Of a stretch of 64,000 nt of DNA, positions 1-64,000 are shown in pieces (position 1 is the stretch's first letter; every line of letters starts with the position of its first letter). Where the stretch lies: the NCBI RefSeq assembly GCF_007994225.1, contig NZ_VLLL01000006.1, positions 434,001-498,000 on the forward strand. The letters are read 5' to 3'. The notes under the pieces were generated by a model. The model saw nothing but the letters and a program-made list of their open reading frames with translations, was not told the DNA's origin and did not search any database. Made by a program: the position numbers and the translations under genes. Origin of the DNA: Stackebrandtia albiflava (GTDB lineage Bacteria; Actinomycetota; Actinomycetes; Mycobacteriales; Micromonosporaceae).

Positions 1-108
1 GACGCCGACTGGACGCCGCCGCAGTACCGGCAACCCGGTGCGCCGGGACCGCAGCAGGGTGGACCGTACCCGCCGCAGCAACCCGGACCGCCTCAGTACC
101 GTCCGTGA
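1..108 (+). CDS. 3' end of a protein with a Pro/Gln/Gly/Tyr-rich tail (partial)
   Basis: The window opens inside a plus-strand reading frame that ends with TGA at 106-108. The 35 visible residues are almost only Pro, Gln, Gly and Tyr (PPQYRQPG, GPYPPQQPGPPQYRP). Such flexible tails are common at the ends of actinobacterial membrane or signalling proteins. No domain is visible, so the function is unknown. The skewed composition fits one frame cleanly and the next gene begins about 130 bases later with its own promoter. Confidence 0.6.
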   Translation, partial: DADWTPPQYRQPGAPGPQQGGPYPPQQPGPPQYRP

Positions 109-227
109 CCGGTAAGCACCGTCCCGGCAGTCTGCGGGTTACAGATCGATCAAGCGTTTCGGCCTCGGATCGGGTGTGACGCCGCAAAACGGGAGATTTC
201 CGCCTCGGTGGGGATCTCCCGTTAACG

Positions 228-239
228 TAGGCTCGGGCC
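228..239 (+). promoter_or_regulatory. -10 box of a leaderless promoter
   Basis: TAGGCT at 228-233 is followed by six bases (CGGGCC) and the ATG at 240. There is no Shine-Dalgarno, so transcription probably starts at the A of the start codon. Confidence 0.6.
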
Positions 240-1922
240 ATGGGACGCATTGACGACATCGCGGAACGCTACATGGCCGAGGCCGTGGCGATGAGCCCGA
301 TCCGCGCCACGAGCATGGGCATCAAGGACCGCGACGACGAGTACGACGACTTCTCGCCCGAGGGGTTCGCCGCCCGGGCCGACCACGACCGCACCACCCT
401 GGCGGCGCTGCGTGCCGAGGAACCCGGCGACGAACGGGAACGCGCGGCCAAGGAGACGATGGAGGAACGGCTCGCCCTGGCGGTCGAACGGCACGAGGCG
501 GGCGACATCGCCGCCGGCCTCAGCGTCATCTTCAGTCCACTGCACTCCACCCGCTCGGTGTTCGACCTGATGGGCACCGAGGGCGCCGACAACGCCGCCA
601 ACATCGCGTCCCGGTTGGAGAAGCTGCCCGCCACCCTCGCCGGTTACGCCGAGACCCTCCGGACCGAGGCCGCCAGAGGCAACGTGTCCGCGCGACGCCA
701 GATCACCGAGGTCGCCGTCCAGACCGACAACTGGCTCGGCGCCAAGGGTGACGACTTCTTCACCGGACTACTGTCCAGGCTCACAGTGGACGGTGAACCG
801 GTCCGTGGTGCGCTCGCCGACCGGTTGACCGCGGCCGCCGACACCGCGCGCGGCGGCGTCGCCGAGTTCGGGCGTTTCCTGCGCGGCGAACTGGCACCCG
901 TGGCACCGGAGAAGGACGCCGTCGGGTGGGAGAAGTACTCGCGGGGTTCCCGGTTCTCGCTGGGGACGGCCGTGGACCTGGCAGAGACCTACGCGTGGGG
1001 ATGGCAGGAACTGCACCGCATCGAGACCGAGATGGCCGCCGTCGCGCAGCAGATCAAGCCGGGCGCGACCGTGGACGAGGCGATCGAGGTGTTGGACGCC
1101 GACCCGGAACGTACCATCACCGACAAGGCGGAGTTCCGCGACTGGATGCAGGAACTGGCCGACACCACGATCGCCGACATGGCCGACAAGCACTTCGACA
1201 TCCCCGAACCGGTGCGGCGCATCGAATGCATGATCGCCCCCACCAGCGACGGCACCATCTACTACACCGGTCCCAGTGAGGACTTCACCCGCCCGGGCCG
1301 CATGTGGTGGTCCGTGCCGCCTGAGCAGAAGTCGTTCTCGAAGTGGCGCGAGGTCACCACCGTCTACCACGAGGGCGTCCCCGGACACCACCTCCAGATC
1401 GGACAGACCGCGTACCGTTCCGAACTCCTCAACCGGTTCCAGCGCCGCGGGGTCATGTGCTCCGGCCACGCGGAGGGTTGGGCACTGTACTCGGAGCGGC
1501 TGATGGACGACCTCGGCTACCTCTCCGACCCCGGCGACAAACTCGGCATGTTGGACGGCCAGGCGTTCCGCGCCACCCGCGTCGTCATCGACATCGGCAT
1601 GCACCTGGAGTTGGAGATCCCCGCCGACAACCCGTTCGGCTTCGCCCCCGGAAAGACCTGGACCCCCGAACTAGGGTGGGAGTTCCTGCGCGCCCACTGC
1701 CGCATGAACGAGGCGTTCCTGCGGTTCGAACTCAACCGCTACCTCGGCTGGGCCGGACAGGCACCGTCCTACAAGGTCGGTGAACGGATCTGGCTGGCCG
1801 CGCGCGAGGACTACAAGCGAAGCAAGGGCGCCGAGTTCGACCTCAAGACCTTCCACACCGACGCGCTCAACCTCGGCCCGATGGGTCTGGACCCGTTCCA
1901 GGCCGCCCTCAAACGCCTGTAA
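240..1922 (+). CDS. DUF885 family protein, putative zinc-dependent peptidase-like enzyme
   Basis: 560 residues, the usual size for DUF885 proteins. The family hallmark YHEGVPGHHLQIGQ lies at about residues 375-388 and contains the HE...HH residues thought to bind metal. A second conserved block rich in Gly and Glu (SGHAEGWALYSERL) follows at about 410-425. DUF885 members are assumed to be metallopeptidases of uncertain substrate. There is no signal peptide, so it should act in the cytoplasm. The start follows directly from the TAGGCT box, which indicates a leaderless mRNA, and a strong hairpin lies just after the stop. It stands alone, with no operon partner. Confidence 0.85.
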   Translation: MGRIDDIAERYMAEAVAMSPIRATSMGIKDRDDEYDDFSPEGFAARADHDRTTLAALRAEEPGDERERAAKETMEERLALAVERHEAGDIAAGLSVIFSPLHSTRSVFDLMGTEGADNAANIASRLEKLPATLAGYAETLRTEAARGNVSARRQITEVAVQTDNWLGAKGDDFFTGLLSRLTVDGEPVRGALADRLTAAADTARGGVAEFGRFLRGELAPVAPEKDAVGWEKYSRGSRFSLGTAVDLAETYAWGWQELHRIETEMAAVAQQIKPGATVDEAIEVLDADPERTITDKAEFRDWMQELADTTIADMADKHFDIPEPVRRIECMIAPTSDGTIYYTGPSEDFTRPGRMWWSVPPEQKSFSKWREVTTVYHEGVPGHHLQIGQTAYRSELLNRFQRRGVMCSGHAEGWALYSERLMDDLGYLSDPGDKLGMLDGQAFRATRVVIDIGMHLELEIPADNPFGFAPGKTWTPELGWEFLRAHCRMNEAFLRFELNRYLGWAGQAPSYKVGERIWLAAREDYKRSKGAEFDLKTFHTDALNLGPMGLDPFQAALKRL

Positions 1923-1931
1923 GGTGTCGGC

Positions 1932-1964
1932 ACCGGTGCGTGCCGGCGAAGGGCACGCACCGGT
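1932..1964 (+). terminator. rho-independent-type hairpin after the DUF885 gene
   Basis: A 13-bp perfect stem (ACCGGTGCGTGCC / GGCACGCACCGGT) with a 7-base loop starts 10 bases after the stop codon. It lacks a long T run, as is common in actinobacteria. Confidence 0.7.
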
Positions 1965-2035
1965 CCGTTCCTCCACTTCCACTGCGCCACAACCGTTCAC
2001 TCTCCCACCGGGTCCCTCGCGGCTACGCTGGGTGG

Positions 2036-2509
2036 ATGGCGGTCGAGTGCTGGTGGTGCGGCGACCCGTCCCTACCCGGCGACCACCTCCGGACGGCCGT
2101 GCACCGCGACGTGGAGGAGCGGCTCCTGGGGCTGCGGCAGGAGTGGAAGGTCCGTTGGCTCGACATTCCACGGTGCCGCCGCTGCCGCCACGGCCACGCC
2201 CTGGATCGCGCGGTGCGGTACGTACTCGTCGGCTCGTTCGCCGTCACCGGCCTGATGCTGCTTGCGTGGGGCGCGAGCCGGGCGGCGGGCGAGGTCTGGG
2301 CCGACGAATGGCAACTGGTCGTCCCGGTGGCGTGGACCCTCACGTGGTGGATCCTGTGGTGGTGGATACGGCTCGGACGATGGCGTTGGACCGCGCCGAA
2401 ACCGGAGAACCACGCGGACGACCATCCCGTGGTGCTGAGCCTGTTCGCGGAGGGTTGGTTGCCGGGGGCCGGGCCGCGATCGGGAGAGCGGCCCACCGAC
2501 CGGGAATGA
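2036..2509 (+). CDS. small two-Cys-pair membrane protein of unknown function
   Basis: 157 residues. The N-terminal part carries two Cys pairs, CWWC at about residues 5-8 and CRRC at about 46-49, which could bind zinc. Two hydrophobic segments follow: one at about residues 62-82 and a Trp-rich one at about 95-120. A basic and acidic tail ends the protein. The start is chosen because TACGCT at 2024-2029 sits six bases before this ATG, matching other leaderless genes here; a longer in-frame extension from 1940 lacks any initiation signal. No family is recognised. It reads as a membrane protein with a cytoplasmic metal-binding head. Confidence 0.65.
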   Translation: MAVECWWCGDPSLPGDHLRTAVHRDVEERLLGLRQEWKVRWLDIPRCRRCRHGHALDRAVRYVLVGSFAVTGLMLLAWGASRAAGEVWADEWQLVVPVAWTLTWWILWWWIRLGRWRWTAPKPENHADDHPVVLSLFAEGWLPGAGPRSGERPTDRE

Positions 2510-2634
2510 CACCCCGTCCGGCTGCGGTGGCGAGACCTGTTACTCCCGAGTCGACACACGGTGACCGGCATGGCCACCGGCATTCGACGTCGTCGGTCCC
2601 GGACTGCGTTCCGATCGGCTGCGCGGGTTCTCGG

Positions 2635-3297
2635 TCAGGTCTCGGCCAGCAGCGACTCGATGGCCGCGGTCGCGTCGGGCCGGATGCGGTTCGGCGCGTC
2701 ACCGCCCCGCCAGATGCGCCCGCGGTCGATCCAGATCGTGCGCAACCCCGCCGCCCGGCCGCCACCGACATCGGCTTCGGCGCTGTCACCGATCATCCAG
2801 CCGCCGAGGGAGAGGTCGGCGCCGCAGCGGCTCGCGGCGATGGCGAACAACTCGGTCGCCGGTTTCCTGATCCCTTCGGCGCCCGAGACCGCCCAGCCGT
2901 CGACCAGACCGCTCAATCCCGCGTGCATGATCGTGGCGACCTGGGTGTCCTCCCGGCCGTTGGTCACGATGCCGATCCGCCACCCGCGTTCCCGCAGCCG
3001 GGTGAGCCCGGCCCGGATCGTCGGGTCCGGCGTGATCAACGCCGGCTTCTCGGTCCGGTATCGCGCCCAGAGCTCCTCGGTGCTCTCCCGCAGGTCGAAC
3101 CGTGTCTTGACGGCGGCGAAGTAGCGGTCCTTGGGAGTCAACCCGTCGCCGTCCTCCGCGATCAACCACTCGACGGCTCCCGGCCCGAGTCCGTGGTCCG
3201 CCACCAGCCGTTCGACCCAACGGCGGTGCGCGGCGGCGCGATCGACCAGCGTGTTGTCGAGATCGAAGAGCGCGAGCCGTGGCGACACGAGAGGCAT
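2635..3297 (-). CDS. HAD superfamily hydrolase (phosphatase-like)
   Basis: 220 residues, standard for the class with a helical cap. Motif I is FDLDNTLVD at about residues 11-19, with the nucleophile Asp and acid/base Asp. Motif II is VTNG at about 111-114, motif III the Lys in RKP at about 143, and motif IV GDSAEAD at about 168-174. All four catalytic motifs are intact, so it should dephosphorylate a small phosphorylated metabolite; the substrate cannot be read from sequence. Cytoplasmic, single gene. It starts about 115 bp from the repeated promoter module at 3412, on the opposite strand. Confidence 0.88.
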   Translation of the reverse strand: MPLVSPRLALFDLDNTLVDRAAAHRRWVERLVADHGLGPGAVEWLIAEDGDGLTPKDRYFAAVKTRFDLRESTEELWARYRTEKPALITPDPTIRAGLTRLRERGWRIGIVTNGREDTQVATIMHAGLSGLVDGWAVSGAEGIRKPATELFAIAASRCGADLSLGGWMIGDSAEADVGGGRAAGLRTIWIDRGRIWRGGDAPNRIRPDATAAIESLLAET

Positions 3298-3411
3298 CCT
3301 AGACCGCCGGTCGTAGCGCCCCGGAGAATGCCCGACGCGGCACCGACGGGGTTCCGGCGCGTGACCTTCTCATCGGACCGGATCGTGCTCGCCCGTCCGG
3401 GGCCTCCCGAC

Positions 3412-3517
3412 TTATCCACAACCGGGTACTCATCCACAGGCCGCCGGATTGCGCCTGGACGGGCCGTCGTCCGCCGTTCTACGCTCAAAGTATGGGGCGG
3501 AGGTTGGAGGCCCCCGA
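3412..3517 (+). promoter_or_regulatory. dual-nonamer leaderless promoter module, copy D
   Basis: Box 1 TTATCCACA (3412-3420) and box 2 TCATCCACA (3430-3438) start 18 bp apart. The -35 TGGACG starts at 3456, the -10 TACGCT at 3480, and an ATG sits at 3492, followed by GGGCGGAGG and then GGCCCCCGAG. This is the most diverged of four copies; the spacings agree with copies A-C to within one base. The downstream frame runs antisense into the response regulator gene and is probably not a protein gene. Confidence 0.7.
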
Positions 3518-3592
3518 GAGTGACGAGAGAAGTACCCGGCCCGCCCTGCGGTACCAGCCGGCCAGTCCACGCGACCGCCACCGGCCGTGCCG

Positions 3593-4252
3593 TCAGTCCT
3601 CGGCGGCGTCGTGTGCCAGCAAGGCCAACTGGATCCGGTTCGTCATGCCGAGTTTGGTGAGCGCGCTGGAGATGTGCGCCTTCACCGTTCCCACCGACAT
3701 GAACAGCTCCGCCGCGATCTCGGAGTTCGACCGTCCACTGGTGACGGCCATCGCCACGTCGCGTTCCCGTTCGCTCAACAGCGCCAGCCTCGCCCGGGCG
3801 CGGCCCCGCCGGTCGTCGCGCGGTCCCGCCACGTGCGAGATCAACGTCCGGGTGACGCCCGGCGACAACACCGGCTCTCCCGCCGCCGCCCGCCGCACCG
3901 CCGCCACGATCTCCTCCGGCGCGGAGTGTTTCACCAGGAACCCGGCCGCGCCCGCCCGCAACGCCGCCAGCACCGTGCCGTCGGCGTCGAACGTGGTCAA
4001 CACGATCACCTGGGGGGCGTCACCGCGTTCGGTCAACCGCCGGGTCGCGGCTATCCCGTCGACCAACGGCATCCGCACGTCCATGAGCACCACGTCGGGT
4101 CGCAGCCGCTCCACGGCCTCCCACACGTCACTGCCGTCGGACACCTCACCGGCCACCTCGATGTCCCCGGCGCCGCCGAGCATCAGGCGCAGGCCGGTAC
4201 GCACCAGCGGGTCGTCGTCGACCAGCAGCACCGATATGGGAGCGTCCGACAT
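3593..4252 (-). CDS. NarL/FixJ-type response regulator
   Basis: 219 residues. The receiver domain (about 1-125) has the acidic pair DDD at about 12-14, the phospho-acceptor Asp in VVLMDVRMP at about 56, Thr in VLTTFDA and Lys in LVKHSAP. The C-terminal LuxR-type HTH (about 155-215) contains LSERERDVAMAV and the recognition helix region SVGTVKAHISSALTKLG. It pairs with the histidine kinase that ends 23 bases upstream. A TATCGT box sits six bases before the ATG, so the regulator may also have its own leaderless promoter. It binds DNA when phosphorylated; targets are unknown. Confidence 0.92.
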   Translation of the reverse strand: MSDAPISVLLVDDDPLVRTGLRLMLGGAGDIEVAGEVSDGSDVWEAVERLRPDVVLMDVRMPLVDGIAATRRLTERGDAPQVIVLTTFDADGTVLAALRAGAAGFLVKHSAPEEIVAAVRRAAAGEPVLSPGVTRTLISHVAGPRDDRRGRARARLALLSERERDVAMAVTSGRSNSEIAAELFMSVGTVKAHISSALTKLGMTNRIQLALLAHDAAED

Positions 4253-4275
4253 CGCTCAACGATACGTGCCCGGCG

Positions 4276-5523
4276 TCATGCGCCCGGCAGCCGCGCGGTC
4301 AACCGGAACTCGCCCGGCCCGCCCCCGGTGTGCAGTTCACCGCCCGCCAACGCGACCCGTTCCGCGAGTCCCGCGAGTCCGAAACCCGATTCCGGCGCGG
4401 CCTCGTCGACGACCGTGCGGGGATTCCACAGCGACACCGTGACCGCTTCGTCGTCACCCACCGACACCTCCACGGTGACCGGTTGCCGGGGTGCGTGTTT
4501 GCGGGCGTTGGTCAGGCCCTCCTGCACGATCCGGTAGACGGTGCGGCCGGCGCGGTGCCCGACACCGGCGGCCTGTTCGGCGGTGGCGTCGAGCCGCAGT
4601 GTGACGTCCTGGCCCGCCTCGACGGCCGTGTCGACCAGTCCCGCCAGGTCCGACAACCGGTGGAGGGCGGCGGACTCGTCGGAGTCGTCGGGGGTCCGCA
4701 GCACCGTCAGCACCTCCGTCAGCTCGGTGAGCGCCTGGCGCGCGTTGTCCTGGATGACCCGGATCGCCGCCGCCATCTCCTCCGGGTCCACCGGAACCGC
4801 AGAGCCCGCCGCCGCCTGCGCGTTCCGGTACGCCAACGCGCCCGCGTGCACCGACAGGAGCGACAGCCGGTGCGCCAGCACGTCGTGCATCTCCCTGGCG
4901 ATGCGCTGCCGTTCGGCGGCCCGCGCCGACTCCAGGCGGCGTTCGGCGTCCTGCCGCACGATCTCCGCGTCCCGCCGCAGCGTCCACACCAGTTGCCGCC
5001 GGAACCGCACCGCCAGGCCGGTCACCAGCGGGACCACGTGCATCAACCCGACCAGTGCCGCGTAGGCCGCCGGGGGCATCTCCGGCGACGGATACGCGAA
5101 CGCGTACGGGACCGTCAACACCAGGAACGCCGTGGTGAACCCGACCGCCCACGGCCACGGCCGGTGCACCGCCAGGGTCAACACCATGACCAGTACCGCG
5201 CCGTACCCGGTCGCGGTGAACAACAGGACCGGCAGCATCGCGAAGGTCAACGCGATCGGGAACCGCCGCCGCCACCACAGCGCCAGGCAGGCCGCGGCCC
5301 CGATCCACGGGTCGACGTCGAGCATCCACTGCGGCGGCGCGTCCGGGATGTACTCGAACGGGTAGGCGTGGCGTTGCACGTCCCACCACCACGCGGAGAC
5401 CGCGAACAGGAGGACGTCGACCAGCCAGTCACGCCACGTGCGGCGATGCGGTCGCCCGGTCGGCTCGGCCAGCGCGCCGGGCAGCATCCGCCGCGACCAG
5501 GCTCCCGGTATCCGGGTTCCCAT
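4276..5523 (-). CDS. sensor histidine kinase (HisKA_3 family)
   Basis: 415 residues. About five hydrophobic segments lie in residues 30-180. A dimerisation/phospho-acceptor helix EMHDVLAHRLSLLSVHAG follows, with the His at about residue 212. The ATP-binding domain has an N box (EGLTNARKHAP) and a G box (SGFGLAGLAERV). The usual DDGxG block is replaced by SLWNPRTV, a recurrent variant in this kinase group. It should sense a membrane or cell-envelope signal and phosphorylate the adjacent regulator. TAAGCT lies six bases before the ATG, a leaderless start. Confidence 0.9.
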   Translation of the reverse strand: MGTRIPGAWSRRMLPGALAEPTGRPHRRTWRDWLVDVLLFAVSAWWWDVQRHAYPFEYIPDAPPQWMLDVDPWIGAAACLALWWRRRFPIALTFAMLPVLLFTATGYGAVLVMVLTLAVHRPWPWAVGFTTAFLVLTVPYAFAYPSPEMPPAAYAALVGLMHVVPLVTGLAVRFRRQLVWTLRRDAEIVRQDAERRLESARAAERQRIAREMHDVLAHRLSLLSVHAGALAYRNAQAAAGSAVPVDPEEMAAAIRVIQDNARQALTELTEVLTVLRTPDDSDESAALHRLSDLAGLVDTAVEAGQDVTLRLDATAEQAAGVGHRAGRTVYRIVQEGLTNARKHAPRQPVTVEVSVGDDEAVTVSLWNPRTVVDEAAPESGFGLAGLAERVALAGGELHTGGGPGEFRLTARLPGA

Positions 5524-5615
5524 CCCGCGAGCTTACGGACGGTTTCGGGGGATCCGGTGGTGCCGGTCGGCCAGTTCGGATGGCCACCCGGCCGGATGTG
5601 GCGGCGCGGCCCGGC

Positions 5616-5860
5616 GGGGTGGCGCACGAAGCTGGCCGGGCGGGGCGGCGCGCCCACCGTTGCGGCCCCCGTACCCCACCTCACCCCGCCCTTCCATTCC
5701 GCTTGGTCCCCGCCGTTGTGCGCCTGGTCCCCGCCGGATGGCCTGGTCGCGCCTGGTCCGCCGGAATTCAGCCGCCTGCGTACGACCGGGCGGGGACCAA
5801 GCGGAACGGGGCGGGGACCGAGCGCGGAGAGGGAGCCCCGGGGTGGCGCGAAGCTGGCCG
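5616..5860. repeat. repeat-rich intergenic region with an 18-bp perfect inverted repeat
   Basis: The 450-base gap 5524-5976 holds no gene. Perfect inverted arms of 18 bp lie at 5697-5714 (TTCCGCTTGGTCCCCGCC) and 5789-5806. Extra partial copies of the TGGTCCCCGCC core lie near 5725-5735 and, inverted, near 5811-5820. A direct repeat with core GAAGCTGGCCGGG is present near 5629 and 5850. The stem could fold in DNA or RNA; its role is unknown. Confidence 0.6.
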
Positions 5861-5976
5861 GGTGGCGGGGCCGCCTGGTCGGGCGGCCGATGCGGTGATC
5901 CGGTCGGTGTCGGCACGCTGGAGTCGGGCTCGGTGGCGCAGGCCGAGGGCGTGCAGGCCGGGGCCGGAAGGATGAC

Positions 5977-6489
5977 GTGATACCGATGACCCGTACCCGC
6001 CGAGAGTTCCGGCTGCGTCCGCCCCGTCACCGTGTTCACCGGCGCGCGATCGCCTGGTGGACGCTTCAGGCGGTCGTAAGCGGTGTGTTCATTGTCGGCG
6101 GCCTCACCGCCGCCTACCTGCTGTTCCCCGTCGCGCGCCCGTGGTTGGCGCCGCCGCTGTGGTTGATGGCGTTCGTGACGGCGGTGGAGGTCCTGGTGGT
6201 GCCGCTGTGGCGGTACCGGGTGCACCGGTGGGAGACCACCGACAAGGCCGTGTACGCCGCGACGGGCTGGTTCGTGCGGGAGTGGCGGGTGGCCCCGATC
6301 TCGCGGATCCAGACGGTGGACACCGAGGCGGGGCCGTTGCAACAGCTCCTCGGTCTGGCGACGGTGACGGTGACGACCGCGTCAGCGCAGGGGCCGGTGC
6401 GTATCGCGGGCCTGGCCAAGCCGACGGCGGTGCGGGTGGCGGAGCAGCTCACCGAGATTGCGCAGGTCACGGAGGGGGACGCGACATGA
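5977..6489 (+). CDS. PH-domain (bPH2, YdbS-like) membrane protein
   Basis: 170 residues. Two hydrophobic segments at about residues 25-45 and 50-72 precede a bacterial PH domain of the bPH2 type (about 75-160), with the typical WETTDKAVYAATGWFVREW and the loop TVDTEAGPLQQLLGLATV. Proteins of this type occur as YdbS/YdbT pairs, and the next gene is the matching larger partner. The GTG start at 5977 has GGAAGG five bases upstream; an in-frame ATG at 5986 is the alternative. In Bacillus the pair affects resistance to antimicrobial compounds; here that is only inference. Confidence 0.82.
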   Translation: MIPMTRTRREFRLRPPRHRVHRRAIAWWTLQAVVSGVFIVGGLTAAYLLFPVARPWLAPPLWLMAFVTAVEVLVVPLWRYRVHRWETTDKAVYAATGWFVREWRVAPISRIQTVDTEAGPLQQLLGLATVTVTTASAQGPVRIAGLAKPTAVRVAEQLTEIAQVTEGDAT

Positions 6490-8039
6490 CCGACGTTCCC
6501 GAGAAGGAGACCGAGTCCGGGGAGACCGCGTGGCGGCGGCTCCATCCCCGGGTCGTGTGGGTGGACGCCCTGCTGGCCTTGCTGTCGTTGACGCCGTTGG
6601 CGGTGTCGGTGACGGTGTTCGAGGGACGGGTCGATGGGGCGTTCTGGATTTCGGGTGCCGTCATCGGGGTCACCGGTGTCACCAAGGGCGTCTCCGACGG
6701 GCTGCGCTGGTTCAAGACCTGGTACCGGATCACCGACACCCACATCGAACTGCGCACCGGGCTGCTGCATCGCAGCCACCGCACGGTCCGCCGGGACCGG
6801 ATCCGCAGTGTCGACACGTCCGCGAAGTTGCGGCACCGGTTGGCGGGCCTGCGGATCGTGGTCATCGGTGCCGGCCAGCAGTCGGCCGGTGAACCGGCGT
6901 TCGCCCTGGACGCGGTGTCGCGGGGCGACGCGGAGTGGCTCGACGACCACCTCATCATCGGCCGCGCGGTCTCGGCCGAGCCGGACGAACCGGTGGCGGA
7001 CACGTCCGAGCCCGAGACGCCGGCCGAGACCGTCCACCCGATCGCGGCGGTGCGGTGGGGCTGGTTGCCGTACAACGCGATCACGGTGTGGGGCCTGCTG
7101 TTGGCGGCCGGTGTGCTGTGGGGCGCGTACTGGGCGTTGGGCGGGTTCGGCATCCGCATCGACCGTTGGGCGCTCGGTCTGGCGGACTGGGAGTCGCTGG
7201 GGCCGGTCCGGACCGTCTTGGTGGCGTTCGCGGCGGTGTGGCTGTTCGGTGTGATCGGGATGTCGGTCAACTTCGTCGCCGAGTGGTGGCGGTTCCGGCT
7301 CGACCGGGTCTCCACCGGTGGTGAGAGCGTGTTGCGGACCAGTCAGGGCCTGTTCAGCACCCGTGTCGTCAACCGTGACGACCGCCGGTTGCGGGGCGCG
7401 GAGATGATCGAACCCCTGCCGTGGCGGTGGGCGAAGGCCGCCGACACCAACGTGATCTCCACGGGTCTGTCGGGTGGCAGCCTGAAACAGAACGCCGCCG
7501 CGACGGTCCTGCCGAGGGCGCCGCGCGCCGAGTCGCGACGGGTGATCGGCGAGGTCCTGGGCGATCCGGTGATCTCGGCACCGTTGCGCGGGCATCCGCT
7601 CGCGGCGTTGCGGCGCCGGATCGGTTGGGCGGTCAACACGACGGTGGTCCTGGCCGCGATCGTGTGGTATCTGGAGTGGACGGACGTCCTGCCGGGCGGC
7701 TGGTGGCCGTGGTGTGGCGTGATACTGCCGGTGGGTGTGGTGCTGGCGTTCGCCGGTTGGCGGGCACTGGGGCACGCCGCCACGCCGGGTTACCTCGCGG
7801 TGCGGTCGGGCGCGTTCTACCGGACCACGGTCGCGTTGCGGCGCGACGCGGTGATCGGCGTGACCGTGCGGCAGTCGGTGTTGCAGCGTCGGCTCGGCCT
7901 GGCGACGGTCACGTTGACCACCGGTGCGGGTTCCGGCGGCTACGCGGCGGTGGACGCCGACGCGGGCGACGCGGTCGACTTCGGTGACGAGGTGTCGGCC
8001 GGTCTGCTGGAACCGTTCCTGACGCCCCGGGCGGAGTGA
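6486..8039 (+). CDS. large PH-domain (bPH2, YdbT-like) membrane protein
   Basis: 517 residues. Three bPH2 modules are each preceded by a pair of membrane segments. The modules can be followed by WYRITDTHIELRTGLLHR (about residue 80), by a second middle block, and by the C-terminal LGLATVTLTTGAGSGG motif, which mirrors the ending of the smaller partner. Start and stop overlap by ATGA with the preceding gene, so translation is coupled. This is the standard YdbS-YdbT arrangement of two or three PH repeats in the inner membrane. Molecular function unknown. Confidence 0.85.
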   Translation: MTDVPEKETESGETAWRRLHPRVVWVDALLALLSLTPLAVSVTVFEGRVDGAFWISGAVIGVTGVTKGVSDGLRWFKTWYRITDTHIELRTGLLHRSHRTVRRDRIRSVDTSAKLRHRLAGLRIVVIGAGQQSAGEPAFALDAVSRGDAEWLDDHLIIGRAVSAEPDEPVADTSEPETPAETVHPIAAVRWGWLPYNAITVWGLLLAAGVLWGAYWALGGFGIRIDRWALGLADWESLGPVRTVLVAFAAVWLFGVIGMSVNFVAEWWRFRLDRVSTGGESVLRTSQGLFSTRVVNRDDRRLRGAEMIEPLPWRWAKAADTNVISTGLSGGSLKQNAAATVLPRAPRAESRRVIGEVLGDPVISAPLRGHPLAALRRRIGWAVNTTVVLAAIVWYLEWTDVLPGGWWPWCGVILPVGVVLAFAGWRALGHAATPGYLAVRSGAFYRTTVALRRDAVIGVTVRQSVLQRRLGLATVTLTTGAGSGGYAAVDADAGDAVDFGDEVSAGLLEPFLTPRAE

Positions 8040-8063
8040 ACCGGCCGCTGCGGCGAGGGGATG

Positions 8064-8417
8064 TCAGTCCGGTGTCGCGGCCCGTTCGGCGAGGAAGGCG
8101 TCGAGGAGGTCGAACAGGGTTCGTAGCGCCGTCTCCTGCTGCGCGGGGGTGAACTCCGTGGGTAGTTGTTCCGCGTCGGGGAACGTGAGCTGTAGGACGA
8201 TTCCCGGCCAGCCCAACGGTGAGCCGTGGCCGAGGCGTTGCAGTAGCCATTCGCGCAGGCCGTCCAGGCCGTGTCCGCCGTTACGGGCGGCGCCGCGGGC
8301 GTACCCGGTGAGGAAACTCGTCACCGCGTCGTAGGTGACGCGGCCGGTGAACATTCCGGGGCGGCGGCCGACGAAGGCGATGAACTCGCGTTCGTCCATG
8401 GCGTCGAGGTCGATCAC
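8064..8417 (-). CDS. conserved hypothetical protein (117 aa)
   Basis: A small soluble protein of unknown function. It starts GTG with AGGGG six bases upstream. The N-terminal part (REFIAFVGRRPGMFTG) and a central WPGIVLQLTFPD segment look like the conserved core seen in other actinobacterial hypotheticals, but I cannot name a family. It has no signal peptide or membrane segment. It converges with the PH-domain gene and is followed at a distance by no obvious partner. Confidence 0.6.
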   Translation of the reverse strand: MIDLDAMDEREFIAFVGRRPGMFTGRVTYDAVTSFLTGYARGAARNGGHGLDGLREWLLQRLGHGSPLGWPGIVLQLTFPDAEQLPTEFTPAQQETALRTLFDLLDAFLAERAATPD

Positions 8418-8487
8418 CGGTACCCCTCATGCATGTCGTCGGGACGGTGCGGTGGCCGCCGGAGGAGCCGAGTATGCCGGAACGGGG

Positions 8488-9048
8488 TCACCGGGCGCGT
8501 TCGGCGGCCTTCAGCACCTCCGCCGAGGCGAGGTCGCCGACCTGTATCGCCTCGAATCTGTCTACAAGCGACGTCAGTGACCGGCGGAGGCCGCCGTCGT
8601 CGGTCTCGTCGAGGCCGTGGGTGGCCAAAACCCGCGCGTCCACGGCCACCGTGGTGAACGCGGCGGCCCGGCGTTCGGCGTCCGAGGCCCGGGTGTCGCT
8701 ACCGAGGAAGCTCGACGCCGCCGACATCGCCGCCGCGCACAGGGCCAGGACGCCCGCCGCGATCCGGCCGGTCGTGGAGATGAGGCTGGTCGCGCCCGCC
8801 ACGGTCGCCACGATCGCGGTCGGCAGGCCCAGGGCCAGGTGCACCCGTCCCCATAGGACGGCCCGCTTGGCCTCGGCCTCGGCGGCCAGCCGAGCGGCGT
8901 CGCTGAGCGTCTTTATCTCGGTGCGCAACGTGTGTGACAGCCGGGCGTCTCCGGCGACCACGCGCGAGTCCAGTTCACCACTTTGGACACTTCCGTACAC
9001 GTGGCCGTACGCGTATCCGCCGTCCGTGGGTCCGGGCTGCTCCAGCAT
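8488..9048 (-). CDS. SLATT-like two-TM protein
   Basis: 186 residues. A charged helical N-terminus (about 30-60) leads into two hydrophobic helices at about residues 68-88 and 92-112, followed by a helical soluble part that includes SDTRASDAERRAAAFTTVAV. This order matches SLATT-type domains, which have two TM helices with flanking helices and are often linked to nucleotide-sensing conflict systems. No SMODS or SLOG partner gene is adjacent, so a defence role is not supported here. AAGTGGACGG precedes the ATG as a weak ribosome site. Confidence 0.55.
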   Translation of the reverse strand: MLEQPGPTDGGYAYGHVYGSVQSGELDSRVVAGDARLSHTLRTEIKTLSDAARLAAEAEAKRAVLWGRVHLALGLPTAIVATVAGATSLISTTGRIAAGVLALCAAAMSAASSFLGSDTRASDAERRAAAFTTVAVDARVLATHGLDETDDGGLRRSLTSLVDRFEAIQVGDLASAEVLKAAERAR

Positions 9049-9192
9049 CCGTCCACTTCATCCCAGCCGGTCCGGAAAGTCAACCGGGTGGCGCGGACCA
9101 CGTCCCCCGGCCGTCGGGCCGGTGTCGAGATCGGCGACCCGGCTCCGACGTATCCGGTGAGTATCGGGAAACACGCCATCGGAGGAGCCGAC

Positions 9193-9768
9193 ATGTCACG
9201 TTCACTCATCGCCAACGTCACCGTCTCGCTGGACGGCTACATCGCCTCACCCGGCGGCGGCATGGAATGGCTGGCCCGGCACGCCGTGGACCCGGGCATG
9301 AGCGCCTACTTCGCCGGGGTGTTCACCGGCTGCGACACGGCGTTGCTGGGCCGCGTCAACTACGAGGGTTTCCACGGCTACTGGCCGCCGGTCGCCGCCG
9401 ACCCGGCCGCCTCGTACCGTGACCGCGATCTGGCGCGGTGGCTCGACGAGGTGGAGAAGGTCGTGTTCTCCCGGACGCTGACCGAGGCGACCTGGCGCAA
9501 CTCCCGCATCGCCACCGACCCGGTCGCGGAGGTCACCGCGTTGAAGGCGAAACCGGGGCGGGACATCGTCATCCTGTCCAGCGCGAGCCTCATCCGGCAA
9601 CTGCTCGCCGCCGACCTAGTCGACGAACTGCGACTCAACCAGGTGCCGGCGATCCTCGGCGACGGGATGCCGCTGTTCGACGGCGGTCAACCGGCCTCGA
9701 CGTGGCGGCTCGCCGGAAACGCCACCCTCGACACCGGCTGCGTCGGACTGCGGTACCGCCGCGACTGA
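9193..9768 (+). CDS. dihydrofolate reductase family / RibD C-terminal domain protein
   Basis: 191 residues. It begins with NVTVSLDGYIASPGGG, the typical opening of RibD_C/DHFR-fold proteins such as YyaP. The Gly-rich segment SSASLIRQLLAADLVDELRL marks the NADPH side of the fold, and VPAILGDGMPLF is the usual C-terminal strand motif. It probably reduces a small substrate with NADPH; the substrate is unknown. A perfect GGAGGAG lies six bases before the ATG. A related gene lies at 31453, with only distant similarity. Confidence 0.85.
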   Translation: MSRSLIANVTVSLDGYIASPGGGMEWLARHAVDPGMSAYFAGVFTGCDTALLGRVNYEGFHGYWPPVAADPAASYRDRDLARWLDEVEKVVFSRTLTEATWRNSRIATDPVAEVTALKAKPGRDIVILSSASLIRQLLAADLVDELRLNQVPAILGDGMPLFDGGQPASTWRLAGNATLDTGCVGLRYRRD

Positions 9769-9783
9769 CGGCCCACCGCGCGA

Positions 9784-9823
9784 CACCGCCCCGTCCCTCC
9801 ACAGCGGAGGGTGTGGGGCGGTG
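9784..9823. terminator. bidirectional hairpin between convergent genes
   Basis: Arms CACCGCCCC and GGGGCGGTG flank an inner CCCTCC/GGAGGG stem. It lies between the convergent reductase-fold and cyclophilin genes and could serve both. Confidence 0.65.
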
Positions 9824-9839
9824 GTGCGTGCGCGTCCGG

Positions 9840-11009
9840 TCAGCGGGCCGGGCCGCCGGGATTCCCGCCGCTCGGGGAGGGCGAGTCGATTCCGCTGGGA
9901 GTGCCGCTGGGGGTCGCGGTTCCCGACGGTGTTCCGCTACCCGGGAGTCCCGAACCCGGCTGCCCACTGGGCGGCAGGGTGACCGTGCCTTCGGTGACCG
10001 TCACGCCGAGGATCGTCACCGGCTGCGGCGGAAGACCGTCGAACGGTTCCAGGCCCGCCGAGCCGCCGATCTGGTCCAGTACCTCGAAACCGTCGATGAC
10101 CTGACCGATCACCGACAGCGACGCCGTCGGGATCGACTGGCCCCGGACGAACGCGAACGCGCTGCCCGCCTGCCCGGTGCCGTCGTTGATGAGCGCGAAC
10201 GAGTCCAGGACGGCACGTCCCTCCGACTTCTGCTCCGAACGGAACCGGTACCCGGGGCCGCCGTTGCCGCTGCCGGTCGGATCGCCGCAGCGCAGCGTCA
10301 CCGTGGGCGCCATCGGTTGTGTAGTGATCCGGTGGCAGTTGTTCCCGGCGTAGAAGCCCTGCCCCGCGAGGTAGGTGAAGCCGCTGACCCCGCACGGCGC
10401 CAGATCCCCGAACAGCAGGACCGTGACCGGGCCGAAGTTGGTGGCGACGGTGGCGGTCACCCGGTCGGGCGCGACGCCGAGCCGCGGCGGGGCGATCATC
10501 AACCCCTGGTCCTGGTATTCGGCGACGTGGCAGGGATCGCCGGGGTCGGTCTGCGCGTTCGCGTCGGTCTCCTCGGGGCCGCCGAACAGCAGCCAGCCCA
10601 CCGCGCCGACCACGGCGACCAGGGCCAGCGTCAACGTGATGCCCAGCGCGGTGCGGCGGCCGTCGCCGCGTTGCAGCCACGGCGGGGTGCCGCCGAACGG
10701 GTCGTCGGGTTCCAGTTCCTCCGGTCGGGGCCGCCGCACCTTCGCCGGTTTGGCGGTCGCCTCTGCGGCCTCGGTCTCGTCGGGTTTCTCGCCGTCGTCA
10801 CCGGAGTCGTCGTCGGACTCGCCGTCGTCCTCGGTCTTGTCGGCGTCGGGGGTTGCGTCGTCGGTCTCCGGTTCGCGGTCACCGGACGCGGCAACGGACG
10901 CCTCCGAGTCGGTCGGCGCCTCGGTCTGGGGCGCCGATTCCGCGTTCGGTTCCGACCGCCCGGCACGGAGGGTCGCTTCGGAGGGGGAGTCGTCCTGCTT
11001 GCCGTTCAT
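9840..11009 (-). CDS. membrane-anchored peptidyl-prolyl cis-trans isomerase, cyclophilin type
   Basis: 389 residues. A long acidic and Ala/Asp/Glu-rich cytoplasmic stretch (about 1-95) is followed by one membrane segment at about residues 120-140. An extracytoplasmic cyclophilin domain (about 165-335) comes next, with FGPVTVLLFGDLAPCGVSGF, GNNCHRI and AFAFVRGQ. The C-terminal 50 residues are Ser/Pro/Gly/Thr repeats. It probably helps folding of exported proteins. Several canonical cyclophilin active-site residues are altered, so catalysis is uncertain. TAACAT eight bases before the ATG suggests a leaderless mRNA. Confidence 0.83.
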   Translation of the reverse strand: MNGKQDDSPSEATLRAGRSEPNAESAPQTEAPTDSEASVAASGDREPETDDATPDADKTEDDGESDDDSGDDGEKPDETEAAEATAKPAKVRRPRPEELEPDDPFGGTPPWLQRGDGRRTALGITLTLALVAVVGAVGWLLFGGPEETDANAQTDPGDPCHVAEYQDQGLMIAPPRLGVAPDRVTATVATNFGPVTVLLFGDLAPCGVSGFTYLAGQGFYAGNNCHRITTQPMAPTVTLRCGDPTGSGNGGPGYRFRSEQKSEGRAVLDSFALINDGTGQAGSAFAFVRGQSIPTASLSVIGQVIDGFEVLDQIGGSAGLEPFDGLPPQPVTILGVTVTEGTVTLPPSGQPGSGLPGSGTPSGTATPSGTPSGIDSPSPSGGNPGGPAR

Positions 11010-11070
11010 GGTCGTCGATGTTATTCGGCTCGTCTGAAGTTCTGCTGTGACATCGGTATCGGTTTGGCCC

Positions 11071-12411
11071 TCATGGGACTATCCCGGCATATGCGGCGAA
11101 ACGCCGTGACACGAACCAGTACCAGGCCGACAGGACCGCGTACCCGCCCGCCGCCGCGAACAGGATCCACGGCGCGTAACCGTCCGAGGGCAGGAACAGC
11201 ACGCAGACGAACATGCCGAGGATGTAGGCGATGTTGTAGACGGTGTCGTTGAGGCTGAACAGCCGGCCACGGTACTCGTCGTCGCAGTTGAGTTGCAGTG
11301 ACGTGTCCGTGGTGATCTTCAGGCCCTGGGAGGTGATGTTCACCAGGAACGTCGCGACGACGAACACGACCTCGACCATGATGGTGCCCACCATGGACAG
11401 TACGAGTACCAGCATCGCCAGCAGGCCCGTGACCAGTGTTCCGGGGCCGAACGCGCGGGACAGTTTCGGTGTGATCACCGCGGCCAGGAACGAGCCGACC
11501 TGCCCGGCGGCGGCCGCGGCTCCCGCCCACGCGAGGGTGTCGCCGAATCCCTCCAGTCCCGGGTCGTGGAAGTGTCCGCGCAGCAGGGCCAGGGTCAGCA
11601 CGAACACGACGCCGTACAGGGCGCGGTGGCACGCCTGCGTGAACATCATGTACAAGGAGCCGCGCCGGATCCACAGGTGCCGGAAGCCGTGGACCATTCC
11701 CCTGCTGATGCCGATGATCTGCGACAACACGCGACCGGTGACCCGCTCGGACTCGTCGGGACCCAGGTCCATCCGGCCGTACGACAGCCACGCCACGGCG
11801 GCCGAGGCCGCGTAGAGCGGGATCGCGAGGGAGGCACCGGCGGCGTAGCCGCCCGCGCCGCCGCCGAGCAGTTGGATCACGAGGAGGGAGGCGCCGAGCC
11901 CGGCGCCGAAGCAGATGGTGCCCATGGTGGTGGCGAAGGCGTTGGCGGTGACCAACTCCGGTTTGTTCACTGTGTGCGGTTGGGACGCGGAGAGTCCCGC
12001 CAGCACGAACCGGTTGATCGTGATGACCAGCATCGCGAAGATCGCCCACTGCCATTCCGGCTGTCCGAGCAGTAGGAGCACCGCGGCGGGCGCGACCAGG
12101 AGGGCGCGGGCGGTGTTGCAGATCGCCAGGACGTTGCGGCGGCTCCAGCGGTCGAGGAACACGCCCACGTACGGTCCCAGTACCGAGTACGGCGCGATCA
12201 GGATCGTGAACGCGATCGCGTAGGCGACCGGCTCGACCTCCTTGCCCGGGTTGAAGAACGCCGACAGGGCGAGGGCGGCCTGGAAGAACCCGTCCGCGAG
12301 TTGGCTGGTCGCCCGGCTCACCAGCAGGCGCCGGAAGTCGCGGCGTCCGAGCATGGCGCGGACGTGACCCTTACGGTGCTGCGGAGGTGAGGGACTGACG
12401 GTATCGGCCAC
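11071..12411 (-). CDS. MFS transporter
   Basis: 446 residues with about twelve hydrophobic segments. A cytoplasmic loop carrying the MFS signature-like LDRWSRRNVL lies after the second segment. The N-terminal cytoplasmic piece includes MLGRRDFRRLLVSRATSQLADGF split by the first helix, as in MFS_1/MFS_3 exporters. The substrate is unknown; proton-coupled efflux of a small molecule is likely. The GTG start sits six bases after TACAGT, so this is probably a leaderless GTG mRNA. Single gene. Confidence 0.85.
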   Translation of the reverse strand: MADTVSPSPPQHRKGHVRAMLGRRDFRRLLVSRATSQLADGFFQAALALSAFFNPGKEVEPVAYAIAFTILIAPYSVLGPYVGVFLDRWSRRNVLAICNTARALLVAPAAVLLLLGQPEWQWAIFAMLVITINRFVLAGLSASQPHTVNKPELVTANAFATTMGTICFGAGLGASLLVIQLLGGGAGGYAAGASLAIPLYAASAAVAWLSYGRMDLGPDESERVTGRVLSQIIGISRGMVHGFRHLWIRRGSLYMMFTQACHRALYGVVFVLTLALLRGHFHDPGLEGFGDTLAWAGAAAAAGQVGSFLAAVITPKLSRAFGPGTLVTGLLAMLVLVLSMVGTIMVEVVFVVATFLVNITSQGLKITTDTSLQLNCDDEYRGRLFSLNDTVYNIAYILGMFVCVLFLPSDGYAPWILFAAAGGYAVLSAWYWFVSRRFAAYAGIVP

Positions 12412-12590
12412 TCATGCACTGTACGGGCCGCGTCCAGACGCCGCACGACCCCGAACCCGTGACCGTCCGCGTGCCACCCGTCGGGCGTGGCCGTACGCCG
12501 GGTGGTGAGCCTCGCGGCCGCGCGTGACCGGGTCGGCGGGGTGACGGGCCGGGTGACGGGCCGTGCCGGACGGCAGCCCGGTCACCGGCG

Positions 12591-12698
12591 TTCTCCACAA
12601 CCACCCGGTTATCCACAAGCCCCGCGTTCACCGCTCGACACCGCCCGGTCGCGGTACCTAGGCTCGACGCCATGGGGAGGAGGAGTGGCGGCCCCCTA
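12591..12698 (+). promoter_or_regulatory. dual-nonamer leaderless promoter module, copy A
   Basis: Box 1 TTCTCCACA (12591-12599), box 2 TTATCCACA (12609-12617), -35 TCGACA (12635-12640), an 18-bp spacer, -10 TAGGCT (12659-12664), CGACGCC and ATG at 12672, then GGGAGGAGGAGTGGCGGCC. From the -10 on, 38 bases match copies B and C exactly. The ATG frame gives a 33-residue Arg/Pro-rich product (12672-12773) that starts MGRRSGGP. A GTG frame starts at 12685 and stops after four codons. The rest of the gap 12412-12793 holds only short GACGGGCC repeats. Confidence 0.75.
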
Positions 12699-12793
12699 GG
12701 TCGGGGGCGCGATGCGGGACACCGGCCCGCACCCCCGCCATCCCGGCCCCGGCGGCGACGCGGCGCTGCGTGATCGCCCGGAGCCCCGGGGCC

Positions 12794-14497
12794 TCACACC
12801 TCCGATTGCGGCTTGCGGCGTTTCTGCGCGGGGAGTCTGGTCGAGGGCCGTTCGGTGCGGGGCCGGGGGGCACGTGCCGCCGGTGAACCGGCGGCCGGGG
12901 AGTCGCCGTCGATCCTTCGGTCTGTCGGCCCGCGCCCGGCCGCGCCGTCGGCCGGTTCCGCCTCGCCGACGCCGTCCGCCTCGTCCGCCCCGGCCACGTC
13001 GCCGCCCCGGCCGCCTCGGTCATCGGTCCCGACAGTGGGTGCGGGCAGAGGGCCGGAGGTTCCGGCCAGGCCGGCGAGCAGTTCACGCAGGTCGATCCCG
13101 GTGAGGTCCTTGCCGATCTGGAGTCCCTGCGCGACGTTCTCGGCGACGTCCCTGGTGAGCCGGGTCGCCCCGTCGGTCGAGATGACCGTCATGGAGTCGA
13201 TCGCCTCCATCGGCTGCGCGGCCCGCCCCACGACGTCCGGCAGCACCTTGATCAGCAGGTCGAGCACGGCCGCGTTCCCGTAGTGGTGGAAGGCGTCGGC
13301 GCGCGCCCGCATCGCCTCGGCCTCGGCGTTGCCCACCGCGAGCGCCCATTTCGCCTGGGCGTCGCCCTCGGCGATGACCGCCTCGGTGACGGCGGCGCGC
13401 CTGGCCCGTTCGGCCTCGCCACGTCGCGCGCCTTCGACGGCCTCGGCCTCGGCGAGTAGGACGCGGCGTTCCCGTTCGGCGTGACCGGTCAGTCGGGTGG
13501 ATTCCGCGTCGGCCTGCGCCTGCGAGATCACGGCCAGTCGTCGTGCCTCCGCGTCGGCGACGGCGGTGTTCTTGCGCGCCTGGGCGTCGGTCTCCATCTC
13601 GTAGCGTTTGGCATCCGCTGGTTTGCGGATCTCGGTGTCGAGTTGGCGTTCCTTCAGTTCGGCGTTGCGGGCGGCGACGGCCTGTTGTGCCTTGAGGATG
13701 TTCTCGTCCTGTTCGGCGCGGGACAGGGGGCCGGCCGCGGCGGAGCGGGCCTTGGCGGCGTCGATCTCGGCCTGGATCTCGGCGCGTTTCAGGGCGAGGC
13801 TGCGTTCGGCGTCGGCGATGCGTTCCTCGGCGCGCATCCGCTCCTCCTCACTCGACTGCCGTGCCCGCGCCTCGGCGATCGCGGCCTCCATGGCGACCCG
13901 GGCCGCCTCGGGCCTGCCGAGGTCGTTGAGGTATCCGCCGTCCGCGGTGATCTCCTCGATGAGGAATCCGTCCAGCACCAGTCCCTGGTGGGCGAGCGCG
14001 GCGGTGGCCTCCTCGGAGACGGCGGCGGCCAGTGCCGCCCGGTCGTGGACGGCCTGTTCCACGGTGAACCGACCGAGGACGGAGCGGAGCGCCCCGGCGA
14101 GGATCTGTTCGGTGAAGTCGTCGATCTGGTCCTGTTGCCGCAGGAAGCGCTGCGCCGCGGCGGTCACCGCGTCGGCGGTACCGCCGATCTTGACCACGGC
14201 CAACGCCTCGACGCCCACCCGGATGCCGGTGGCGGTGAGGCTGCCGCCGATCCGGAACCGGATCTTGCGGCTCGACAGGTCGATGTGGTGGAGGCGCTGT
14301 ACGACGGGCAGGACGAACACGGCCGCGCCCAGCACGACCCGCTGGCCCGGGGCGGCGGTGTCACCGCTCTTGCGGCGGCGGCCCGTGATGAGGAACGCCT
14401 CGTCGGGGCCGGGGACCTTCACCCTGGTCCACGTAAGGACGGCCAGGACGACGACGGCGGTCGGTATGGCGGCCCACATGATGATCTCGGGGGACAC
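12794..14497 (-). CDS. flotillin-type SPFH domain protein
   Basis: 567 residues. One N-terminal membrane segment (about 5-25) is followed by an SPFH/band-7 domain (about 30-200; VPGPDEAFLITGRR, IDLSSRKIRF). A long Ala/Glu/Arg-rich coiled coil (about 215-400) contains many EAEA and ERAR repeats, as in flotillins. The C-terminus is a flotillin-like segment with ALAVGNAEAEAMRARADAF, then a Pro/Ala-rich unstructured tail. Flotillins scaffold membrane microdomains. The GTG start has GGAG five bases upstream. It lacks the NfeD partner that often sits beside flotillin genes. Confidence 0.87.
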   Translation of the reverse strand: MSPEIIMWAAIPTAVVVLAVLTWTRVKVPGPDEAFLITGRRRKSGDTAAPGQRVVLGAAVFVLPVVQRLHHIDLSSRKIRFRIGGSLTATGIRVGVEALAVVKIGGTADAVTAAAQRFLRQQDQIDDFTEQILAGALRSVLGRFTVEQAVHDRAALAAAVSEEATAALAHQGLVLDGFLIEEITADGGYLNDLGRPEAARVAMEAAIAEARARQSSEEERMRAEERIADAERSLALKRAEIQAEIDAAKARSAAAGPLSRAEQDENILKAQQAVAARNAELKERQLDTEIRKPADAKRYEMETDAQARKNTAVADAEARRLAVISQAQADAESTRLTGHAERERRVLLAEAEAVEGARRGEAERARRAAVTEAVIAEGDAQAKWALAVGNAEAEAMRARADAFHHYGNAAVLDLLIKVLPDVVGRAAQPMEAIDSMTVISTDGATRLTRDVAENVAQGLQIGKDLTGIDLRELLAGLAGTSGPLPAPTVGTDDRGGRGGDVAGADEADGVGEAEPADGAAGRGPTDRRIDGDSPAAGSPAARAPRPRTERPSTRLPAQKRRKPQSEV

Positions 14498-14700
14498 TGC
14501 TTCTCCAAGCGGGGAGGATCGAGCGCCGTGTCGTGGTGTCGCGCGACGGCCGGTGCGGCGTTCCGGCGGACTCTGTCGGCGGTCGGGGCGCGACGTGTCA
14601 CGGCGGTGTCAGAGCCTGCCTCCGCACCCGGTCCTTCGTGCGACGGGACGGCGGGTGTGAAGACAGGCGATCAGCCTATCGGCTCGCGGCCACGGGCGGG

Positions 14701-15372
14701 TCACGCCCGGCGCCAGGCCCCGCAGCCGTCGGTGGCGAACGCCTTGTCGGACTCCTCGATGGTCACGGTGACGTTCTCGCCGGGTTCGGCGACACCGTTG
14801 GCGATGATGTCCTCGAACTCGCCGGTGGTGGCCGACAGCCGTTCCCAGTAACACAGCACGGACTCCTCGGGGACTGTCGCCCGGTAGTCGCCGGGTTCGA
14901 TGTCCTCGCCGACGAGGAAGATGCCGTCGCCTCCGATGTCGGCGTTGGGGTCGAAGCTGGGTTGCGGAACGGAGCCGTCGTCGGGGACGGTGGGCTGCGG
15001 TGGCTCGCCGGTGTTCTCGATGTGGGCGGTCTCGTCGCCGCCGCGGTTCGCGAACAGGACGGCGCCGACCGCCAGCAGCGCGAGGATGACGAATCCGCCG
15101 ACGAGCAGGCCGATGACCGCGCCCACGGGGAGCCCTCGGCGGGGCGGCGGTGGTCCGCCGGGCGGCCCGTATACCCCCTGGGGGTGGTACTCGGGTGGCG
15201 GCCCGTAATACGGCGCTCCCGGCGGCGGCCCGTACGGGTAGCCGCCGGGCTGTTGCGGCGGTGTCGGGTCCGGGTCGCCGTAGTGGTGGGATGAGCTGCC
15301 CTGATACGGCTGCTGCGGACCGCCGGGCGGTTGCCAACTGCCTTCCTCCGGCTGGTAGCTCATGTGGATCAT
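14701..15372 (-). CDS. Pro/Tyr-rich membrane protein with an actinobacterial GDGxFLVGEDIxPGxY domain
   Basis: 223 residues. An N-terminal Pro/Gly/Tyr/Gln-rich cytoplasmic arm (about 1-75) leads into one membrane segment at about residues 80-105. An extracellular domain follows (about 140-223) with GDGIFLVGEDIEPGDYRA, CYWERLSA and a closing TDGCGAW; the two Cys may form a disulphide. This outer domain is common in actinobacterial exported proteins but has no known function. A start at the second Met (15363) is possible; neither start has a clear ribosome site. Confidence 0.72.
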   Translation of the reverse strand: MIHMSYQPEEGSWQPPGGPQQPYQGSSSHHYGDPDPTPPQQPGGYPYGPPPGAPYYGPPPEYHPQGVYGPPGGPPPPRRGLPVGAVIGLLVGGFVILALLAVGAVLFANRGGDETAHIENTGEPPQPTVPDDGSVPQPSFDPNADIGGDGIFLVGEDIEPGDYRATVPEESVLCYWERLSATTGEFEDIIANGVAEPGENVTVTIEESDKAFATDGCGAWRRA

Positions 15373-15454
15373 CGTGCCGGGTGTCCCGGTTCCGGGGGCC
15401 GAAACCGGGGAATGCCGGACGGTGGGGACGGCAGGGGCGGTTGTGGTGGACGGG

Positions 15455-16291
15455 TCAGTCGGGGAGGGTCATGCCCAGGTGGCGGCGGAGGTGGGCCAGG
15501 GTGGCCCGCTCCAGTGCCTCCGGCCAGGGGTTCCCGGTGGCGGCGGCGAGGGCGCGGCCGCGGGGGATGAAGTCGGCGGCGAGGTGGCGGTGAGCGGCGA
15601 TGATCTCGGCCGGTTCCGGTCCGGCGCCGGGGACGGTGTCGAGCACGTGGCGTTGTTCCCCGGTGAGGAACGGTGACAGCCGTTTGGCGCCGCCGGTGCG
15701 GCGTACGCCCTGTTCGGCGCACATGAGTGCGACGAGTTGGGCGCGGACGAGGCCGAGCCCGTCGAGTGCGAGCGTGGTCTCGCCGCGTCCCAGGACGGCC
15801 ACGAGGTTTCCGAGGAAGAAGAAGAACATGTCGACCGTGCGTTGCGGGAACCACGGCGGCTCGGGCGGGGCGTCGCCGGTACGGGGTGGGGGTAGCAGGC
15901 CGGCGTGGTCGAACAGTGGTGCGACCGCGTCGTACCGGTCGGGGTCGTAGCCGGAGCGGGCGTGGAAGAACAGGTCGAGTCGCAGCCAGTCGGCGGCGAC
16001 GGCCACGGCGCCCGTCGTGCCGGGGAGGCGGTCGGCCAGGGCGAGCGGGCCGGCGATGCGGGTCATGAGGGCTTCGGCGTCGGCGAGACAGGTCTCCACG
16101 TCGGTGTCGGCGACGACGCAGTGCAGGTCGACGTCGCTGTAGGCGTCGGCGGTGCCGGCGGCGTGGCTGCCGATGAGGAAGGCGGCGAGGATTCGCGGGT
16201 CGGCGGCCAGGACGTCGCGGCCCCGCGTGATCGCGTCGCGTTGGCGGTTGAGGGAGCGGCGGATCGGGTCTTCCGGAGTGGTGGCGGGCAT
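15455..16291 (-). CDS. nucleotidyltransferase domain protein
   Basis: 278 residues. The pol-beta-type nucleotidyltransferase motif GSHAAGTADAYSDVDLH lies at about residues 40-56, with two metal-binding Asp. The C-terminal half is helical, as in kanamycin- or lincosamide-type nucleotidyltransferases. It may transfer a nucleotide to a small molecule or protein; the substrate is unknown and resistance is not implied. The start at 16291 is preferred over 16324 because TACCGT sits six bases before this ATG, the leaderless pattern used by several genes here. Confidence 0.78.
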   Translation of the reverse strand: MPATTPEDPIRRSLNRQRDAITRGRDVLAADPRILAAFLIGSHAAGTADAYSDVDLHCVVADTDVETCLADAEALMTRIAGPLALADRLPGTTGAVAVAADWLRLDLFFHARSGYDPDRYDAVAPLFDHAGLLPPPRTGDAPPEPPWFPQRTVDMFFFFLGNLVAVLGRGETTLALDGLGLVRAQLVALMCAEQGVRRTGGAKRLSPFLTGEQRHVLDTVPGAGPEPAEIIAAHRHLAADFIPRGRALAAATGNPWPEALERATLAHLRRHLGMTLPD

Positions 16292-16337
16292 GGTGTGACG
16301 GTACGGCAGCGGTATCGCGCGCACCCGCCGCCCGTTT

Positions 16338-16353
16338 TACCCCCTGGGGGTAT
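16338..16353. promoter_or_regulatory. CsoR-type operator, distal copy
   Basis: TACCCCCTGGGGGTA (16338-16352) is a C/G-rich palindrome flanked by T/A, the typical CsoR box. It lies about 100 bases upstream of copZ, between it and the divergent nucleotidyltransferase gene. Confidence 0.7.
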
Positions 16354-16415
16354 GGTGGGGATCACGCCGTCGCGGGGGTGACCGTTCAGGGCGGCCCTGC
16401 TATGGTCGTCAGCAG

Positions 16416-16432
16416 ATACCCCCTAGGGGTAT
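16416..16432. promoter_or_regulatory. CsoR-type operator in front of copZ
   Basis: ATACCCCCTAGGGGTAT is a near-perfect palindrome ending 22 bases before the copZ ATG. With the distal copy and the box before csoR, it shows copper-responsive repression of copZA. Confidence 0.8.
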
Positions 16433-16454
16433 CCTCACGAGAGGAGAACACCCG

Positions 16455-16724
16455 ATGTGCGACACCTGCGCCACCACCCAGGCCCCCGCCACCGTTGACC
16501 TGACCACCACCCCCGCCGTCACCTACCAGGTCGAGGGCATGACCTGCGGTCACTGCGAACAGTCGATCCGCGCCGAAGTCGGCAAGATCCCCGGCGTGAC
16601 GACGGTCACCGCCGACGCCGCCACCGGCCTCATCGCCGTCACGGCCGACACCCCCGTCGACGAGGAAGCTTTGCGCGCCGCCGTCGACGAGGCCGGATAC
16701 CGGCTCACCGGCCCCGCCCGCTGA
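16455..16724 (+). CDS. copZ: copper chaperone (HMA domain)
   Basis: 89 residues. A 20-residue leader with an extra CDTC pair precedes a heavy-metal-associated domain with GMTCGHC at about residues 29-35, the Cu(I)-binding loop. It should carry Cu(I) in the cytoplasm to the ATPase encoded next. AGGAG lies eight bases before the ATG. Two CsoR-type boxes lie upstream. The extra N-terminal Cys pair is unusual for CopZ, which normally begins at the HMA fold. A hairpin between this gene and copA may set their expression ratio. Confidence 0.9.
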   Translation: MCDTCATTQAPATVDLTTTPAVTYQVEGMTCGHCEQSIRAEVGKIPGVTTVTADAATGLIAVTADTPVDEEALRAAVDEAGYRLTGPAR

Positions 16725-16739
16725 CCCACCCCGCCCGGA

Positions 16740-16771
16740 TCGCGGTGGAACCGGTTGGCGTTCCGCCGCGA
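16740..16771 (+). terminator. intergenic hairpin between copZ and copA
   Basis: Arms TCGCGGTGGAAC and GTTCCGCCGCGA pair with one G-T. The hairpin sits between the copZ stop and the copA start, so it may be a partial terminator or mRNA stabiliser. Confidence 0.5.
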
Positions 16772-16800
16772 CCCGAGCACAATGACTCTCAGAGGCCCAC

Positions 16801-19026
16801 ATGAAGACCGACACCGACATCATCGAACTCGACATCGGCGGCATGACGTGCGCGTCGTGCGCCAACCGCATCGAGAAGAAACTCAACCGGATCGACGGCG
16901 TGACCGCCACCGTCAACTACGCCACCGAGAAGGCCACCGCCAACGTCTCACCCGGCGTCACGGCGGAGGACCTGATCGCGGTCGTGGAGAAGACCGGCTA
17001 CACCGCCGCCGCCCCGCGCACCGAACCCGAACCGGAGGCCGGCGAACCCGCCGAGGACCCCGAACTGCGGTCGCTGCGGCAGCGCGTCGTCACCTCCCTC
17101 GTCCTGGCGGTGCCGGTCATCGCGATGGCGATGATCCCGCCGCTGCAGTTCACCAACTGGCAGTGGATGTCCCTGGTACTGGCGGCACCCGTCGTGGTGT
17201 ACGGCGGCTGGCCGTTCCACCGCGCCGCCTGGATCAACCTGCGGCACGGCGCCGCCACCATGGACACCCTGGTGTCGATCGGGACGATCGCCGCGTTCGC
17301 GTGGTCGCTGTGGGCGCTGTTCTTCGGCGATGCCGGGATGCCCGGCATGACCCACGGCTTCGAGTTCACCCTGACCCGGGGCGACGGGGCCTCCGACATC
17401 TACCTGGAGGCCGCCGCCGGAGTCACCGCGTTCATCCTGCTGGGCCGGTACTTCGAGCACCGCGCCAAACAGCGGGCGGGCGGGGCGTTGCGCGCCCTGA
17501 TGAGCATGGGCGCCAAGGACGTCAGCGTGCTGAAGAACGGGCGCGAGACCCGCGTCCCCATCGCGGACCTCGCGGTGGGAGACGAGTTCGTGGTGCGGCC
17601 CGGTGAGAAGATCGCCACCGACGGCGAGGTCGTCGACGGGCACTCCGCCGTGGACGAGAGCATGCTGACCGGCGAGTCGGTGCCCGTCGAGGTGTCGGTG
17701 GGTGACACGGTCACCGGCGCGACCGTCAACTCCGGTGGCCGACTGGTCGTGCGCGCCACCCGCGTCGGCTCCGACACCCAGCTCGCCCAGATGGCGAGGC
17801 TCGTGGAGGAGGCCCAGACCGGCAAGGCGCCCGTGCAGCGGCTCGCCGACCGCATCTCCGGGATCTTCGTGCCCGTGGTGATCGCGCTCGCCGTCGCCAC
17901 CCTCGGCTTCTGGTGGGGAAGCGGCGCGGGGACCACCGCGGCGTTCACCGCCGCGGTCGCCGTCCTCATCATCGCGTGCCCGTGCGCGCTGGGACTGGCG
18001 ACGCCGACCGCCCTCATGGTCGGCACCGGCCGGGGCGCGCAACTGGGCATCCTGGTCGGCGGACCGCAGGTCCTGGAGTCGACGCGCCGGGTCGACACCG
18101 TCGTCCTCGACAAGACCGGCACCGTCACCACGGGTGCCATGGCCGTGGACGAGGTCGTCCCGGTCGACGGCGGCGACGCCGACGAGCTGCTGCGCGTCAC
18201 CGCCGCCGCCGAAGCAGGTTCCGAGCACCCGATCGCCCGCGCGATCACCCGGGCGGGCACCGACCGGTTCGGTGAACTGCCGCCGGTCACCGACTTCGAG
18301 AACCGGCCGGGCCTGGGCATCTCCGCGATGGTCGGGGAACACGCGGTACTGGTCGGGCGGCCGCGGCTGCTCGCCGACTGGTCGGTCACCCTGGACGACG
18401 GCCTGGAGGCGGCCCGCGCCGCCGCCGAGGCCGACGGCAAGACCGTCGTCGCGGTGAGCTGGGACGGTGTCGTGCGCGGCATCGTCGTGGTCGCCGACCA
18501 GGTCAAACCGAGCAGTGCCGAGGCGGTGCGCAGGTTGCGTGACCTCGGGTTGCGGCCGGTGCTGCTCACCGGCGACAACCGGGCCGCGGCGGAGGCGGTC
18601 GCCCGCGGCGTCGGCATCGACGAGGTTCACGCCGAGGTCATGCCCGCCGACAAGGTGGACGTGGTCAAGGCCCTGCAGGCCGACGGCCGGGTCGTGGCGA
18701 TGGTCGGGGACGGCGTCAACGACGCCGCCGCCTTGGCACAGGCCGACCTGGGTATCGCGATGGGCACCGGCACCGACGTGGCGATCGAGGCGAGTGACCT
18801 GACCCTGGTCCGTGGCGACCTGCTGGTGGCCGCCGACGCGATCCGGCTGTCGCGGCGCACCCTGCGGGTCATCAAGGGCAACCTGTTCTGGGCGTTCGCG
18901 TACAACGTGGCGGGGCTGCCGTTGGCGGCGCTGGGACTGCTCGCGCCGATGATCGCCGGGGCGGCCATGGCCTTCTCGTCGGTGTTCGTGGTGGGCAACA
19001 GCCTGCGGCTGCGCCGCTTCAAGTGA
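16801..19026 (+). CDS. copA: Cu(I)-exporting P1B-type ATPase
   Basis: 741 residues, full length for CopA. One N-terminal HMA domain has GMTCASC at about residues 14-20. Six to eight membrane helices include the metal-site CPC ([13 protein letters not shown]) at about residue 391. The phosphorylation motif DKTGT lies at about 437, the TGD block (LLTGDN) at about 588, and GDGVND at about 637. All P-type catalytic motifs are intact, so it should pump Cu(I) out of the cell using ATP. It lies 76 bases behind copZ under the same operators. Confidence 0.96.
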
Positions 19027-19034
19027 TACACGGC

Positions 19035-19076
19035 AGGGGCACCGACACCCACGGTCCGGGTGGTGTCGGTGCCCCT
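19035..19076 (+). terminator. terminator after copA
   Basis: A long stem AGGGGCACCGACACC / GGTGTCGGTGCCCCT with a small loop begins about 8 bases after the stop and is followed by TGTT. Confidence 0.8.
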
Positions 19077-19221
19077 TGTTCGGTGACGGATGGGGAGGCG
19101 GCGCCCGCCCGGGCATGGCGACGTTCGCCGGGGTGGACATGTGGTCACCGCCGTTACGCCTTACGGCGTTCGTCACCGGGCGGGTGGCGTTAGGTCTTGC
19201 GGGCGCCGTTCCCCGCCGGCA

Positions 19222-19416
19222 TCACGCGAGGATGCAGGCGTTGTAGGACGGGTAGACGCCGATCGTCACGACGCGCCCGTTGACGACGCAGTTCTTGTAC
19301 CAGGTGCGGGGGGTTATCCGTTTGCAGTCGCATTCGCGGGCCTCGGCGTTCCCCTGCCGGAGGATGCCGTCCAGGGCGCGGTCGGCGGTGCGGCGGATGC
19401 CGTCGATGATTCTCAT
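19222..19416 (-). CDS. small four-Cys peptide, paralogue 1
   Basis: 64 residues, not a recognised family. A basic amphipathic N-terminal helix (MRIIDGIRRTADRAL) leads to CDC at about 29-31, then NC, VVNGRVVTIGVYP and a last Cys near the end. The gene is about 60 percent identical to the next one upstream over its whole length, and the four Cys and the NGR-V-IG-YP core are conserved. AGGAG lies five bases before the ATG. There is no hydrophobic signal sequence, so export by the Sec path is not evident. Probably transcribed with paralogue 2. Confidence 0.72.
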   Translation of the reverse strand: MRIIDGIRRTADRALDGILRQGNAEARECDCKRITPRTWYKNCVVNGRVVTIGVYPSYNACILA

Positions 19417-19501
19417 GTGGACTCCTGTTCGGTGGTGTGACGCGGCCTCCGCGAAACGGGATACGGTGCGGTGGTGCGTCACAGTGGACGGGGTCAGCGC
19501 G

Positions 19502-19693
19502 TCAGGCGGTGAGGCAGCGGCTCTGCGTGGGGTACGTGCCGATGACCACGATGCGGCCGTTGATGACGCAGCGCTTCTGCCAGCCGCCGGAGACCCTGAC
19601 GCAGTCGCATTCGCGGGCGGCGGCCGATCCCTGCCGGATCACCGCGTCCAGTGCGTTGTCGGCGGTCTTCCGAATCCGGTCGAACATCTTCAT
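19502..19693 (-). CDS. small four-Cys peptide, paralogue 2
   Basis: 63 residues, a paralogue of the downstream gene. Shared features are IRKTADNALD near the N-terminus, RQG, ARECDC, a Cys in CVINGR, VIGTYP and a final Cys three residues from the end. GGGAG lies five bases before the ATG at 19693; a start at 19705 is possible but has no ribosome site. The two genes lie in tandem, 85 bases apart, behind one promoter. The conserved Cys spacing suggests a disulphide-bonded or metal-binding mini-protein. Its function is unknown. Confidence 0.72.
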   Translation of the reverse strand: MKMFDRIRKTADNALDAVIRQGSAAARECDCVRVSGGWQKRCVINGRIVVIGTYPTQSRCLTA

Positions 19694-19737
19694 GGCGACT
19701 CCCACGGTTCTCGTTGAGGGAAGGGGGAACGCGCGTC

Positions 19738-19767
19738 AACGTACCCAGCGCCACATTTCGCGAGCAA
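19738..19767 (-). promoter_or_regulatory. promoter of the twin peptide genes
   Basis: On the minus strand TTGCTC (19767-19762), an 18-base spacer and TACGTT (19743-19738) form a sigma-70-type promoter, giving a leader of about 40 bases before the first peptide. Confidence 0.5.
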
Positions 19768-19932
19768 CTGTTAGGAAGATGTCCGGAAGGTCGGCTGGCG
19801 AACCGGTCCGAAGCGGACGCCGGCTCCGGAGGACGGCCCGATCCAGAGCTGCCGAAACATCGGACTGTCCGGCCCGGAACGCTCAGACGGCGATCGGGCG
19901 CGCAGCAGACCAGCAGGTGCGAAGTCGGCCTC

Positions 19933-20682
19933 TCAGGCGTCCCTGCCGTCCATGGGGCCGAACACCGCCAGCGCGTCGAGGTCGGAGTTGCGGGCGCGGA
20001 CGTACTCGTCGGCCCACGCCGCGCCACCCGGGTATCCCGACTCGGCGATCCGGCGACACGCGGCGTCGTAGTCGAACTCGGTGCGGCGCAGCGTCACCCC
20101 CGGCCCCAGCATTCCCCAGTGGGCGCCCGGGCGACCGTACGGCATGCCCACACTGCCCGGGTTGACGACCAGTATCCCGTGGGTCAGCCGGACGAACGGC
20201 ATGTGCGTGTGCCCGCACACCACCGCGTCGATCGCCGGGTCCAGCGTGCTCAACACCTCGCCCCACCGGTCGGGCCGCGAGTCCACCAGCGCCACCTCGG
20301 TGTCGTTGCGGGGCGTCGCGTGGCAGAACAACACCTCACCGACGCCCGCCACACTCAACCGGGCCTCGGTGGGCATGGTCCGCAGCAGCTCCAGGTGCTC
20401 CGGGGTGAGCCGCCGGTACGCCCACGGGTCCACGGGGATCTTCGGGGGCTCGCCCGAGGTGGCGGCGGCCAGCATCTCCCGGTCGCCGTTGCCCCGCACC
20501 CACACCACCCGGTCTCCGAGCGTGAGAAGCGTGTCGAACACCTCGGCGGCCTGCGGGCCGGCGATGATGTCGCCGGTCAACACGATCCGTTCGGCGGCGG
20601 CGACGTCGGGTTCGGCGAGCACCGCGTCCAGCGCGGGCGCGACCCCGTGAATGTCCGACAGGACGGCTACCCGATTCCACAT
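19933..20682 (-). CDS. metallophosphoesterase (calcineurin-like, YfcE type)
   Basis: 249 residues. The metal-site motifs are in order: SDIHG at about residues 9-13, GD in VLTGDI at about 36-38, GNGD in VRGNGDRE at about 65-68, and the late GHTHMP at about 150. These are the hallmarks of small phosphodiesterases of the YfcE/MJ0936 group. It should hydrolyse phosphodiesters or phosphoproteins in the cytoplasm with two metal ions. The start is fixed by TACCGT seven bases before the ATG (leaderless). Single gene. Confidence 0.88.
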   Translation of the reverse strand: MWNRVAVLSDIHGVAPALDAVLAEPDVAAAERIVLTGDIIAGPQAAEVFDTLLTLGDRVVWVRGNGDREMLAAATSGEPPKIPVDPWAYRRLTPEHLELLRTMPTEARLSVAGVGEVLFCHATPRNDTEVALVDSRPDRWGEVLSTLDPAIDAVVCGHTHMPFVRLTHGILVVNPGSVGMPYGRPGAHWGMLGPGVTLRRTEFDYDAACRRIAESGYPGGAAWADEYVRARNSDLDALAVFGPMDGRDA

Positions 20683-20874
20683 GCCGCCCACGGTAGGCGC
20701 AACCGAGGACCTGACGGAAGGGGATTCTGCCGTCGGCAGAGGCCCGTCACCTCCCGCAGGACATGTCGTGACCACGTGGCCGCCCCACCCGGGGTGGCTC
20801 CGACCGGCTCCGGCGTTCGCCCGTCGAAACCACCCGTCCTCGGCGGGGAGGAAGCGGACACCCCGGCAACCCGG

Positions 20875-20904
20875 TTGGCGATATCCGGGATCGGCCCGTA
20901 TGAT
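20875..20904 (+). promoter_or_regulatory. promoter of tRNA-Trp
   Basis: TTGGCG (20875-20880), an 18-base spacer and TATGAT (20899-20904), a near-consensus -10, precede the tRNA by about 32 bases. Confidence 0.6.
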
Positions 20905-20936
20905 GATTCGAGCCGACGGTTCGCCGTCAGCGGTAT

Positions 20937-21012
<76 letters not shown>

Positions 21013-21020
21013 CGTGAACG

Positions 21021-21055
21021 GCCCGCCACCTGGGAGAACTCCCGAGGTGGCGGGC
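21021..21055 (+). terminator. terminator after tRNA-Trp
   Basis: A near-perfect stem GCCCGCCACCTGGGAG / CTCCCGAGGTGGCGGGC starts nine bases after the tRNA and is followed by TGTTT. Confidence 0.85.
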
Positions 21056-21367
21056 TGTTTCGTTGCCCGGAAGAGAGCCGGGGGTGTACGAAAGGGTGTG
21101 GCCACCTCGGGCGCGACGCCCGTCCGATACCTCCCGTGACGTCCGACACCGACCTGGCGGGGCACTCGCCGCCGCGTATTCCAGGGCTCGTAGGTGTCCG
21201 AGTCCGCCGCGTCACCGGCACACCCGTCGCATACCTCAGATCCGGCGGTGGGCCGCGTGTCGTCCAGGAGGCACCGAACCGTCGAATGGCCCCCGAGCGC
21301 GAACCACCCACAGAAGCAACGCCCCCACCATCCGGTATGGACGGCGGGGGCGTGTCGGTGTTTCGCG
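21056..21367. other. intergenic stretch without a gene
   Basis: No convincing reading frame. Near 21320-21355 the arms ACGCCCCC and GGGGGCGT form a hairpin just beyond the stop of the minus-strand secreted protein gene, its likely terminator. Confidence 0.5.
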
Positions 21368-21781
21368 TCAGGCGACGCTGAAGTAGAAGTCCCGGTCCTT
21401 GTAGGCGCTGCCGGTACCGGTGGTGACGAGGACGGTCTCGGCGTCGTTGCCGCAGGTCGAGGTCGGGTGCGTGTCGACGTAGATCTCGCTGTCCCACGGC
21501 GCGTTGTTGCGCAGGACCGCGGTCGGCACGAGCTCGGTCACCGGTTTCACGACGTCCAGTTTGAGGCAGTACTTGCCCGTGCCCGGCTTGGTGACGGTCA
21601 CGTTCTTCGCGTTCCGGACAGTGCCGTCGGCGGCGACCTCCGCGGCGGCCTGCGCGTAAGGCGCATAGATCTCCAGGACCGGGTCGGCGTCGGCGGTGGC
21701 GGTTCCGGCCACCGCGATCGAGCCGATCACCGCGGTCGCGACGGCGGCCGAGACGCGCTTGGCGAAGCTGGGCATGGACAT
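21368..21781 (-). CDS. small secreted protein of unknown function
   Basis: 137 residues. A classical signal peptide covers residues 1-31 (basic MPSFAKR, then VSAAVATAVIGSIAVAGTA, cleavage after ATA-DA). The mature part of about 105 residues has two Cys (KYCLKL and TSTCGN) that could form a disulphide and ends in a beta-like DRDFYFSVA. No family is recognised. It should be exported by Sec and folded outside. The second Met (MPSF) may be the true start. It is monocistronic with a hairpin after the stop. Confidence 0.78.
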   Translation of the reverse strand: MSMPSFAKRVSAAVATAVIGSIAVAGTATADADPVLEIYAPYAQAAAEVAADGTVRNAKNVTVTKPGTGKYCLKLDVVKPVTELVPTAVLRNNAPWDSEIYVDTHPTSTCGNDAETVLVTTGTGSAYKDRDFYFSVA

Positions 21782-22025
21782 GGTTCCCCCTGTGATTGAG
21801 ATGGGTGGTGACCGGGACAGGCATGGGTACCGGCCCGGTTTTCGAGCACCCAGACCGTAACCATCGGCCCGTTCGGCGGCAGAGTGAAACGCGCGCGACG
21901 ATTTGTCACTTATCCGACAGAACGGACATTCGTCCGGGCGGCCGCGCGTCGCTCGCGGGATGGGTTCATCCGTACAGGTGTGAACCCATCCGAGCCGAGG
22001 CCCTCACCGGTCGCCTCCCGGCTCT

Positions 22026-22128
22026 GCCTTGGGTGGTCGGGGGCTCGTGCGTGCCGTCGAGAAGCGCCGAAAAACCGGACATCAGGGCTTATTCGAGGCA
22101 CATCGATGGGCCTCAGGCCACCCAAGGC
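22026..22128. repeat. small terminal-inverted-repeat element, copy 1
   Basis: A 103-base segment bounded by GCCTTGGGTGGTC and GGCCACCCAAGGC (12 of 13 positions pair). Its inner part (22077-22110, around CTTATTCGAGGCACATCGA) matches copy 2 at 22719-22801 in inverted orientation. It contains no gene. The surrounding gap 21782-22255 shows nothing else. Confidence 0.6.
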
Positions 22129-22255
22129 GCGGAGAGGGGTTACGAGACGGGTAAGGCGACGGCCGAAGAGATGACGTCATGCGGTGACCGACCGACCGCC
22201 TCCTGAGAGTTCCCGTGCGGTTCCGTCGAGAAGACCGCCGCCGGTGCGTACGGTG

Positions 22256-22423
22256 TCATTGCACCGCGCGCAGTAGGGCGGTGAAGTCGGTGCGTTCCAG
22301 GGCGAGGCTGCCGAGTTCGGGGGCTTTGCTGTCTCTCACCTCCACGGGGCCGGTCACGCGGACCTCGACGCAGTTGCCCGTGTTGGCACCGCTTCGGCTC
22401 GACTTGCGCCATCTGCCGGTCAT
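22256..22423 (-). CDS. DUF397 domain protein (solo)
   Basis: 55 residues, typical for DUF397. It begins MTGRWRKSSRSGANTGNCVE and contains VRDSK and the closing FTALLRAV. DUF397 proteins are usually encoded directly behind an XRE regulator and are thought to act with it, perhaps like an antitoxin or partner protein. Here it stands alone; its closest kin is the DUF397 gene at 22885, which does have an XRE partner. GGAGGG lies upstream of the ATG at a wide spacing. Confidence 0.85.
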   Translation of the reverse strand: MTGRWRKSSRSGANTGNCVEVRVTGPVEVRDSKAPELGSLALERTDFTALLRAVQ

Positions 22424-22611
22424 GTGAGGGCTCCCTCCGGGAAGGTGGCGGTCGTCGGCTCCGCCGCGTATGTCCTCAACGTAGTGGCTATGGGCGTGAC
22501 ACCGTGAGGCCGCGCGAAGGATGTGGCACGAATGGATGCGGCCCGCGCCGGGAGAGGTCCCGCGCCGGGGTTCGCAGACTGGAAGCCCCGGCAGATGACA
22601 CTGGAGGACCC

Positions 22612-22758
22612 ATGTCCATCACTCGTCGTCGCGCCGGTGCGCTCGCCTGCGCGGCCATGACCGGCATGTCGGCGGCCCGTGGCATGTGTCCTCAATGTAG
22701 TGATGAGGGCTGTGACACGGCTTGGTTGGCCGTACGACGATCGACATGCCTCGAATAG
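22612..22758 (+). CDS. short ORF with signal-peptide-like start, possibly truncated
   Basis: 48 codons. GGAGGACCC sits just before the ATG, and the N-terminus (SITRRRAGALACAAMTGM) looks like the start of a Tat- or Sec-exported protein. The remaining residues hold four Cys. Its last third overlaps the inverted-repeat element copy 2, so this may be the stump of a gene cut by that element. It could also be chance. Confidence 0.25.
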   Translation: MSITRRRAGALACAAMTGMSAARGMCPQCSDEGCDTAWLAVRRSTCLE

Positions 22759-22801
22759 GCTCTTATGTCCGATTGTTGCCGGTCGTATGACCAACCAAGC
22801 C
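22719..22801. repeat. small terminal-inverted-repeat element, copy 2
   Basis: An 83-base segment with ends GGCTTGGTTGGCC and GACCAACCAAGCC. On the minus strand it reads CGGACATAAGAGCCTATTCG, matching copy 1 (CGGACATCAGGGCTTATTCG). A further CCAACCAAGCC lies at 22812-22822. Confidence 0.6.
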
Positions 22802-22817
22802 GGCATTTTGCCCAACC

Positions 22818-22859
22818 AAGCCGATGCGGCCCGCGTTCGGGTGCGGGCCGCATCGGCTT
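22818..22859 (-). terminator. terminator of the XRE-DUF397 operon
   Basis: A 17-bp perfect stem (AAGCCGATGCGGCCCGC / GCGGGCCGCATCGGCTT) with an 8-base loop begins about 25 bases after the DUF397 stop on the minus strand. Confidence 0.85.
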
Positions 22860-22884
22860 GATGTGTTGCGGGTGCGCTTCGCTG

Positions 22885-23061
22885 CTATCCCACCGAGCGC
22901 AGAAGGGCGACGAAGTCGGTTCGGGACATTTCCAAGATCGGAGAGCGGTCGCCCATCTTGGAATCCCGGATCTCTGGGGTGCCTGCGTGCATCCGAGCTT
23001 CCACACAGTTTCCACCGGTGGAAGGGCTACGGCTCGACTTGCGCCACTTGCCAGGCGTCAT
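22885..23061 (-). CDS. DUF397 domain protein, partner of the XRE regulator
   Basis: 58 residues: MTPGKWRKSSRSPSTGGNCV at the start, IRDSK in the middle and FVALLRSVG at the end, all DUF397 hallmarks. Its ATG overlaps the TGA of the XRE gene by ATGA, so the two are translationally coupled. In actinobacteria such pairs regulate development or act locally; the exact role is not known. Confidence 0.92.
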   Translation of the reverse strand: MTPGKWRKSSRSPSTGGNCVEARMHAGTPEIRDSKMGDRSPILEMSRTDFVALLRSVG

Positions 23062-23876
23062 TTCAAGTACTCCTCTATCGGCTGGGCTCTAGTCCAGACC
23101 ATCTCGAAGATGGCCCTGTGACGAGACACTACGTCGGAGTCTTCGACGTAGCGACACCCGTCAGCGGCTTCAATGAACACGAACGGAACGCCGACGCCTT
23201 CCGGGCTGTCGATGGGGTCGATAATCGTGAAACCCCCGATCATGCTCGCGTGAAGCCGGGTGAGGACACGGACTTCCACGCTCGGCAATGCGTCGAGTTC
23301 TTGCAACCGGTTTAGTTGGCCGCTTTGAACCTCCGGAAGGTCATCGAGATAGCTGAGCGAGGACTGGCCCAGCACCAGGCGGATGGTGGGTACCGGATCG
23401 GTGAACACGAGTTCGTGTCTTTGGCGCCATGTCCGTTCGACCATTTCGGGAGTGGCAGAGGGACTGACCGGCGGGAGCTCGACGGCTTGTACCGCCCGCA
23501 GGTATTCCATTGTCTGAGCCAAAGCGGGAATGAGATCGAGTTCAACAACGTCGATGGAGGTCGCGGACATCTCGGCTTCATAGAGTGTGCGCAGTTCAGG
23601 AGACAGCTTTGCACTCTCCCAGATGCCCTGCTGTCCGGCTTGCATCAGGAGCCCGGTCATGCGTCCGATCTCGGCGGATGATGCGTTGTAGAGGCGGGCG
23701 AGCATCATCAGATCGGACCTTCGAGGTGATGATTTCGCCTTCTCCCACCGACCGACGGTCGTGGGGTCGCATCCGATTTCGGCTGCGGCGGCGTCAAGCG
23801 TGACGCCGCTCGCGCGGCGCAGCCGTCGCATCATTTGAGCGAGTGTGTGGCGGGCGAGAGCCGGTGTCTTGGACAT
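23058..23876 (-). CDS. XRE family regulator with DUF5753 domain
   Basis: 272 residues. A helix-turn-helix occupies about residues 8-65 (ARHTLAQMMRRLRRASGVTL, then CDPTTVGRWEKAKSSPRRSDL). The C-terminal DUF5753 region (about 95-265) includes MEYLRAVQAV, WRQRHELVF and GQSSLSYL. This is the standard actinobacterial XRE/DUF5753 regulator paired with DUF397. The start at 23876 gives the usual distance to the HTH. An upstream 9-bp inverted repeat may be its own operator. It faces the three-ORF operon that begins at 24072. Confidence 0.88.
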   Translation of the reverse strand: MSKTPALARHTLAQMMRRLRRASGVTLDAAAAEIGCDPTTVGRWEKAKSSPRRSDLMMLARLYNASSAEIGRMTGLLMQAGQQGIWESAKLSPELRTLYEAEMSATSIDVVELDLIPALAQTMEYLRAVQAVELPPVSPSATPEMVERTWRQRHELVFTDPVPTIRLVLGQSSLSYLDDLPEVQSGQLNRLQELDALPSVEVRVLTRLHASMIGGFTIIDPIDSPEGVGVPFVFIEAADGCRYVEDSDVVSRHRAIFEMVWTRAQPIEEYLK

Positions 23877-23896
23877 GCAGATAGCTTCGCATGGGG

Positions 23897-23931
23897 CAGC
23901 CTGCACTGAACAAGCGGTGGATTGCAGGCTG
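23897..23931. promoter_or_regulatory. candidate operator upstream of the XRE gene
   Basis: CAGCCTGCA (23897-23905) and TGCAGGCTG (23923-23931) are perfect inverted arms separated by 17 bases, just upstream of the start. A second palindrome, GTGACTGTGGTCAC (23950-23963), lies between the divergent genes. Confidence 0.45.
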
Positions 23932-24071
23932 CGCGGCATGTTCCGTTGCGTGACTGTGGTCACTTAAGGTGATGACTGTGGGCGATGCGGTGAGTGCGCG
24001 CTCACCGAGGGGGCCGGGCACGCTAGCGACGCGCCCGGCCCGTGGACCATCCACAGTGATCGGAGTCAGTC

Positions 24072-24257
24072 ATGGACGGCAATCACAGGATACGTGGCGA
24101 GGCGGTGACGGTCCGCCGCCGCCCGCCCGCCCAGATTTCACATGGCGGACGCGAACACTGGAAGGATCCGTTCACCGGCCGCCGCTGCTGGGTCTGCGGC
24201 GAGCGATGGCCCTGCGATCCGGCGTGGCGCGCGGCGGAGCGGGCGGTGGGACGATGA
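24072..24257 (+). CDS. small Cys-containing protein, first gene of a three-ORF operon
   Basis: 61 residues. A basic N-terminal half is followed by DPFTGRRCWVCGERWPC, a CxxC pair plus a third Cys that could bind zinc. GGAG lies seven bases before the ATG. Its TGA overlaps the next ATG (ATGA). Small proteins of this type commonly lie next to XRE/DUF397 genes in actinobacteria, but I know no function. Divergent to the XRE gene. Confidence 0.6.
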   Translation: MDGNHRIRGEAVTVRRRPPAQISHGGREHWKDPFTGRRCWVCGERWPCDPAWRAAERAVGR

Positions 24258-24562
24258 CCGCCGATCCCGTGACGGACGTCGTATGGGGCGGCCTCACCGT
24301 GTACGGGACGTTCCGGGTGTCGGAGGCGCGGCAGGTCCTCACCGTGACCTCGGCGCCGACCGCCGAGCACACCATCCGGGTGTGGGGCGTCTGGCGCGGC
24401 TCCCGTGTCCTCATCCTCACCATCTCCTGTCCCGGAACGTGCCCGGAGGCGCGGTGGGGTGCCGGATGGGTGGACAACCCGCCGGACTGGCGGCGCGACA
24501 TCGAGAACGGGGCCGTCGCCGTGTACCGGCGGTGGATCGCCGAACGGGGGCGGACGCCATGA
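24254..24562 (+). CDS. hypothetical protein, second gene of a three-ORF operon
   Basis: 102 residues, coupled to both neighbours by ATGA overlaps. It is rich in short beta-like segments (VWGGLTVYGTFRV, HTIRVWGVWRGSRVLIL) and ends with a basic helix (VYRRWIAERG). Two Cys (SCPGTC) are present. No signal peptide or membrane segment and no family recognised. Confidence 0.62.
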   Translation: MTADPVTDVVWGGLTVYGTFRVSEARQVLTVTSAPTAEHTIRVWGVWRGSRVLILTISCPGTCPEARWGAGWVDNPPDWRRDIENGAVAVYRRWIAERGRTP

Positions 24563-24717
24563 CGGCCACGACGACACCGACCGTCACCTGCCCCGCCTGC
24601 CGGACCGCGCGGCGCGACGACTGCGCCATCTGCGGGGGCCGTGGCTGGGTGGCGTTCCGAGACCTCGTCCACGACCGGGTGTCCACACCCGGCCACGGTG
24701 TCACCGTCCGCCCGTGA
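24559..24717 (+). CDS. mini zinc-finger protein, third gene of a three-ORF operon
   Basis: 52 residues. The core CPACRTARRDDCAICGGRGW carries CxxC, a further Cys and CxGGxGxW, which resembles one half of a DnaJ-type zinc finger. It is coupled to the preceding gene by ATGA. Probably binds zinc; whether it contacts nucleic acid or protein is unknown. Two hairpins follow. Confidence 0.62.
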   Translation: MTATTTPTVTCPACRTARRDDCAICGGRGWVAFRDLVHDRVSTPGHGVTVRP

Positions 24718-24724
24718 CACCTCG

Positions 24725-24803
24725 GGCCGCCCGTCGGCCGCCACCGGCGGGCGGCCTTCCCGGACACGCCACGGGGCCGGTCCGAATCACCCGGACCGGC
24801 CCC
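24725..24803. terminator. pair of hairpins between convergent genes
   Basis: GGCCGCCCG / CGGGCGGCC (24725-24756) and GGGGCCGGTCCG / CGGACCGGCCCC (24773-24803). They serve the three-ORF operon and the convergent ABC transporter operon. Confidence 0.75.
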
Positions 24804-24814
24804 GAGACGGTGGT

Positions 24815-25657
24815 TCACTTGCGGTTGTAGAGCCGCATCGTCAGGGTGCCGAACACGACGATCAGGACCGCCGAGGCGATACCCGTCCACATGAGCTCGG
24901 CCGGGTCGAGGTTCCCGTTCATCAGGCCCCGCACCGACGCCGCGACGTGCGTGATCGGGTTGACCGACACGAAACCCTGCAACCAGCCCGGCATCGTCTC
25001 CGGCATCACCAGGATGTTGCTGAGGAACGTGCCCGGGAACAGCACCATCATGCTGACCCCCATCACGGACTTCTCGGAACGCAGCAGCAGCCCGAACATC
25101 GTCCACAGCCACGAGAACGCGAACGAGAACACCACCAGCACACCCACGCCCGCCAGGACGCCCAGGATCCCGCCTTCGGGCCGGAACCCCATGATGAGGC
25201 CCAGAACCAGGATCGTCACCGAGGCCATCGTGTACCGGAAGGCGTCACCCAGCAGGTAACCCACCATGGGCGCGGGACGCCAGATCGGCAGCGTCCGGAA
25301 CCGGTCGAACACGCCCTTCTCGATGTCGGTGTTGACGGCCAGCCCGGTGTACATGGTCGTCATGACGACGCTCATCACCAGGATGCCCGGCAACACGTAC
25401 GTCAGGTACTCCCCGGTGGAACCGGCGAGGGCACCACCCAGCAGGTACGTGAACATGAGCGTCATCATGATTGGGAACGCCGTCACGTCGAACAACTGCT
25501 CCGGCACGTGCTTGATCTTCAGCATCGCGCGCCAACCGAACGCCATCGACGCGGCCAGCGCGCTCGGGCGCGGCGGCGGTTCACCCTTCGCCAACACGGC
25601 GGACAGGCTCTCCGAGGCCGGGACGTAACCCGGTTCGGTCGCGGTCGTGGTGGTCAT
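24815..25657 (-). CDS. ABC-2 type transporter permease (DrrB-like)
   Basis: 280 residues with six hydrophobic segments. The ABC-2 signature region between segments includes [20 protein letters not shown] and [15 protein letters not shown], and the late [19 protein letters not shown] is typical for DrrB-type permeases. Together with the ATPase encoded just upstream it should form an exporter for drugs, lipids or another small molecule. GGAGGAG precedes the ATG, which overlaps the ATPase stop (ATGA). Confidence 0.9.
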
Positions 25658-26646
25658 CGTGACTCCTCCTGCGTCGTCGCCGGGCGATCCGTCAACGCCA
25701 TGAACACCTCGTCGAGGCTCGGCTGCCCCAGCGAGAAGTCGTCCACGGTGATTCCCGCGGCGGCCAGCTCGGTGAGCGCCTTCGCGGCCTGCTCGGCGGC
25801 ACCGGCGTCCGACACCGTCCCCGACAGCCGCGCCGTCAACGCGACCGGGTCGGGCTCCAACCGCACCTCCACCGACAGGATCTTGTTCAACAACTGCTCG
25901 GCCTCCGCTCGCCGGTCGGCGTGCCGGAGCCGCACGTGCACCGAACCGGCACCGACCGACGCCTTCAACTCGCCGGGGGTGCCCTCGGCGATGACCTTGC
26001 CGTGGTCGATGACCGCGATACGGGACGCCAGGTGGTCCGCCTCGTCCAGGTACTGCGTCGTCAACAGGACCGTGGTGCCCTGGCCGACGATGATCCGCAC
26101 GATGTCCCACACCTGGTTGCGGCTGCGCGGGTCCAGCCCGGTCGTCGGCTCGTCCAGGAACAACACCTGCGGCGTCTTGATGATGCTCGCGGCGATGTCC
26201 AGACGGCGCCGCATACCGCCGGAGTACTTCTTGACCTGCCGCCCGGCGGCCTCGGTCAGCCCGAACGCCTCCAGCAGCTCGGCGGCACGCGCCCGCGCCG
26301 CCGGTTTGCGGTGCCCGACGAGCCGCGCCAGCAGGGTCAGGTTCTCCGCGCCGGTCAGGTCCTCGTCGACCGAGGCGTACTGGCCCGTCATCGACACCTT
26401 GCCGCGCACCTTGTCGGCCTCACCGACGATGTCGTGCCCGAACACGGTCGCGGTGCCGCCGTCGGGACGCAACAGCGTCGCCAGCATCTTCACGGCCGTC
26501 GTCTTGCCCGCCCCGTTGGGGCCGAGCACGCCGTACACCGTGCCGGCCGGGACGGCCAGGTCGATGCCGTCCACGGCGCGGTTGTCGCCGAAAGTCTTGA
26601 CCAGGCCGGTCGCCTCGATGGCCAGGCCGGTCGGTTCAGAAACCAT
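25654..26646 (-). CDS. ABC transporter ATP-binding protein (DrrA-like)
   Basis: 330 residues, the DrrA length. Walker A is GPNGAGKTT at about residues 41-49, the ABC signature [10 protein letters not shown] at about 137-146, Walker [14 protein letters not shown] at about 157-169 and the switch His in [11 protein letters not shown]. The C-terminal extension (about 230-330; [16 protein letters not shown]) is the domain that distinguishes DrrA-type ATPases. AGGGG lies before the chosen ATG; longer starts upstream are possible. Operon with the permease. Confidence 0.93.
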
Positions 26647-26871
26647 CACATTCCCCTGTTGATCGTTTACCACCGACATCACGGCAGCGTATGCCGACGG
26701 CTCGGGTGACCGCATCGGTCGTGAGCGGTGGCCGCCGGCTACGTCACACGGAGTACGACGCGGCGACGGCACACCGTCGACGCGACCATACGACCCCGGT
26801 GTGACAGAACGCTCGGACTCGACGGCGGATTTCCGCTGGCGTGGCGGGCTCCGCCGCGCCAGGGTGTACAC

Positions 26872-27825
26872 GTGTCCGAATCCCCCTCGGCCGGGACGCC
26901 CCGGTCCTCCACGCTACTTCCATTCCTGGCGCTGTGCTTCACCGTCGTGATGTGGGCCTCGGCGTTCGTCGCGATCCGCTACGTCGGTGCCGAGTTCACG
27001 GCCGGGCCGCTGTCACTGGGGCGGCTGGCGGTGGCGGCGGTGCTGTTGGGCGGCATGGTGCTGTGGCAGAGCCGCCGCGCCCCCGCCACGGACACGGCGG
27101 CGCGCGCCCTGCCGCGCGGACGCGCGTGGGGTTGGTTGCTGCTGTGTGGCGTGTCGTGGTTCGGCGTGTACAACGTCGCCCTCAACGAGGCGGAACGCCG
27201 TATCGACGCCGGAACCGCGTCGATGCTGGTCAACATCGGCCCGATCCTGATCGCACTGCTCGCCGGATGGCTGCTCGCGGAGGGTTTCCCGCGTGCCCTG
27301 CTGCTGGGTGGCGGTGTGGCCTTCATCGGTGTCGTCGTGATCGGCGTGGGCGGCGCCCCCGGCGGGGCCACCGACCCGCTGGGTGTGGTGCTCGCGCTGG
27401 TCGCGGCGGTCTGTTACGCGATCGGAGTGGTGAGCCAGAAGCGGTTGCTGGGGACGGTGTCGGGACTGCGGGTCACGTTCCTGGCGTGTGTGGTCGGCAT
27501 GGTGGCGTGCCTGCCGTTCCTGCCCGCGCTGTGGTCGGAGCTGGCCGCCGCGTCCCCGGCGGCGGTGTGGTGGCTCGTGTACCTGGGTGTCGGCCCGACC
27601 GCGTTGGCGTTCAGCACGTGGGCGTACGCGCTGGCCCGGACCAGCGCGGGGCGGACGGGCGCGACGACGTACCTCGTGCCGCCGGTGGTGGTCCTGTTGG
27701 CGTGGCTGCTGCTGGGCGAGGTCCCGGCGTGGACCGCGGTCGCCGGCGGTGTCGTGTGCCTGGCCGGTGTGGCGTTGACGAGGCGGCGGGCACGGGTACC
27801 GGGCCCGGTGACGGCGACCCGGTGA
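26872..27825 (+). CDS. EamA/DMT family transporter
   Basis: 317 residues with ten hydrophobic segments in two EamA repeats: the first opens [19 protein letters not shown] and the second follows [19 protein letters not shown]. The last helix pair has [18 protein letters not shown], the common end motif. It probably exports a metabolite or amino acid. The GTG at 26872 is chosen since it gives the usual N-terminus and AGGG lies ahead; longer frames lack signals. Divergent to the ABC operon. Confidence 0.88.
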
Positions 27826-27862
27826 CGACCGGCGAATCGGCCTCGGCTCGCGCCGCCGGTCG
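27826..27862. terminator. hairpin after the EamA gene
   Basis: CGACCGGCG and CGCCGGTCG are perfect arms starting at the stop codon of the EamA gene and lying between convergent genes. Confidence 0.55.
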
Positions 27863-27964
27863 ACTTCCGCAGGACGCAGCCGCCTTGACCGACCCACGGG
27901 CGCGAATCAGGCTCACCGGGCGAGGCCATTGTCGCGGCCGACCGCCCGGCAAGCCGATTACACG

Positions 27965-28609
27965 TCAACCCGTCTGGGCGCTGCCCTCGGTGCCGCGCAG
28001 GCGATCCGCGATCTCGGTCAACGCGTCGATCTCGCTCTGCTGGCCGCTCACCATCGCGTCGGCGAGCCAGCGGACCTCCTCGTCCTCGGTGAGTTCGAGG
28101 ACACCCTCGGCCATGTGCACACCGCCGACGTGGTGGTTGATCATCAGTTCGCAGAACAGCAGGTCGGCCTCCAGGCCGGTCAGCGAGTACAGCTCCGTCA
28201 ACTCGTCCTGCGTCGCCATGCCCGGCATGATCCGGCCGTCCTTCGCCCAGGAACCCATGTCCATCGGCATGGTCATCCACTGCATCGGTTCGTCCGTGGA
28301 GGACTGCGGCAGGTTCCAGTCGCGCAGCCAGGTACGCATGACACCGATCTGTCCCTGCTGGGTCAGGCCGATGTCGTAGGCGATGGTCCGCAACGCCTCG
28401 TCGCCGCCGTTGTCGTACAGGTACATCGACATCGCGACGGCCTGACCGTGGTGCAGGGACATGTCCCACGCGAAACCCGCCTCGGGCGAGTCCGCGCCCG
28501 GCGGGTTCTCCCGGGTCGACATCACGCCCACCGACAGGCCCAGCGCCACCGCCACGAGTGCCGCCATCACCACCGACAGGATCGGCCGTGCCGAGATCGC
28601 CCGCCGCAT
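27965..28609 (-). CDS. DUF305 domain protein, exported
   Basis: 214 residues. One N-terminal membrane or signal segment (about 8-30) is followed by DUF305 (about 42-200). The typical His/Met-rich motifs are WDMSLHHGQAVAMSM, MTMPMDMG and LMINHHVGGVHMAEGVL. DUF305 proteins are ferritin-like helical bundles with metal-binding His and Met and are often found with copper genes. The start lies two bases after the DUF3105 stop; a GTG six bases earlier would overlap it. Cotranscribed with the DUF3105 gene. Confidence 0.88.
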   Translation of the reverse strand: MRRAISARPILSVVMAALVAVALGLSVGVMSTRENPPGADSPEAGFAWDMSLHHGQAVAMSMYLYDNGGDEALRTIAYDIGLTQQGQIGVMRTWLRDWNLPQSSTDEPMQWMTMPMDMGSWAKDGRIMPGMATQDELTELYSLTGLEADLLFCELMINHHVGGVHMAEGVLELTEDEEVRWLADAMVSGQQSEIDALTEIADRLRGTEGSAQTG

Positions 28610-28611
28610 CG

Positions 28612-29526
28612 TCACATCCCCGGCGCGAGCACCGGAGTGGTGCCGGTCGCGGTGACGCCACGCGAGCACGTCGCGTTGGGCTCCTGGCTCGCCGTCAGGC
28701 GGTACTTCGCGATGAACTGGTCGATGCGCTCGTCGTTGGCCGACTCCAACTGGAGCTGGTAGCCCCAGGCGGTCAGGATCACCGGCGCGGGCTGGTCAGG
28801 GTAGGGGCTCATGAACGTGTAGTCCTGGCCGGTCGTCTTGCCCGCGAGGCGTTCCACCTGCTCGGCGGGCAGATCCGGCTGGTAGGTGATCCAGATCGCG
28901 CCGTGCTCGAGGCTGTGCACCGCGTGCTCGTTGGGGATCTGCTCGTCGTAGACGACACCCGTGCACAGCTGCCACGCGACGTTGTGGTTGCCGCCGGCGG
29001 GCGGCGTGAGGGCGTACTGCACCGAGCCCTCGACGTGGTCGCGCTGGGTGACCCAGTCGGCGCCCTCCTCGAAGTAGTCCACCGAGCCCTCGATCGTGAC
29101 GTCCGGGTCGGTGACGCTCTGCTCCGGCAGGGTCAGCACCGGGATCGCGATCAACGCGCCGACCACCAGCACCAGGGCGCTCACTGTGAGGATCATGCCC
29201 CACGGTAGCGACTTCTTCGGCGCCGCGACCGGTTTGCGGCCCTTCTTGGGGTTGCGTCCACCGGGGCGGTTGGCGGCGGCCTTGCTGCCGGGCCGGGACC
29301 CGGCGGCACCGGCGCGGGGGGTCTTGGGCTTGGCGCCGACGGGTTTGGTGTCGGTCTTCTCGGCGGGGGCGTTCGCGGTGTCGGCGGCCTCGGTCTCGTC
29401 CGTCGCGTCGGCGGTCGCGGTGTCGGCGTCGGTGTCCTCGACGGTCGCGGCGGCTTTCGGCTCGGTCCGGGCGGTTTTCGGCGGGCCGGATCGACCGGGA
29501 CGCTGATTGGACTTCTTCTTCGCCAT
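28612..29526 (-). CDS. DUF3105 domain protein with a long disordered cytoplasmic arm
   Basis: 304 residues. Residues 1-115 are low-complexity Lys/Ala/Thr/Asp (KPKTPRAGAAGSR and similar). One membrane segment lies at about 122-145. The extracytoplasmic DUF3105 domain (about 165-300) includes GGNHNVAWQLCTGVVY, HSLEHGAIWITY and the conserved C-terminal Cys (ATCSRGV). The cytoplasmic arm is far longer than usual. DUF3105 is frequently coupled to DUF305, as here. The gene is divergent to blaI, and palindromic operators lie in the shared upstream region. Confidence 0.85.
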   Translation of the reverse strand: MAKKKSNQRPGRSGPPKTARTEPKAAATVEDTDADTATADATDETEAADTANAPAEKTDTKPVGAKPKTPRAGAAGSRPGSKAAANRPGGRNPKKGRKPVAAPKKSLPWGMILTVSALVLVVGALIAIPVLTLPEQSVTDPDVTIEGSVDYFEEGADWVTQRDHVEGSVQYALTPPAGGNHNVAWQLCTGVVYDEQIPNEHAVHSLEHGAIWITYQPDLPAEQVERLAGKTTGQDYTFMSPYPDQPAPVILTAWGYQLQLESANDERIDQFIAKYRLTASQEPNATCSRGVTATGTTPVLAPGM

Positions 29527-29569
29527 TGCGCGGTGCCTCACGAGGGGGATGGGGGTTGTCAACGACTCA

Positions 29570-29590
29570 ACTACTAAGCACGATAGTAGT
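29570..29590. promoter_or_regulatory. BlaI-type operator, full palindrome
   Basis: ACTACTA and TAGTAGT are inverted arms separated by seven bases, the TACTA...TAGTA pattern of BlaI/MecI operators. It lies between the divergent DUF3105 and blaI genes. Confidence 0.7.
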
Positions 29591-29638
29591 CGATGACATT
29601 CTCAGCGGATCGACCACGATCCATCCGAAAACACTGCT

Positions 29639-29652
29639 GGCGATAGTAGTCG
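29639..29652. promoter_or_regulatory. BlaI-type operator, second half-site
   Basis: GGCGATAGTAGTCG repeats the right arm of the full operator (CACGATAGTAGTCG at 29579) 60 bases away. It lies just ahead of TAAGAT (29664-29669), a likely -10 of blaI. Confidence 0.55.
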
Positions 29653-29703
29653 CCGACCAGGGCTAAGATCAACGCTCGCTATCTACCGGGGGTAACGAAC
29701 ATC

Positions 29704-30069
29704 ATGCGCCGGTTCGGCGAACTCGAACAGCAGATCATGGACACCGCGTGGGCGGCCGACCGGCCGCTCACGGTCAGACAGATGCTCCAGTGCGTGGACC
29801 GCGATCCACCACCGGCCTACACCACCGTCATGACGGTCATGGACAACCTCCACCGCAAGGGCTTCCTGGTGCGGTGCCGACAGGGCCGCGCCTGGTCCTA
29901 CCGGCCCGCCGAGAGCCGCGCCGACCACGACGCCCGGCTGATGGCCGAAGTGCTCGGCTCCTCCGCCGACCCCGCCGCCACCCTGCTGCGGTTCGTGGGC
30001 CGGATGTCACCCGAGGAGCTGAACCGGCTCCGGGCGCTCATGCCCGAACCGCCCGGAGGTGGACGGTGA
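29704..30069 (+). CDS. blaI: BlaI/MecI/CopY family repressor
   Basis: 121 residues, the normal size. The winged-helix region runs FGELEQQIMDTAWAADRP, then LTVRQMLQCV and PPAYTTVMTVMDNLHRKGFL, a textbook BlaI DNA-binding domain. The C-terminal dimerisation part is short. It should bind the TACTA/TAGTA operators upstream and repress both itself and the divergent DUF3105-DUF305 operon. Release would be by proteolysis through the M56 protease encoded next. GTGA overlap couples the two genes. Confidence 0.92.
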   Translation: MRRFGELEQQIMDTAWAADRPLTVRQMLQCVDRDPPPAYTTVMTVMDNLHRKGFLVRCRQGRAWSYRPAESRADHDARLMAEVLGSSADPAATLLRFVGRMSPEELNRLRALMPEPPGGGR

Positions 30070-31004
30070 ACGTCGCACCCCTGCTCATCGCGTACGCGGG
30101 ACTGCTCACCTTCGCCGGACCCGTCCTGCTCCGCCGCGCCCGATGGACCGACAAGGCGCCCCGGCTCGCCCTGGCGACCTGGTTCAGCCTCGCCGGTTCG
30201 GCGGTGGCCGCCGCCGTGCTGTCCGGGGTCGTCCTCGTCGTCCCCTACCACCCGGTCGGCGGCGGACTCCCCGGCTTCCTGCGGAGCTGCCTCGCCGCCC
30301 TGGACCACCAGTGGGGACCCACCGGCGCGCGCCTCGTCGCGACCACCGCGCTCCTGGTCACCGCCGTCACCGCTGCCCGGCTCGCCTACGCGGCGGTCGT
30401 CGTGCTCAGCCGGCAGCACCGGACCCGCCGCGCGCACCTCGACGGGATCCGGCTGCGCGCCCGCCCCGACCGGCGGACCGGGACGCTGCTGCTCGACCGG
30501 GCCACACCGGCGGCCTGGTGCCTGCCCGGCGACGGCGGCACCGTCGTCGTCACCACCGGTGCCCTCCGGGCCGTCGACGCCGCCGGGCTCGCCGCCGTCC
30601 TCGCCCACGAACGCGCCCACCTCGCGGGGCGGCACCACGTGTTGACCGACCTCGCCCGGGTGCTGCGCCGCGCATTCCCGGGGCTTCCGCTGTTCGCGCA
30701 ACTGCCCGCGCAGGTGGACCGGCTGGTGGAACTGCGCGCCGACGACGTGGCCGCCGGGCGGTCCTCCCGGCGCGGCGTCGCGACCGCCCTGCTGGCGCTC
30801 GCCCTGTCGGGTGCCCCGCGCGCCGCGCTCGCCGCCTCCGGCGGCGACACCGTCCGCCGGGTGGAAAGGCTGCTGGCGGCACCGGAACGCCTCACCGGCC
30901 TCGCCCGGGGCGGCGTGGTCACCGGTAACGCCGCGTCACTGCTGTTGCCGGTGATGCTGGCCGCCGTACCGGCGTTCACCGTCGCGCAACTGTGCTGCCG
31001 GTGA
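30066..31004 (+). CDS. M56 family membrane metallopeptidase (BlaR1-like)
   Basis: 312 residues. Four hydrophobic segments (about 5-25, 38-60, 95-120, 285-305) flank a cytoplasmic zinc protease domain with HERAHLAGRHH at about residues 182-192 and a downstream ELRADDVA at about 228. It lacks the penicillin-binding sensor domain of BlaR1, like the short M56 proteins of actinobacteria. It probably cleaves the adjacent BlaI-type repressor on a membrane or envelope signal. GTG start overlaps the blaI stop. Confidence 0.88.
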   Translation: MNVAPLLIAYAGLLTFAGPVLLRRARWTDKAPRLALATWFSLAGSAVAAAVLSGVVLVVPYHPVGGGLPGFLRSCLAALDHQWGPTGARLVATTALLVTAVTAARLAYAAVVVLSRQHRTRRAHLDGIRLRARPDRRTGTLLLDRATPAAWCLPGDGGTVVVTTGALRAVDAAGLAAVLAHERAHLAGRHHVLTDLARVLRRAFPGLPLFAQLPAQVDRLVELRADDVAAGRSSRRGVATALLALALSGAPRAALAASGGDTVRRVERLLAAPERLTGLARGGVVTGNAASLLLPVMLAAVPAFTVAQLCCR

Positions 31005-31226
31005 GCGGCGACGGGGTCCCGGTCGTCGTCTCTCGCCCGCCTTCCGGCTCCGGTGGCGGTCGGTCGTTCACCGGGATGCCGTCGTCCAGCCGGGCGCCGA
31101 CGGTGACCGGGTTACGGGCGGCCTCTCGTTCGGGCGATGGGCAGCCGTGTTCCGGGCGATCCCTCGTCCAGGCGGGTGCCGACTGTCGGACCACACGGAC
31201 ACCGGCGATCGACCGTCCACACGGGA

Positions 31227-31337
31227 TTATCCACAACCCCGCCCGTGTCCACAACCCTCCGCCGCGGTGCTCGACGGCGGAGGGTCGCCGCTCCTAGGCT
31301 CGACGCCATGGGGAGGAGGAGTGGCGGCCCCCGAGCC
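31227..31337 (+). promoter_or_regulatory. dual-nonamer leaderless promoter module, copy B
   Basis: Box 1 TTATCCACA (31227-31235), box 2 GTGTCCACA (31245-31253), -35 TCGACG (31271-31276), an 18-bp spacer, -10 TAGGCT (31295-31300), CGACGCC and ATG 31308. The ATG frame encodes 26 residues (to 31388); a GTG frame from 31321 encodes 43. The preceding part of the gap (31005-31226) holds no gene. Confidence 0.75.
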
Positions 31338-31452
31338 CGGGGCGGCGTTGATCACGTCCTCGGATCCCCGCCCGTACCCCCTACGTGACGCCGCCGATCC
31401 CGCTGGCCTACAGTACCGGTTGTATTTTGCAATCACTCTGAAGGAGTCGTAA
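31321..31452 (+). CDS. possible 43-residue leader ORF of the downstream reductase gene
   Basis: A GTG start preceded by GGGAGGAGGA inside promoter module B opens a 43-codon frame whose TAA directly abuts the GTG of the next gene. The last codons (LKES) contain the AAGGAG ribosome site of that gene. The peptide (MAAPEPGAALITSS at its start) resembles no known family. It could be a translated leader or a chance frame. Confidence 0.3.
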   Translation: MAAPEPGAALITSSDPRPYPLRDAADPAGLQYRLYFAITLKES

Positions 31453-32100
31453 GTGGGCCAGGTACGCGTCGATCTGAACATCTCCCTCGACGGCTATGCG
31501 ACCACCACCGACCAGACCCCGCAGGACCCGATCGGCCAGGACTGGGGACGCCTGCAGGCCGCCTACCTCGCGACCCGCACGATGCGTGAACGCGTGTTCG
31601 GCGAATCCGGCGAGGGCACCACGGACCTCGACGACGACTTCGCCGCGGCCTACTTCGAAGGCGTGGGCGCCGAGATCATGGGCGCGGGCATGTTCGGCCT
31701 GCACCTCCACCCCGACGACCCCGACTGGCAGGGCTGGTGGGGCCCCGAACCGCCGTTCGGTATCCCGGTCTTCGTGCTCACCCACGAGCGGCGGCCCACC
31801 CTGACCATGGAGGGCGGCACCACGTTCCACTTCGTCCAGACCTCCTTGGAGGAGACCCTCGCCCGCGCGAAGGAGACGGCGGGCGACCTCGACGTCCGTA
31901 TCGGCGGCGGAGCCAGGGTCGTACGGGCCTACCTGGCGGCGGGCCTCGTCGACCGGCTCCACGTCGGCATCACCCCCATCCTGCTCGGCCGCGGCCGGAA
32001 CCTCTGGGAGGACCTGCGCGGACTCGAACAGGACTACGAGGTCACCAGCGAGGTCGCCCCGAGCGGAACCATCCACGTGACCTTCACCCGCCGCACCTGA
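31453..32100 (+). CDS. dihydrofolate reductase family protein
   Basis: 215 residues. It opens VRVDLNISLDGYATTTDQ, the RibD_C/DHFR-fold start, and carries a second core motif VRAYLAAGLVDRLHVGITPILLGRG split over the C-terminal part. It probably uses NADPH on an unknown substrate. AAGGAG lies eight bases before the GTG. Just upstream, TACAGTACCGGTTGTA is nearly palindromic and lies in a locally AT-rich patch, which suggests an operator. Terminator at 32115. Confidence 0.86.
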   Translation: MGQVRVDLNISLDGYATTTDQTPQDPIGQDWGRLQAAYLATRTMRERVFGESGEGTTDLDDDFAAAYFEGVGAEIMGAGMFGLHLHPDDPDWQGWWGPEPPFGIPVFVLTHERRPTLTMEGGTTFHFVQTSLEETLARAKETAGDLDVRIGGGARVVRAYLAAGLVDRLHVGITPILLGRGRNLWEDLRGLEQDYEVTSEVAPSGTIHVTFTRRT

Positions 32101-32114
32101 CCCCGCACGACCCG

Positions 32115-32143
32115 GAGCGGCGGCCCCGACCGGGCCGCCGCTC
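32115..32143. terminator. bidirectional terminator
   Basis: A 12-bp perfect stem GAGCGGCGGCCC / GGGCCGCCGCTC lies between convergent genes, 15 bases after the reductase stop and 6 bases beyond the stop of the opposite gene. Confidence 0.8.
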
Positions 32144-32149
32144 AGCCGT

Positions 32150-33196
32150 CTACCGCCGAACCGCCACCCCGTCGCACTCGGCGCAGACGCGCCTGCGCCG
32201 CCGGTACGCCACGGTCGCCGTCAGCAGCGCCGCACCCCACACCGGCCACAGTGTCTCCGGCAGGGTCGCCGCCATGTCCTCGACGGACACCCCCATCACC
32301 ACCACCACCCTGATGTACATGAACCCTGCCGCCGTCACCAGCACCGACACGAACGTGGCGGGCACGACCGCGAGCATCGGCGGCACCCGCCTGCCCGCCA
32401 ACCCGACCATCCAGCGTGGGAACACCTCACCCCACCGTTGCACCAGGCCCAACGTCAGGACGGCGCCCCCGGCGCCGAGGGTGGCCAACAGCGCACCCGC
32501 CAGCCACACCCCCTCCCGCTGCCCATCGGCGAAGTCGACGGGGTCCATCCCCAACGGGAACCCCAACGCCCAGAGCCACCGGGTCGCGCCGTACACCAAC
32601 GGAACCACGACCGCCACCGCCACCGCGACCCGGCTGAGCCGCGCGATCCGGGCGGAATCCGCCCGGCGTCCGCATCCCCGGCATCCGGTCCCCGTCTCCC
32701 GGGCGTACCGCACTGTGGTGACGGCGACACCCGCGCCGATGAGCGTCAGAAGCAACAGGTTCACGCGCGGCCAGGTGTACAGCTCGGCGAAGCCCGCGTC
32801 GGGCGGCCACCCGAAGAACGTCTTACCGACCGCGAGGATCGGCGTGTACGCGACCACGATCAGCGGCCGGAAGTCCTGGATCACGACGGTGAGTCCCGCC
32901 GACAGCACCGCCCCCGCCGATATCAACGCCCACCGCGGCCGCCATCGCCGCAGCAGCCCCACACAGGTCAACGCCGCCGCCGCGCCGACGACGGCGGTCC
33001 ACGGCCCCGCCACCTCCGGGGTGGCCCACCCCAGCAGCGATGCCACGATCGCGTTCTCTCCCTCGTCGACCATCTCCGGGTCCCCGGTCCCGAACGGGAA
33101 CCCCGGCATCCCGAACGTCCATCCCAATCCCGCCACCGCGTACAACAGGCACGCGGCGACGGTGACGTGACCGATCCATCGTCTCTGGTGTCTCAT
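32150..33196 (-). CDS. polytopic membrane protein of unknown function
   Basis: 348 residues with about nine hydrophobic segments. A cytoplasmic or loop segment carries GCRGCG at about residue 180, and the C-terminus carries CAEC, so two possible zinc sites exist. Conserved-looking loops include GMPGFPFGTGDPEM and GFPLGMDPVDF, which repeat a similar pattern (GxPxG-DP) and hint at an internal duplication. No family recognised. The start chosen (MRHQRR) is six bases after CAGGCT. Confidence 0.7.
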   Translation of the reverse strand: MRHQRRWIGHVTVAACLLYAVAGLGWTFGMPGFPFGTGDPEMVDEGENAIVASLLGWATPEVAGPWTAVVGAAAALTCVGLLRRWRPRWALISAGAVLSAGLTVVIQDFRPLIVVAYTPILAVGKTFFGWPPDAGFAELYTWPRVNLLLLTLIGAGVAVTTVRYARETGTGCRGCGRRADSARIARLSRVAVAVAVVVPLVYGATRWLWALGFPLGMDPVDFADGQREGVWLAGALLATLGAGGAVLTLGLVQRWGEVFPRWMVGLAGRRVPPMLAVVPATFVSVLVTAAGFMYIRVVVVMGVSVEDMAATLPETLWPVWGAALLTATVAYRRRRRVCAECDGVAVRR

Positions 33197-33311
33197 GTGT
33201 CCAGCCTGCGTGCCGGAACGAGAGGCGTCGATGTGCCGTCCGGGGGAACGTGCCGCCGCAGCGCGGTCACCATGTGCCGTTCGGCATATCGGAGACGCGC
33301 CGGCACGCGCA

Positions 33312-33323
33312 TAGGCTGATCGC
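33312..33323 (+). promoter_or_regulatory. -10 box of a leaderless promoter
   Basis: TAGGCT (33312-33317) followed by GATCGC and the ATG at 33324; no Shine-Dalgarno. Confidence 0.6.
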
Positions 33324-34481
33324 ATGACGAGTCGGCGGTTGTTCGTGGTGGCGGGCGTCGCCGCCCTGACCGCCGGCGCCGTCCTGCTGCCGTCACGGCC
33401 GCTCGACTACATGGTCACGCCGGTGCTGGGTTGTCTCGGGCTGGCGGCGCTGTTGTGGTGGTGGCCGTCCCGTCGTCGCCTGACGGCTCCGGTCGTCTGC
33501 GCCGCCGGCGTGATGTCGCTGCTGGTGACGCTTCACCTGGTGGCGGGGCCACGGCCCGGATCGCAGCCGGTGGTGCCGACGACGCTGTGGATGATGCTGG
33601 AACCGCTCGTGTTGACGGTGACGGTGTACCTCGCGGTGCGCTGGTCACCACCGCGACCCGCCGTGGCGGCCGCGGTACTGGCGGCGGCGGGCACGGGCGT
33701 CCAGGTCCACCGGTTCCCGGTCTTCTCCCCGTGGTGGGAGGGTGTCGCTGGCAGCCTGTTGTGGACGCTTCCCGCGTTGGCCGCGGCGGCCGCCGGGTGG
33801 TATCTGCGGGACCTGTCGCGTCGCCGTGCCGCGGCCGTGGAGGAGGCCCGGCGGGTGCAGCGGTGGGACCTCGCCGCCGACCTTCACGACTTCGTCGCCC
33901 ACGACGTGAGCGAGATCGTCGCGCAGGCCCAGGCGGCGCGGGAGGTGCTGGCCCTGGAGCCGCCGGCGGCGGCGGTCCTGGAGCGGATCGAGACCGCGGG
34001 CCTGCGCGCACTGACCTCGATGGACAGTATGGTCGGTGTGCTGCGGGGGCGGGACGGGCCGTCGGCGACGCCTTCCGGAGGGGTCGCGGACATCCCCGCG
34101 CTCGTGGAACGGTTCGGGGCGGCCGGCAGGACGGCCGCCAGGCTGAAACCGGAGGTGCCGCCACAGGTTCCCCGGGAGGTCGGGAACGTCGCGTACCGGG
34201 TGGTGGTGGAGGCGTTGACGAACGTGCGGCGTCACGCCCCGGGCGCCCGGACCGTCACGGTCGGGCTCACGGTGGTGGCCGACCGGTTGCGCACGACCGT
34301 CACCGACGACGGTGGTGGCCGACCGGAGGCGGCGCGTTCGTCGGGCCTGGGGCTGGCGGGCCTGACCGAACGGGTCGAGTCGGTGGGCGGGGAGTTGACC
34401 GCCGGCCCGTACCGGGGCGGATGGCGGGTGGTGGCGTCGTTGCCGTGCGGCAAGGGTGCGGTGAGGGGAGGCGGGTCGTGA
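33324..34481 (+). CDS. sensor histidine kinase (HisKA_3 family)
   Basis: 385 residues. Five hydrophobic segments in residues 5-165 are followed by the phospho-acceptor helix [17 protein letters not shown] (His at about 190). The ATP domain has an N box [17 protein letters not shown] and a G box [13 protein letters not shown] NarL-type sensor, probably reading the envelope state. Leaderless start after TAGGCT. The stop overlaps the GTG of its response regulator (GTGA). Not closely similar to the kinase at 4276. Confidence 0.92.
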
Positions 34482-35227
34482 CGATCCGGATTCTGGTGGC
34501 GGACGACCAGGAGGGCATCCGGGCGGCGTTTCGGATGGTGCTCGACGCCCAACCGGACATGACGGTGATCGCCGAGGCCGGTGACGGGAACGGTGCCGTG
34601 GAGCAGGCGAGGCTGCTGCGGCCGGACGTCGTCCTCGCGGACGTGCGGATGCCGGGTATGGACGGTCTCGGGGTGACGCGGGCGTTGGCGGGACCGGACG
34701 TGGCCGAGCCGATCAGGGTCATCGTGGTGACCACGTTCGACCTCGACGAGTACGTGCACACGGCGTTGCGCAACGGGGCGTGCGGCTACCTGTTGAAACG
34801 TTCCGGGCCGACGTTGATGGTGGAGGCGGTCCGGGCGGCGATGGCGGGCGACACCCTGATCAGTCCGCAGATCACGGTGCGGTTGTTGCGGCACATGTTG
34901 CCCGCCGAGCCGCCCGAACCACCCGAGGTGCCGTTGTCGGAACGGGAGCGGGAGGTGGTGAGGCTGTTGGCCACCGGCAGGTCCAACGCCGAGATCGCCG
35001 AGGAACTGTTCATCAGCGCCGGGACGGTGAAGAACCACCTCGCGAACGTGCAACGCAAACTCGGCACCGCCAACCGGGTCGGCATCGCGGCGTGGGCGTG
35101 GTCGTCGGGCCTGGTCGCACGGTTACCGCCGGGACGGCCCGGTGCCTCGTCGCCGGGTTTTCCACAACCGGACGGTTTTCCACAGGCCGGTGCCCGGCGG
35201 CTCGACGTGACCACGGGACCGGCATAG
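34478..35227 (+). CDS. NarL/FixJ-type response regulator with an added C-terminal tail
   Basis: 249 residues. Receiver domain (about 1-125): DDQ at 8-10, phospho-acceptor in [13 protein letters not shown] at about 53, VTTFD, LLKRSGP. LuxR HTH (about 150-212): [19 protein letters not shown] and [18 protein letters not shown]. The usual end would be near residue 217. The last 30 or so residues are encoded by the spacer and TTTTCCACA boxes of promoter module C ([10 protein letters not shown]), and the stop codon TAG is the first half of that module's -10 box. The tail therefore looks acquired. Confidence 0.9.
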
Positions 35228-35267
35228 GCTCGACGCCATGGGGAGGAGGAGTGGCGGCCCCCGACTC
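35158..35267 (+). promoter_or_regulatory. dual-nonamer leaderless promoter module, copy C
   Basis: Box 1 TTTTCCACA (35158-35166), box 2 TTTTCCACA (35176-35184), -35 TCGACG (35202-35207), a 17-bp spacer, -10 TAGGCT (35225-35230), CGACGCC and ATG 35238. Boxes 1 and 2 lie inside the end of the response regulator gene. The ATG frame continues 94 codons antisense to the SnoaL-like gene and is probably not a protein gene. Confidence 0.75.
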
Positions 35268-35293
35268 CACCCGCAACCCGCCCCCGTCCCCGG

Positions 35294-35752
35294 TCACTCC
35301 GGTGGTGTGGTCGTCGTGCGGCGCAGTTCCTCACGCAGTTCGGCGGTGAGCCGTTCGGCGGCCTCGGGCCGCCCGTGGAACGCGGCGGGCGTGTTGTGGA
35401 ACAACACGACGCGCCATCCCGCCCCGGTGTCGGTCGCGACGAGCGACTGCACCGCGTTGGCGGCGGGTTCGAGGTCCGTCCTGCCGGGCGGCACCATTCC
35501 GGCGACCGCCCGGACCAGGTAGACCCCTTCGGACAGTCGTCGTGTCTCGCGCACGACGGTGACGTACCGGGCCGGGGTGTGGTCGGCGAAGATCTCCGCC
35601 AGGTGCGCGGTGACGGCTTCGCGGCCGTCGACGGTGCTTCCGTCGAACCCGACCAGTGCGCCGTCATCGGTGAAGGTGTCGCCGTAACCGGTGGCGTCGT
35701 GCCGGTTCCAGCAGTCGATGAGCCGGTGGTACAGCCGTGTCGCCGGATGCAT
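35294..35752 (-). CDS. SnoaL-like / SgcJ-type NTF2-fold protein
   Basis: 152 residues. The order LIDCWNRHDATGYGDTFTDDG, then FDGSTVDGREAVTAHLAEIF and the late WRVVLFHNTPAAFHGRP matches SgcJ/EcaC-type NTF2-like proteins, small alpha+beta cone folds that bind or convert small molecules. The function cannot be fixed further. The ATG at 35752 is chosen over a TTG six codons upstream; neither has a good ribosome site. The promoter module C reads toward it from the other strand. Confidence 0.78.
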   Translation of the reverse strand: MHPATRLYHRLIDCWNRHDATGYGDTFTDDGALVGFDGSTVDGREAVTAHLAEIFADHTPARYVTVVRETRRLSEGVYLVRAVAGMVPPGRTDLEPAANAVQSLVATDTGAGWRVVLFHNTPAAFHGRPEAAERLTAELREELRRTTTTPPE

Positions 35753-35785
35753 GTCGTCAGTGAACCACAACCCGCCGACATCCGG

Positions 35786-36367
35786 TCACCGCAGCGGTTC
35801 GCCGCGCTGGTCGTAGGCGACCGGCGGTGGTTCGCCGCTGTCCTTGAACGCCAGGGCGACCGCCGAGGAACCGATCGAGCCGAGGATCGACATCATGCAG
35901 ATGCCCGCGACGAGGTTCAGCGCGGCGGTGGCGATCTGCGCCGACGGCTCGGCGTCGAACGTGAACGGCAGCAGCACCGCCACCGCCGTCAAGAGGACGC
36001 AGATCCAGTAGAAGAACTGCATCGGGCGCGGCATGAACGCCAGCAGCGCGTGGAGCAGGGCGGTCACCATCACCGCGACGACCGCCGCCGCGAACGCGTA
36101 CGTGGTGGTGGCGGCGGTCCCGTAGGCGCCGGCGCCCTCGGGTGCCAGTACGGGGATGCCGAGTATGCCGCGCACCAGCATGATGCCGACCAGGATCACG
36201 AGGGCCACCACGACGGCGGTGCCCAGGCCGCCCGCCCACAGGCGTGCCGGGTTGACGCGGGGGATCGTGTTGGACGGGGGAGTCGGGGGTGCCGGTTCGG
36301 CGGGGGGAACCGGAGGCGGTGTCGGCTCCGGCCTGGCCCTTCCCGAACCGTAAACGGGTTCAGTCAT
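35786..36367 (-). CDS. DUF6069-like membrane protein
   Basis: 193 residues. A Pro-rich N-terminal arm of about 35 residues precedes four hydrophobic segments at about 45-70, 85-110, 118-140 and 145-170, with a short C-terminal cytoplasmic tail. The pattern fits DUF6069, a family of four-helix actinobacterial membrane proteins without known function. The assignment is by topology and general resemblance only. Confidence 0.6.
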   Translation of the reverse strand: MTEPVYGSGRARPEPTPPPVPPAEPAPPTPPSNTIPRVNPARLWAGGLGTAVVVALVILVGIMLVRGILGIPVLAPEGAGAYGTAATTTYAFAAAVVAVMVTALLHALLAFMPRPMQFFYWICVLLTAVAVLLPFTFDAEPSAQIATAALNLVAGICMMSILGSIGSSAVALAFKDSGEPPPVAYDQRGEPLR

Positions 36368-36412
36368 GACGTGGCGTTACCCACGTGACACCGGTGGGGA
36401 ACCTGAGCCGGG

Positions 36413-36601
36413 TCAACCCCAGTGGGGCGGGCGTTCCTCCAGTAGCCGGCTGTCGTCGTCGCGGCGGGCGTAACCGCCCCAGCCGGTGTCGGTGTCGTCG
36501 CGGGTCTGGTCGGGAAGTATCTCGTAGTCGTCGAACGAGACCTCCCGGTCGTCGTCGCCCCGGGACGCGGGTGTCGGCGCGGACAGTGGGATCACCTCCA
36601 T
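36413..36601 (-). CDS. small acidic conserved actinobacterial protein
   Basis: 62 residues, strongly acidic. The segment DDYEILPDQTRDDTDTGWG and the ending RPPHW recur in small actinobacterial proteins of unknown role. The frame opens ATGGAGGTGATCC, so codons 1-4 themselves form an 11-base perfect match to the 16S anti-Shine-Dalgarno. A CTG start four bases downstream of it is therefore possible. TACGCT lies about 22 bases before the ATG. Divergent to the gene at 36662. Confidence 0.7.
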   Translation of the reverse strand: MEVIPLSAPTPASRGDDDREVSFDDYEILPDQTRDDTDTGWGGYARRDDDSRLLEERPPHWG

Positions 36602-36661
36602 CGATTCACGTCGGCCGCGCCAAGCGTATGCGCCGGGCGACCCGATGCAAAACTGGGCGAC

Positions 36662-37669
36662 GTGCTTTCCGGAGTCGAGGTCCTCGAAGCCCTGTGTCGT
36701 CGTTACGCGTTCCACGACGTGTGGGCGTTGTTGCCGTCGGCGGGGCTGCCCGACGACGAGTTGCGGCGGCTGCGCCGGTTGTGCCTGTTCGGTCAGCGGT
36801 TGCTGGACCTGGACGCCGAGGACTTCGACATGGCCGACGCCGAGGCGGGTGGCGCCGAGTACACGGAGCTGGTGCGGCGGGCGAGACGGTGCCGGATCCC
36901 GCAGGAACCCCGGGAACGTGACCGGGGCGCGCTGGCGACGATGCGGCCGGCGTACGCGTTGCTGCTGGAGGTGATGGCGGCCCAGCACATGCGGCACGAC
37001 ATGGCGGCGTTGGTCGCGACGGCTCACATGATCGCGGAGTACCTTCCGGTGCTGGTGTGGGAACCGGTGTGGGGGCACGCGGCGGATCCGTTGCGGATCG
37101 GCCGGGACGTGCGGCGGCGCGGCAGCCGGTTCGGGTCGCGCGACCCCGAATGTGACCACCGCAGGCCCGACCAGAACGCGGCGGCCCGCATCCTCACGAT
37201 CGGGAAGGCGCCGGGTGAGGGCTGGCGGGCCTATCTCGACCGGCAGCACAGCAACGTCGCGCACGCCCTGGGGGTGTGCGCGGCGGAGTGCCGTCGGCCG
37301 TGCGGGATGGTGACGGCGTTGCCGGAGGAGGTGCGGACGGACGTCGGCACCCGGGCGGCGGTGGCGATGGCCTTCGGCGACAGCGCGTTGATCAGGTTGC
37401 GGCATTCGGCGCCGGTGGGGCACGGTTTCGGGGTGCCGAGCGCGGAGGAGGTCGCCCGTACCTGGGATCACACCCGTACGGTGCTGGCCAGGCGCCTGCC
37501 CGCCGCGGAGGTCGCGTTGCGGGACGACGGGTACTGTCTGCCGGGGTTGCCGGGTCTGGTCTCGGTGGTGGCGGGGGCGCCGATCGTCCCGGACACGCTG
37601 CTGCGGGACACGGCCGACCTGACGGTACGGAAGTTGCACGCCGCGTTGGCGGTGGGGGAGAGGTCATGA
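36662..37669 (+). CDS. conserved hypothetical protein, operon partner of a methyltransferase
   Basis: 335 residues, soluble and mostly helical, no recognised domain. A GTG start is used. A Cys cluster (CAAECRRPC) lies at about residues 200-210 and could bind metal. The segments VEVLEALCRRYAFHDVWALL near the start and GLPGLVSVVAGAPIVPD near the end look structured. Its stop overlaps the start of the methyltransferase gene (ATGA), so the two proteins probably act together. Confidence 0.72.
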   Translation: MLSGVEVLEALCRRYAFHDVWALLPSAGLPDDELRRLRRLCLFGQRLLDLDAEDFDMADAEAGGAEYTELVRRARRCRIPQEPRERDRGALATMRPAYALLLEVMAAQHMRHDMAALVATAHMIAEYLPVLVWEPVWGHAADPLRIGRDVRRRGSRFGSRDPECDHRRPDQNAAARILTIGKAPGEGWRAYLDRQHSNVAHALGVCAAECRRPCGMVTALPEEVRTDVGTRAAVAMAFGDSALIRLRHSAPVGHGFGVPSAEEVARTWDHTRTVLARRLPAAEVALRDDGYCLPGLPGLVSVVAGAPIVPDTLLRDTADLTVRKLHAALAVGERS

Positions 37670-38778
37670 CTGAACCGTTGGCGCGGGTGCGTGAGGCGTT
37701 GGGCGACGCCGACCGGTTGGTGCGTGCGATCGGTTCGGGGCGCCGGGCCGGGACGGAACCGACCGCGGAGAAGGTGGAGGTGCGGCCGGTAGCGTTGAAG
37801 AACGGCCTGCGCCTGCAGGTGACCCGGTTCTCGGGGCCTCGGCCGACGGTGGCGAACCTGGAGCCGCCCGCCACGGAGGCGTTGGACGCGTTGCTGGCCG
37901 AGCCGTTCCGGCACTGGCTGGTCGAGACGACCGACGCGACGCTGCAGTTGCGGTTCACGAAGCGCGGGAAGCCGTTGCTGCACGAGGCGGCGGCGGACCG
38001 GGAACGGGACCTGTCGCACGACCGGGTCGCGCCGCACCTGATCGACCCGGGTGACCCGTTGTTCCGGGTGTTGGGCGCGTCGGCGGCGAAGCGGCGGCAG
38101 GTGGACGCGTTCCTGCGCGCGGTCGCCGGTGAGGTGGACCGGTTGCCGTCGTCGCCGGTGGTGGCGGACCTGGGCTGTGGTAACGCTTACCTGACGTTCG
38201 CGGTGTACCGGTATCTCACCGGGACCGGTCGGACGCCGCGACTGACCGGTGTGGACGTACGGGACGATCAACGTCGCCGCAACACCGCGATCGCGGCGGA
38301 GCTGGGTTGGGCGGATTCGGTGGTGTTCCAGGCGACCCCGATCGCCGACGCCGACCTGTCCGGTGTGGACATGGTGTTGGCGTTGCACGCGTGCGACACC
38401 GCGACCGACGACGCGTTGGCGGCGGGGGTGCGCGCGGGTGCGGGCCTGTTGTTCGCGGCGCCCTGCTGCCATCACGACGTGGCGGCGCAACTGCGGGAGG
38501 TGTCGCCGCCGCCGGGGTACCGGGCGCTGACGGGTGACGGGATCCTGCGGGAGCGGTTCGCCGACGTGCTGACGGATTCGTTGCGGGCGTTGGTGTTGCG
38601 GGAGCACGGGTACCGGGTGGACGTCGTGGAGTTCATCGCCTCCGCGCACACGCCCCGGAACACGCTCATCCGGGCGGTGCGCCGGGGTGGCGAGGACGCG
38701 GCGGCGTCGCGGGAGTACCGGGAACTGACCGGTCAGTGGGGTGTCACGCCGAAGCTGGCGACGTTGTTGGACGTGTAA
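37666..38778 (+). CDS. class I SAM-dependent methyltransferase (Methyltransf_32 type)
   Basis: 370 residues. The SAM motif VVADLGCGNAYLTFAVYRYL lies at about residues 166-185, followed by GVDVRDDQRRRN (acidic loop) and LALHACDTATDDAL. A Cys-rich AAPCCHHDVAAQL motif at about residue 265 is typical of the METTL25/GSTCD-like family. The N-terminal 150 residues form a family-specific domain. The substrate is not known; RNA or protein methylation is possible. Translationally coupled to the preceding gene. Confidence 0.85.
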   Translation: MTEPLARVREALGDADRLVRAIGSGRRAGTEPTAEKVEVRPVALKNGLRLQVTRFSGPRPTVANLEPPATEALDALLAEPFRHWLVETTDATLQLRFTKRGKPLLHEAAADRERDLSHDRVAPHLIDPGDPLFRVLGASAAKRRQVDAFLRAVAGEVDRLPSSPVVADLGCGNAYLTFAVYRYLTGTGRTPRLTGVDVRDDQRRRNTAIAAELGWADSVVFQATPIADADLSGVDMVLALHACDTATDDALAAGVRAGAGLLFAAPCCHHDVAAQLREVSPPPGYRALTGDGILRERFADVLTDSLRALVLREHGYRVDVVEFIASAHTPRNTLIRAVRRGGEDAAASREYRELTGQWGVTPKLATLLDV

Positions 38779-38814
38779 CGGCGTGCGGCGACGAGCCGGA
38801 TCGAGCCCGGCCGG

Positions 38815-39726
38815 TCACGGTATCGACAGGGTGAACCCGGCCGTGTGCACCTGTCCGTCCACTTTGAAGTCGAAGTGGGCGCGGTAGTCGCCCTGCGACG
38901 GGATCGTCGTCCAGAACCGCAACGCGTCGCCACCGCCGTCGTCGGGGTGGACGTGCAGGAAGCCCAGGTCCCCGTCGCGCAGGACGACCAGGTGGCCCAC
39001 GGCCCCCAGGTACGGCTCCAGTTCGGCGGGTTCGCCGTCGCGGGTGACACGCAGCAGCAGGGGCGAACTCACCGCCACCTCGGGGGCGAACTCCATGGTG
39101 ACCTCGAATCCGTCGACCCGGACCACGTCCTCGGCCGGGGGGAGGTCGGCGGCCCGGTACTCGCCGGGGACCGACACGTCGACGCCCAGGGTGATGGGGA
39201 TGGTGGTGTCGCCTTCGGCGACCGCGAAGTCGGTGATGATCCGCCAGGGGCCGGACGCGGCCCATTCGGGTGTGGCCGTCCAGGTGCCGTCGTCGTCCAT
39301 GGTGGGGTGTAGGTGCTGGTATCCGGACAGGTCCCGTCGCATCACGAACAGGTGCATCGGTGCCTCGTGGATCTCGGTGAACGAGGTGACGGGCGTGCCG
39401 TAGGAGTCGGCGATGTGGAACCGGAGCGGCGTGTCGTCGCCCGCGTCGAACTCGCGGGCCTGCGGGATGAGGGTGTAGCCGGAGGCGGACATCGACTGCC
39501 CGGTGACGGCGGCGGCCGGGCCGGCGGCGTCGGTCTGGCCGGGCACCGGGTGGATGTGGCCGTCCTCGGCCACCGCCGCCTCGTCTCCCGGGTCCGCCGC
39601 CGCACCCGGTTCGGTGACCGGCCCGGTCAACCGGCCGACGGCCACACCCAGCAGTAGCGCCACGAAGGTGACGGCGGAGACGAGTGGAAGCCACCGGCGC
39701 AGTGCCGGGTCGATCACCGACCGCAT
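38815..39726 (-). CDS. exported His-rich protein of the csoR-copZ operon
   Basis: 303 residues. One N-terminal membrane or signal segment (about 12-33) is followed by an extracytoplasmic part with His- and Met-rich motifs such as EDGHIHPVPG, APMHLFVMRRDLSGYQHLHP and FLHVHPDD. The two halves (FVMRRDLSGYQHLHP and VVLRDGDLGFLHVHP) look like a duplicated beta domain. Such proteins occur with copper genes in actinobacteria and probably bind or pass copper outside the membrane. It begins 40 bases after copZ. Confidence 0.78.
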   Translation of the reverse strand: MRSVIDPALRRWLPLVSAVTFVALLLGVAVGRLTGPVTEPGAAADPGDEAAVAEDGHIHPVPGQTDAAGPAAAVTGQSMSASGYTLIPQAREFDAGDDTPLRFHIADSYGTPVTSFTEIHEAPMHLFVMRRDLSGYQHLHPTMDDDGTWTATPEWAASGPWRIITDFAVAEGDTTIPITLGVDVSVPGEYRAADLPPAEDVVRVDGFEVTMEFAPEVAVSSPLLLRVTRDGEPAELEPYLGAVGHLVVLRDGDLGFLHVHPDDGGGDALRFWTTIPSQGDYRAHFDFKVDGQVHTAGFTLSIP

Positions 39727-39765
39727 GAGAGCTCCTGGATCATCGGCGCCCCCGAGCCGGACGGT

Positions 39766-40182
39766 TCAATGGCCGGGGCACGTGCAGAGGTTGTCGTTGA
39801 TCCTGCTGTTCTGCTGCGCGTCGCCCGGTCGGCGCCTCGCTGCGTTGTCGGAGGCAGCGCCGCTGAAGAACCGGTGCGTACCACACCGGTACGCAGGACC
39901 TTCTCCGCCTTGCGAACGCACTCGACCGGACACCGCTCGCGACGAACGAGGACCAAAGACAACCTCTAAGTTCACGGTACCCGCCAGGGTGTAACCGGCC
40001 TCGTCCACGGCGTCGCGCACCCGGTCGACGTCGAGGGGGGCGTCGGAGGTGACGGTCACCTCGCCCTTGCCCAGGTCCACCTGTACTCCGGTGACTCCGG
40101 ACACTCCGGTGAGTTCCTCGGTGACGGCGTTGACGCAGTGGCCGCAGGTCATTCCGGTCACCTGGTACGTCTGGGTGGTCAT
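39766..40182 (-). CDS. copZ: copper chaperone (HMA domain) with an element-derived C-terminal tail
   Basis: 138 residues. Residues 1-68 are a complete HMA domain with GMTCGHC at about residues 10-16 and a normal end (DEAGYTLAGTV). The remaining 70 residues are encoded by the inverted-repeat element at 39786-39967. They are basic with four Cys (YRCGTHRF, CTCPG) and look unlike any HMA protein. The native stop was evidently lost on insertion. The HMA part should still deliver Cu(I); whether the tail is tolerated or cleaved is unknown. Cotranscribed after csoR. Confidence 0.85.
   Translation of the reverse strand: MTTQTYQVTGMTCGHCVNAVTEELTGVSGVTGVQVDLGKGEVTVTSDAPLDVDRVRDAVDEAGYTLAGTVNLEVVFGPRSSRAVSGRVRSQGGEGPAYRCGTHRFFSGAASDNAARRRPGDAQQNSRINDNLCTCPGH
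39786..39967. mobile_element. inverted-repeat element (MITE-like), copy 1
   Basis: 182 bases bounded by AGAGGTTGTC and GACAACCTCT, a perfect 10-bp terminal inverted repeat. The interior matches copy 2 (56448-56613) closely, with CTGTTCTGCTGCGCGTCGCC shared exactly and a 16-20 base insertion near 39855. An inner hairpin GGTGCGTACC / GGTACGCA is present. No transposase gene. It lies inside the copZ reading frame. Confidence 0.75.
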
Positions 40183-40275
40183 GGTGGTCTCTTTTCTCGG
40201 TGGGTCGAATTCCGGTCGGGTTGGGGCCGGTGACCCGGTGGTCACCGGGTGGGATGACGCCCCTGACGGGGTGGG

Positions 40276-40563
40276 TCAGGACTTGACGAGCCGGGCGATG
40301 GCGTCGGTCGCCTCCTTGACCTTGGCGGCCGCGTCCTCGCCGCCCTCGCGGGTGGCCTCGGCGACACAGTGCCCGAGGTGTCCTTCGAGCAGGCTCAACG
40401 CGACCGCCTGGAGTGCGCGGTTCGCCGCCGAGATCTGGGTCAGGATGTCGATGCAGTAGACGTCCTCGTCCACCATGCGCTGTAGACCGCGCACCTGTCC
40501 CTCTATCCGGCGGAGCCGTTTCTGCAGGGCGTCCTTGTCGGTGTGGTACCAGTACTCTGCCAT
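40276..40563 (-). CDS. csoR: copper-sensing transcriptional repressor
   Basis: 95 residues. The Cu(I) ligands of CsoR are all present: Cys37 (VYCIDIL), His62 and Cys66 (EGHLGHCV). The helical bundle motif RLRRIEGQVRGLQRMV is diagnostic. It should repress its own operon and, through matching operators, copZA at 16.4 kb; Cu(I) binding releases the DNA. GGAGGTGA precedes the ATG. First gene of csoR-copZ-His-rich protein. Confidence 0.96.
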   Translation of the reverse strand: MAEYWYHTDKDALQKRLRRIEGQVRGLQRMVDEDVYCIDILTQISAANRALQAVALSLLEGHLGHCVAEATREGGEDAAAKVKEATDAIARLVKS

Positions 40564-40587
40564 GTGGGGGTCACCTCCAAGCGGAAC

Positions 40588-40606
40588 TATACCCCTGACG
40601 GGTATA
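40588..40606. promoter_or_regulatory. CsoR operator before csoR
   Basis: TATACCCCTGACGGGTATA is a palindrome (arms TATACCC/GGGTATA, five-base centre) 25 bases upstream of the csoR ATG. It resembles the two boxes before copZ at 16.4 kb. Confidence 0.8.
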
Positions 40607-40650
40607 TGTCGACCAGTTTCGGTGTCACTGGGTGAAGCCGTGGCGGCAGG

Positions 40651-40701
40651 CCGTCACGGTGTCCTAAAAAGCCGTCGCACGAACCAAAAACAGCCTCGTG
40701 G
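40651..40701. repeat. deleted remnant of the inverted-repeat element
   Basis: The left end CCGTCACGGTGTCCTA matches the left flank of copy 2 (56433-56448) at 15 of 16 bases. It is followed by AAAAGCCGTC and, without the interior, by ACGAACCAAAAACAGCCTC, which resembles the right end of the full copies (ACGAAC...AAGACGGCCTC). About 120 interior bases appear to be missing. Confidence 0.4.
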
Positions 40702-40785
40702 CCCTTGAAATAATGCCTTGCGCCCCTCTACTCTTGGCGCGTTGCACCCGGCCCCTCGTCCGCCACACCGGCGACACCGGGTGAC

Positions 40786-40937
40786 ACCGCCGAATCGTTC
40801 GAGCACGAGCCGGGGACCCAGTTCCCGGGGTGAATCCGTCACCGGGACCGGTGACGGTAGGGCGCAGACAACCGGCCGAATGCCGAGCACCGCTTCTTCC
40901 CGCCCGAACCCGTCAGCTAACCCGGTAGGCGGATACC
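40786..40937 (+). ncRNA. c-di-AMP riboswitch (ydaO/yuaA type)
   Basis: The conserved blocks of this class are present in order: GCCGGGGACCCA (about 40809), GGGGTGAATCC (about 40827), GGTAGGGCGC (about 40856), and CCCGAACCCGTCAGCTAACC, then CGGTAGGCGG, at 40902-40932. It ends shortly before AAGGAG and the start of the NlpC/P60 gene. Actinobacterial riboswitches of this class control cell-wall hydrolase genes such as rpfA and NlpC/P60 and turn expression off when c-di-AMP is high. Confidence 0.85.
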
Positions 40938-40960
40938 AGGAAGAAGGAGCACGCCTGACG

Positions 40961-41908
40961 GTGAGAAAGCGTCTTGCCTTCATCGCTGCGGCCGTGGCCG
41001 CGATCACCTTCACCATGACGACCCCCACCACGGTCCACGCGGACCCCTCCCCCGAGGAGGTGGAGGAACAGGTCAAGGAGAAGAGCGAAGAGCTGGAAGC
41101 GGCCATCGAGGAGTACAACGGGGCCAGGGAAGACCTCAAGGACACCAAGGAACGCATCGAGGAGATCGAGGAGTCCCTTCCCGAGCTGGAGGAGGAGGCC
41201 GCCGCCTCCAAGACGGTGGCGACCGACATCGCCGTGGCGTCCTACACCTCCGGTAACACCCGGATGAGCACGGTCAACACCCTGCTGGACGGCTCCCCCA
41301 CCCGCACGATCGAGCGGCTGTCCGTCCTCGGCGCGATCAACGCGTGGCAGGCCGCCGACCTGGCCGCCTACGCCGACCTCGCCCAGCAGTACGAGGACGA
41401 CCTGGAGACCCTTGAACAGTTGAAGGCCGACCAGGACGAGATCGCCGAAGACCTGGAGAAGGAGACCGAGAAGCTCGAGGGCGAACTCGCCGAACTCAAG
41501 GAGTTGCAGGCGCAGGTCAACCCGAGCAGCGGATACGACGGCACCCTGCCGCCGCCTCCGTCGGGCGCGGCGGGCGACGCCGTCCAGTACGCGTACAACC
41601 AGATCGGTGCCGGCTACGACATGGGCGCCGCCGGACCGGACTACTTCGACTGCTCGGGCCTCACGATGATGGCGTGGCGGCAGGCCGGTGTCGGCCTGTC
41701 ACACCAGACCAACGCGCAGTGGGCCGAGACCGCACGGGTGTCCCGCGACGATCTCGTGCCCGGTGACCTCGTGTTCTACAACAACCTCAACCACGTCGCC
41801 ATCTACGTCGGCGACGGGCAGATCATCCACGCACCCACCTACGGTCAGACCGTGTCGGTGGCCGGTATCGACTCGATGCCGATCGTCGGTTACGGCCGGC
41901 CGGGCTGA
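40961..41908 (+). CDS. secreted NlpC/P60 cell-wall hydrolase with coiled coil, riboswitch controlled
   Basis: 315 residues. Signal peptide at about 1-27 (cleavage after VHA), then a coiled coil rich in Glu/Lys (about 30-185) and a Pro/Ser linker. The C-terminal NlpC/P60 domain has the catalytic Cys in YFDCSGLTMMAW at about residue 231, His in LNHVAIYVGDG at about 278 and a third polar residue in IIHAPT. It cleaves peptide stems of peptidoglycan, as RipA-type enzymes do. AAGGAG lies upstream of the GTG, directly behind the c-di-AMP riboswitch. Confidence 0.93.
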   Translation: MRKRLAFIAAAVAAITFTMTTPTTVHADPSPEEVEEQVKEKSEELEAAIEEYNGAREDLKDTKERIEEIEESLPELEEEAAASKTVATDIAVASYTSGNTRMSTVNTLLDGSPTRTIERLSVLGAINAWQAADLAAYADLAQQYEDDLETLEQLKADQDEIAEDLEKETEKLEGELAELKELQAQVNPSSGYDGTLPPPPSGAAGDAVQYAYNQIGAGYDMGAAGPDYFDCSGLTMMAWRQAGVGLSHQTNAQWAETARVSRDDLVPGDLVFYNNLNHVAIYVGDGQIIHAPTYGQTVSVAGIDSMPIVGYGRPG

Positions 41909-42048
41909 CGCGGAGCCGGTGCGGTCGCGCGTGTCGCGTGACCGCACCGGGCGTGTCGCGACCCAGGACACCCCGGGCGTGGTGCTAGCGTGCCTTGCTG
42001 ACCCCTGCACTCGTGTCACCACCCCCGGGGACTTACAGGAGGACGACC

Positions 42049-43026
42049 GTGACTCGGTCGCCCCGATTCGACGCCTTCGCCAGACGCCTACTGATCACCT
42101 CGGCCGCCGTGTGCGCGGTCGCCGCGCCCGGCGTCGCCGTGGCCGAACCCGACATCCAGACCCTGGAACACCGGCTCGCCGACGTGACCGGGGAACTCGA
42201 CGTCATCGTCGAGGACTACAACCGGCTCGACCAGGAACTGACCGACGTGACGGCCAGGTACACCGAACTGGCCGACGCGATCATCCCGTTGCGTGACCGC
42301 GCCGACGCCGCGGGGGCGCGGATCGGTGACATCGCCGAGGCACTGTACCGGGGCGGCGACACCGCCACCGTGACCTCGCTGCTGTCCGGCAGCCCGGAGA
42401 GCCTGGCAGACCGGTTGACCGTCCTCGACTACCTGGCCCACGACCGCCGCCGCGAACTCGACGCCCTCGTCGACGCCGAGACCGAACTGGAATCCCGGCG
42501 GCTGCTGTTGACCGACCTCACCGAGCGGCGCGGCGAACTCGAGGACCTCAAGACGGACAAGGAGCGGGAGATCTCCGAGGCCGTCACCGAACTCGGGCGC
42601 GCCCGGGCGCAGGCCGTCGGCGCCGGATTCCGGTTCGGCCCGGACCTGGTGCCCCCGCCCGTCCCCGGGGGAGACGCCGGAGCGGCCGGGGTCGCGGTGC
42701 GGTTCGTGCACGGCGCGCTCGGCACCCCCTACCAGTGGGGAGGTTCCGGGCCGGGCGGCTACGACTGCTCGGGGCTGACGAGCGCGGCGTGGAGCAGCGC
42801 CGGTGTGTCACTTCCGCACAGCAGCCAGGGCCAGTACCACGCGGTCGCCCGCATCGACCGCTCCCGGCTCCAACCTGGAGACCTGGTCTTCTACTACGGG
42901 GACCTTCGGCATGTCGGCATGTACGTCGGTGACGGCAAGATCATTCACGCGCCGACCGCCGGACAGCCGGTGCAGGTGGCGCCGATCGACCAGATGCCCG
43001 TCCAGGGCTACGGCCGCCCCGGGTGA
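42049..43026 (+). CDS. secreted NlpC/P60 cell-wall hydrolase with coiled coil
   Basis: 325 residues, a paralogue of the preceding protein in design. Signal peptide (about 1-36, AVAAPGVAVA), a coiled-coil region (about 40-200), a Pro/Gly linker, and an NlpC/P60 domain with catalytic Cys in YDCSGLTSAAW, His in LRHVGMYVGDG and IIHAPT. AGGAGG lies six bases before the GTG. No riboswitch is visible in the 140-base gap before it, so its control differs from that of its neighbour. Confidence 0.92.
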   Translation: MTRSPRFDAFARRLLITSAAVCAVAAPGVAVAEPDIQTLEHRLADVTGELDVIVEDYNRLDQELTDVTARYTELADAIIPLRDRADAAGARIGDIAEALYRGGDTATVTSLLSGSPESLADRLTVLDYLAHDRRRELDALVDAETELESRRLLLTDLTERRGELEDLKTDKEREISEAVTELGRARAQAVGAGFRFGPDLVPPPVPGGDAGAAGVAVRFVHGALGTPYQWGGSGPGGYDCSGLTSAAWSSAGVSLPHSSQGQYHAVARIDRSRLQPGDLVFYYGDLRHVGMYVGDGKIIHAPTAGQPVQVAPIDQMPVQGYGRPG

Positions 43027-43247
43027 CGGCGCCGGAGCCGACCCGGTGAAACCGGCGCGTCGGGTCGGCGACCGTCCTATGATGCCGCGGTGATCCGCGC
43101 CGGCGACCGTCCGGCGTGGAACCCCGTAGATTCCCGGGTTTCCTCCGTGGCCGTGCGCATGCACAACTACGGTGAAAAGTGACTGTGCGGATTCACAGCG
43201 TGATCGGCACGCCTCTGTCAACCGGCAACTTCAGGGGGAGAACACAC

Positions 43248-43904
43248 ATGCACATCACTTCTCGCAAGGTGGCCACGCTCGTCATCGCGAGTGCGGCCGG
43301 ACTCGCCGCGCTCGGGCTGGCCTCACCGGCCATGGCGGAACCGAGCGCGAGCCAGACCGGCCCGGCGTCTTGCGTCGCGACACCGGCCGACCCGAGCGTC
43401 CAGGACCCGGCGGTGGACCCGGCGGTTCAGGACCCGGCCGTTCAGGACCCGGCCGTCCAGGACCCGGCCGTTCAGGATCCGGCGGTTCAGGACCCATCCG
43501 GACAGCGGTCCGCGGCCGGTCGTTTCGTGGAGCAGCCCGGTTCGCCCGCCGAGGCGGCTCCCGCTCCGGACCTCGGCGGAGCGGTTCCGGCACCGGCACC
43601 GGCGCCGAACAACCCGTGCCCGGCCGCGCCCGCCGACCCGGGCGCCATACCGGCCGACCCGGGCGCCGTGCCTGCGGATCCGGGTGCGGTTCCGGCCGAC
43701 CCGGGTGCAGTGCCCGCGGATCCGGGCGCGATCCCGGCCGACCCCGGTGCGGTTCCGGCGGACCCGGGTGCCGTTCCGGCGGACCCCGGTGCCGTTCCGG
43801 CGGACCCGGGTGCCGTTCCGGCGGACCCGGGCGCTGTCCCCGCCGACCCGGGTGCCGTGCCCGCCGACCCGGCCGCGCCCGTGCCGCTGGCGGACCCGAG
43901 CTGA
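43248..43904 (+). CDS. secreted repeat protein (PADPGA heptads)
   Basis: 218 residues. Signal peptide MHITSRKVATLVIASAAG through PAMA (about 1-28). The mature chain has two repeat blocks: about seven VQDPA pentapeptides (about 46-80) and eleven PADPGA(V/I) heptapeptides (about 128-205). Synonymous codons vary between repeats, which points to selection at the protein level. Two Cys could pair. Such Pro/Asp/Ala rods may span or bind the cell wall, as inference only. GGGGGAG precedes the ATG. Confidence 0.75.
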   Translation: MHITSRKVATLVIASAAGLAALGLASPAMAEPSASQTGPASCVATPADPSVQDPAVDPAVQDPAVQDPAVQDPAVQDPAVQDPSGQRSAAGRFVEQPGSPAEAAPAPDLGGAVPAPAPAPNNPCPAAPADPGAIPADPGAVPADPGAVPADPGAVPADPGAIPADPGAVPADPGAVPADPGAVPADPGAVPADPGAVPADPGAVPADPAAPVPLADPS

Positions 43905-43928
43905 CGGCGACGTTCACCGCACGACGGC

Positions 43929-43967
43929 GTGAGGGCCGGAAGACCACACTGGTCTTCCGGCCCTCAC
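43929..43967. terminator. bidirectional terminator between convergent genes
   Basis: A perfect 17-bp stem GTGAGGGCCGGAAGACC / GGTCTTCCGGCCCTCAC with the loop ACACT. Confidence 0.9.
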
Positions 43968-43983
43968 GCGTGTCCGGGTGACG

Positions 43984-45630
43984 TCACATGGACGGGAGGT
44001 CCGGGGTGGCGCCGTGTCCACTGTCGGGGTCGATCCGGACCCGGGAGCCGGTGCCGCCCTGCTGCCACGGATGCGGGCCCTCCAACGGCCGGTAGTTGAC
44101 GCCCAGGGCGTCGAGCCTGGTCAGGTGGTGCGTGATCCGGTCGCCCAGCGGGTGGGAGCGGCGGGTCTCCGAAGCGCTCCAACCGATCTCCGCGATCGCG
44201 GCGAGCCGGGGGAACGCGGCGTACTCGACGGCGCGGGGGGTCTGAAGGTACTCCGACCACAGTTGCGCCTGCACACCGAGGACGAGCGAGTCGTCGACAC
44301 CCTCGGGAACCGGTTCGAAACCGGCGACCTTCTCCAGCGTGATGACCTGGTCCTCGTGGATGTGCAGCGGCTCCTCCGGCAGGTCGGAGGCGTAGTAGTT
44401 GAGGTAGGTCGCCTGTACCGGCGCCACGACCACCCGGTGGCCCTTGGCCGCCGCCTTCGCGGCGATCGCGAAGTCCCGCCACACCATCACGACGGCGTCG
44501 GAGGGTGCCCCGCCGTCCATGATCTCGTCCCAGCCCACGATGGACCTGCCCTGCGCGGCGAGGTGTTCGGCGAAGCGCGCGGTGAACCAGGACTGCAACA
44601 GGTCCGGTCCGGCCAGGCCGAGTTCGGTGGCGCGTTCCCGGGCGGCGGTGCTCTCCCGCCATTCGGTGCGGGGCACCTCGTCACCGCCGATGTGGATGAC
44701 CTTGGACGGGAAGATCGACGTCACGGTGTCGAGGACGTCACGGCAGAAGCCCAGCGCCTCCTCGGTCGGGGCGAGTATCTCGGAGAAGATCCCGAACGTG
44801 GTGGCGACCGGTTTGCGTTCACCGGTGTTGCCCAGTTCCGGGTAGGCGGCGAGGACCGACCGGACGTGGCCGGGCAGGTCGATCTCCGGGACCACCGTCA
44901 TGCCCTGGGCGGCGGCGTAGGCGACCACCTCGCGCATGTCGTCACCGGTGTAGTAGCCGCCGTGCGGGGTGCCGTCGTATCCCCTGGCGTCCAGGGCGTG
45001 CCCGACGACGGTCTCGGTCCGCCAGGCCCCGATCTCGGTGAGCTTGGGCCAACCGGGGATCTCCAGCCGCCAGCCCTGGTCGTCGGTCAGGTGGAGGTGC
45101 AGGGTGTTGAGGTGGTGGAGGGCCGCCAGGTCCACCATGCGCAGCAGGAACTCCTTGGGCACGAAGTGCCGCGCGGTGTCCACCATGACGCCGCGCCACG
45201 CGAAGCGGGGTTCGTCCTCGACGACCACCTGGTCCAGCAGGTAGGGCGGGGCCGTCACGACGCCGGACCGGAGCGTGTCGGCGGGCAGCAGTTGCCGGAT
45301 GGTGTGGACGGCCTGGACGAGTCCGGCCGGGTGCGCGGCGGAGACCGCGACGGTGCCGGTGGAGACGTCGAGCCGGTACGCCTCGGCGGCCGTGGTGCCG
45401 TCGTCGGGCCGGTCACCGGTGAGGGTGAACTCCACGACGGAGCCGGCGTCGCCGGCGGCCGGGAGGACGGGGAGCGCGAGCCCGGTGCCGGCGCGCAGCC
45501 GGTCGTGCAGCAGCCAACCCGCGGCGGCCGCGTCGCCGGAGGCCACGATGACGGTGTCGCCGTCGAGCCGGAACGGCTCGCCGTCCCGTGCGGTCAGCGA
45601 GTTCGGCTGCGGAATCAGGGATGGGGACAT
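43984..45630 (-). CDS. beta-N-acetylhexosaminidase (GH20)
   Basis: 548 residues. An N-terminal GH20b-like domain (about 1-125) is followed by the GH20 barrel (about 130-480), with FAWRGVMVDTARHFVP, HLHLTDDQGWRLEI and the catalytic Asp-Glu pair in VIHIGGDEVP at about residues 305-314. It should remove terminal GlcNAc or GalNAc from chitin or peptidoglycan fragments. There is no signal peptide, so it probably works in the cytoplasm on imported or recycled sugars. GAGG lies five bases before the chosen ATG. Confidence 0.92.
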   Translation of the reverse strand: MSPSLIPQPNSLTARDGEPFRLDGDTVIVASGDAAAAGWLLHDRLRAGTGLALPVLPAAGDAGSVVEFTLTGDRPDDGTTAAEAYRLDVSTGTVAVSAAHPAGLVQAVHTIRQLLPADTLRSGVVTAPPYLLDQVVVEDEPRFAWRGVMVDTARHFVPKEFLLRMVDLAALHHLNTLHLHLTDDQGWRLEIPGWPKLTEIGAWRTETVVGHALDARGYDGTPHGGYYTGDDMREVVAYAAAQGMTVVPEIDLPGHVRSVLAAYPELGNTGERKPVATTFGIFSEILAPTEEALGFCRDVLDTVTSIFPSKVIHIGGDEVPRTEWRESTAARERATELGLAGPDLLQSWFTARFAEHLAAQGRSIVGWDEIMDGGAPSDAVVMVWRDFAIAAKAAAKGHRVVVAPVQATYLNYYASDLPEEPLHIHEDQVITLEKVAGFEPVPEGVDDSLVLGVQAQLWSEYLQTPRAVEYAAFPRLAAIAEIGWSASETRRSHPLGDRITHHLTRLDALGVNYRPLEGPHPWQQGGTGSRVRIDPDSGHGATPDLPSM

Positions 45631-45776
45631 GTGAACCTCACTGGCGTCGTCGACAGGTGCCGTTCGGGCCACCGTACGACACGGATCCCGGGAAATCCAT
45701 AGCCGGAAACGAAATGGTTCAGAATGTGAAAAATTCAGTCACCGCCCGCTCCCACCTGGTGGCAAGCGGTTGCGTT

Positions 45777-45817
45777 CGGTGGCGGCGGTCCGCCCTCCCG
45801 TTCCCGGACCGCCACCG
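45777..45817 (-). terminator. terminator of the coiled-coil gene
   Basis: Arms CGGTGGCGGCGGTCCG and CGGACCGCCACCG lie directly beyond the stop codon of the gene on the minus strand. Confidence 0.7.
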
Positions 45818-45819
45818 GC

Positions 45820-47073
45820 TCAACTGATCACCGGAATGTGCTGGGTCGGGGTCTCGACCTCGAAGTTCCGGCGGGGCGGGTTGATCGGGACGGGCTCGGA
45901 GGCGACGTCGCCGCTCAGCGCCAGCAGGTCTCCCGCGACGGTGCCCAACTGCCGCCGCAGGTCGTCCAGGTTGGAACTGACCGACGCCTTGCGCTGCTGG
46001 AGCACCTCCACCTCGTTTCGCAGTGGTATGACCATCTCCTCGGCCCGCGTCTTGGCCTCGGCGCGCAGCCGTGCCGCCTCCTCCCTGGCCTCCGCGAGCA
46101 GGGTCGCCACGGTGTGCTTGGCCTGTTCACTCAGTTCGGCGGCCTTGCGGTCGGCCTCCGCCTCGCGGTCCTCGGCGCGCTGCCCGCTCTCCCGGGAACG
46201 CTGTTCCGCCAGCGACCACCGCTGTTCCGCCTCGGTGACGATGCGTTGGGCCGCGGTGACCGCCGCGGCGTGCCGCTGGGAGTGGTCGCGTTCGGCCTGT
46301 TCGCGTCGTTCCGCCTGTTCCAGCGCGAGGTTCTGGAGTTTCGTCTGCCGGGCGTCGGCCGCCTCGGAGAGCAGGGCGGCGGCGGCCGCCCGCTGCTCGT
46401 CGGCCTCCCGGGCGGCGGTGGAACGCAGCTGGGTCGCCTCGCGTTCGACGGTCGCGCGGTTGACGGCGATCTCCCGCTCCACGCTCGCCTTCAGTTCGGA
46501 GACCTCCTGGGCGGCCTGGCCCCGGCGCTGTTCGACGTCGCGGATCGCGTCGGCGCGGGCGAGGTCGTAGTCGCGGCGGGCGGAGTCGCGCAGGTCGGTG
46601 GTCTCCGCCTTGGCGGTGGACGTCAGTTCGGTGGAGTCGCGTTGGGCCGTGGAGGTGATGAGGGCGGCCTCCCGTTGGGCGGCCTCGACGATCTTGCTCG
46701 CCTCCACGCTCGCGACCGCGCGGATCGAGGCGGCCTCCCGTCGGGCGTCGGCGCGCTGTTCGTCGGCGTCGCGTTCCGAGGCGCGCAGTACCTTCTCGAC
46801 CCGGGCGCCGAGGCCGGCGAGGGTGGGCTGCTCGTTCTCGGCGATCTGGGCGGCGCCGTCGGCGAGGCGGCGTTCCAGGTTGTCGATGCGCTCCTCGGTG
46901 CGGCGCAGCAGGGTGCGGGCTTCGCCGAGTTTCGTCTCGGCCTCGGATCGGGAGGTTTCGGCGGCCTTGATGGCGGTGGCCATGCGGCGGGCGTGGCCGT
47001 CGACGTGTGCGCGGTCGAATCCGCGCATGGCTACGGAGAAGTCGGTGGCGGAGGGATCGAAAAAGTTTGACAT
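45820..47073 (-). CDS. DivIVA/Scy-like coiled-coil protein
   Basis: 417 residues. The first 35 residues (TDFSVAMRGFDRAHVDGHA) match the DivIVA membrane-binding N-terminus, in which Arg-Gly-Phe-Asp contacts the lipid. The rest is almost entirely coiled coil with Ala/Glu/Arg repeats (REAASIRAVASVEASKIVEA and similar), as in Scy/FilP or cellulose-binding-like proteins of mycelial actinobacteria. It probably supports polar growth or septum placement. Starts at 47079 or 47124 are also possible. Single gene. Confidence 0.8.
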   Translation of the reverse strand: MSNFFDPSATDFSVAMRGFDRAHVDGHARRMATAIKAAETSRSEAETKLGEARTLLRRTEERIDNLERRLADGAAQIAENEQPTLAGLGARVEKVLRASERDADEQRADARREAASIRAVASVEASKIVEAAQREAALITSTAQRDSTELTSTAKAETTDLRDSARRDYDLARADAIRDVEQRRGQAAQEVSELKASVEREIAVNRATVEREATQLRSTAAREADEQRAAAAALLSEAADARQTKLQNLALEQAERREQAERDHSQRHAAAVTAAQRIVTEAEQRWSLAEQRSRESGQRAEDREAEADRKAAELSEQAKHTVATLLAEAREEAARLRAEAKTRAEEMVIPLRNEVEVLQQRKASVSSNLDDLRRQLGTVAGDLLALSGDVASEPVPINPPRRNFEVETPTQHIPVIS

Positions 47074-47204
47074 GTCCATCCATATGTGGTTAAACGGTGC
47101 AATTCGCTGATTCGCCATCATCACATCCGGAAACGGACGGGAACGGCTGCGACGCGCCGATTACCACATCGTGTGGGCTCTTCGCGGAAGACGCGATTAT
47201 CATT

Positions 47205-47222
47205 GTCCGTCGCAAAACGGAC
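47205..47222 (-). terminator. short hairpin after the crcB pair
   Basis: GTCCGT / ACGGAC stem with CGCAAA loop, just beyond the second crcB stop on the minus strand. Confidence 0.45.
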
Positions 47223-47228
47223 GAGACG

Positions 47229-47603
47229 TCACCAAAGCGGCAAATCGGCGAGCAGTCGGCCCGTCAGGTCACCCAGGACCACCGCGGCGATTCCCGCCCC
47301 CGACGACAGCACCACGTTCCACACCGCCGCGCGCGGCGCGCCCTCCCGCCACAGCCGAAGGGTCTGGTCGGCGAAGGTGGAGAACGTCGTGAGCGCCCCG
47401 AACAACCCGGCCGTCACGCCGGTGGCCACGACCCCGGAGGCTCCGGCGGCCACCACGGCGGCCAGCCCGAACGCGCCCGCGCAGTTGACGAGCATGACGC
47501 CCCAGGGGAACCCGGTGGCGCCCCGGCCGTGCAGCCGGTGGTCGGCCCAGTAGCGCAGCGGGCCGCCGATCGCCGCGCCGATCACGATCGCCAGTACCGT
47601 CAC
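47229..47603 (-). CDS. crcB: fluoride channel subunit (second of pair)
   Basis: 124 residues with four hydrophobic helices. The Fluc hallmarks are present: GGPLRYWADHRL near the N-terminus, the pore motif LVNCAGAFGLA (conserved Asn) and LFGALTTFSTFADQTL with the Phe-box/Thr-Phe track. It exports fluoride as a dual-topology channel; with two genes, the pair probably forms a heterodimer. The GTG start overlaps the stop of the first gene (GTGA). Confidence 0.93.
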   Translation of the reverse strand: MTVLAIVIGAAIGGPLRYWADHRLHGRGATGFPWGVMLVNCAGAFGLAAVVAAGASGVVATGVTAGLFGALTTFSTFADQTLRLWREGAPRAAVWNVVLSSGAGIAAVVLGDLTGRLLADLPLW

Positions 47604-48079
47604 CGCCGGCTCCGTCCCGCCCGTCGCGCGAGGCCGTCGCCCAGCCACGCCGCCGCCAGTCCGGTGAACAGGGTGACCGCCAGGTAGAGGCCGGCGCGCC
47701 AGGGTGCCGCGTCGGCCAGTGCCACGGCCTGGGTCGCGTAACCCGAGAAGGTCGTGAATCCGCCGAGCAGCCCGACGCCGAGCAGCGGCCGCAGCCATCC
47801 GGGGACCGGTCGCGTCGCGGCCAGGCCGGTCAACACTCCGATGAGGAGGCACCCGGCGACGTTGACGCCGAAGGTCGGCCACGGGATCGCGCCGACGGGT
47901 ACCGGCCAGGCGAGTTCGATCCCGTACCGGGCGAGCGCGCCGGCGACGGCACCGAGGGCGACGAGCGGCACGGCGGTCGCGTGGCGCGGCGTGCCGCCGC
48001 CGGGGCGGGCGGGCGCGGTGTCGACGGGCACCCGGTCATCCTGCCACCGGGTGCGGTCGTCGTCGGCGCGCCCGGCCAC
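47600..48079 (-). CDS. crcB: fluoride channel subunit (first of pair)
   Basis: 159 residues. After a 35-residue cytoplasmic leader come four helices with GALARYGIEL, FGVNVAGCLLIGVLTG and GFTTFSGYATQAV, the Fluc/CrcB motifs. It pairs with the next gene. A later GTG start at 48031 would remove the leader. No fluoride riboswitch is visible upstream; a TATCTATT patch about five bases before the GTG may be the -10 of a leaderless mRNA. Confidence 0.92.
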   Translation of the reverse strand: MAGRADDDRTRWQDDRVPVDTAPARPGGGTPRHATAVPLVALGAVAGALARYGIELAWPVPVGAIPWPTFGVNVAGCLLIGVLTGLAATRPVPGWLRPLLGVGLLGGFTTFSGYATQAVALADAAPWRAGLYLAVTLFTGLAAAWLGDGLARRAGRSRR

Positions 48080-48211
48080 CCCGAATAGATAAGAAGGATT
48101 TAAATATCGCGTTCAGTGCTTGACATGTCACGTGCCGCCTGGGACAAAAGGTGTGATCGGGCGAACCCGGTCGAAACCCTCACCAATGGACCTCCACCCC
48201 CGAGGAGCACC

Positions 48212-48982
48212 ATGAAACCGTTCCGCCTGTGGCGGCGACTCGTGCCCGTCGCGGTGATCGCCACCGCCGCGCTCGCGGTCGGCGCCGCCCCCACCGCGCA
48301 CGCCGACGTCACCGTGTCCCAGCACCACGGCGACGTCGGCACCGACATCGTCGGCGGCGGCACCGTCACCGAACCCAAGCCCTGGATCGCCGCCCTGTAC
48401 AACAACGGCGGCTTCACCTGCACCGCCAGCCAGATCGGCGCGCAGTGGATCATCACCGCCGCCCACTGCGTGGAGGGGTCCGGCGCCTACTCGGTCAGGA
48501 TCGGCTCCCTGTCGCGCAGCGGCGGCGGCACCGTCGTCACCGTCTCGGAGAAACACCTGCACCCCGAGTACGCCTGGCCGAACAACGACATCGCCCTGCT
48601 CCGGCTCAGCCAGTCGTTCCCCAACAGCTACGCGCCGATGGCCACCTCGGCCGACCTGTCCACCGGTCAGGCGTCCACCATCTACGGTTGGGGCTCCGAA
48701 CAGCCCGACTGGGGTGGCACCCTCCCCGACCGGCTGAAGTACTCCGACGGCAACACCACCACCCAGTGGTGTGACACGCCCGGTGTCATCTGCATGATGG
48801 GTGACGGCGGCGTCGCCGGCGGCGACTCCGGCGGCCCCGGGTTCGTCGCCAGCGCCCAGACCGGGCGATACGTCCTCGCCGGTGTCTGCGCGATCGGCCA
48901 CGTCCCCGCCGACACCCGTTGGGGCGGCTACACCTCCATCCCCCACAACGCGACCTGGATCAATCAGGTGAGCGGACTGTGA
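48212..48982 (+). CDS. secreted trypsin-like serine protease (S1)
   Basis: 256 residues. Signal peptide about 1-31 (cleavage near AHA), a short propeptide, then mature protease starting near IVGGGTV. The catalytic triad is complete: His in ITAAHCV, Asp in NNDIALLRL and Ser in GGDSGGPGF. Two disulphides are likely. The activation site and S1 pocket cannot be judged fully, but the fold is intact. GAGGAG lies before the ATG. TTGACA lies at 48120. Terminator at 48988. Confidence 0.92.
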   Translation: MKPFRLWRRLVPVAVIATAALAVGAAPTAHADVTVSQHHGDVGTDIVGGGTVTEPKPWIAALYNNGGFTCTASQIGAQWIITAAHCVEGSGAYSVRIGSLSRSGGGTVVTVSEKHLHPEYAWPNNDIALLRLSQSFPNSYAPMATSADLSTGQASTIYGWGSEQPDWGGTLPDRLKYSDGNTTTQWCDTPGVICMMGDGGVAGGDSGGPGFVASAQTGRYVLAGVCAIGHVPADTRWGGYTSIPHNATWINQVSGL

Positions 48983-48987
48983 ACCCC

Positions 48988-49019
48988 GTGCCGGGTACCG
49001 GCCGCCCGGTACCCGGCAC
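48988..49019 (+). terminator. terminator after the trypsin-like gene
   Basis: A perfect 14-bp stem GTGCCGGGTACCGG / CCGGTACCCGGCAC with a short loop, six bases after the stop. Confidence 0.85.
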
Positions 49020-49426
49020 GAGTACTGCTGGACCGGGGTGACTCCCGCCGGGCCGATCCGGCCGCCGAGTTCGCCAGACCGCCGTCGCGGGCCGTGCCGT
49101 TCGCGTTGCGCGGCCACCTCTCCGGCTCCGACTCCCCGACACCGTGGGCGGCCCGGGTGTCGCGGCACCACCTCCCCTGGGTGAATGTCCCGGCTCGGCA
49201 CCCCCGCGGACCCGTCCGGCGGGCACCGGAGCGCCCGACCGGGCAACCGGCTACTGGAGATCCTGCGGTTCTTCGCCGGTGACCGGCCACCGGGACGGCC
49301 CGGCTTCGGCTCACCGGCGGTGACCGCGCCCTCCGAAGCGACCGTCACAACCCGGACCGGATGACACGGGACGGTTTCAGGGTTGAATCCGGGTGTCACC
49401 CGACGGCGGTGACCACCATCCGCTCC
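49020..49426. other. intergenic stretch without a recognised gene
   Basis: About 400 bases of GC-rich DNA. Short open frames exist on both strands but none has a ribosome site or a recognisable product. A degraded gene cannot be excluded. Confidence 0.4.
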
Positions 49427-49478
49427 TAGCGTTGAAGGCATGCCACCCCCGGTACCCCTGAAAGGCGCGACATGCTGA
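49427..49478 (+). promoter_or_regulatory. leaderless promoter with a 12-codon upstream ORF
   Basis: TAGCGT (49427-49432) is followed by seven bases and an ATG at 49440. This opens the frame MPPPVPLKGATC, whose TGA (49476-49478) overlaps the start of the DUF998 gene at 49472. The leader peptide may couple translation. Confidence 0.45.
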
Positions 49479-50110
49479 CGAAATCGGCGCTCTGGCTCGT
49501 CAGGCTGTCCTTCGGCGGCCTGCTGTTCTCCGCGTCCATCGTCCTGTTGGGACATCTGGGCGCGGACGAGGCGCTGTCGCCGTTCGACAGCACGATCTCC
49601 GCGTACGCCGCGATGGACAGGATGGGGCCGGTCGAGTTCGGGATCCTCGTCGCCGGGCTCGCGAGCCTGGCGCTGCTCGCCGGGATGTACGCCGCCCGGA
49701 TCCGGGTCGGCGGGCCGCTCGCGGCGTCCATGGGCGTCGGCGGCGCCGGATTCCTCATCGCCGCACTGGTCCCCACCGTCGAACCCGGAACCCCGTTCAC
49801 CGCCGCGGCGCAGGTGCACCGGTACGCCGCGATCCTCGGCTGCATGGCGTTCATGCTGGCCGGTCTGCTCCTCATCCGGTTGGCGACCACCGAGGACTGG
49901 ACCGACCTGCGATTCCCGCTCCAGGTCCTCGCGATCGTCTCCACCACCGCCGGACTCGCCGTCACCTACGCCATGTTCTTCGGTGACCGGTTCCTCATCG
50001 GCCTGTACGAGCGGATCCTCGCCGGGACGATCATCGCGACCATGGCACTGGTCGCGACCCGGCTGCTGCGACTGCCCCGGCACGGCCACGCCGCCGTCCG
50101 GCGGCGCTGA
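49472..50110 (+). CDS. DUF998 family membrane protein
   Basis: 212 residues with six hydrophobic segments (about 8-28, 50-70, 80-100, 112-132, 148-170, 178-195), the topology of DUF998. The first loop holds FDSTISAYAAMDRMGP, typical of the family (conserved S-x-Y/A-A). The function is unknown. AAAGGCG lies shortly before the ATG, and a 12-codon leaderless frame overlaps the start. Strong hairpin after the stop. Confidence 0.8.
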   Translation: MLTKSALWLVRLSFGGLLFSASIVLLGHLGADEALSPFDSTISAYAAMDRMGPVEFGILVAGLASLALLAGMYAARIRVGGPLAASMGVGGAGFLIAALVPTVEPGTPFTAAAQVHRYAAILGCMAFMLAGLLLIRLATTEDWTDLRFPLQVLAIVSTTAGLAVTYAMFFGDRFLIGLYERILAGTIIATMALVATRLLRLPRHGHAAVRRR

Positions 50111-50127
50111 CCGTCACGGCGAGACGG

Positions 50128-50162
50128 AACCGCCGCGCGTCCGATCGGGACGCGCGGCGGTT
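50128..50162. terminator. bidirectional terminator
   Basis: A perfect 15-bp stem AACCGCCGCGCGTCC / GGACGCGCGGCGGTT followed by TTC, between convergent genes. Confidence 0.9.
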
Positions 50163-50188
50163 TCACATCGGGCCGGGGGAGCCGACCG

Positions 50189-51211
50189 TCACGGCGTGTC
50201 GGTCTCGTCCTCGAACTCGCCGATGATCTCCTCCAGCAGGTCCTCCAACGCGACCAGCCCGACCACCCGCGTGCCGTCGCCCACCAGGGCGAGCTGGGAC
50301 CGGCGTTGCCGCATCAGGGTGACCGCGCCCGCGACCGTCTGGTCCTCCGCCAGGGTCAACGGCTGCCACATCAGCTCGGCGGCCCCCGTGTCGGCGTCGG
50401 CACGCACCACGTCGCGGATGTGCACCATCCCGACCGGGACGTCACCGTCGACGACGACCAGGCGGGACCGGCCGGTGTCACGACTGGTCGCCTCGATCTC
50501 GACGGCGTCCGCCGACTGCGGCACCGTCACCATCTCCGCGCGCGGGACCATGACGTCGGCCACCGTCGTCGACTGGACCTTCAACGCGCCCGACAGCATC
50601 AGATGCTGCTGCTCCGGAAGGAACCCCTGCTCACGCGACTCCCGCAGCAGGATGCGCAGCTCGTCCGGGCCGTGAGCCTGGGCGGCGGTGTCCTGCGGGG
50701 TCACACCCACGAGGCGGACCAGGCCGTTGGCCATCCCGTTCAACGCCAGCAGCAGCGGCCGCAGCAGCCAGGCGAAACCGCGGAACGGCAACGCCAGCAT
50801 CACCGCCGAGGTCTCCGGGTGCGAAATAGCCCACGACTTCGGCGCCATCTCACCGATCACCATGTGCAGGAACACCACGACGACCAGGGCGATGAGGAAC
50901 GCGATCGCGTACGACGCCTGCTCGGGGATCCCCCAGCTCTGGAACCACGGGTCCAGCAGGTGCGCCAACGCCGGTTCGGCGAGCGCACCCAGACCGACGG
51001 TGCACACCGTGATCCCCAGTTGGGCGCCCGCAAGCATCACGGTCAGTTCGCGGGTGCCGTGCAGCGCGGCCCTCGCCGCGCGGCTGCCGTCGGCGGCCAT
51101 CGTCTCCAACCGGTGCCGCTTGCTGGCGAGCAGCGCGAACTCCGCGGCTACGAAGAACGCGTTCGCGACCAGCAGCAACAGTGACACCACCAGTGCCCAC
51201 ACCGTACTCAC
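50189..51211 (-). CDS. CorC/CNNM-type hemolysin family protein (short form)
   Basis: 340 residues. The N-terminal CNNM membrane domain (about 1-185, three to four helices with FFVAAEFALLASKRHRLE and GEMAPKSWAI) is followed by two CBS domains (about 205-325; VMVPRAEMVTVP and GRSRLVVVDGDVPVG). It lacks the C-terminal CorC_HlyC domain present in its partner. These proteins are linked to Mg/Co efflux or membrane integrity. The GTG start overlaps the stop of the upstream paralogue. Confidence 0.88.
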   Translation of the reverse strand: MSTVWALVVSLLLLVANAFFVAAEFALLASKRHRLETMAADGSRAARAALHGTRELTVMLAGAQLGITVCTVGLGALAEPALAHLLDPWFQSWGIPEQASYAIAFLIALVVVVFLHMVIGEMAPKSWAISHPETSAVMLALPFRGFAWLLRPLLLALNGMANGLVRLVGVTPQDTAAQAHGPDELRILLRESREQGFLPEQQHLMLSGALKVQSTTVADVMVPRAEMVTVPQSADAVEIEATSRDTGRSRLVVVDGDVPVGMVHIRDVVRADADTGAAELMWQPLTLAEDQTVAGAVTLMRQRRSQLALVGDGTRVVGLVALEDLLEEIIGEFEDETDTP

Positions 51212-52578
51212 GCATTCACCTCCGCTCCGCCGGCGTCGACCAACTGCACCGCGACGGTCTTGGGCACGTGCCGTCTTACCGACACCACTCGCAGCCGCGC
51301 CAGCGGCGGGGTGCCGTCACCGTTGCCGGACTCGTCCTGGAGCGTCCACGACACCGGCCGGACGTCCACGACGTCCCCGGAGTGCGGGATACGGCCCAGC
51401 GCGTCCATGACCAGGCCACCGAGCGTCTCGTAGTCGTCGTCCTCGGGCAGTTGCACACCCGTGGCGTCGGCGACCTCGTCCACCCGCAGCCGCGCCGGGA
51501 CCAGCCAGCTCCCGTCGGTGCGGTGGATGACCCGTTCGGCGGGCCGGTCGTCCTCGTCGCGGATGTCGCCGACCAGCTCCTCGGCCACGTCCTCGAACGA
51601 GACCACGCCCGCCAGGCCGCCGTACTCGTCCAGTACGCACGCCTGCTGCCGGTGTTCGGCACGCAACCGCTCCAACACGTCGGGCAGCGGCAGGCTCTCC
51701 GGGATCAGCAGCGGCGGTGCGGCGATGTCGCGGACCCTGACCCCGTCGCGCCGGTCGCGGGGCACCGTCACCGCCTCGGCGATGCCGACGACGCCCACGA
51801 CGTCGTCGATGTCGTCACCGACCACCGGGAACCGGGACCGGCCGGTGGCGAGCAGGTCCACCAGGTGCGACACCGGGACGTCGGCGTCGATCGTGTCGAC
51901 GTCCACGCGCGGCGTCATGACCTGCCCGGCGGTGAGCTCACGGAAGTCGAGGCCGTTGTCGAGGATCCGCGACAACTCGGCGTCGATGTGCCCGCCCTCG
52001 CGGGACTCGTCGATGATGTGGTGGAGGTCGTCGGCCGACGCGCCGTGCGGCAGTTCCTCGACGGGTTCGATGCCGACCGACCTGAGCAGCCAGTTCGACA
52101 CCGAGTCGAAGAACCGGATGACCGGCCCGGCGATCGCCAGATAGACCAGGGTCGGCGCCGACAGCCAACGTGACAGGGCGACGGTCTCGGCGATCGCGAG
52201 GTTCTTCGGCGCCAGTTCGCCCAACACCATCTGCACCACGTTGGCGAACAGCAGTGTCAGGACCATCGCGACGACGGTGCCGACCGACTCCGGGACCCCC
52301 AGGTCACCGAACGCGGCGGCCAACCCCTGACCGAGGTACGGCTCGGCGAAGAAACCCACGAACAGGGCCGTGACGGTGATACCCAGCTGCGCGCCGGACA
52401 GCATGAACGACAACCGGGCGGTGACCTTCAACGCGCGTGTCGCCTGTTTGTCACCGGCCTCGGCGAGCTGCGCCAACCGGGAACGATCGACCGCCACGTA
52501 GGCGAACTCCTGGGCCACGAAGAACGCCGTGGCGACGGTGACGGCGACGATGATCACCAATCCGACCAGGATCAGCAC
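51208..52578 (-). CDS. CorC/CNNM-type hemolysin family protein (full form)
   Basis: 456 residues. CNNM domain (about 1-190, VAQEFAYVAVDRSRLA and GELAPKNLAIAETVAL), two CBS domains (about 210-330, VMTPRVDVDTID and ACVLDEYGGLAGVVSFEDV) and the CorC_HlyC domain (about 345-430, WLVPARLRVDEVAD). Together with its coupled paralogue it probably forms a metal-ion transport complex in the membrane. GGAGGTG lies ahead of the GTG start. The order full then short form is common in actinobacteria. Confidence 0.9.
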   Translation of the reverse strand: MLILVGLVIIVAVTVATAFFVAQEFAYVAVDRSRLAQLAEAGDKQATRALKVTARLSFMLSGAQLGITVTALFVGFFAEPYLGQGLAAAFGDLGVPESVGTVVAMVLTLLFANVVQMVLGELAPKNLAIAETVALSRWLSAPTLVYLAIAGPVIRFFDSVSNWLLRSVGIEPVEELPHGASADDLHHIIDESREGGHIDAELSRILDNGLDFRELTAGQVMTPRVDVDTIDADVPVSHLVDLLATGRSRFPVVGDDIDDVVGVVGIAEAVTVPRDRRDGVRVRDIAAPPLLIPESLPLPDVLERLRAEHRQQACVLDEYGGLAGVVSFEDVAEELVGDIRDEDDRPAERVIHRTDGSWLVPARLRVDEVADATGVQLPEDDDYETLGGLVMDALGRIPHSGDVVDVRPVSWTLQDESGNGDGTPPLARLRVVSVRRHVPKTVAVQLVDAGGAEVNA

Positions 52579-52743
52579 GGGGGTCCCACCTCCGTGCGCG
52601 CGACGCACACCGTCGCGTGGATCTGCCGGGCCCTCTCGCCCGGCCGGGTACTACACCCCTCCGGGTCACCGATCGTGGTCAACATCCGTCAATCCTAGGG
52701 GATCTCGGTGACTCCGGGAAGTCGCCGTGACGCACACCGCAGC

Positions 52744-52778
52744 CGGTGGGGCGGGCGGGGAGACCGCCCGCCCCACCG
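52744..52778. terminator. terminator after the TerC gene
   Basis: A 15-bp stem CGGTGGGGCGGGCGG / CCGCCCGCCCCACCG with a five-base loop, just beyond the TerC stop. Confidence 0.85.
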
Positions 52779-52782
52779 CGGC

Positions 52783-53556
52783 TCAGCCGGTCTTCGATTC
52801 CTCGGCGGTGTCGTGGTAGGCGTCGCGCAACCGCACGGGCTTGCTGCGGATCTTCTTGGCGCGGATGTTCAACAGCTCCACGATCAGCGAGAAGGCGATC
52901 GGGCCGTACACGTAGCCCTTGTCGATGTGGGCGCCGAAGCCCTCCGCGATCAGGCTCGCCCCGATCAGCACCAGGAACGACAGCGCGAGCATCTTGATCG
53001 ACGGGTGGGCGTCGATGAACCGCGATATCGCACCCGCGAAGTAGAGGGTGATCGCGATCGCGACGATGATCGCCGCCGCCATGACCCACAGGTTCTCCAC
53101 CATGCCGACCGCCGTGATCACCGAGTCCAGCGAGAAGACGATGTCCAGCACGGCGATCTGGATGATGATCGACGTGAAGACGGCGCCCTTCTTGCCGTCG
53201 CCGGCGTGCTTGCCCTCTTCGGGACCCTCCAACCGGTGGTGGATCTCGTGAGTGGCCTTGACCAGCAGGAACAGACCGCCCAGGATCAGGATCAGGTCAC
53301 GTCCCGAGAAGTCGTGTGAGAACAGCGTGAACAACGGGGCGGTCAGCCCGACGATCCACGACAGGGTCGCCAACAGGGCGAGTCGGGTGACCAGGGCCAG
53401 CGACAGGCCGATGAACCGGGCACGGGGGCGTTGCTCCTCGGGCAGTCGCCCGGTGAGGATCGAGATGAAGACGACGTTGTCCACACCCAGGATGAGTTCC
53501 AGCAGGAGCAGCGTGGCGAACGATATCCACGTCGCGGGGTCGGCGAGGATTTCCAT
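52783..53556 (-). CDS. TerC family membrane protein
   Basis: 257 residues with seven hydrophobic segments. Conserved acidic motifs of TerC are seen: LELILGVDNVVFISIL at about residues 19-34 and VLDIVFSLDSVITAVGM at about 135-151, each with buried Asp/Glu that may bind metal. The family is linked to manganese export and tellurite resistance. TATCGT seven bases before the ATG gives a leaderless start. Single gene. Confidence 0.92.
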   Translation of the reverse strand: MEILADPATWISFATLLLLELILGVDNVVFISILTGRLPEEQRPRARFIGLSLALVTRLALLATLSWIVGLTAPLFTLFSHDFSGRDLILILGGLFLLVKATHEIHHRLEGPEEGKHAGDGKKGAVFTSIIIQIAVLDIVFSLDSVITAVGMVENLWVMAAAIIVAIAITLYFAGAISRFIDAHPSIKMLALSFLVLIGASLIAEGFGAHIDKGYVYGPIAFSLIVELLNIRAKKIRSKPVRLRDAYHDTAEESKTG

Positions 53557-53680
53557 GGCGATGACGATAAGCGATCGATGCTCGTTTCCACAGCCCCGGA
53601 CCGGTGGATATCCGGGTCGTGGAACGCCGAGACCGCCGCACCCGTGGCGTGCGGCGGTCGGTGGGCCGTCCGTCGGACCG

Positions 53681-53911
53681 TCAGACGGACGGAAGCTCCG
53701 GGTGCCCGTGACGCAGCGTCGCCATGTCGGCGGTGGGCCGGCCCCGGGTGACGACGGCGGTCTCCTTACCCCTGGGCTGCTGCCGCATCTGAAGGGAACC
53801 GCACGCACACCTGGTCCAGGACATCAGGCCGCTGTCACGGGTCAGACGCCGGGACACCACCTGGTAGACCTCGGCGTCCGGCCAGCCGCAGTGCGGGCAG
53901 AGAGAGTTCAT
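53681..53911 (-). CDS. small zinc-ribbon protein
   Basis: 76 residues. CPHC at about residues 5-8 and CAC at about 35-37 form a possible zinc ribbon (MNSLCPHCGWPDAEVYQV; TRCACGSLQMR). The basic C-terminal half is probably flexible. Function unknown. AGGGAAG lies before the ATG at 53911. Confidence 0.65.
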   Translation of the reverse strand: MNSLCPHCGWPDAEVYQVVSRRLTRDSGLMSWTRCACGSLQMRQQPRGKETAVVTRGRPTADMATLRHGHPELPSV

Positions 53912-53928
53912 GAGCGCTTCCCTTGTGA

Positions 53929-54135
53929 ATGGCGTGTATCGGTTTACGTGGTGCGGCGGCCCCGGCTGCACGGCGCCGGTTCGTCGCCGTGGTTCCGGGG
54001 CCCGCCCCGTGGGACTACCCCGGCGCGGACCCGGCGGAACCGGTTGCGGCCGCCTCGGTGCGGTGGTGGGGACCGACCGGAGGCAACACGCGCCGTCTGC
54101 TCGCAAGGATGCATCGGGAAACGCTAAAGGTCTAA
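53929..54135 (+). CDS. possible short ORF, weakly supported
   Basis: A 68-codon frame with strong third-position GC in its middle part (GPAPWDYPGADPAEPV, VRWWGPTGGNTRRLLARM). No ribosome site or promoter is visible and no family is recognised. It could be the remnant of a gene or chance. It is the only frame of note in the 330-base gap 53912-54243. Confidence 0.25.
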   Translation: MACIGLRGAAAPAARRRFVAVVPGPAPWDYPGADPAEPVAAASVRWWGPTGGNTRRLLARMHRETLKV

Positions 54136-54243
54136 CACGAATCGGCGCACGGGACCGTTAAGATTCGCCTTCACGATCGCCCCCGGGGCGGTCCCGGAAC
54201 GACTCGACCCCGACCACGTACCGCGAAGGAGGCGCACCTCACG

Positions 54244-55158
54244 GTGATTGACCTGCGAAGACTCCACGTACTGCGAGCGGTGTCACATTACGGCACCGTG
54301 ACAGCCGCCGCCAAGGCTCTTCACATGAGCCCTTCAGCTGCTTCACAGCAGATCAGACAGCTCGCCAGGGAGTTGAACGTCACACTCCTGGAACCCCAGG
54401 GGAGGCGGGTCAGACTGTCGGCGGCGGCGCATCTGCTGCTGTCCCACGCCGACGCGATCGATGCCCGGTGGCGCCGCGCCGAGGCCGAACTGCACGCCAC
54501 CGGAGCCGAGCCCGGCGGGGAGATGCGATTGTGTGGTTTCGGCACCGCAATAGCGACACTATTGGCCCCCACAGCTGAACTGTTGGCCGTCCGGCACCCG
54601 GCGATCGAGGTGAGTCTGCGCGAGGCGCAGGCGGGGGAGTGTTTCGACCTGTTGTTCGCGGGCGACGCGGACCTGGCGATCGTGGAGGCGACGCTGGACT
54701 CACCGCCGCTGGACGACCTGCGTTTCGATCAGCGTCCGCTGTTCGACGACCCCTTCGACGTCGTGGTGTCCTCCGACCACCCGTTGGCGGAACGGGACAC
54801 GGTGACGCTCGCCGACACCGCCCGGGAACGGTGGATCCTCGGACTGCCGGGCAGCACCTCACGCCAGCACGTGCTCGCGGCCTGCGGCAACGCCGGGTTC
54901 AGTCCCTCCGTCGCGCACCAGGCCAGCGAATGGTCGGTGGTGGCGACCCTGGTGGCGTATCGGCTCGGTATCGCGATCATCCCGCGCCTGGCGGAACTGC
55001 CGCCGCACCTGGCGTTGCGACGCGTGCCCATCGCGGGGCCGCACCAGCCGTTCCGGCACTTCCTCAGCGTCACGCGACGTGGTTTCCGGGAACATCCCGC
55101 GGTGGCGGCCACGACCACGGCGCTCGAGGAGATCACCGCCCTACGTGACCGGGGCTGA
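54244..55158 (+). CDS. LysR-type transcriptional regulator
   Basis: 304 residues. N-terminal winged HTH (about 1-62; LRRLHVLRAVSHYGTVTAAA, MSPSAASQQIRQL) and a LysR substrate-binding domain (about 92-295; RLCGFGTAIATLLAP, FDVVVSSDHPLA). It should bind DNA as a tetramer and respond to a small molecule; the ligand is unknown. AAGGAGG lies at a wide 12-base spacing before the GTG. The target is not adjacent: no divergent gene lies within 300 bases on that side. Confidence 0.9.
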   Translation: MIDLRRLHVLRAVSHYGTVTAAAKALHMSPSAASQQIRQLARELNVTLLEPQGRRVRLSAAAHLLLSHADAIDARWRRAEAELHATGAEPGGEMRLCGFGTAIATLLAPTAELLAVRHPAIEVSLREAQAGECFDLLFAGDADLAIVEATLDSPPLDDLRFDQRPLFDDPFDVVVSSDHPLAERDTVTLADTARERWILGLPGSTSRQHVLAACGNAGFSPSVAHQASEWSVVATLVAYRLGIAIIPRLAELPPHLALRRVPIAGPHQPFRHFLSVTRRGFREHPAVAATTTALEEITALRDRG

Positions 55159-55287
55159 CCGGCGGAACGACCCGGCCGGTGTGATATGTCCCGAGTGGAT
55201 GGGTGCGGCCGCTCCGGATGCGAGGTGGGAAGCGCGCTGCGCGGATCACCGATGGGAGGGTCCTTCGCGGGTACTCGCGGTCGGAGT

Positions 55288-55539
55288 GGTTCCGGGGTGC
55301 TGTAGGACTCACGCGGTGCATGGCGTGTGCCGGCTGGGCGGACGCTGACGGCCCTTTCGGATTCGTGTGCTGGTACACGCGGTGCAACTCGGTCTCGTGT
55401 GCCCGCTTCGCAGGCACACGTGGAGGGAGCGGTTCCGGAGCGCTGTAGGACTCACGCGGTGCAGCTGGTTTCGCGTGGCCGCGAAGCCGGCGCACGCGGT
55501 GCTTTTGGTTTCGTGCGCCGGCGAAGCCGGCGCACGAAA
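55288..55539. repeat. cluster of direct repeats and palindromes
   Basis: A 33-base direct repeat (core GCTGTAGGACTCACGCGGTG; 31 of 33 identical) lies at 55288-55320 and 55431-55463. Two more CACGCGGTGC copies lie near 55375 and 55491. Palindromes: CGTGTGCC / GGCACACG (55396-55420), and a perfect 14-bp stem TTTCGTGCGCCGGC / GCCGGCGCACGAAA with GAA loop (55509-55539). The gap 55159-55850 has no gene. Confidence 0.65.
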
Positions 55540-55540
55540 C

Positions 55541-55575
55541 GGGGGCCGAACTCACCCCTCAGAAGCTCGGCCCCC
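55541..55575 (+). terminator. hairpin downstream of the palindrome cluster
   Basis: Arms GGGGGCCGA and TCGGCCCCC, about 380 bases after the LysR stop; a possible terminator for read-through. Confidence 0.5.
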
Positions 55576-55850
55576 CTATATGCACGATGCCCCGTCGCCA
55601 CCCCTCGACCGACAGGGCATCGGCCGTTCCGCATTCGGAGCTGGTATCTCTTGTGGATACCGGCCTCGGCTTCTTCGCCGCTTGCCGTGTTGCTCCGACG
55701 TCTATTAAAACGACGGGTACGGACGGGGGTTACGCCTTCGCCGAAATCTTTTTCGACGAAAGTTCCCGGACGGGTGACGGGCGTCGCCGGGATGCCGCTG
55801 AGCAGGCACGATGCCGCTCGGGCGGTCGTCACCGGACCGGGGGGCCGGGT

Positions 55851-56255
55851 TCAGGCGGCCGCGGCCGCCACGTTGCCGCGCACCCACTCGACAATGGACT
55901 GCGTCGTGGCGCCCGGCGTGAAGATCTTCGCCACCCCGTACTCCTTCAGGACCGGGATGTCCTCCTCCGGGATGATGCCGCCGCCGAACACGACGATGTC
56001 GCCGGCGTCACGTTCGGCCAACAGCTCGGTGACCCGTTTGAACAACGTCAGGTGCGCACCGGACAGGACACTCAGCCCCACCGCGTCCGCGTCCTCGGCG
56101 ATGCAGGCCGCGACGATCTGCTCCGGCGTCTGGTGCAGGCCGGTGTAGATGACCTCCATGCCGGCGTCGCGCAACGCCCGTGCCACCACCTTGGCGCCAC
56201 GGTCGTGGCCGTCGAGCCCCGGTTTGGCCACCACGACGCGGATCCGCGATTCCAT
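55851..56255 (-). CDS. cobalamin-binding subunit, methylmalonyl-CoA mutase C-terminal type
   Basis: 134 residues, a stand-alone B12-binding domain. The motif [14 protein letters not shown] carries DxHxxG at about residues 15-20, which supplies the lower axial His to cobalamin. GLSVLSGAH and [12 protein letters not shown] form the rest of the Rossmann-like fold. It should work with a separately encoded catalytic subunit of an acyl-CoA mutase (methylmalonyl- or ethylmalonyl-type); that partner is not in the window. Single gene. Confidence 0.93.
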
Positions 56256-56447
56256 TGACTTTCCTTCCGGTGTGCGCCGACGACACTGTCGAGGCCGGCT
56301 GTGGTCAACAGGTCATCGAGGGGAACCGGTCGCGGCGCCCGTGAGGCGGACGAACCGGAACAGATGACCCGCCGAGCTTACCCAACGTTCAGGTGGCCTG
56401 GCAGTCGTCGTACGCACCGGTTCTGACCAGACCCGTCACGGTGGCCT

Positions 56448-56613
56448 AGAGGCCGTCTTCGATCCCGCTGTTCTGCTGCGCGTCGCCCGGTCGGCGCCTC
56501 ACGGCGTTGTCGGACGTCCTGTGTACGACACCGGTACGCAGGACGTTCTCCGCCTTGCGGATGCACTCGACCGGATCGCCGCTCGCGACGAACGAGGACC
56601 AAAGACGGCCTCT
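56448..56613. mobile_element. inverted-repeat element (MITE-like), copy 2
   Basis: 166 bases bounded by AGAGGCCGTCTT and AAGACGGCCTCT, a perfect 12-bp terminal inverted repeat. The interior is closely similar to copy 1 (39786-39967). An inner hairpin GTCCTG / CAGGAC with TGTAC...GTAC is present. It lies between the B12-binding gene and the hemoglobin operon. No transposase gene; no clear target duplication. Confidence 0.75.
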
Positions 56614-56765
56614 TACGTCCCGCCGGGGCTTGGGTACCGTATGGCTGAACCCTCAACCTCCGGGGAGCCGCCGCCCCGCCGGTATCGATCCGAGCCGGTG
56701 GGTAAACCCCCGACGGCCGGCTCCGCCGGTGGACATCCCTCGAAACCCGCAGGAGAACGAGTTCA

Positions 56766-57149
56766 GTGCCGACTTCCGAAAGCCTCGCCTTGTCTCCGTA
56801 CGAACGCCTCGGTGGCGCCCCCACCATCGCCGAGGCGGTGGAGCGCTTCTACACGAGGCTGCTGGCCGACCCGCAGGTCTCCGGCTACTTCACCCACATC
56901 GAACTGCCCACCCTCAAACGGCACCAGGCGGCCCTGCTGTCGCAGGTGCTCGGCGGCCCCAAGGCGTACGACGGGCGCGAGCTCAAGGACGCCCACCGGG
57001 GCATGGGGATCAACCGCGCCGACTACGACAAGGTGTGTGAACACCTCCTGGCCGTACTGTCCGAGATGGGCGCTCCGCAGGACATCGCCGACTCGGTGTC
57101 CGGCGTCCTCAAATCGGTCGCCGACGACGTGGTCGAACGGGACTCGTAA
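56766..57149 (+). CDS. glbN: truncated hemoglobin, group I (trHbN type)
   Basis: 127 residues, the 2-on-2 globin size. SPYERLGGAPTIAEAVERFY starts helix A/B, the YF pair in VSGYFTHIELP and HQ in LKRHQAALLSQVLGG line the distal pocket, and DAHRGMGI carries the proximal His. trHbN turns NO into nitrate with bound O2. The GTG start has AGGAG at a 12-base spacing. It is followed after three bases by the flavohemoglobin gene, so both are cotranscribed. Confidence 0.9.
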   Translation: MPTSESLALSPYERLGGAPTIAEAVERFYTRLLADPQVSGYFTHIELPTLKRHQAALLSQVLGGPKAYDGRELKDAHRGMGINRADYDKVCEHLLAVLSEMGAPQDIADSVSGVLKSVADDVVERDS

Positions 57150-57152
57150 CGC

Positions 57153-58268
57153 ATGGTCGACGCCGATCGCTTGAAGGCGAGCTGGGGCCTGGTCGCCGCT
57201 CACGGTGAGCAGGTCCCGCTGTTCTTCTATTCACGACTGTTCCTGGCACACCCCGAGGTGCGCGAGCTGTTCCCCATCGCGATGGCCTCGCAACGGGACA
57301 AGCTGGTCCGGGCACTGGGAGCGGTGGTCAGCAACGTCGACAACCTCGACGCCGTGGTGCCGTACCTGCGCCGCCTGGGCGCCGACCACCGCAAGTTCGG
57401 CGCGCTGCGGGAGCACTACCCCGCGGTGGGTGACGCGCTGCTCGCCACCCTCGCGCACTTCAGCGGACCCGCGTGGACGCCGGAGGTCGCCGCCGACTGG
57501 GAGACCGCCTACGGCATCGTCGCCCAGGTCATGGCCGACGCCGCGGACGAGGCCGCCCACGTCACTCCCGCGTGGTGGGACGGCACCGTGGTCGACCACC
57601 GCCGGATCGGTATCGACCTGGCCGTGTTGACCGTGGTCCCCCACACCCGGTTGGACTACCGTCCGGGGCACTCGATCACCGTGTCGTCGCCGCTGCGGCC
57701 CCGGCTGTGGCGCGCCTACTCGCCGGCCAACGCACCCCGCGAGGACAACTCCATCGAGTTGCACGTCCGGTTGGTGGACGCGGGCCTGGTCTCCACCGCC
57801 CTGGTGGACCTCACCCGGCCCGGCGACGTGTTGCGGCTCGGCCCGCCCATCGACGACAACCTCGTGTTGCGGGACAACGACCGCCCGGTGCTGATGCTGG
57901 CGGGCGGCACCGGCTTCGCGCCGATGAAGGCGCTCATCGAACAACTCGCCCGCCGACCCCGCCCGACGCATCTGTTCTGGGGCGCCGAGACCACCGACGC
58001 CCTGTACGACCTTCCCGGCCTGCGCCACTTCGAGGCCGGCAACGACTGGTTCCGGTTCACCGGTTGTGTCCGCGCGGGGTACCCGGAACCGGGCATCCAG
58101 GTCGGCAACCCGGTGGAGGTGGCGCTGCGGTACGGACACACCGTCGGTGTCGACGCGTACGTGTGCGGACCGCCCGGCATGGTGTCGGCGGCCCGGAGCG
58201 GCCTGGTCGAGTCCGGCGTCGACCCGGCGTGCATCTACTTCGATCAGTACGGGGACGAGGAGAAGTGA
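57153..58268 (+). CDS. flavohemoglobin-like NO dioxygenase
   Basis: 371 residues. A globin domain (about 1-135) carries the proximal His in LGADHRKFGALREHYP at about residue 83. The FAD domain (about 148-235) carries RAYSPAN, and the NAD domain (about 240-365) has GGTGFAPMKALIEQL and CGPPGM. The enzyme uses NAD(P)H, FAD and haem to oxidise NO to nitrate. It lies three bases after the trHbN stop, and the next gene overlaps its end. Confidence 0.92.
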   Translation: MVDADRLKASWGLVAAHGEQVPLFFYSRLFLAHPEVRELFPIAMASQRDKLVRALGAVVSNVDNLDAVVPYLRRLGADHRKFGALREHYPAVGDALLATLAHFSGPAWTPEVAADWETAYGIVAQVMADAADEAAHVTPAWWDGTVVDHRRIGIDLAVLTVVPHTRLDYRPGHSITVSSPLRPRLWRAYSPANAPREDNSIELHVRLVDAGLVSTALVDLTRPGDVLRLGPPIDDNLVLRDNDRPVLMLAGGTGFAPMKALIEQLARRPRPTHLFWGAETTDALYDLPGLRHFEAGNDWFRFTGCVRAGYPEPGIQVGNPVEVALRYGHTVGVDAYVCGPPGMVSAARSGLVESGVDPACIYFDQYGDEEK

Positions 58269-58270
58269 CC

Positions 58271-58909
58271 ATGACGATGTCGGACCGCGCCTATGAGGGC
58301 GCACCCGTGGAGAACCGGATGACCGCGATCCAGGTCAGCCGGGTCCGATTCAACCGGTCGGCGCTGGGCCGGCGCGGATACGACCAGGACGAGGTCGACG
58401 GTTTCCTGTCGGACGTCGCCCGGGAACTGTCCCGCCGGTTCGAACTGGAGACCTCGCTGCGGGCCGAGGCCGACAACTACAAGCGGGCACTGCGGGACTG
58501 GCAGAGCCGCACCAACGACCGCCGTCAGGCCGAGACCATGCGGAACATGGACCCCGACGCGATCAACCTGCTGTCGCAGGCGCAACAGCAGGCCGAGGGG
58601 TACGTCACGCAGGCGCAGGACTACTGTCGCCAGATCATCGGCCAGGCCCGTGGCCAGGCGCGCGAGGTACTTCAGATGGCACGCGAGCAGGCCGAGGTGG
58701 AGGCCGAACGCGCCGCCGAGGCGTACCGGCTGCAGGCGGGCGGGCAACGCGACTCCCAACAGGAGGACCAGGCCCGGCAGTTGGCGCGTGCCAAGGCGTT
58801 CATGACCGCCATCAACGCCGCCGAGGAGCAGCTCCGCATGGCCAGGATGCAACTGGACGCCGACATCGCCGACCTGCACGCCCAGGGCGTCGAGGTCACC
58901 GCCGACTGA
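58271..58909 (+). CDS. DivIVA domain protein
   Basis: 212 residues. The DivIVA N-terminal motif VRFNRSALGRRGYDQDEVDG at about residues 25-44 includes the Arg-Gly-Tyr contact region, and a coiled coil fills the rest (LLSQAQQQAEGYVTQAQ, AREQAEVEAERAAEA). DivIVA-like proteins bind curved membranes at poles and septa. GGAG lies eight bases before the ATG at 58271; a GTG at 58265 would overlap the flavohemoglobin stop. Its place in a globin operon is odd. Confidence 0.88.
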   Translation: MTMSDRAYEGAPVENRMTAIQVSRVRFNRSALGRRGYDQDEVDGFLSDVARELSRRFELETSLRAEADNYKRALRDWQSRTNDRRQAETMRNMDPDAINLLSQAQQQAEGYVTQAQDYCRQIIGQARGQAREVLQMAREQAEVEAERAAEAYRLQAGGQRDSQQEDQARQLARAKAFMTAINAAEEQLRMARMQLDADIADLHAQGVEVTAD

Positions 58910-58926
58910 GACCGCCCCGGGCCGCC

Positions 58927-59937
58927 TCAACCCAGGCGCCGCACCAGTTCCGCGACGTCGGCCTCGTACTCGAACCACTGGACGTCGTTGCGGAAACCCA
59001 ACTCCGCGTCGACGTGGGCCATGGCGTCACCGTCCAGTGACGTCCAGGTCTGCACGTCGACCAGTTGCGGTTCGGCCTCGCGCAGCTCGCACAACATGCG
59101 GGCCTTCATCGCCATGCCGAGGCCGTAACTGCGGTGTTCGGGTGCCACCACCGTGTCGTACTGGTCGCCACGGGTGGGGCGCTGGGCGGCCACGACCAGC
59201 TCCGTCAACCCCACGACCGCCTCCTTGCCCTCGGCGATCGCGACGACCAAGTGGGGGCGCAGACCCCGTGCGGACAGTGTCGCCAGGCTGTCGCGCAGCC
59301 GCCTGGCGTCGGCGGAACCGCGCCACGTACCCACGTTGTACGCCGGTTCCGCCTTCAGGTGCACCTTCGTGGCGGCGTAACGCTCCATGAGGTGATCGGG
59401 CAGGCCGCCGGTGAAGTACTCAAGCCGGTACCCGGCGGCGAGACGCCCCGCGCTGTCGGTCACCGTCTCCCAGTCCACGTCGGCGAGCCGCAGCAGGTGC
59501 CGGTTCTCGACGACGGCGCGGCCGAAACCCAGCCGGTCGTAGAAGCCGACGGCCGGTGTCGTCGCGATGACCTCGACGCCGATGGCGCGCAGGCCCTCCC
59601 GGGACGCCCGCCGCGCCACCGCCCGCAACAGGCCACGACCCACGCCGGAACCGCGGTGGCCCGGTTCCACGAAGATCTCGAAGATGCCGGTGTCGGCGAA
59701 CTCGCCGCCGTACACCAGCAGGTTCGCGTGGCCGACGATCCGGCCCGCGTCGTCGCGGGCCACATAGGCCAGCCGTCTCTCGTTGGGCATCGTGATCGAC
59801 AGGTAGTCGCGCATCCGGTCGCCGTGCCATCGAGGCTCCCCCGGCATGTCTGCCTCGGTCATGGCGTTGAGCACCTCCCGCCACTGCTCCAGCTCCTCGG
59901 CGCTGGCGTGGGCGGGCGTGAACTCGGCGATCTGCAT
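58927..59937 (-). CDS. tandem GNAT-fold acetyltransferase
   Basis: 336 residues with two GNAT domains. The first (about 1-160) has the acetyl-CoA loop EPGHRGSGVGRGLLRAVARR at about residues 92-111; the second (about 190-335) has VAPEHRSYGLGMAMKARML. The tandem layout resembles mycothiol synthase (MshD), but typical MshD residues cannot be confirmed, so a general N-acetyltransferase is safer. AGGAGG lies about ten bases before the ATG. Confidence 0.86.
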   Translation of the reverse strand: MQIAEFTPAHASAEELEQWREVLNAMTEADMPGEPRWHGDRMRDYLSITMPNERRLAYVARDDAGRIVGHANLLVYGGEFADTGIFEIFVEPGHRGSGVGRGLLRAVARRASREGLRAIGVEVIATTPAVGFYDRLGFGRAVVENRHLLRLADVDWETVTDSAGRLAAGYRLEYFTGGLPDHLMERYAATKVHLKAEPAYNVGTWRGSADARRLRDSLATLSARGLRPHLVVAIAEGKEAVVGLTELVVAAQRPTRGDQYDTVVAPEHRSYGLGMAMKARMLCELREAEPQLVDVQTWTSLDGDAMAHVDAELGFRNDVQWFEYEADVAELVRRLG

Positions 59938-60114
59938 GGCGTGACTACCTCCTAGGCCAATGGTCCCGGATGGCGGTGACCGGTTCGTCACCGAACCCCT
60001 CACCGCCCGCCGGGACCCCGGTCACCGGCCGTCGGCGGACACGCGACCCACGGGGCGGCCGGGCATGCCCGTGCCGCCACCGCACCATCTGTCGGGCCCT
60101 TCTCGCCAGGCGGT

Positions 60115-61056
60115 CTACGACCGGGGACTCTTGCTGCGCTTGCCGTAGTCGTCCGCGCGGGCGTAGACCTCACGGACGTACGTGTCGAGGTGGTTGTACG
60201 AGAAGACGGCCGCGTACCAGTCGGCCGCCCGGGAGAGATCGCGGTTGTCGGCGCACAGGTAGTGACCGGCCGCCACCGCCGCGTCGTCGATGTCGTTGGG
60301 GTCGCGGACGCCGTCGCCGTCGCCGTCGGCCGCCCAGCGGTCCCACGTCTCGGGGATGAACTGCATGGGGCCGACCGCCCGGTCCCAGGTGGTGTCGTCG
60401 TCGAGTTCACCGCCGTCGGAGTCGGGGTGCGCGCCGTTGCCGTTGGTGCCGTCCAACGCCGGGCCGCGGATCGGTTTCGCGGGCCGCCCGTCGGCCGCCA
60501 GCGAGGTGCCGCCGGTCGTGCCGTGGTTGGTCTCGACGCTGCCGATCCCGGCGAGGGTCGTCCAGGCGAGCCGGCACGCCGGTCGCGCCGACTTCAACAC
60601 CATCTCGGCGTGCCCGTACGCCTGCAGGGCCCGCGCCGAGATGCCGAGCGGTTCCTCCAGGGAGGCCGCCCAGTCCTGCAGCACCGGGTCCGCCCCGGTG
60701 GGGCCGCCGGATTCGGTGCCCGGTTCCTCGGAGGGGAACGAACCCGGGACACCCGGTACACCAGGGACCGCGTCCACTCCCGGGGGCAGCGCCAGGGGTG
60801 CGTCGCCCGAGTCGGCGACGGTGGTCGGATCGACCTCCTCACCGTAGGCCCACTCCGGCCCGGCGTGGGGGACGGCGTAGACGGCGAGCCCGAGCACTCC
60901 GGCCAGCACCGCCACCGTCATCGCACCCTGGGTGACCATCCGGCCGCCGGGGCGGCGGGCGGCGGTCCACACCCGACGGAGGCGGCGCCTTCCCGCACCG
61001 AGAAACCGTCTCGCCGCGACTTTCAGCCGTCCGGGGGTAACATTCCACGCCGCCAC
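60115..61056 (-). CDS. membrane-anchored lytic transglycosylase (MltB/SLT type)
   Basis: 313 residues. A basic cytoplasmic arm precedes one membrane segment (about 42-60), a Pro/Gly-rich linker follows, and a lytic transglycosylase domain (about 140-310) ends the protein. The catalytic Glu lies in GIGSVETNHG at about residue 172; GPMQFIPETWDRW and DAAVAAGHYLC complete the fold. It cleaves glycan strands of peptidoglycan outside the membrane. GATACT seven bases before the GTG suggests a leaderless mRNA. Confidence 0.9.
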   Translation of the reverse strand: MAAWNVTPGRLKVAARRFLGAGRRRLRRVWTAARRPGGRMVTQGAMTVAVLAGVLGLAVYAVPHAGPEWAYGEEVDPTTVADSGDAPLALPPGVDAVPGVPGVPGSFPSEEPGTESGGPTGADPVLQDWAASLEEPLGISARALQAYGHAEMVLKSARPACRLAWTTLAGIGSVETNHGTTGGTSLAADGRPAKPIRGPALDGTNGNGAHPDSDGGELDDDTTWDRAVGPMQFIPETWDRWAADGDGDGVRDPNDIDDAAVAAGHYLCADNRDLSRAADWYAAVFSYNHLDTYVREVYARADDYGKRSKSPRS

Positions 61057-61590
61057 GTTCGCGAGTATCCCTTATATCAGCGGCCGACGCCACCCCGGTC
61101 GAGTCGGCTGTCGGGTCATCGTGACGTGACTCCGGATCCCCACCGGGTGAAACCGGTTACCGGTCACCGGGTTCCCATGGACGCGGCACGAGTCGCACGG
61201 CCTGGTGCGCTTTGGCGTGTGCTGCCGGAAAAGCCGTCCCGATTGTGTTCAGATCGCAACCGAACGGGAGCCGGATCGTTTCGTTCGTCGAACCCGAGAG
61301 GCTGCTCCGTCACCTGTGGCCAGGCGAGACGGCGATGTGCGCACACCGTGTCCGCCGGCCGGGAGGACAACGAGGTCCTTCCGGCCCGCGTGCGTTCGGT
61401 GTGCCCGGAATCGTGTCGCATCCCGGGTATTGGGCAACCGGAGAGCCTCTGATGTGCGGCGGCGGAGACGGTTTTATCGTCCTCGTATCGTTTGGAGACA
61501 ACAATTTCCACGTTTGTCGTCACCATGCCGCGCGTATTGCGTTCAATTGGAGCGGAATGCGCATTGCCCACGGGGGAAGAGGAGGTTCGA
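61057..61590. other. upstream region of the cyclase/ATPase gene, no gene seen
   Basis: About 530 bases with lower GC in 61440-61560 than the flanks. No convincing frame. The AT-rich patch near 61480-61520 may hold the promoter of the gene at 61591. Confidence 0.4.
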
Positions 61591-63198
61591 GTGGGCGGCT
61601 TGACATCGCCGGGGAGTGGTCTCCCCAGCGGGCTGGTCACGTTTCTGTTCACCGACATCGAAGGTTCCACTCGATTGGCGTGCGAACTGGGCGACGGCTA
61701 CCGCCGCGTCCTGCACGACCATCGACGGTTGCTTCGCCGGGTCTTCAGTCGCCGGGTCGGGACGGAACTGCTCACCGAGGGCGACTCCTTCTTCGTCGCC
61801 TTCGCCGACGCGGCCGCGGCCGTCGCGGCGGCGGTGACGGCACAGCGGATGTTGGCGCGACACGAGTGGCCCACGGCTCCACACTGGAGCGCACCCGCAC
61901 GGCCGCGGGTCCGGATGGGACTGCACACCGGTCACGCCGTACCGGACGCCCAGGGCTACGCCACCTCGATCGTCCACCGGGCCGCCCGGGTCTGCGCCGC
62001 CGCGCACGGCGACCAGATCCTCTGCTCCCAATCCACACTGGAGGCATGTACGGAACTGCCCGCCGACGTCACCGCCGTCGACCTGGGCCTGCACCGGCTG
62101 CGCGGCTTCGACGACTCGCTGCGGCTGCACCAGCTCACCGCGGTGGACCTGCCGAGCCGGTTCCCGCCACCGGCGACCGAGTCGCGCCACCACAACCTTC
62201 CCGCCGACTCCGACCGGTTCATCGGCCGCCGCGACGAACAGTGCCAGTTGATCAGGCTGCTCGACGGGCACCGGCTCGTCAGCGTCACCGCCCTACCCCA
62301 GACCGGGAAGTCCCGGCTGGTGTGCCACCTCGGCCGTGAACTCGCCTCCACCTACCGCGACGGCGTCTGGTACGCCGACCTGAGCCGGCACGTCGACCTC
62401 GGGGAGGCACTGTCGGCGGCACTGGGACTGCGCGGCGACCCGTTCCGGTCACTGCTCGACGCCGTCATCGAGGTCCTGCGGCACCGGCACTGCCTCCTGG
62501 TGCTCGACGACACCCGCACCCAGGACGCCGCCCAGGTGACCCGGCTGCTGGCCGAATGCCAGAAGGTGAGCGTCCTGTCGGCGTCCCGGCACCCGCTCGG
62601 GCTCGCCGGGGAGGTGAAGTGGGCGCTGCCGACGATGTCGGTACCCGACGCCGCCGAACTGCTGCGGTCCCGCGCCCGCGCCGCCTCCGGCGGCGTCGAC
62701 CCCGGCGACTGCACCGCGCTCGCCCGGTACGTCGACGGCTTCCCGCCCGCTGTCAACGTCCTCGCCGCGGCCGTACCCGTGTTGGGGACCGACGGACTGC
62801 TGCGACGGCTCCGGGAGGACCCCCTGAACGTCCTCGACGCCTGCGGGGAACTGTCCACCGTGCTCGACAAGGTGTGCGAGGAGCTGACCCCACGCGCCGC
62901 CCACCTGCTGCGCGCCCTTTCGACGTGGCCGACGCCCGCGGGAGTGGACGAGGTGGAGAGACTGTGCGGCGGTTCCGCCGCCGCGCTCGACGCCCTGATC
63001 AACCTGGTGGACGCGTCACTCGTAGACGTGCACCACACCGAGACCGGTGCGGCGTACCGGTTGCCGGCGCCGGTGCGGTGGTACGCCGACGACCGCCGCC
63101 GCCGGGCCGGCGAGTCGAACCCGAGACTGACACCGATGTCGGCCGGGCGCATGCCGTTGCCGCGACTCAGTTGGGCGCAGGCGCTGCCGTCGAGGTGA
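61591..63198 (+). CDS. class III adenylate cyclase domain fused to a degenerate NTPase domain
   Basis: 535 residues. The cyclase homology domain (about 15-185) carries FTDIEGSTRLA with the first metal Asp, TEGDSFFVAF, RMGLHTGHAV and the SIVHRAARVCAAAHG helix. An ATPase of the AfsR/NB-ARC group follows (about 215-530), with a shortened P-loop ALPQTGKSRL that lacks the first Gly and a Walker B-like LLVLDDT. It ends without the TPR or LuxR HTH domains usual in this group. GAGGAGG lies eight bases before the GTG. Confidence 0.82.
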   Translation: MGGLTSPGSGLPSGLVTFLFTDIEGSTRLACELGDGYRRVLHDHRRLLRRVFSRRVGTELLTEGDSFFVAFADAAAAVAAAVTAQRMLARHEWPTAPHWSAPARPRVRMGLHTGHAVPDAQGYATSIVHRAARVCAAAHGDQILCSQSTLEACTELPADVTAVDLGLHRLRGFDDSLRLHQLTAVDLPSRFPPPATESRHHNLPADSDRFIGRRDEQCQLIRLLDGHRLVSVTALPQTGKSRLVCHLGRELASTYRDGVWYADLSRHVDLGEALSAALGLRGDPFRSLLDAVIEVLRHRHCLLVLDDTRTQDAAQVTRLLAECQKVSVLSASRHPLGLAGEVKWALPTMSVPDAAELLRSRARAASGGVDPGDCTALARYVDGFPPAVNVLAAAVPVLGTDGLLRRLREDPLNVLDACGELSTVLDKVCEELTPRAAHLLRALSTWPTPAGVDEVERLCGGSAAALDALINLVDASLVDVHHTETGAAYRLPAPVRWYADDRRRRAGESNPRLTPMSAGRMPLPRLSWAQALPSR

Positions 63199-63289
63199 AC
63201 ACGTGGGGGACCCGGCGGCGGGCGGCAGCGCGGATGCCCGCCGCCGGGTTCGACGCGGTGTGGTGCCGGCTCCTGCCCCACACCGTGGC

Positions 63290-63317
63290 GGCGGCGGCCC
63301 GGCCCCGGGCCGCCGCC
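63290..63317. terminator. hairpin between convergent genes
   Basis: Arms GGCGGCGGCCCGG / CCGGGCCGCCGCC between the cyclase gene and the GH10-like gene. Confidence 0.7.
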
Positions 63318-63347
63318 CCGTCGTCGCGGTTCGGAATCCTCGAACCG

Positions 63348-64000
63348 TCAGTTCTTACGGGTCTTGCGGACGCCGGCCCGGCCCTCGGTCCACACCCGGT
63401 TCAGCGCGGTCACCGCGAAGCGCCGGCCGGACTCGAAGCCGCCCTCCCAGCGGAAGGACTGCACCTCGGCGCCGGGGTCGTGCGGGACCACCGCGACCAG
63501 GTTCGTCGCGTCCGCCAGGTCGCACTCGTCGGGGTGACCGACCGTCGTGTACACGGCGTACCTGACGATCTCGTCGATGCCCTCACCGCGCCGGTGCGGA
63601 CGCCACTCCACGGTGTACGCGCCGTCGCGCCACTCCACCGAGGACACCTTGGGGGCCTTCGGTGTCCGGCCGCCCAGGTGGGACGACGCCGGAACCAGCG
63701 CCGGACGGCTGTAGTGCTCGTCGCGCAGCAGCGTCATCGCCGACAACTGGTCCTGCCGGACGGGGTTGCCCGAGAAGTAGGCGTTGCCGACGATGTTGGC
63801 GTGCTCCCGGCACAACGTCAGGTGGTTCAGCAGTTCACGCGGGTCCTGCTTCCACTCGGGCGAGACCGTGTCGACGTTGACCTTGTAGGTGGCCTCACCG
63901 AGGTACAGCTGGCAGTCGGTGTTCTCACAGGCGTCGTTCCACCACTCCGCGAGGACCCGGTACGACGCCGCCGGAAGCGACATCGCCCAGTAGATCTGCG
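63348..64000 (-). CDS. GH10-like (GHL10/YngK-type) glycosyl hydrolase-like protein, C-terminal part (partial)
   Basis: The frame runs to the window edge on the minus strand; 216 codons are visible. QIYWAMSLPAASYRVLAEWW, then LYLGEATYK and GNAYFSGNPVRQDQLSAM match the end of the GHL10 barrel, and the last 90 residues (EWRDGAYTVEWRPH, VWTEGRAG) form a fibronectin-III-like domain. The full protein would be an exported, often lipid-anchored, enzyme acting on a wall or extracellular glycan. The N-terminus and signal lie outside the window. Confidence 0.82.
   Translation of the reverse strand, partial: QIYWAMSLPAASYRVLAEWWNDACENTDCQLYLGEATYKVNVDTVSPEWKQDPRELLNHLTLCREHANIVGNAYFSGNPVRQDQLSAMTLLRDEHYSRPALVPASSHLGGRTPKAPKVSSVEWRDGAYTVEWRPHRRGEGIDEIVRYAVYTTVGHPDECDLADATNLVAVVPHDPGAEVQSFRWEGGFESGRRFAVTALNRVWTEGRAGVRKTRKN

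Follow-up and report, generated by a model that had tools for sequence, protein, structure and literature searches.

The window analysed here, a 64,000-nucleotide stretch of the Stackebrandtia albiflava genome (contig NZ_VLLL01000006.1, positions 434,001 to 498,000), contains four copies of a promoter-like module (Table 1). Each copy comprises two TCCACA-containing nonamers (boxes) whose starts lie 18 bases apart, a -35-like hexamer starting 26 bases after the start of the second nonamer, a -10 hexamer (TACGCT or TAGGCT) starting 24, 24, 24 and 23 bases further on in copies 1 to 4, and an ATG starting 12, 13, 13 and 13 bases after the start of the -10. From the -10 onward, 38 bases are identical in three of the four copies. 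Positions and distances agree with those given in a preliminary description of this DNA. The exact pattern TCCACA-N12-TCCACA matches the window four times, at these copies; with up to two mismatches it yields 11 matches against 3.85 expected, a number reached in none of 100 shuffles. The genes neighbouring the copies are unrelated (HAD hydrolase, two LuxR-type response regulators, MFS, flotillin, M48, RibD and SnoaL-like proteins) and no common gene follows the four copies, which argues against the proposal that they are the preserved 5' ends of a mobile gene family.

Table 1. Components of the four module copies in the window; tails are predicted RNA 5' ends.
Feature	Positions	Strand	Basis
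Copy 1 box 1 TTATCCACA	3412..3420	+	pattern match and sequence reading
Copy 1 box 2 TCATCCACA	3430..3438	+	pattern match and sequence reading
Copy 1 -35-like TGGACG	3456..3461	+	sequence reading
Copy 1 -10 TACGCT	3480..3485	+	sequence reading
Copy 1 class B tail, predicted RNA 5' end ATGGGGCGGAGGTTGGAGGCCCCC	3492..3515	+	
Copy 2 box 1 TTCTCCACA	12591..12599	+	
Copy 2 box 2 TTATCCACA	12609..12617	+	
Copy 2 -35-like TCGACA	12635..12640	+	
Copy 2 -10 TAGGCT	12659..12664	+	
Copy 2 class A tail, predicted RNA 5' end ATGGGGAGGAGGAGTGGCGGCCCCC	12672..12696	+	
Copy 3 box 1 TTATCCACA	31227..31235	+	
Copy 3 box 2 GTGTCCACA	31245..31253	+	
Copy 3 -35-like TCGACG	31271..31276	+	sequence reading
Copy 3 -10 TAGGCT	31295..31300	+	
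Copy 3 class A tail	31308..31332	+	
Copy 4 box 1 TTTTCCACA	35158..35166	+	
Copy 4 box 2 TTTTCCACA	35176..35184	+	
Copy 4 -35-like TCGACG	35202..35207	+	sequence reading
Copy 4 -10 TAGGCT	35225..35230	+	
Copy 4 class A tail	35238..35262	+	

Throughout the genome to which the window belongs (G000), the exact box pair occurs 58 times against 4 for a reversed-pattern control, and a G-rich tail follows 52 of these 58 pairs; the pair is thus not equally common outside the promoter context. A promoter-plus-tail pattern gave 55 exact matches and none in the control. The repeated module is therefore real, but four copies are too few: at least 66 tails are present, namely 64 retrieved by one pattern in the fetched loci (labelled by L numbers) and two more (L050 and L069) that were missed because of their -10. 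The spacing described as rigid is 18 in 51 of the 64 tails, but 17 in nine and 19 in one, and three have no standard pair. Thirty-seven of the 64 tails carry GGGGAGGAGGAGTGGCGGCCC, 13 carry GGGGCGGAGGTTGGAGGCCC, and 14 fall into seven further types. By sequence, the copies typically combine two TTNTCCACA-type boxes with a sigma-70-like promoter, and the stretch that reaches from the -10 to about +25 is fixed. As had been proposed, spacing is kept while intervening sequence is free, since the stretch between the boxes and the -10 varies while the boxes, their spacing and the tail are kept. These comparisons support the view that the module is a preserved putative promoter with a fixed geometry.

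Constraint was assessed by counts taken from copies picked either for their RNA part or solely for the boxes; these replace a base-by-base conservation profile whose copies were picked by TAGGCTCGA plus the RNA part, and whose flatness was partly built in. The class A RNA part occurs 37 times in the fetched G000 loci, 36 times with the identical 15 bases TAGGCTCGACGCCAT before it and CC after it, and once with a one-base difference in those flanks, and the exact 38-mer follows 29 of the 58 box pairs. Beyond the box-to-(-10) stretch, variation resides in the sequence that follows the C run. In class A, the bases between -10 and +1 are fixed though they lie outside the predicted RNA, so that part of the constraint acts at the DNA level. 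The same bases are variable in class B, in which the tail is constant, which points to the transcribed part.

In view of the fixed untranscribed bases of class A, the stretch from -10 to +25 could be a protein binding site, a polymerase trap or an R-loop site, with any RNA as a by-product and the boxes positioning or titrating DnaA on the chromosome's origin side; we regard this DNA-level alternative as conceivable but doubtful, and the class B tails speak against it. Consistent with it, sequences downstream of the tails fold no better as terminators than upstream controls in four genomes, and the 5' end forms no hairpin more stable than those of shuffles (z -0.66 to 0.93, nine folds), the stem bases of the predicted 5' hairpins hardly varying among copies. 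No conserved 3' part was found after the tails in G000. No known RNA family was recognised in the tail: the Rfam 15 models that reached the gathering cut-off in the window were those of a c-di-AMP riboswitch and a tRNA, and a search allowing E up to 5 matched nothing in the 451 bases surrounding copy 2. A long trans target was likewise rejected, as a 23-base tail pattern with up to three mismatches gave 57 matches in G000, all tail-like among the matches listed.

The module extends to related bacteria. Among 61 genomes, exact pairs number 58 in G000, 38 in Phytomonospora endophytica (G029), 34 each in a genome of the same genus as the window (G003) and in Actinorhabdospora filicis (G010), 15 in G004, 12 in G002, and 0 to 10 in the remaining 55, the low counts including a recurrent coding-sequence match (L075, L078, L080, L083, L088, L105). 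The same layout is found in G003, P. endophytica and A. filicis, and tails were also read in G002; in G004, the tail pattern gave 16 matches against 2 for the control, and one locus, L279, matches boxes and tail in full. A box-plus-tail sequence model, for which at most about 15 candidates were scored per genome, gave near full-length matches, among those listed, in G000, G002, G003, G004, G010 and G029. At least 224 of 250 family genomes gave some match at E 0.01, mostly to the promoter part and with weak scores. Five further longish matches were read, four without such a tail (L284, L285, L287, L290) and one with a different G-rich start (L299). Minor features recur in the relatives: a CACGCGTG-like sequence lies in the promoter spacer (-35 to -10) of the A. 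filicis and some G003 and P. endophytica copies, and 12 of the 19 P. endophytica copies have TTCACGTT directly after the tail, a stretch similar to it often lying near the -35.

The relatives are informative regarding the ATG. Present at the predicted start in the window copies and in 56 of the 64 G000 tails, downstream of boxes with a DnaA-box core, it would fit leaderless mini-ORFs under DnaA control. Among 53 tails of G003, P. endophytica and A. filicis, however, one begins with ATG, seven with GTG and 45 with neither, and the window ORFs (316, 33, 26 and 94 codons) share no sequence after the tail. Since the start codon is not kept, leader ORFs, one of the inferences initially put forward, are rejected, and DnaA-controlled mini-ORFs become very improbable; the companion inference of a regulated family of tiny transcripts is supported, as predicted RNAs. 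A tail pattern requiring ATG gave no match in a wider contig collection; as the nearest genomes are possibly not included there, this result is no proof of absence.

According to gene calls made with a simple codon-usage script rather than a standard gene finder (the script failed to call ssb and M23 at L004 and L003), the tails face an opposite-strand gene in 38 of 52 cases in G000, 14 of 19 in P. endophytica, 15 of 19 in A. filicis and 8 of 16 in G003, the last thus showing no orientation bias. In G000, 23 of 52 lie between converging genes and four between diverging ones. A role as leader or attenuator for the gene that follows would suit the 14 of 52 G000 tails that precede a same-strand gene; the orientation of the other 38 nonetheless rules it out for most G000 copies and, the window neighbours being unrelated, we give it hardly any credence.

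REP and MITE repeats also occur as dispersed, short and mostly intergenic copies, a distribution that the present family resembles. The many copies, their preference for converging over diverging genes, the small number of sites common to different species and the tandem copies seen in P. endophytica and A. filicis could all result from functionless spread of such a repeat, carrying a promoter by chance. Here, in contrast with these repeats, spacing and ends are kept while the intervening sequence varies, which is not given by copying alone. Furthermore, the two sites common to G000 and G003 with both flanks related, one near dnaA (L306/L307) and one where the tail lies within a called gene in both genomes (L042/L160), carry different tail types in the two genomes, and a 116-base copy had no match in phage or plasmid collections (blastn, E 0.01), so that phage and plasmid relatives of this copy were discarded. 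No terminal inverted repeats were noticed by eye. Taken together, we judge a REP/MITE-like origin quite unlikely. In this comparison, which covers 16 G003 tails only, two further sites may be shared, on the basis of one flank (L062/L162 and L019/L117, the latter being window copy 3), and other pairs are weaker. Arrays of four to five boxes with an 18-bp period were also observed (L146 in P. endophytica, L166 in G003).

The position of the tails along the chromosome bears on the DNA-level alternative. Twenty of the 23 tail-pattern matches of G003 lie in the origin-nearer half (KS p 1.5e-4), as an origin-side role of the boxes would predict; in G004, on the contrary, the bias is not significant (11 of 16, p 0.18). 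The control gave two matches per genome, and part of the matches were confirmed as tails by reading. Relative to the direction of replication, the strands of the G003 tails are about evenly distributed (counted by hand).

The preliminary description overlooked that competence-type genes carry the same box pair, which becomes apparent in the pairs devoid of a tail. Six of the 58 G000 pairs are of this kind: four stand before genes for DUF4192, SSB, ComEA and M23 peptidase proteins, a fifth falls within a gene, and the sixth could not be clearly assigned to any gene. The best named match of the DUF4192 protein comes from Candidatus Stackebrandtia excrementipullorum (49% identity). The pairs devoid of a tail in relatives lie ahead of genes for YraN, Ssd/CpaE (an NCBIfam equivalog assignment, 267 bits), SSB, ComEA, a ComF-like phosphoribosyltransferase, M23 and DUF4192 proteins, the remaining pairs lying before unidentified small proteins or nothing clear; Ssd is also found behind the pair in G003 and G004. 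Of the proteins called at 23 additional family loci, 10 were run against Pfam and 13 of the 23 were recognised: three ComEA, five SSB (two by start sequence only), two M23, one Ssd-like and two RcpC-like (one under the Pfam cut-off, one by likeness only). The pair hence precedes ComEA, SSB, M23 and, weakly, RcpC-like proteins in other genera as well. In G000 itself, ComEA matches NCBIfam comE under the cut-off (84/152 bits) with SLBB and HHH domains present, and no Ssd match over the cut-off was found. The same operator thus stands before several late competence genes, with yraN of G000 and G003, just before which no TCCACA was seen, as exceptions. Around DUF4192 genes, TCCACA lies within 260 bases at 65 of 80 loci and the exact 18-bp direct pair at only three; at the Micromonospora loci, the boxes look inverted by eye.

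Distances within the competence-type promoters match those of the module. Leaderless genes have their ATG 75-78 bases after the first TCCACA, several at the predicted RNA start, and the A of the tail lies ~76-80 bases after it; other genes behind box pairs start at 101-154 bases. Tails also occur upstream of some such promoters: in G000, 45 bases separate the end of a tail from the box pair of ssb, 40 from that of the DUF4192 gene and 44 from that of comEA, with corresponding distances of 285 bases for comEA in P. endophytica and 106 for the comF-like gene in A. filicis. A simple calculation gives ~0.2% as the share of promoters expected to have a correctly oriented tail no more than 300 bases away. 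No other tail-less pair had a tail within 400 bases upstream (loci up to L190), so most competence-type promoters in the relatives are without one. That boxes without a tail are common to competence-type genes is a further argument against the DNA-level alternative.

Which factor recognizes the boxes can be addressed by comparison with local origins. The nonamers have a TCCACA core preceded by T, T/C, the form of a DnaA box, and this core (NNNTCCACA) is common to the element boxes and the 87 TCCACA boxes of five local origins, a likeness that also favours the DNA-level alternative. The flanks of the first boxes differ from those of the origin boxes, as the core is followed by A in 76% of the 114 first boxes examined, over half of which come from G000, and in none of the 87 boxes of the origins. 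The second boxes are origin-like (G 82% vs. 72%). In addition, unlike DnaA boxes in general, the element has a direct pair, mostly 18 bp apart and upstream of a promoter. Because the boxes equal local DnaA boxes in core and not in one flank, DnaA is only a possible factor.

Other regulators may act on the same tail. Direct repeats of TTAAGG/TTCAGG with a period of ~10-11 bp lie beside the boxes of six G003 tails (L112, L152, L156, L157, L158, L162) and upstream of three G000 tails without a box pair (L059, L065, L069). Located upstream of the -10, they resemble a response-regulator site, and the tails that bear them without a box pair suggest that a second regulator drives the same tail; these three tails are also at odds with the DNA-level alternative. 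An HTH_17 protein, Mlut_14660, was suggested as a repressor in Micrococcus luteus (PMC8467076, in the part available). HTH_17 regulators were therefore considered here and set aside, with 7-12 matches per genome in five genomes and none tied to the boxes.

Although only with a modest degree of confidence, we favour the interpretation that the copies are scattered members of a small-RNA gene family that reuses the promoter of a competence (DNA-uptake) regulon, most copies seeming to make one short G-rich RNA rather than a protein. According to this interpretation, drawn from sequence comparison, an activator, either DnaA or another factor with the same core site, would be bound at about -81 to -55 and recruit RNA polymerase, and transcription would begin with the A that precedes the G run. 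The product would be a short non-coding RNA whose first ~25 bases are functional and whose remainder differs in each copy. All copies would follow one common partner, and would consequently change together within a species, as the differing tail types at the two sites common to G000 and G003 would suggest. Counting against this interpretation are the lack of terminators, of folds better than shuffles and of a conserved 3' part, the even orientation in G003, the fixed untranscribed bases of class A, and the gaps in the competence link (DUF4192 loci, Ssd in G000, yraN in G000 and G003). A bolder proposal, which we consider unlikely and mention tentatively, is a competence-coupled family of ~15 to 66 dispersed copies per genome that change in step with one partner, and whose G-rich, Shine-Dalgarno-like 5' end could cover the 16S anti-SD, to the benefit of leaderless competence mRNAs transcribed from the same promoters; the A. 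filicis tails, which lack GGAGG, count against this last step.

The csRNAs of Streptococcus pneumoniae, which are CiaR-controlled and linked to competence, number about five copies, have CiaR direct repeats, and bind ribosome sites through pyrimidine-rich loops. Compared by description only, they share with the present family several near-identical small RNAs (predicted ones here) made from the promoters of one regulator, and the link with competence; by contrast, at least 66 copies are found here, with different boxes and a G-rich start.

Competence control in high-GC Gram-positives is little known, as far as the consulted parts of two reports indicate (PMC8467076, PMC12849477). In M. luteus, the competence loci include comEA/comEC, tad and RcpC/CpaB-CpaE (PMC8467076, available part), and genes of the same kinds are found under the box pair here, i.e., comEA, Ssd/CpaE and RcpC-like; unlike here, no operator sequence or small RNA was found in that part of the report. 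The portion of the literature covered by our search contained no account of the box-pair motif or of the tail RNA. If an operator is common to comEA, comF-like, ssb, yraN and Tad-type genes, it would offer direct access to the regulator. A cassette present in more than 60 copies, its 38-base core fixed and its surroundings varying, would be uncommon among bacterial genomes as an instance of concerted change.

Besides the module, the window holds a c-di-AMP riboswitch (ydaO/yuaA leader; 40778-40947, + strand, 77 bits) upstream of a called gene (40961-41908), and a duplicated segment whose two parts (39786-39976 and 56448-56622), 16.6 kb apart, are ~86-91% alike in pieces. Eleven imperfect direct repeats with a 21-base period occupy 43581-43898, near an array of six imperfect direct repeats, mostly with a 15-base period, at 43388-43504.
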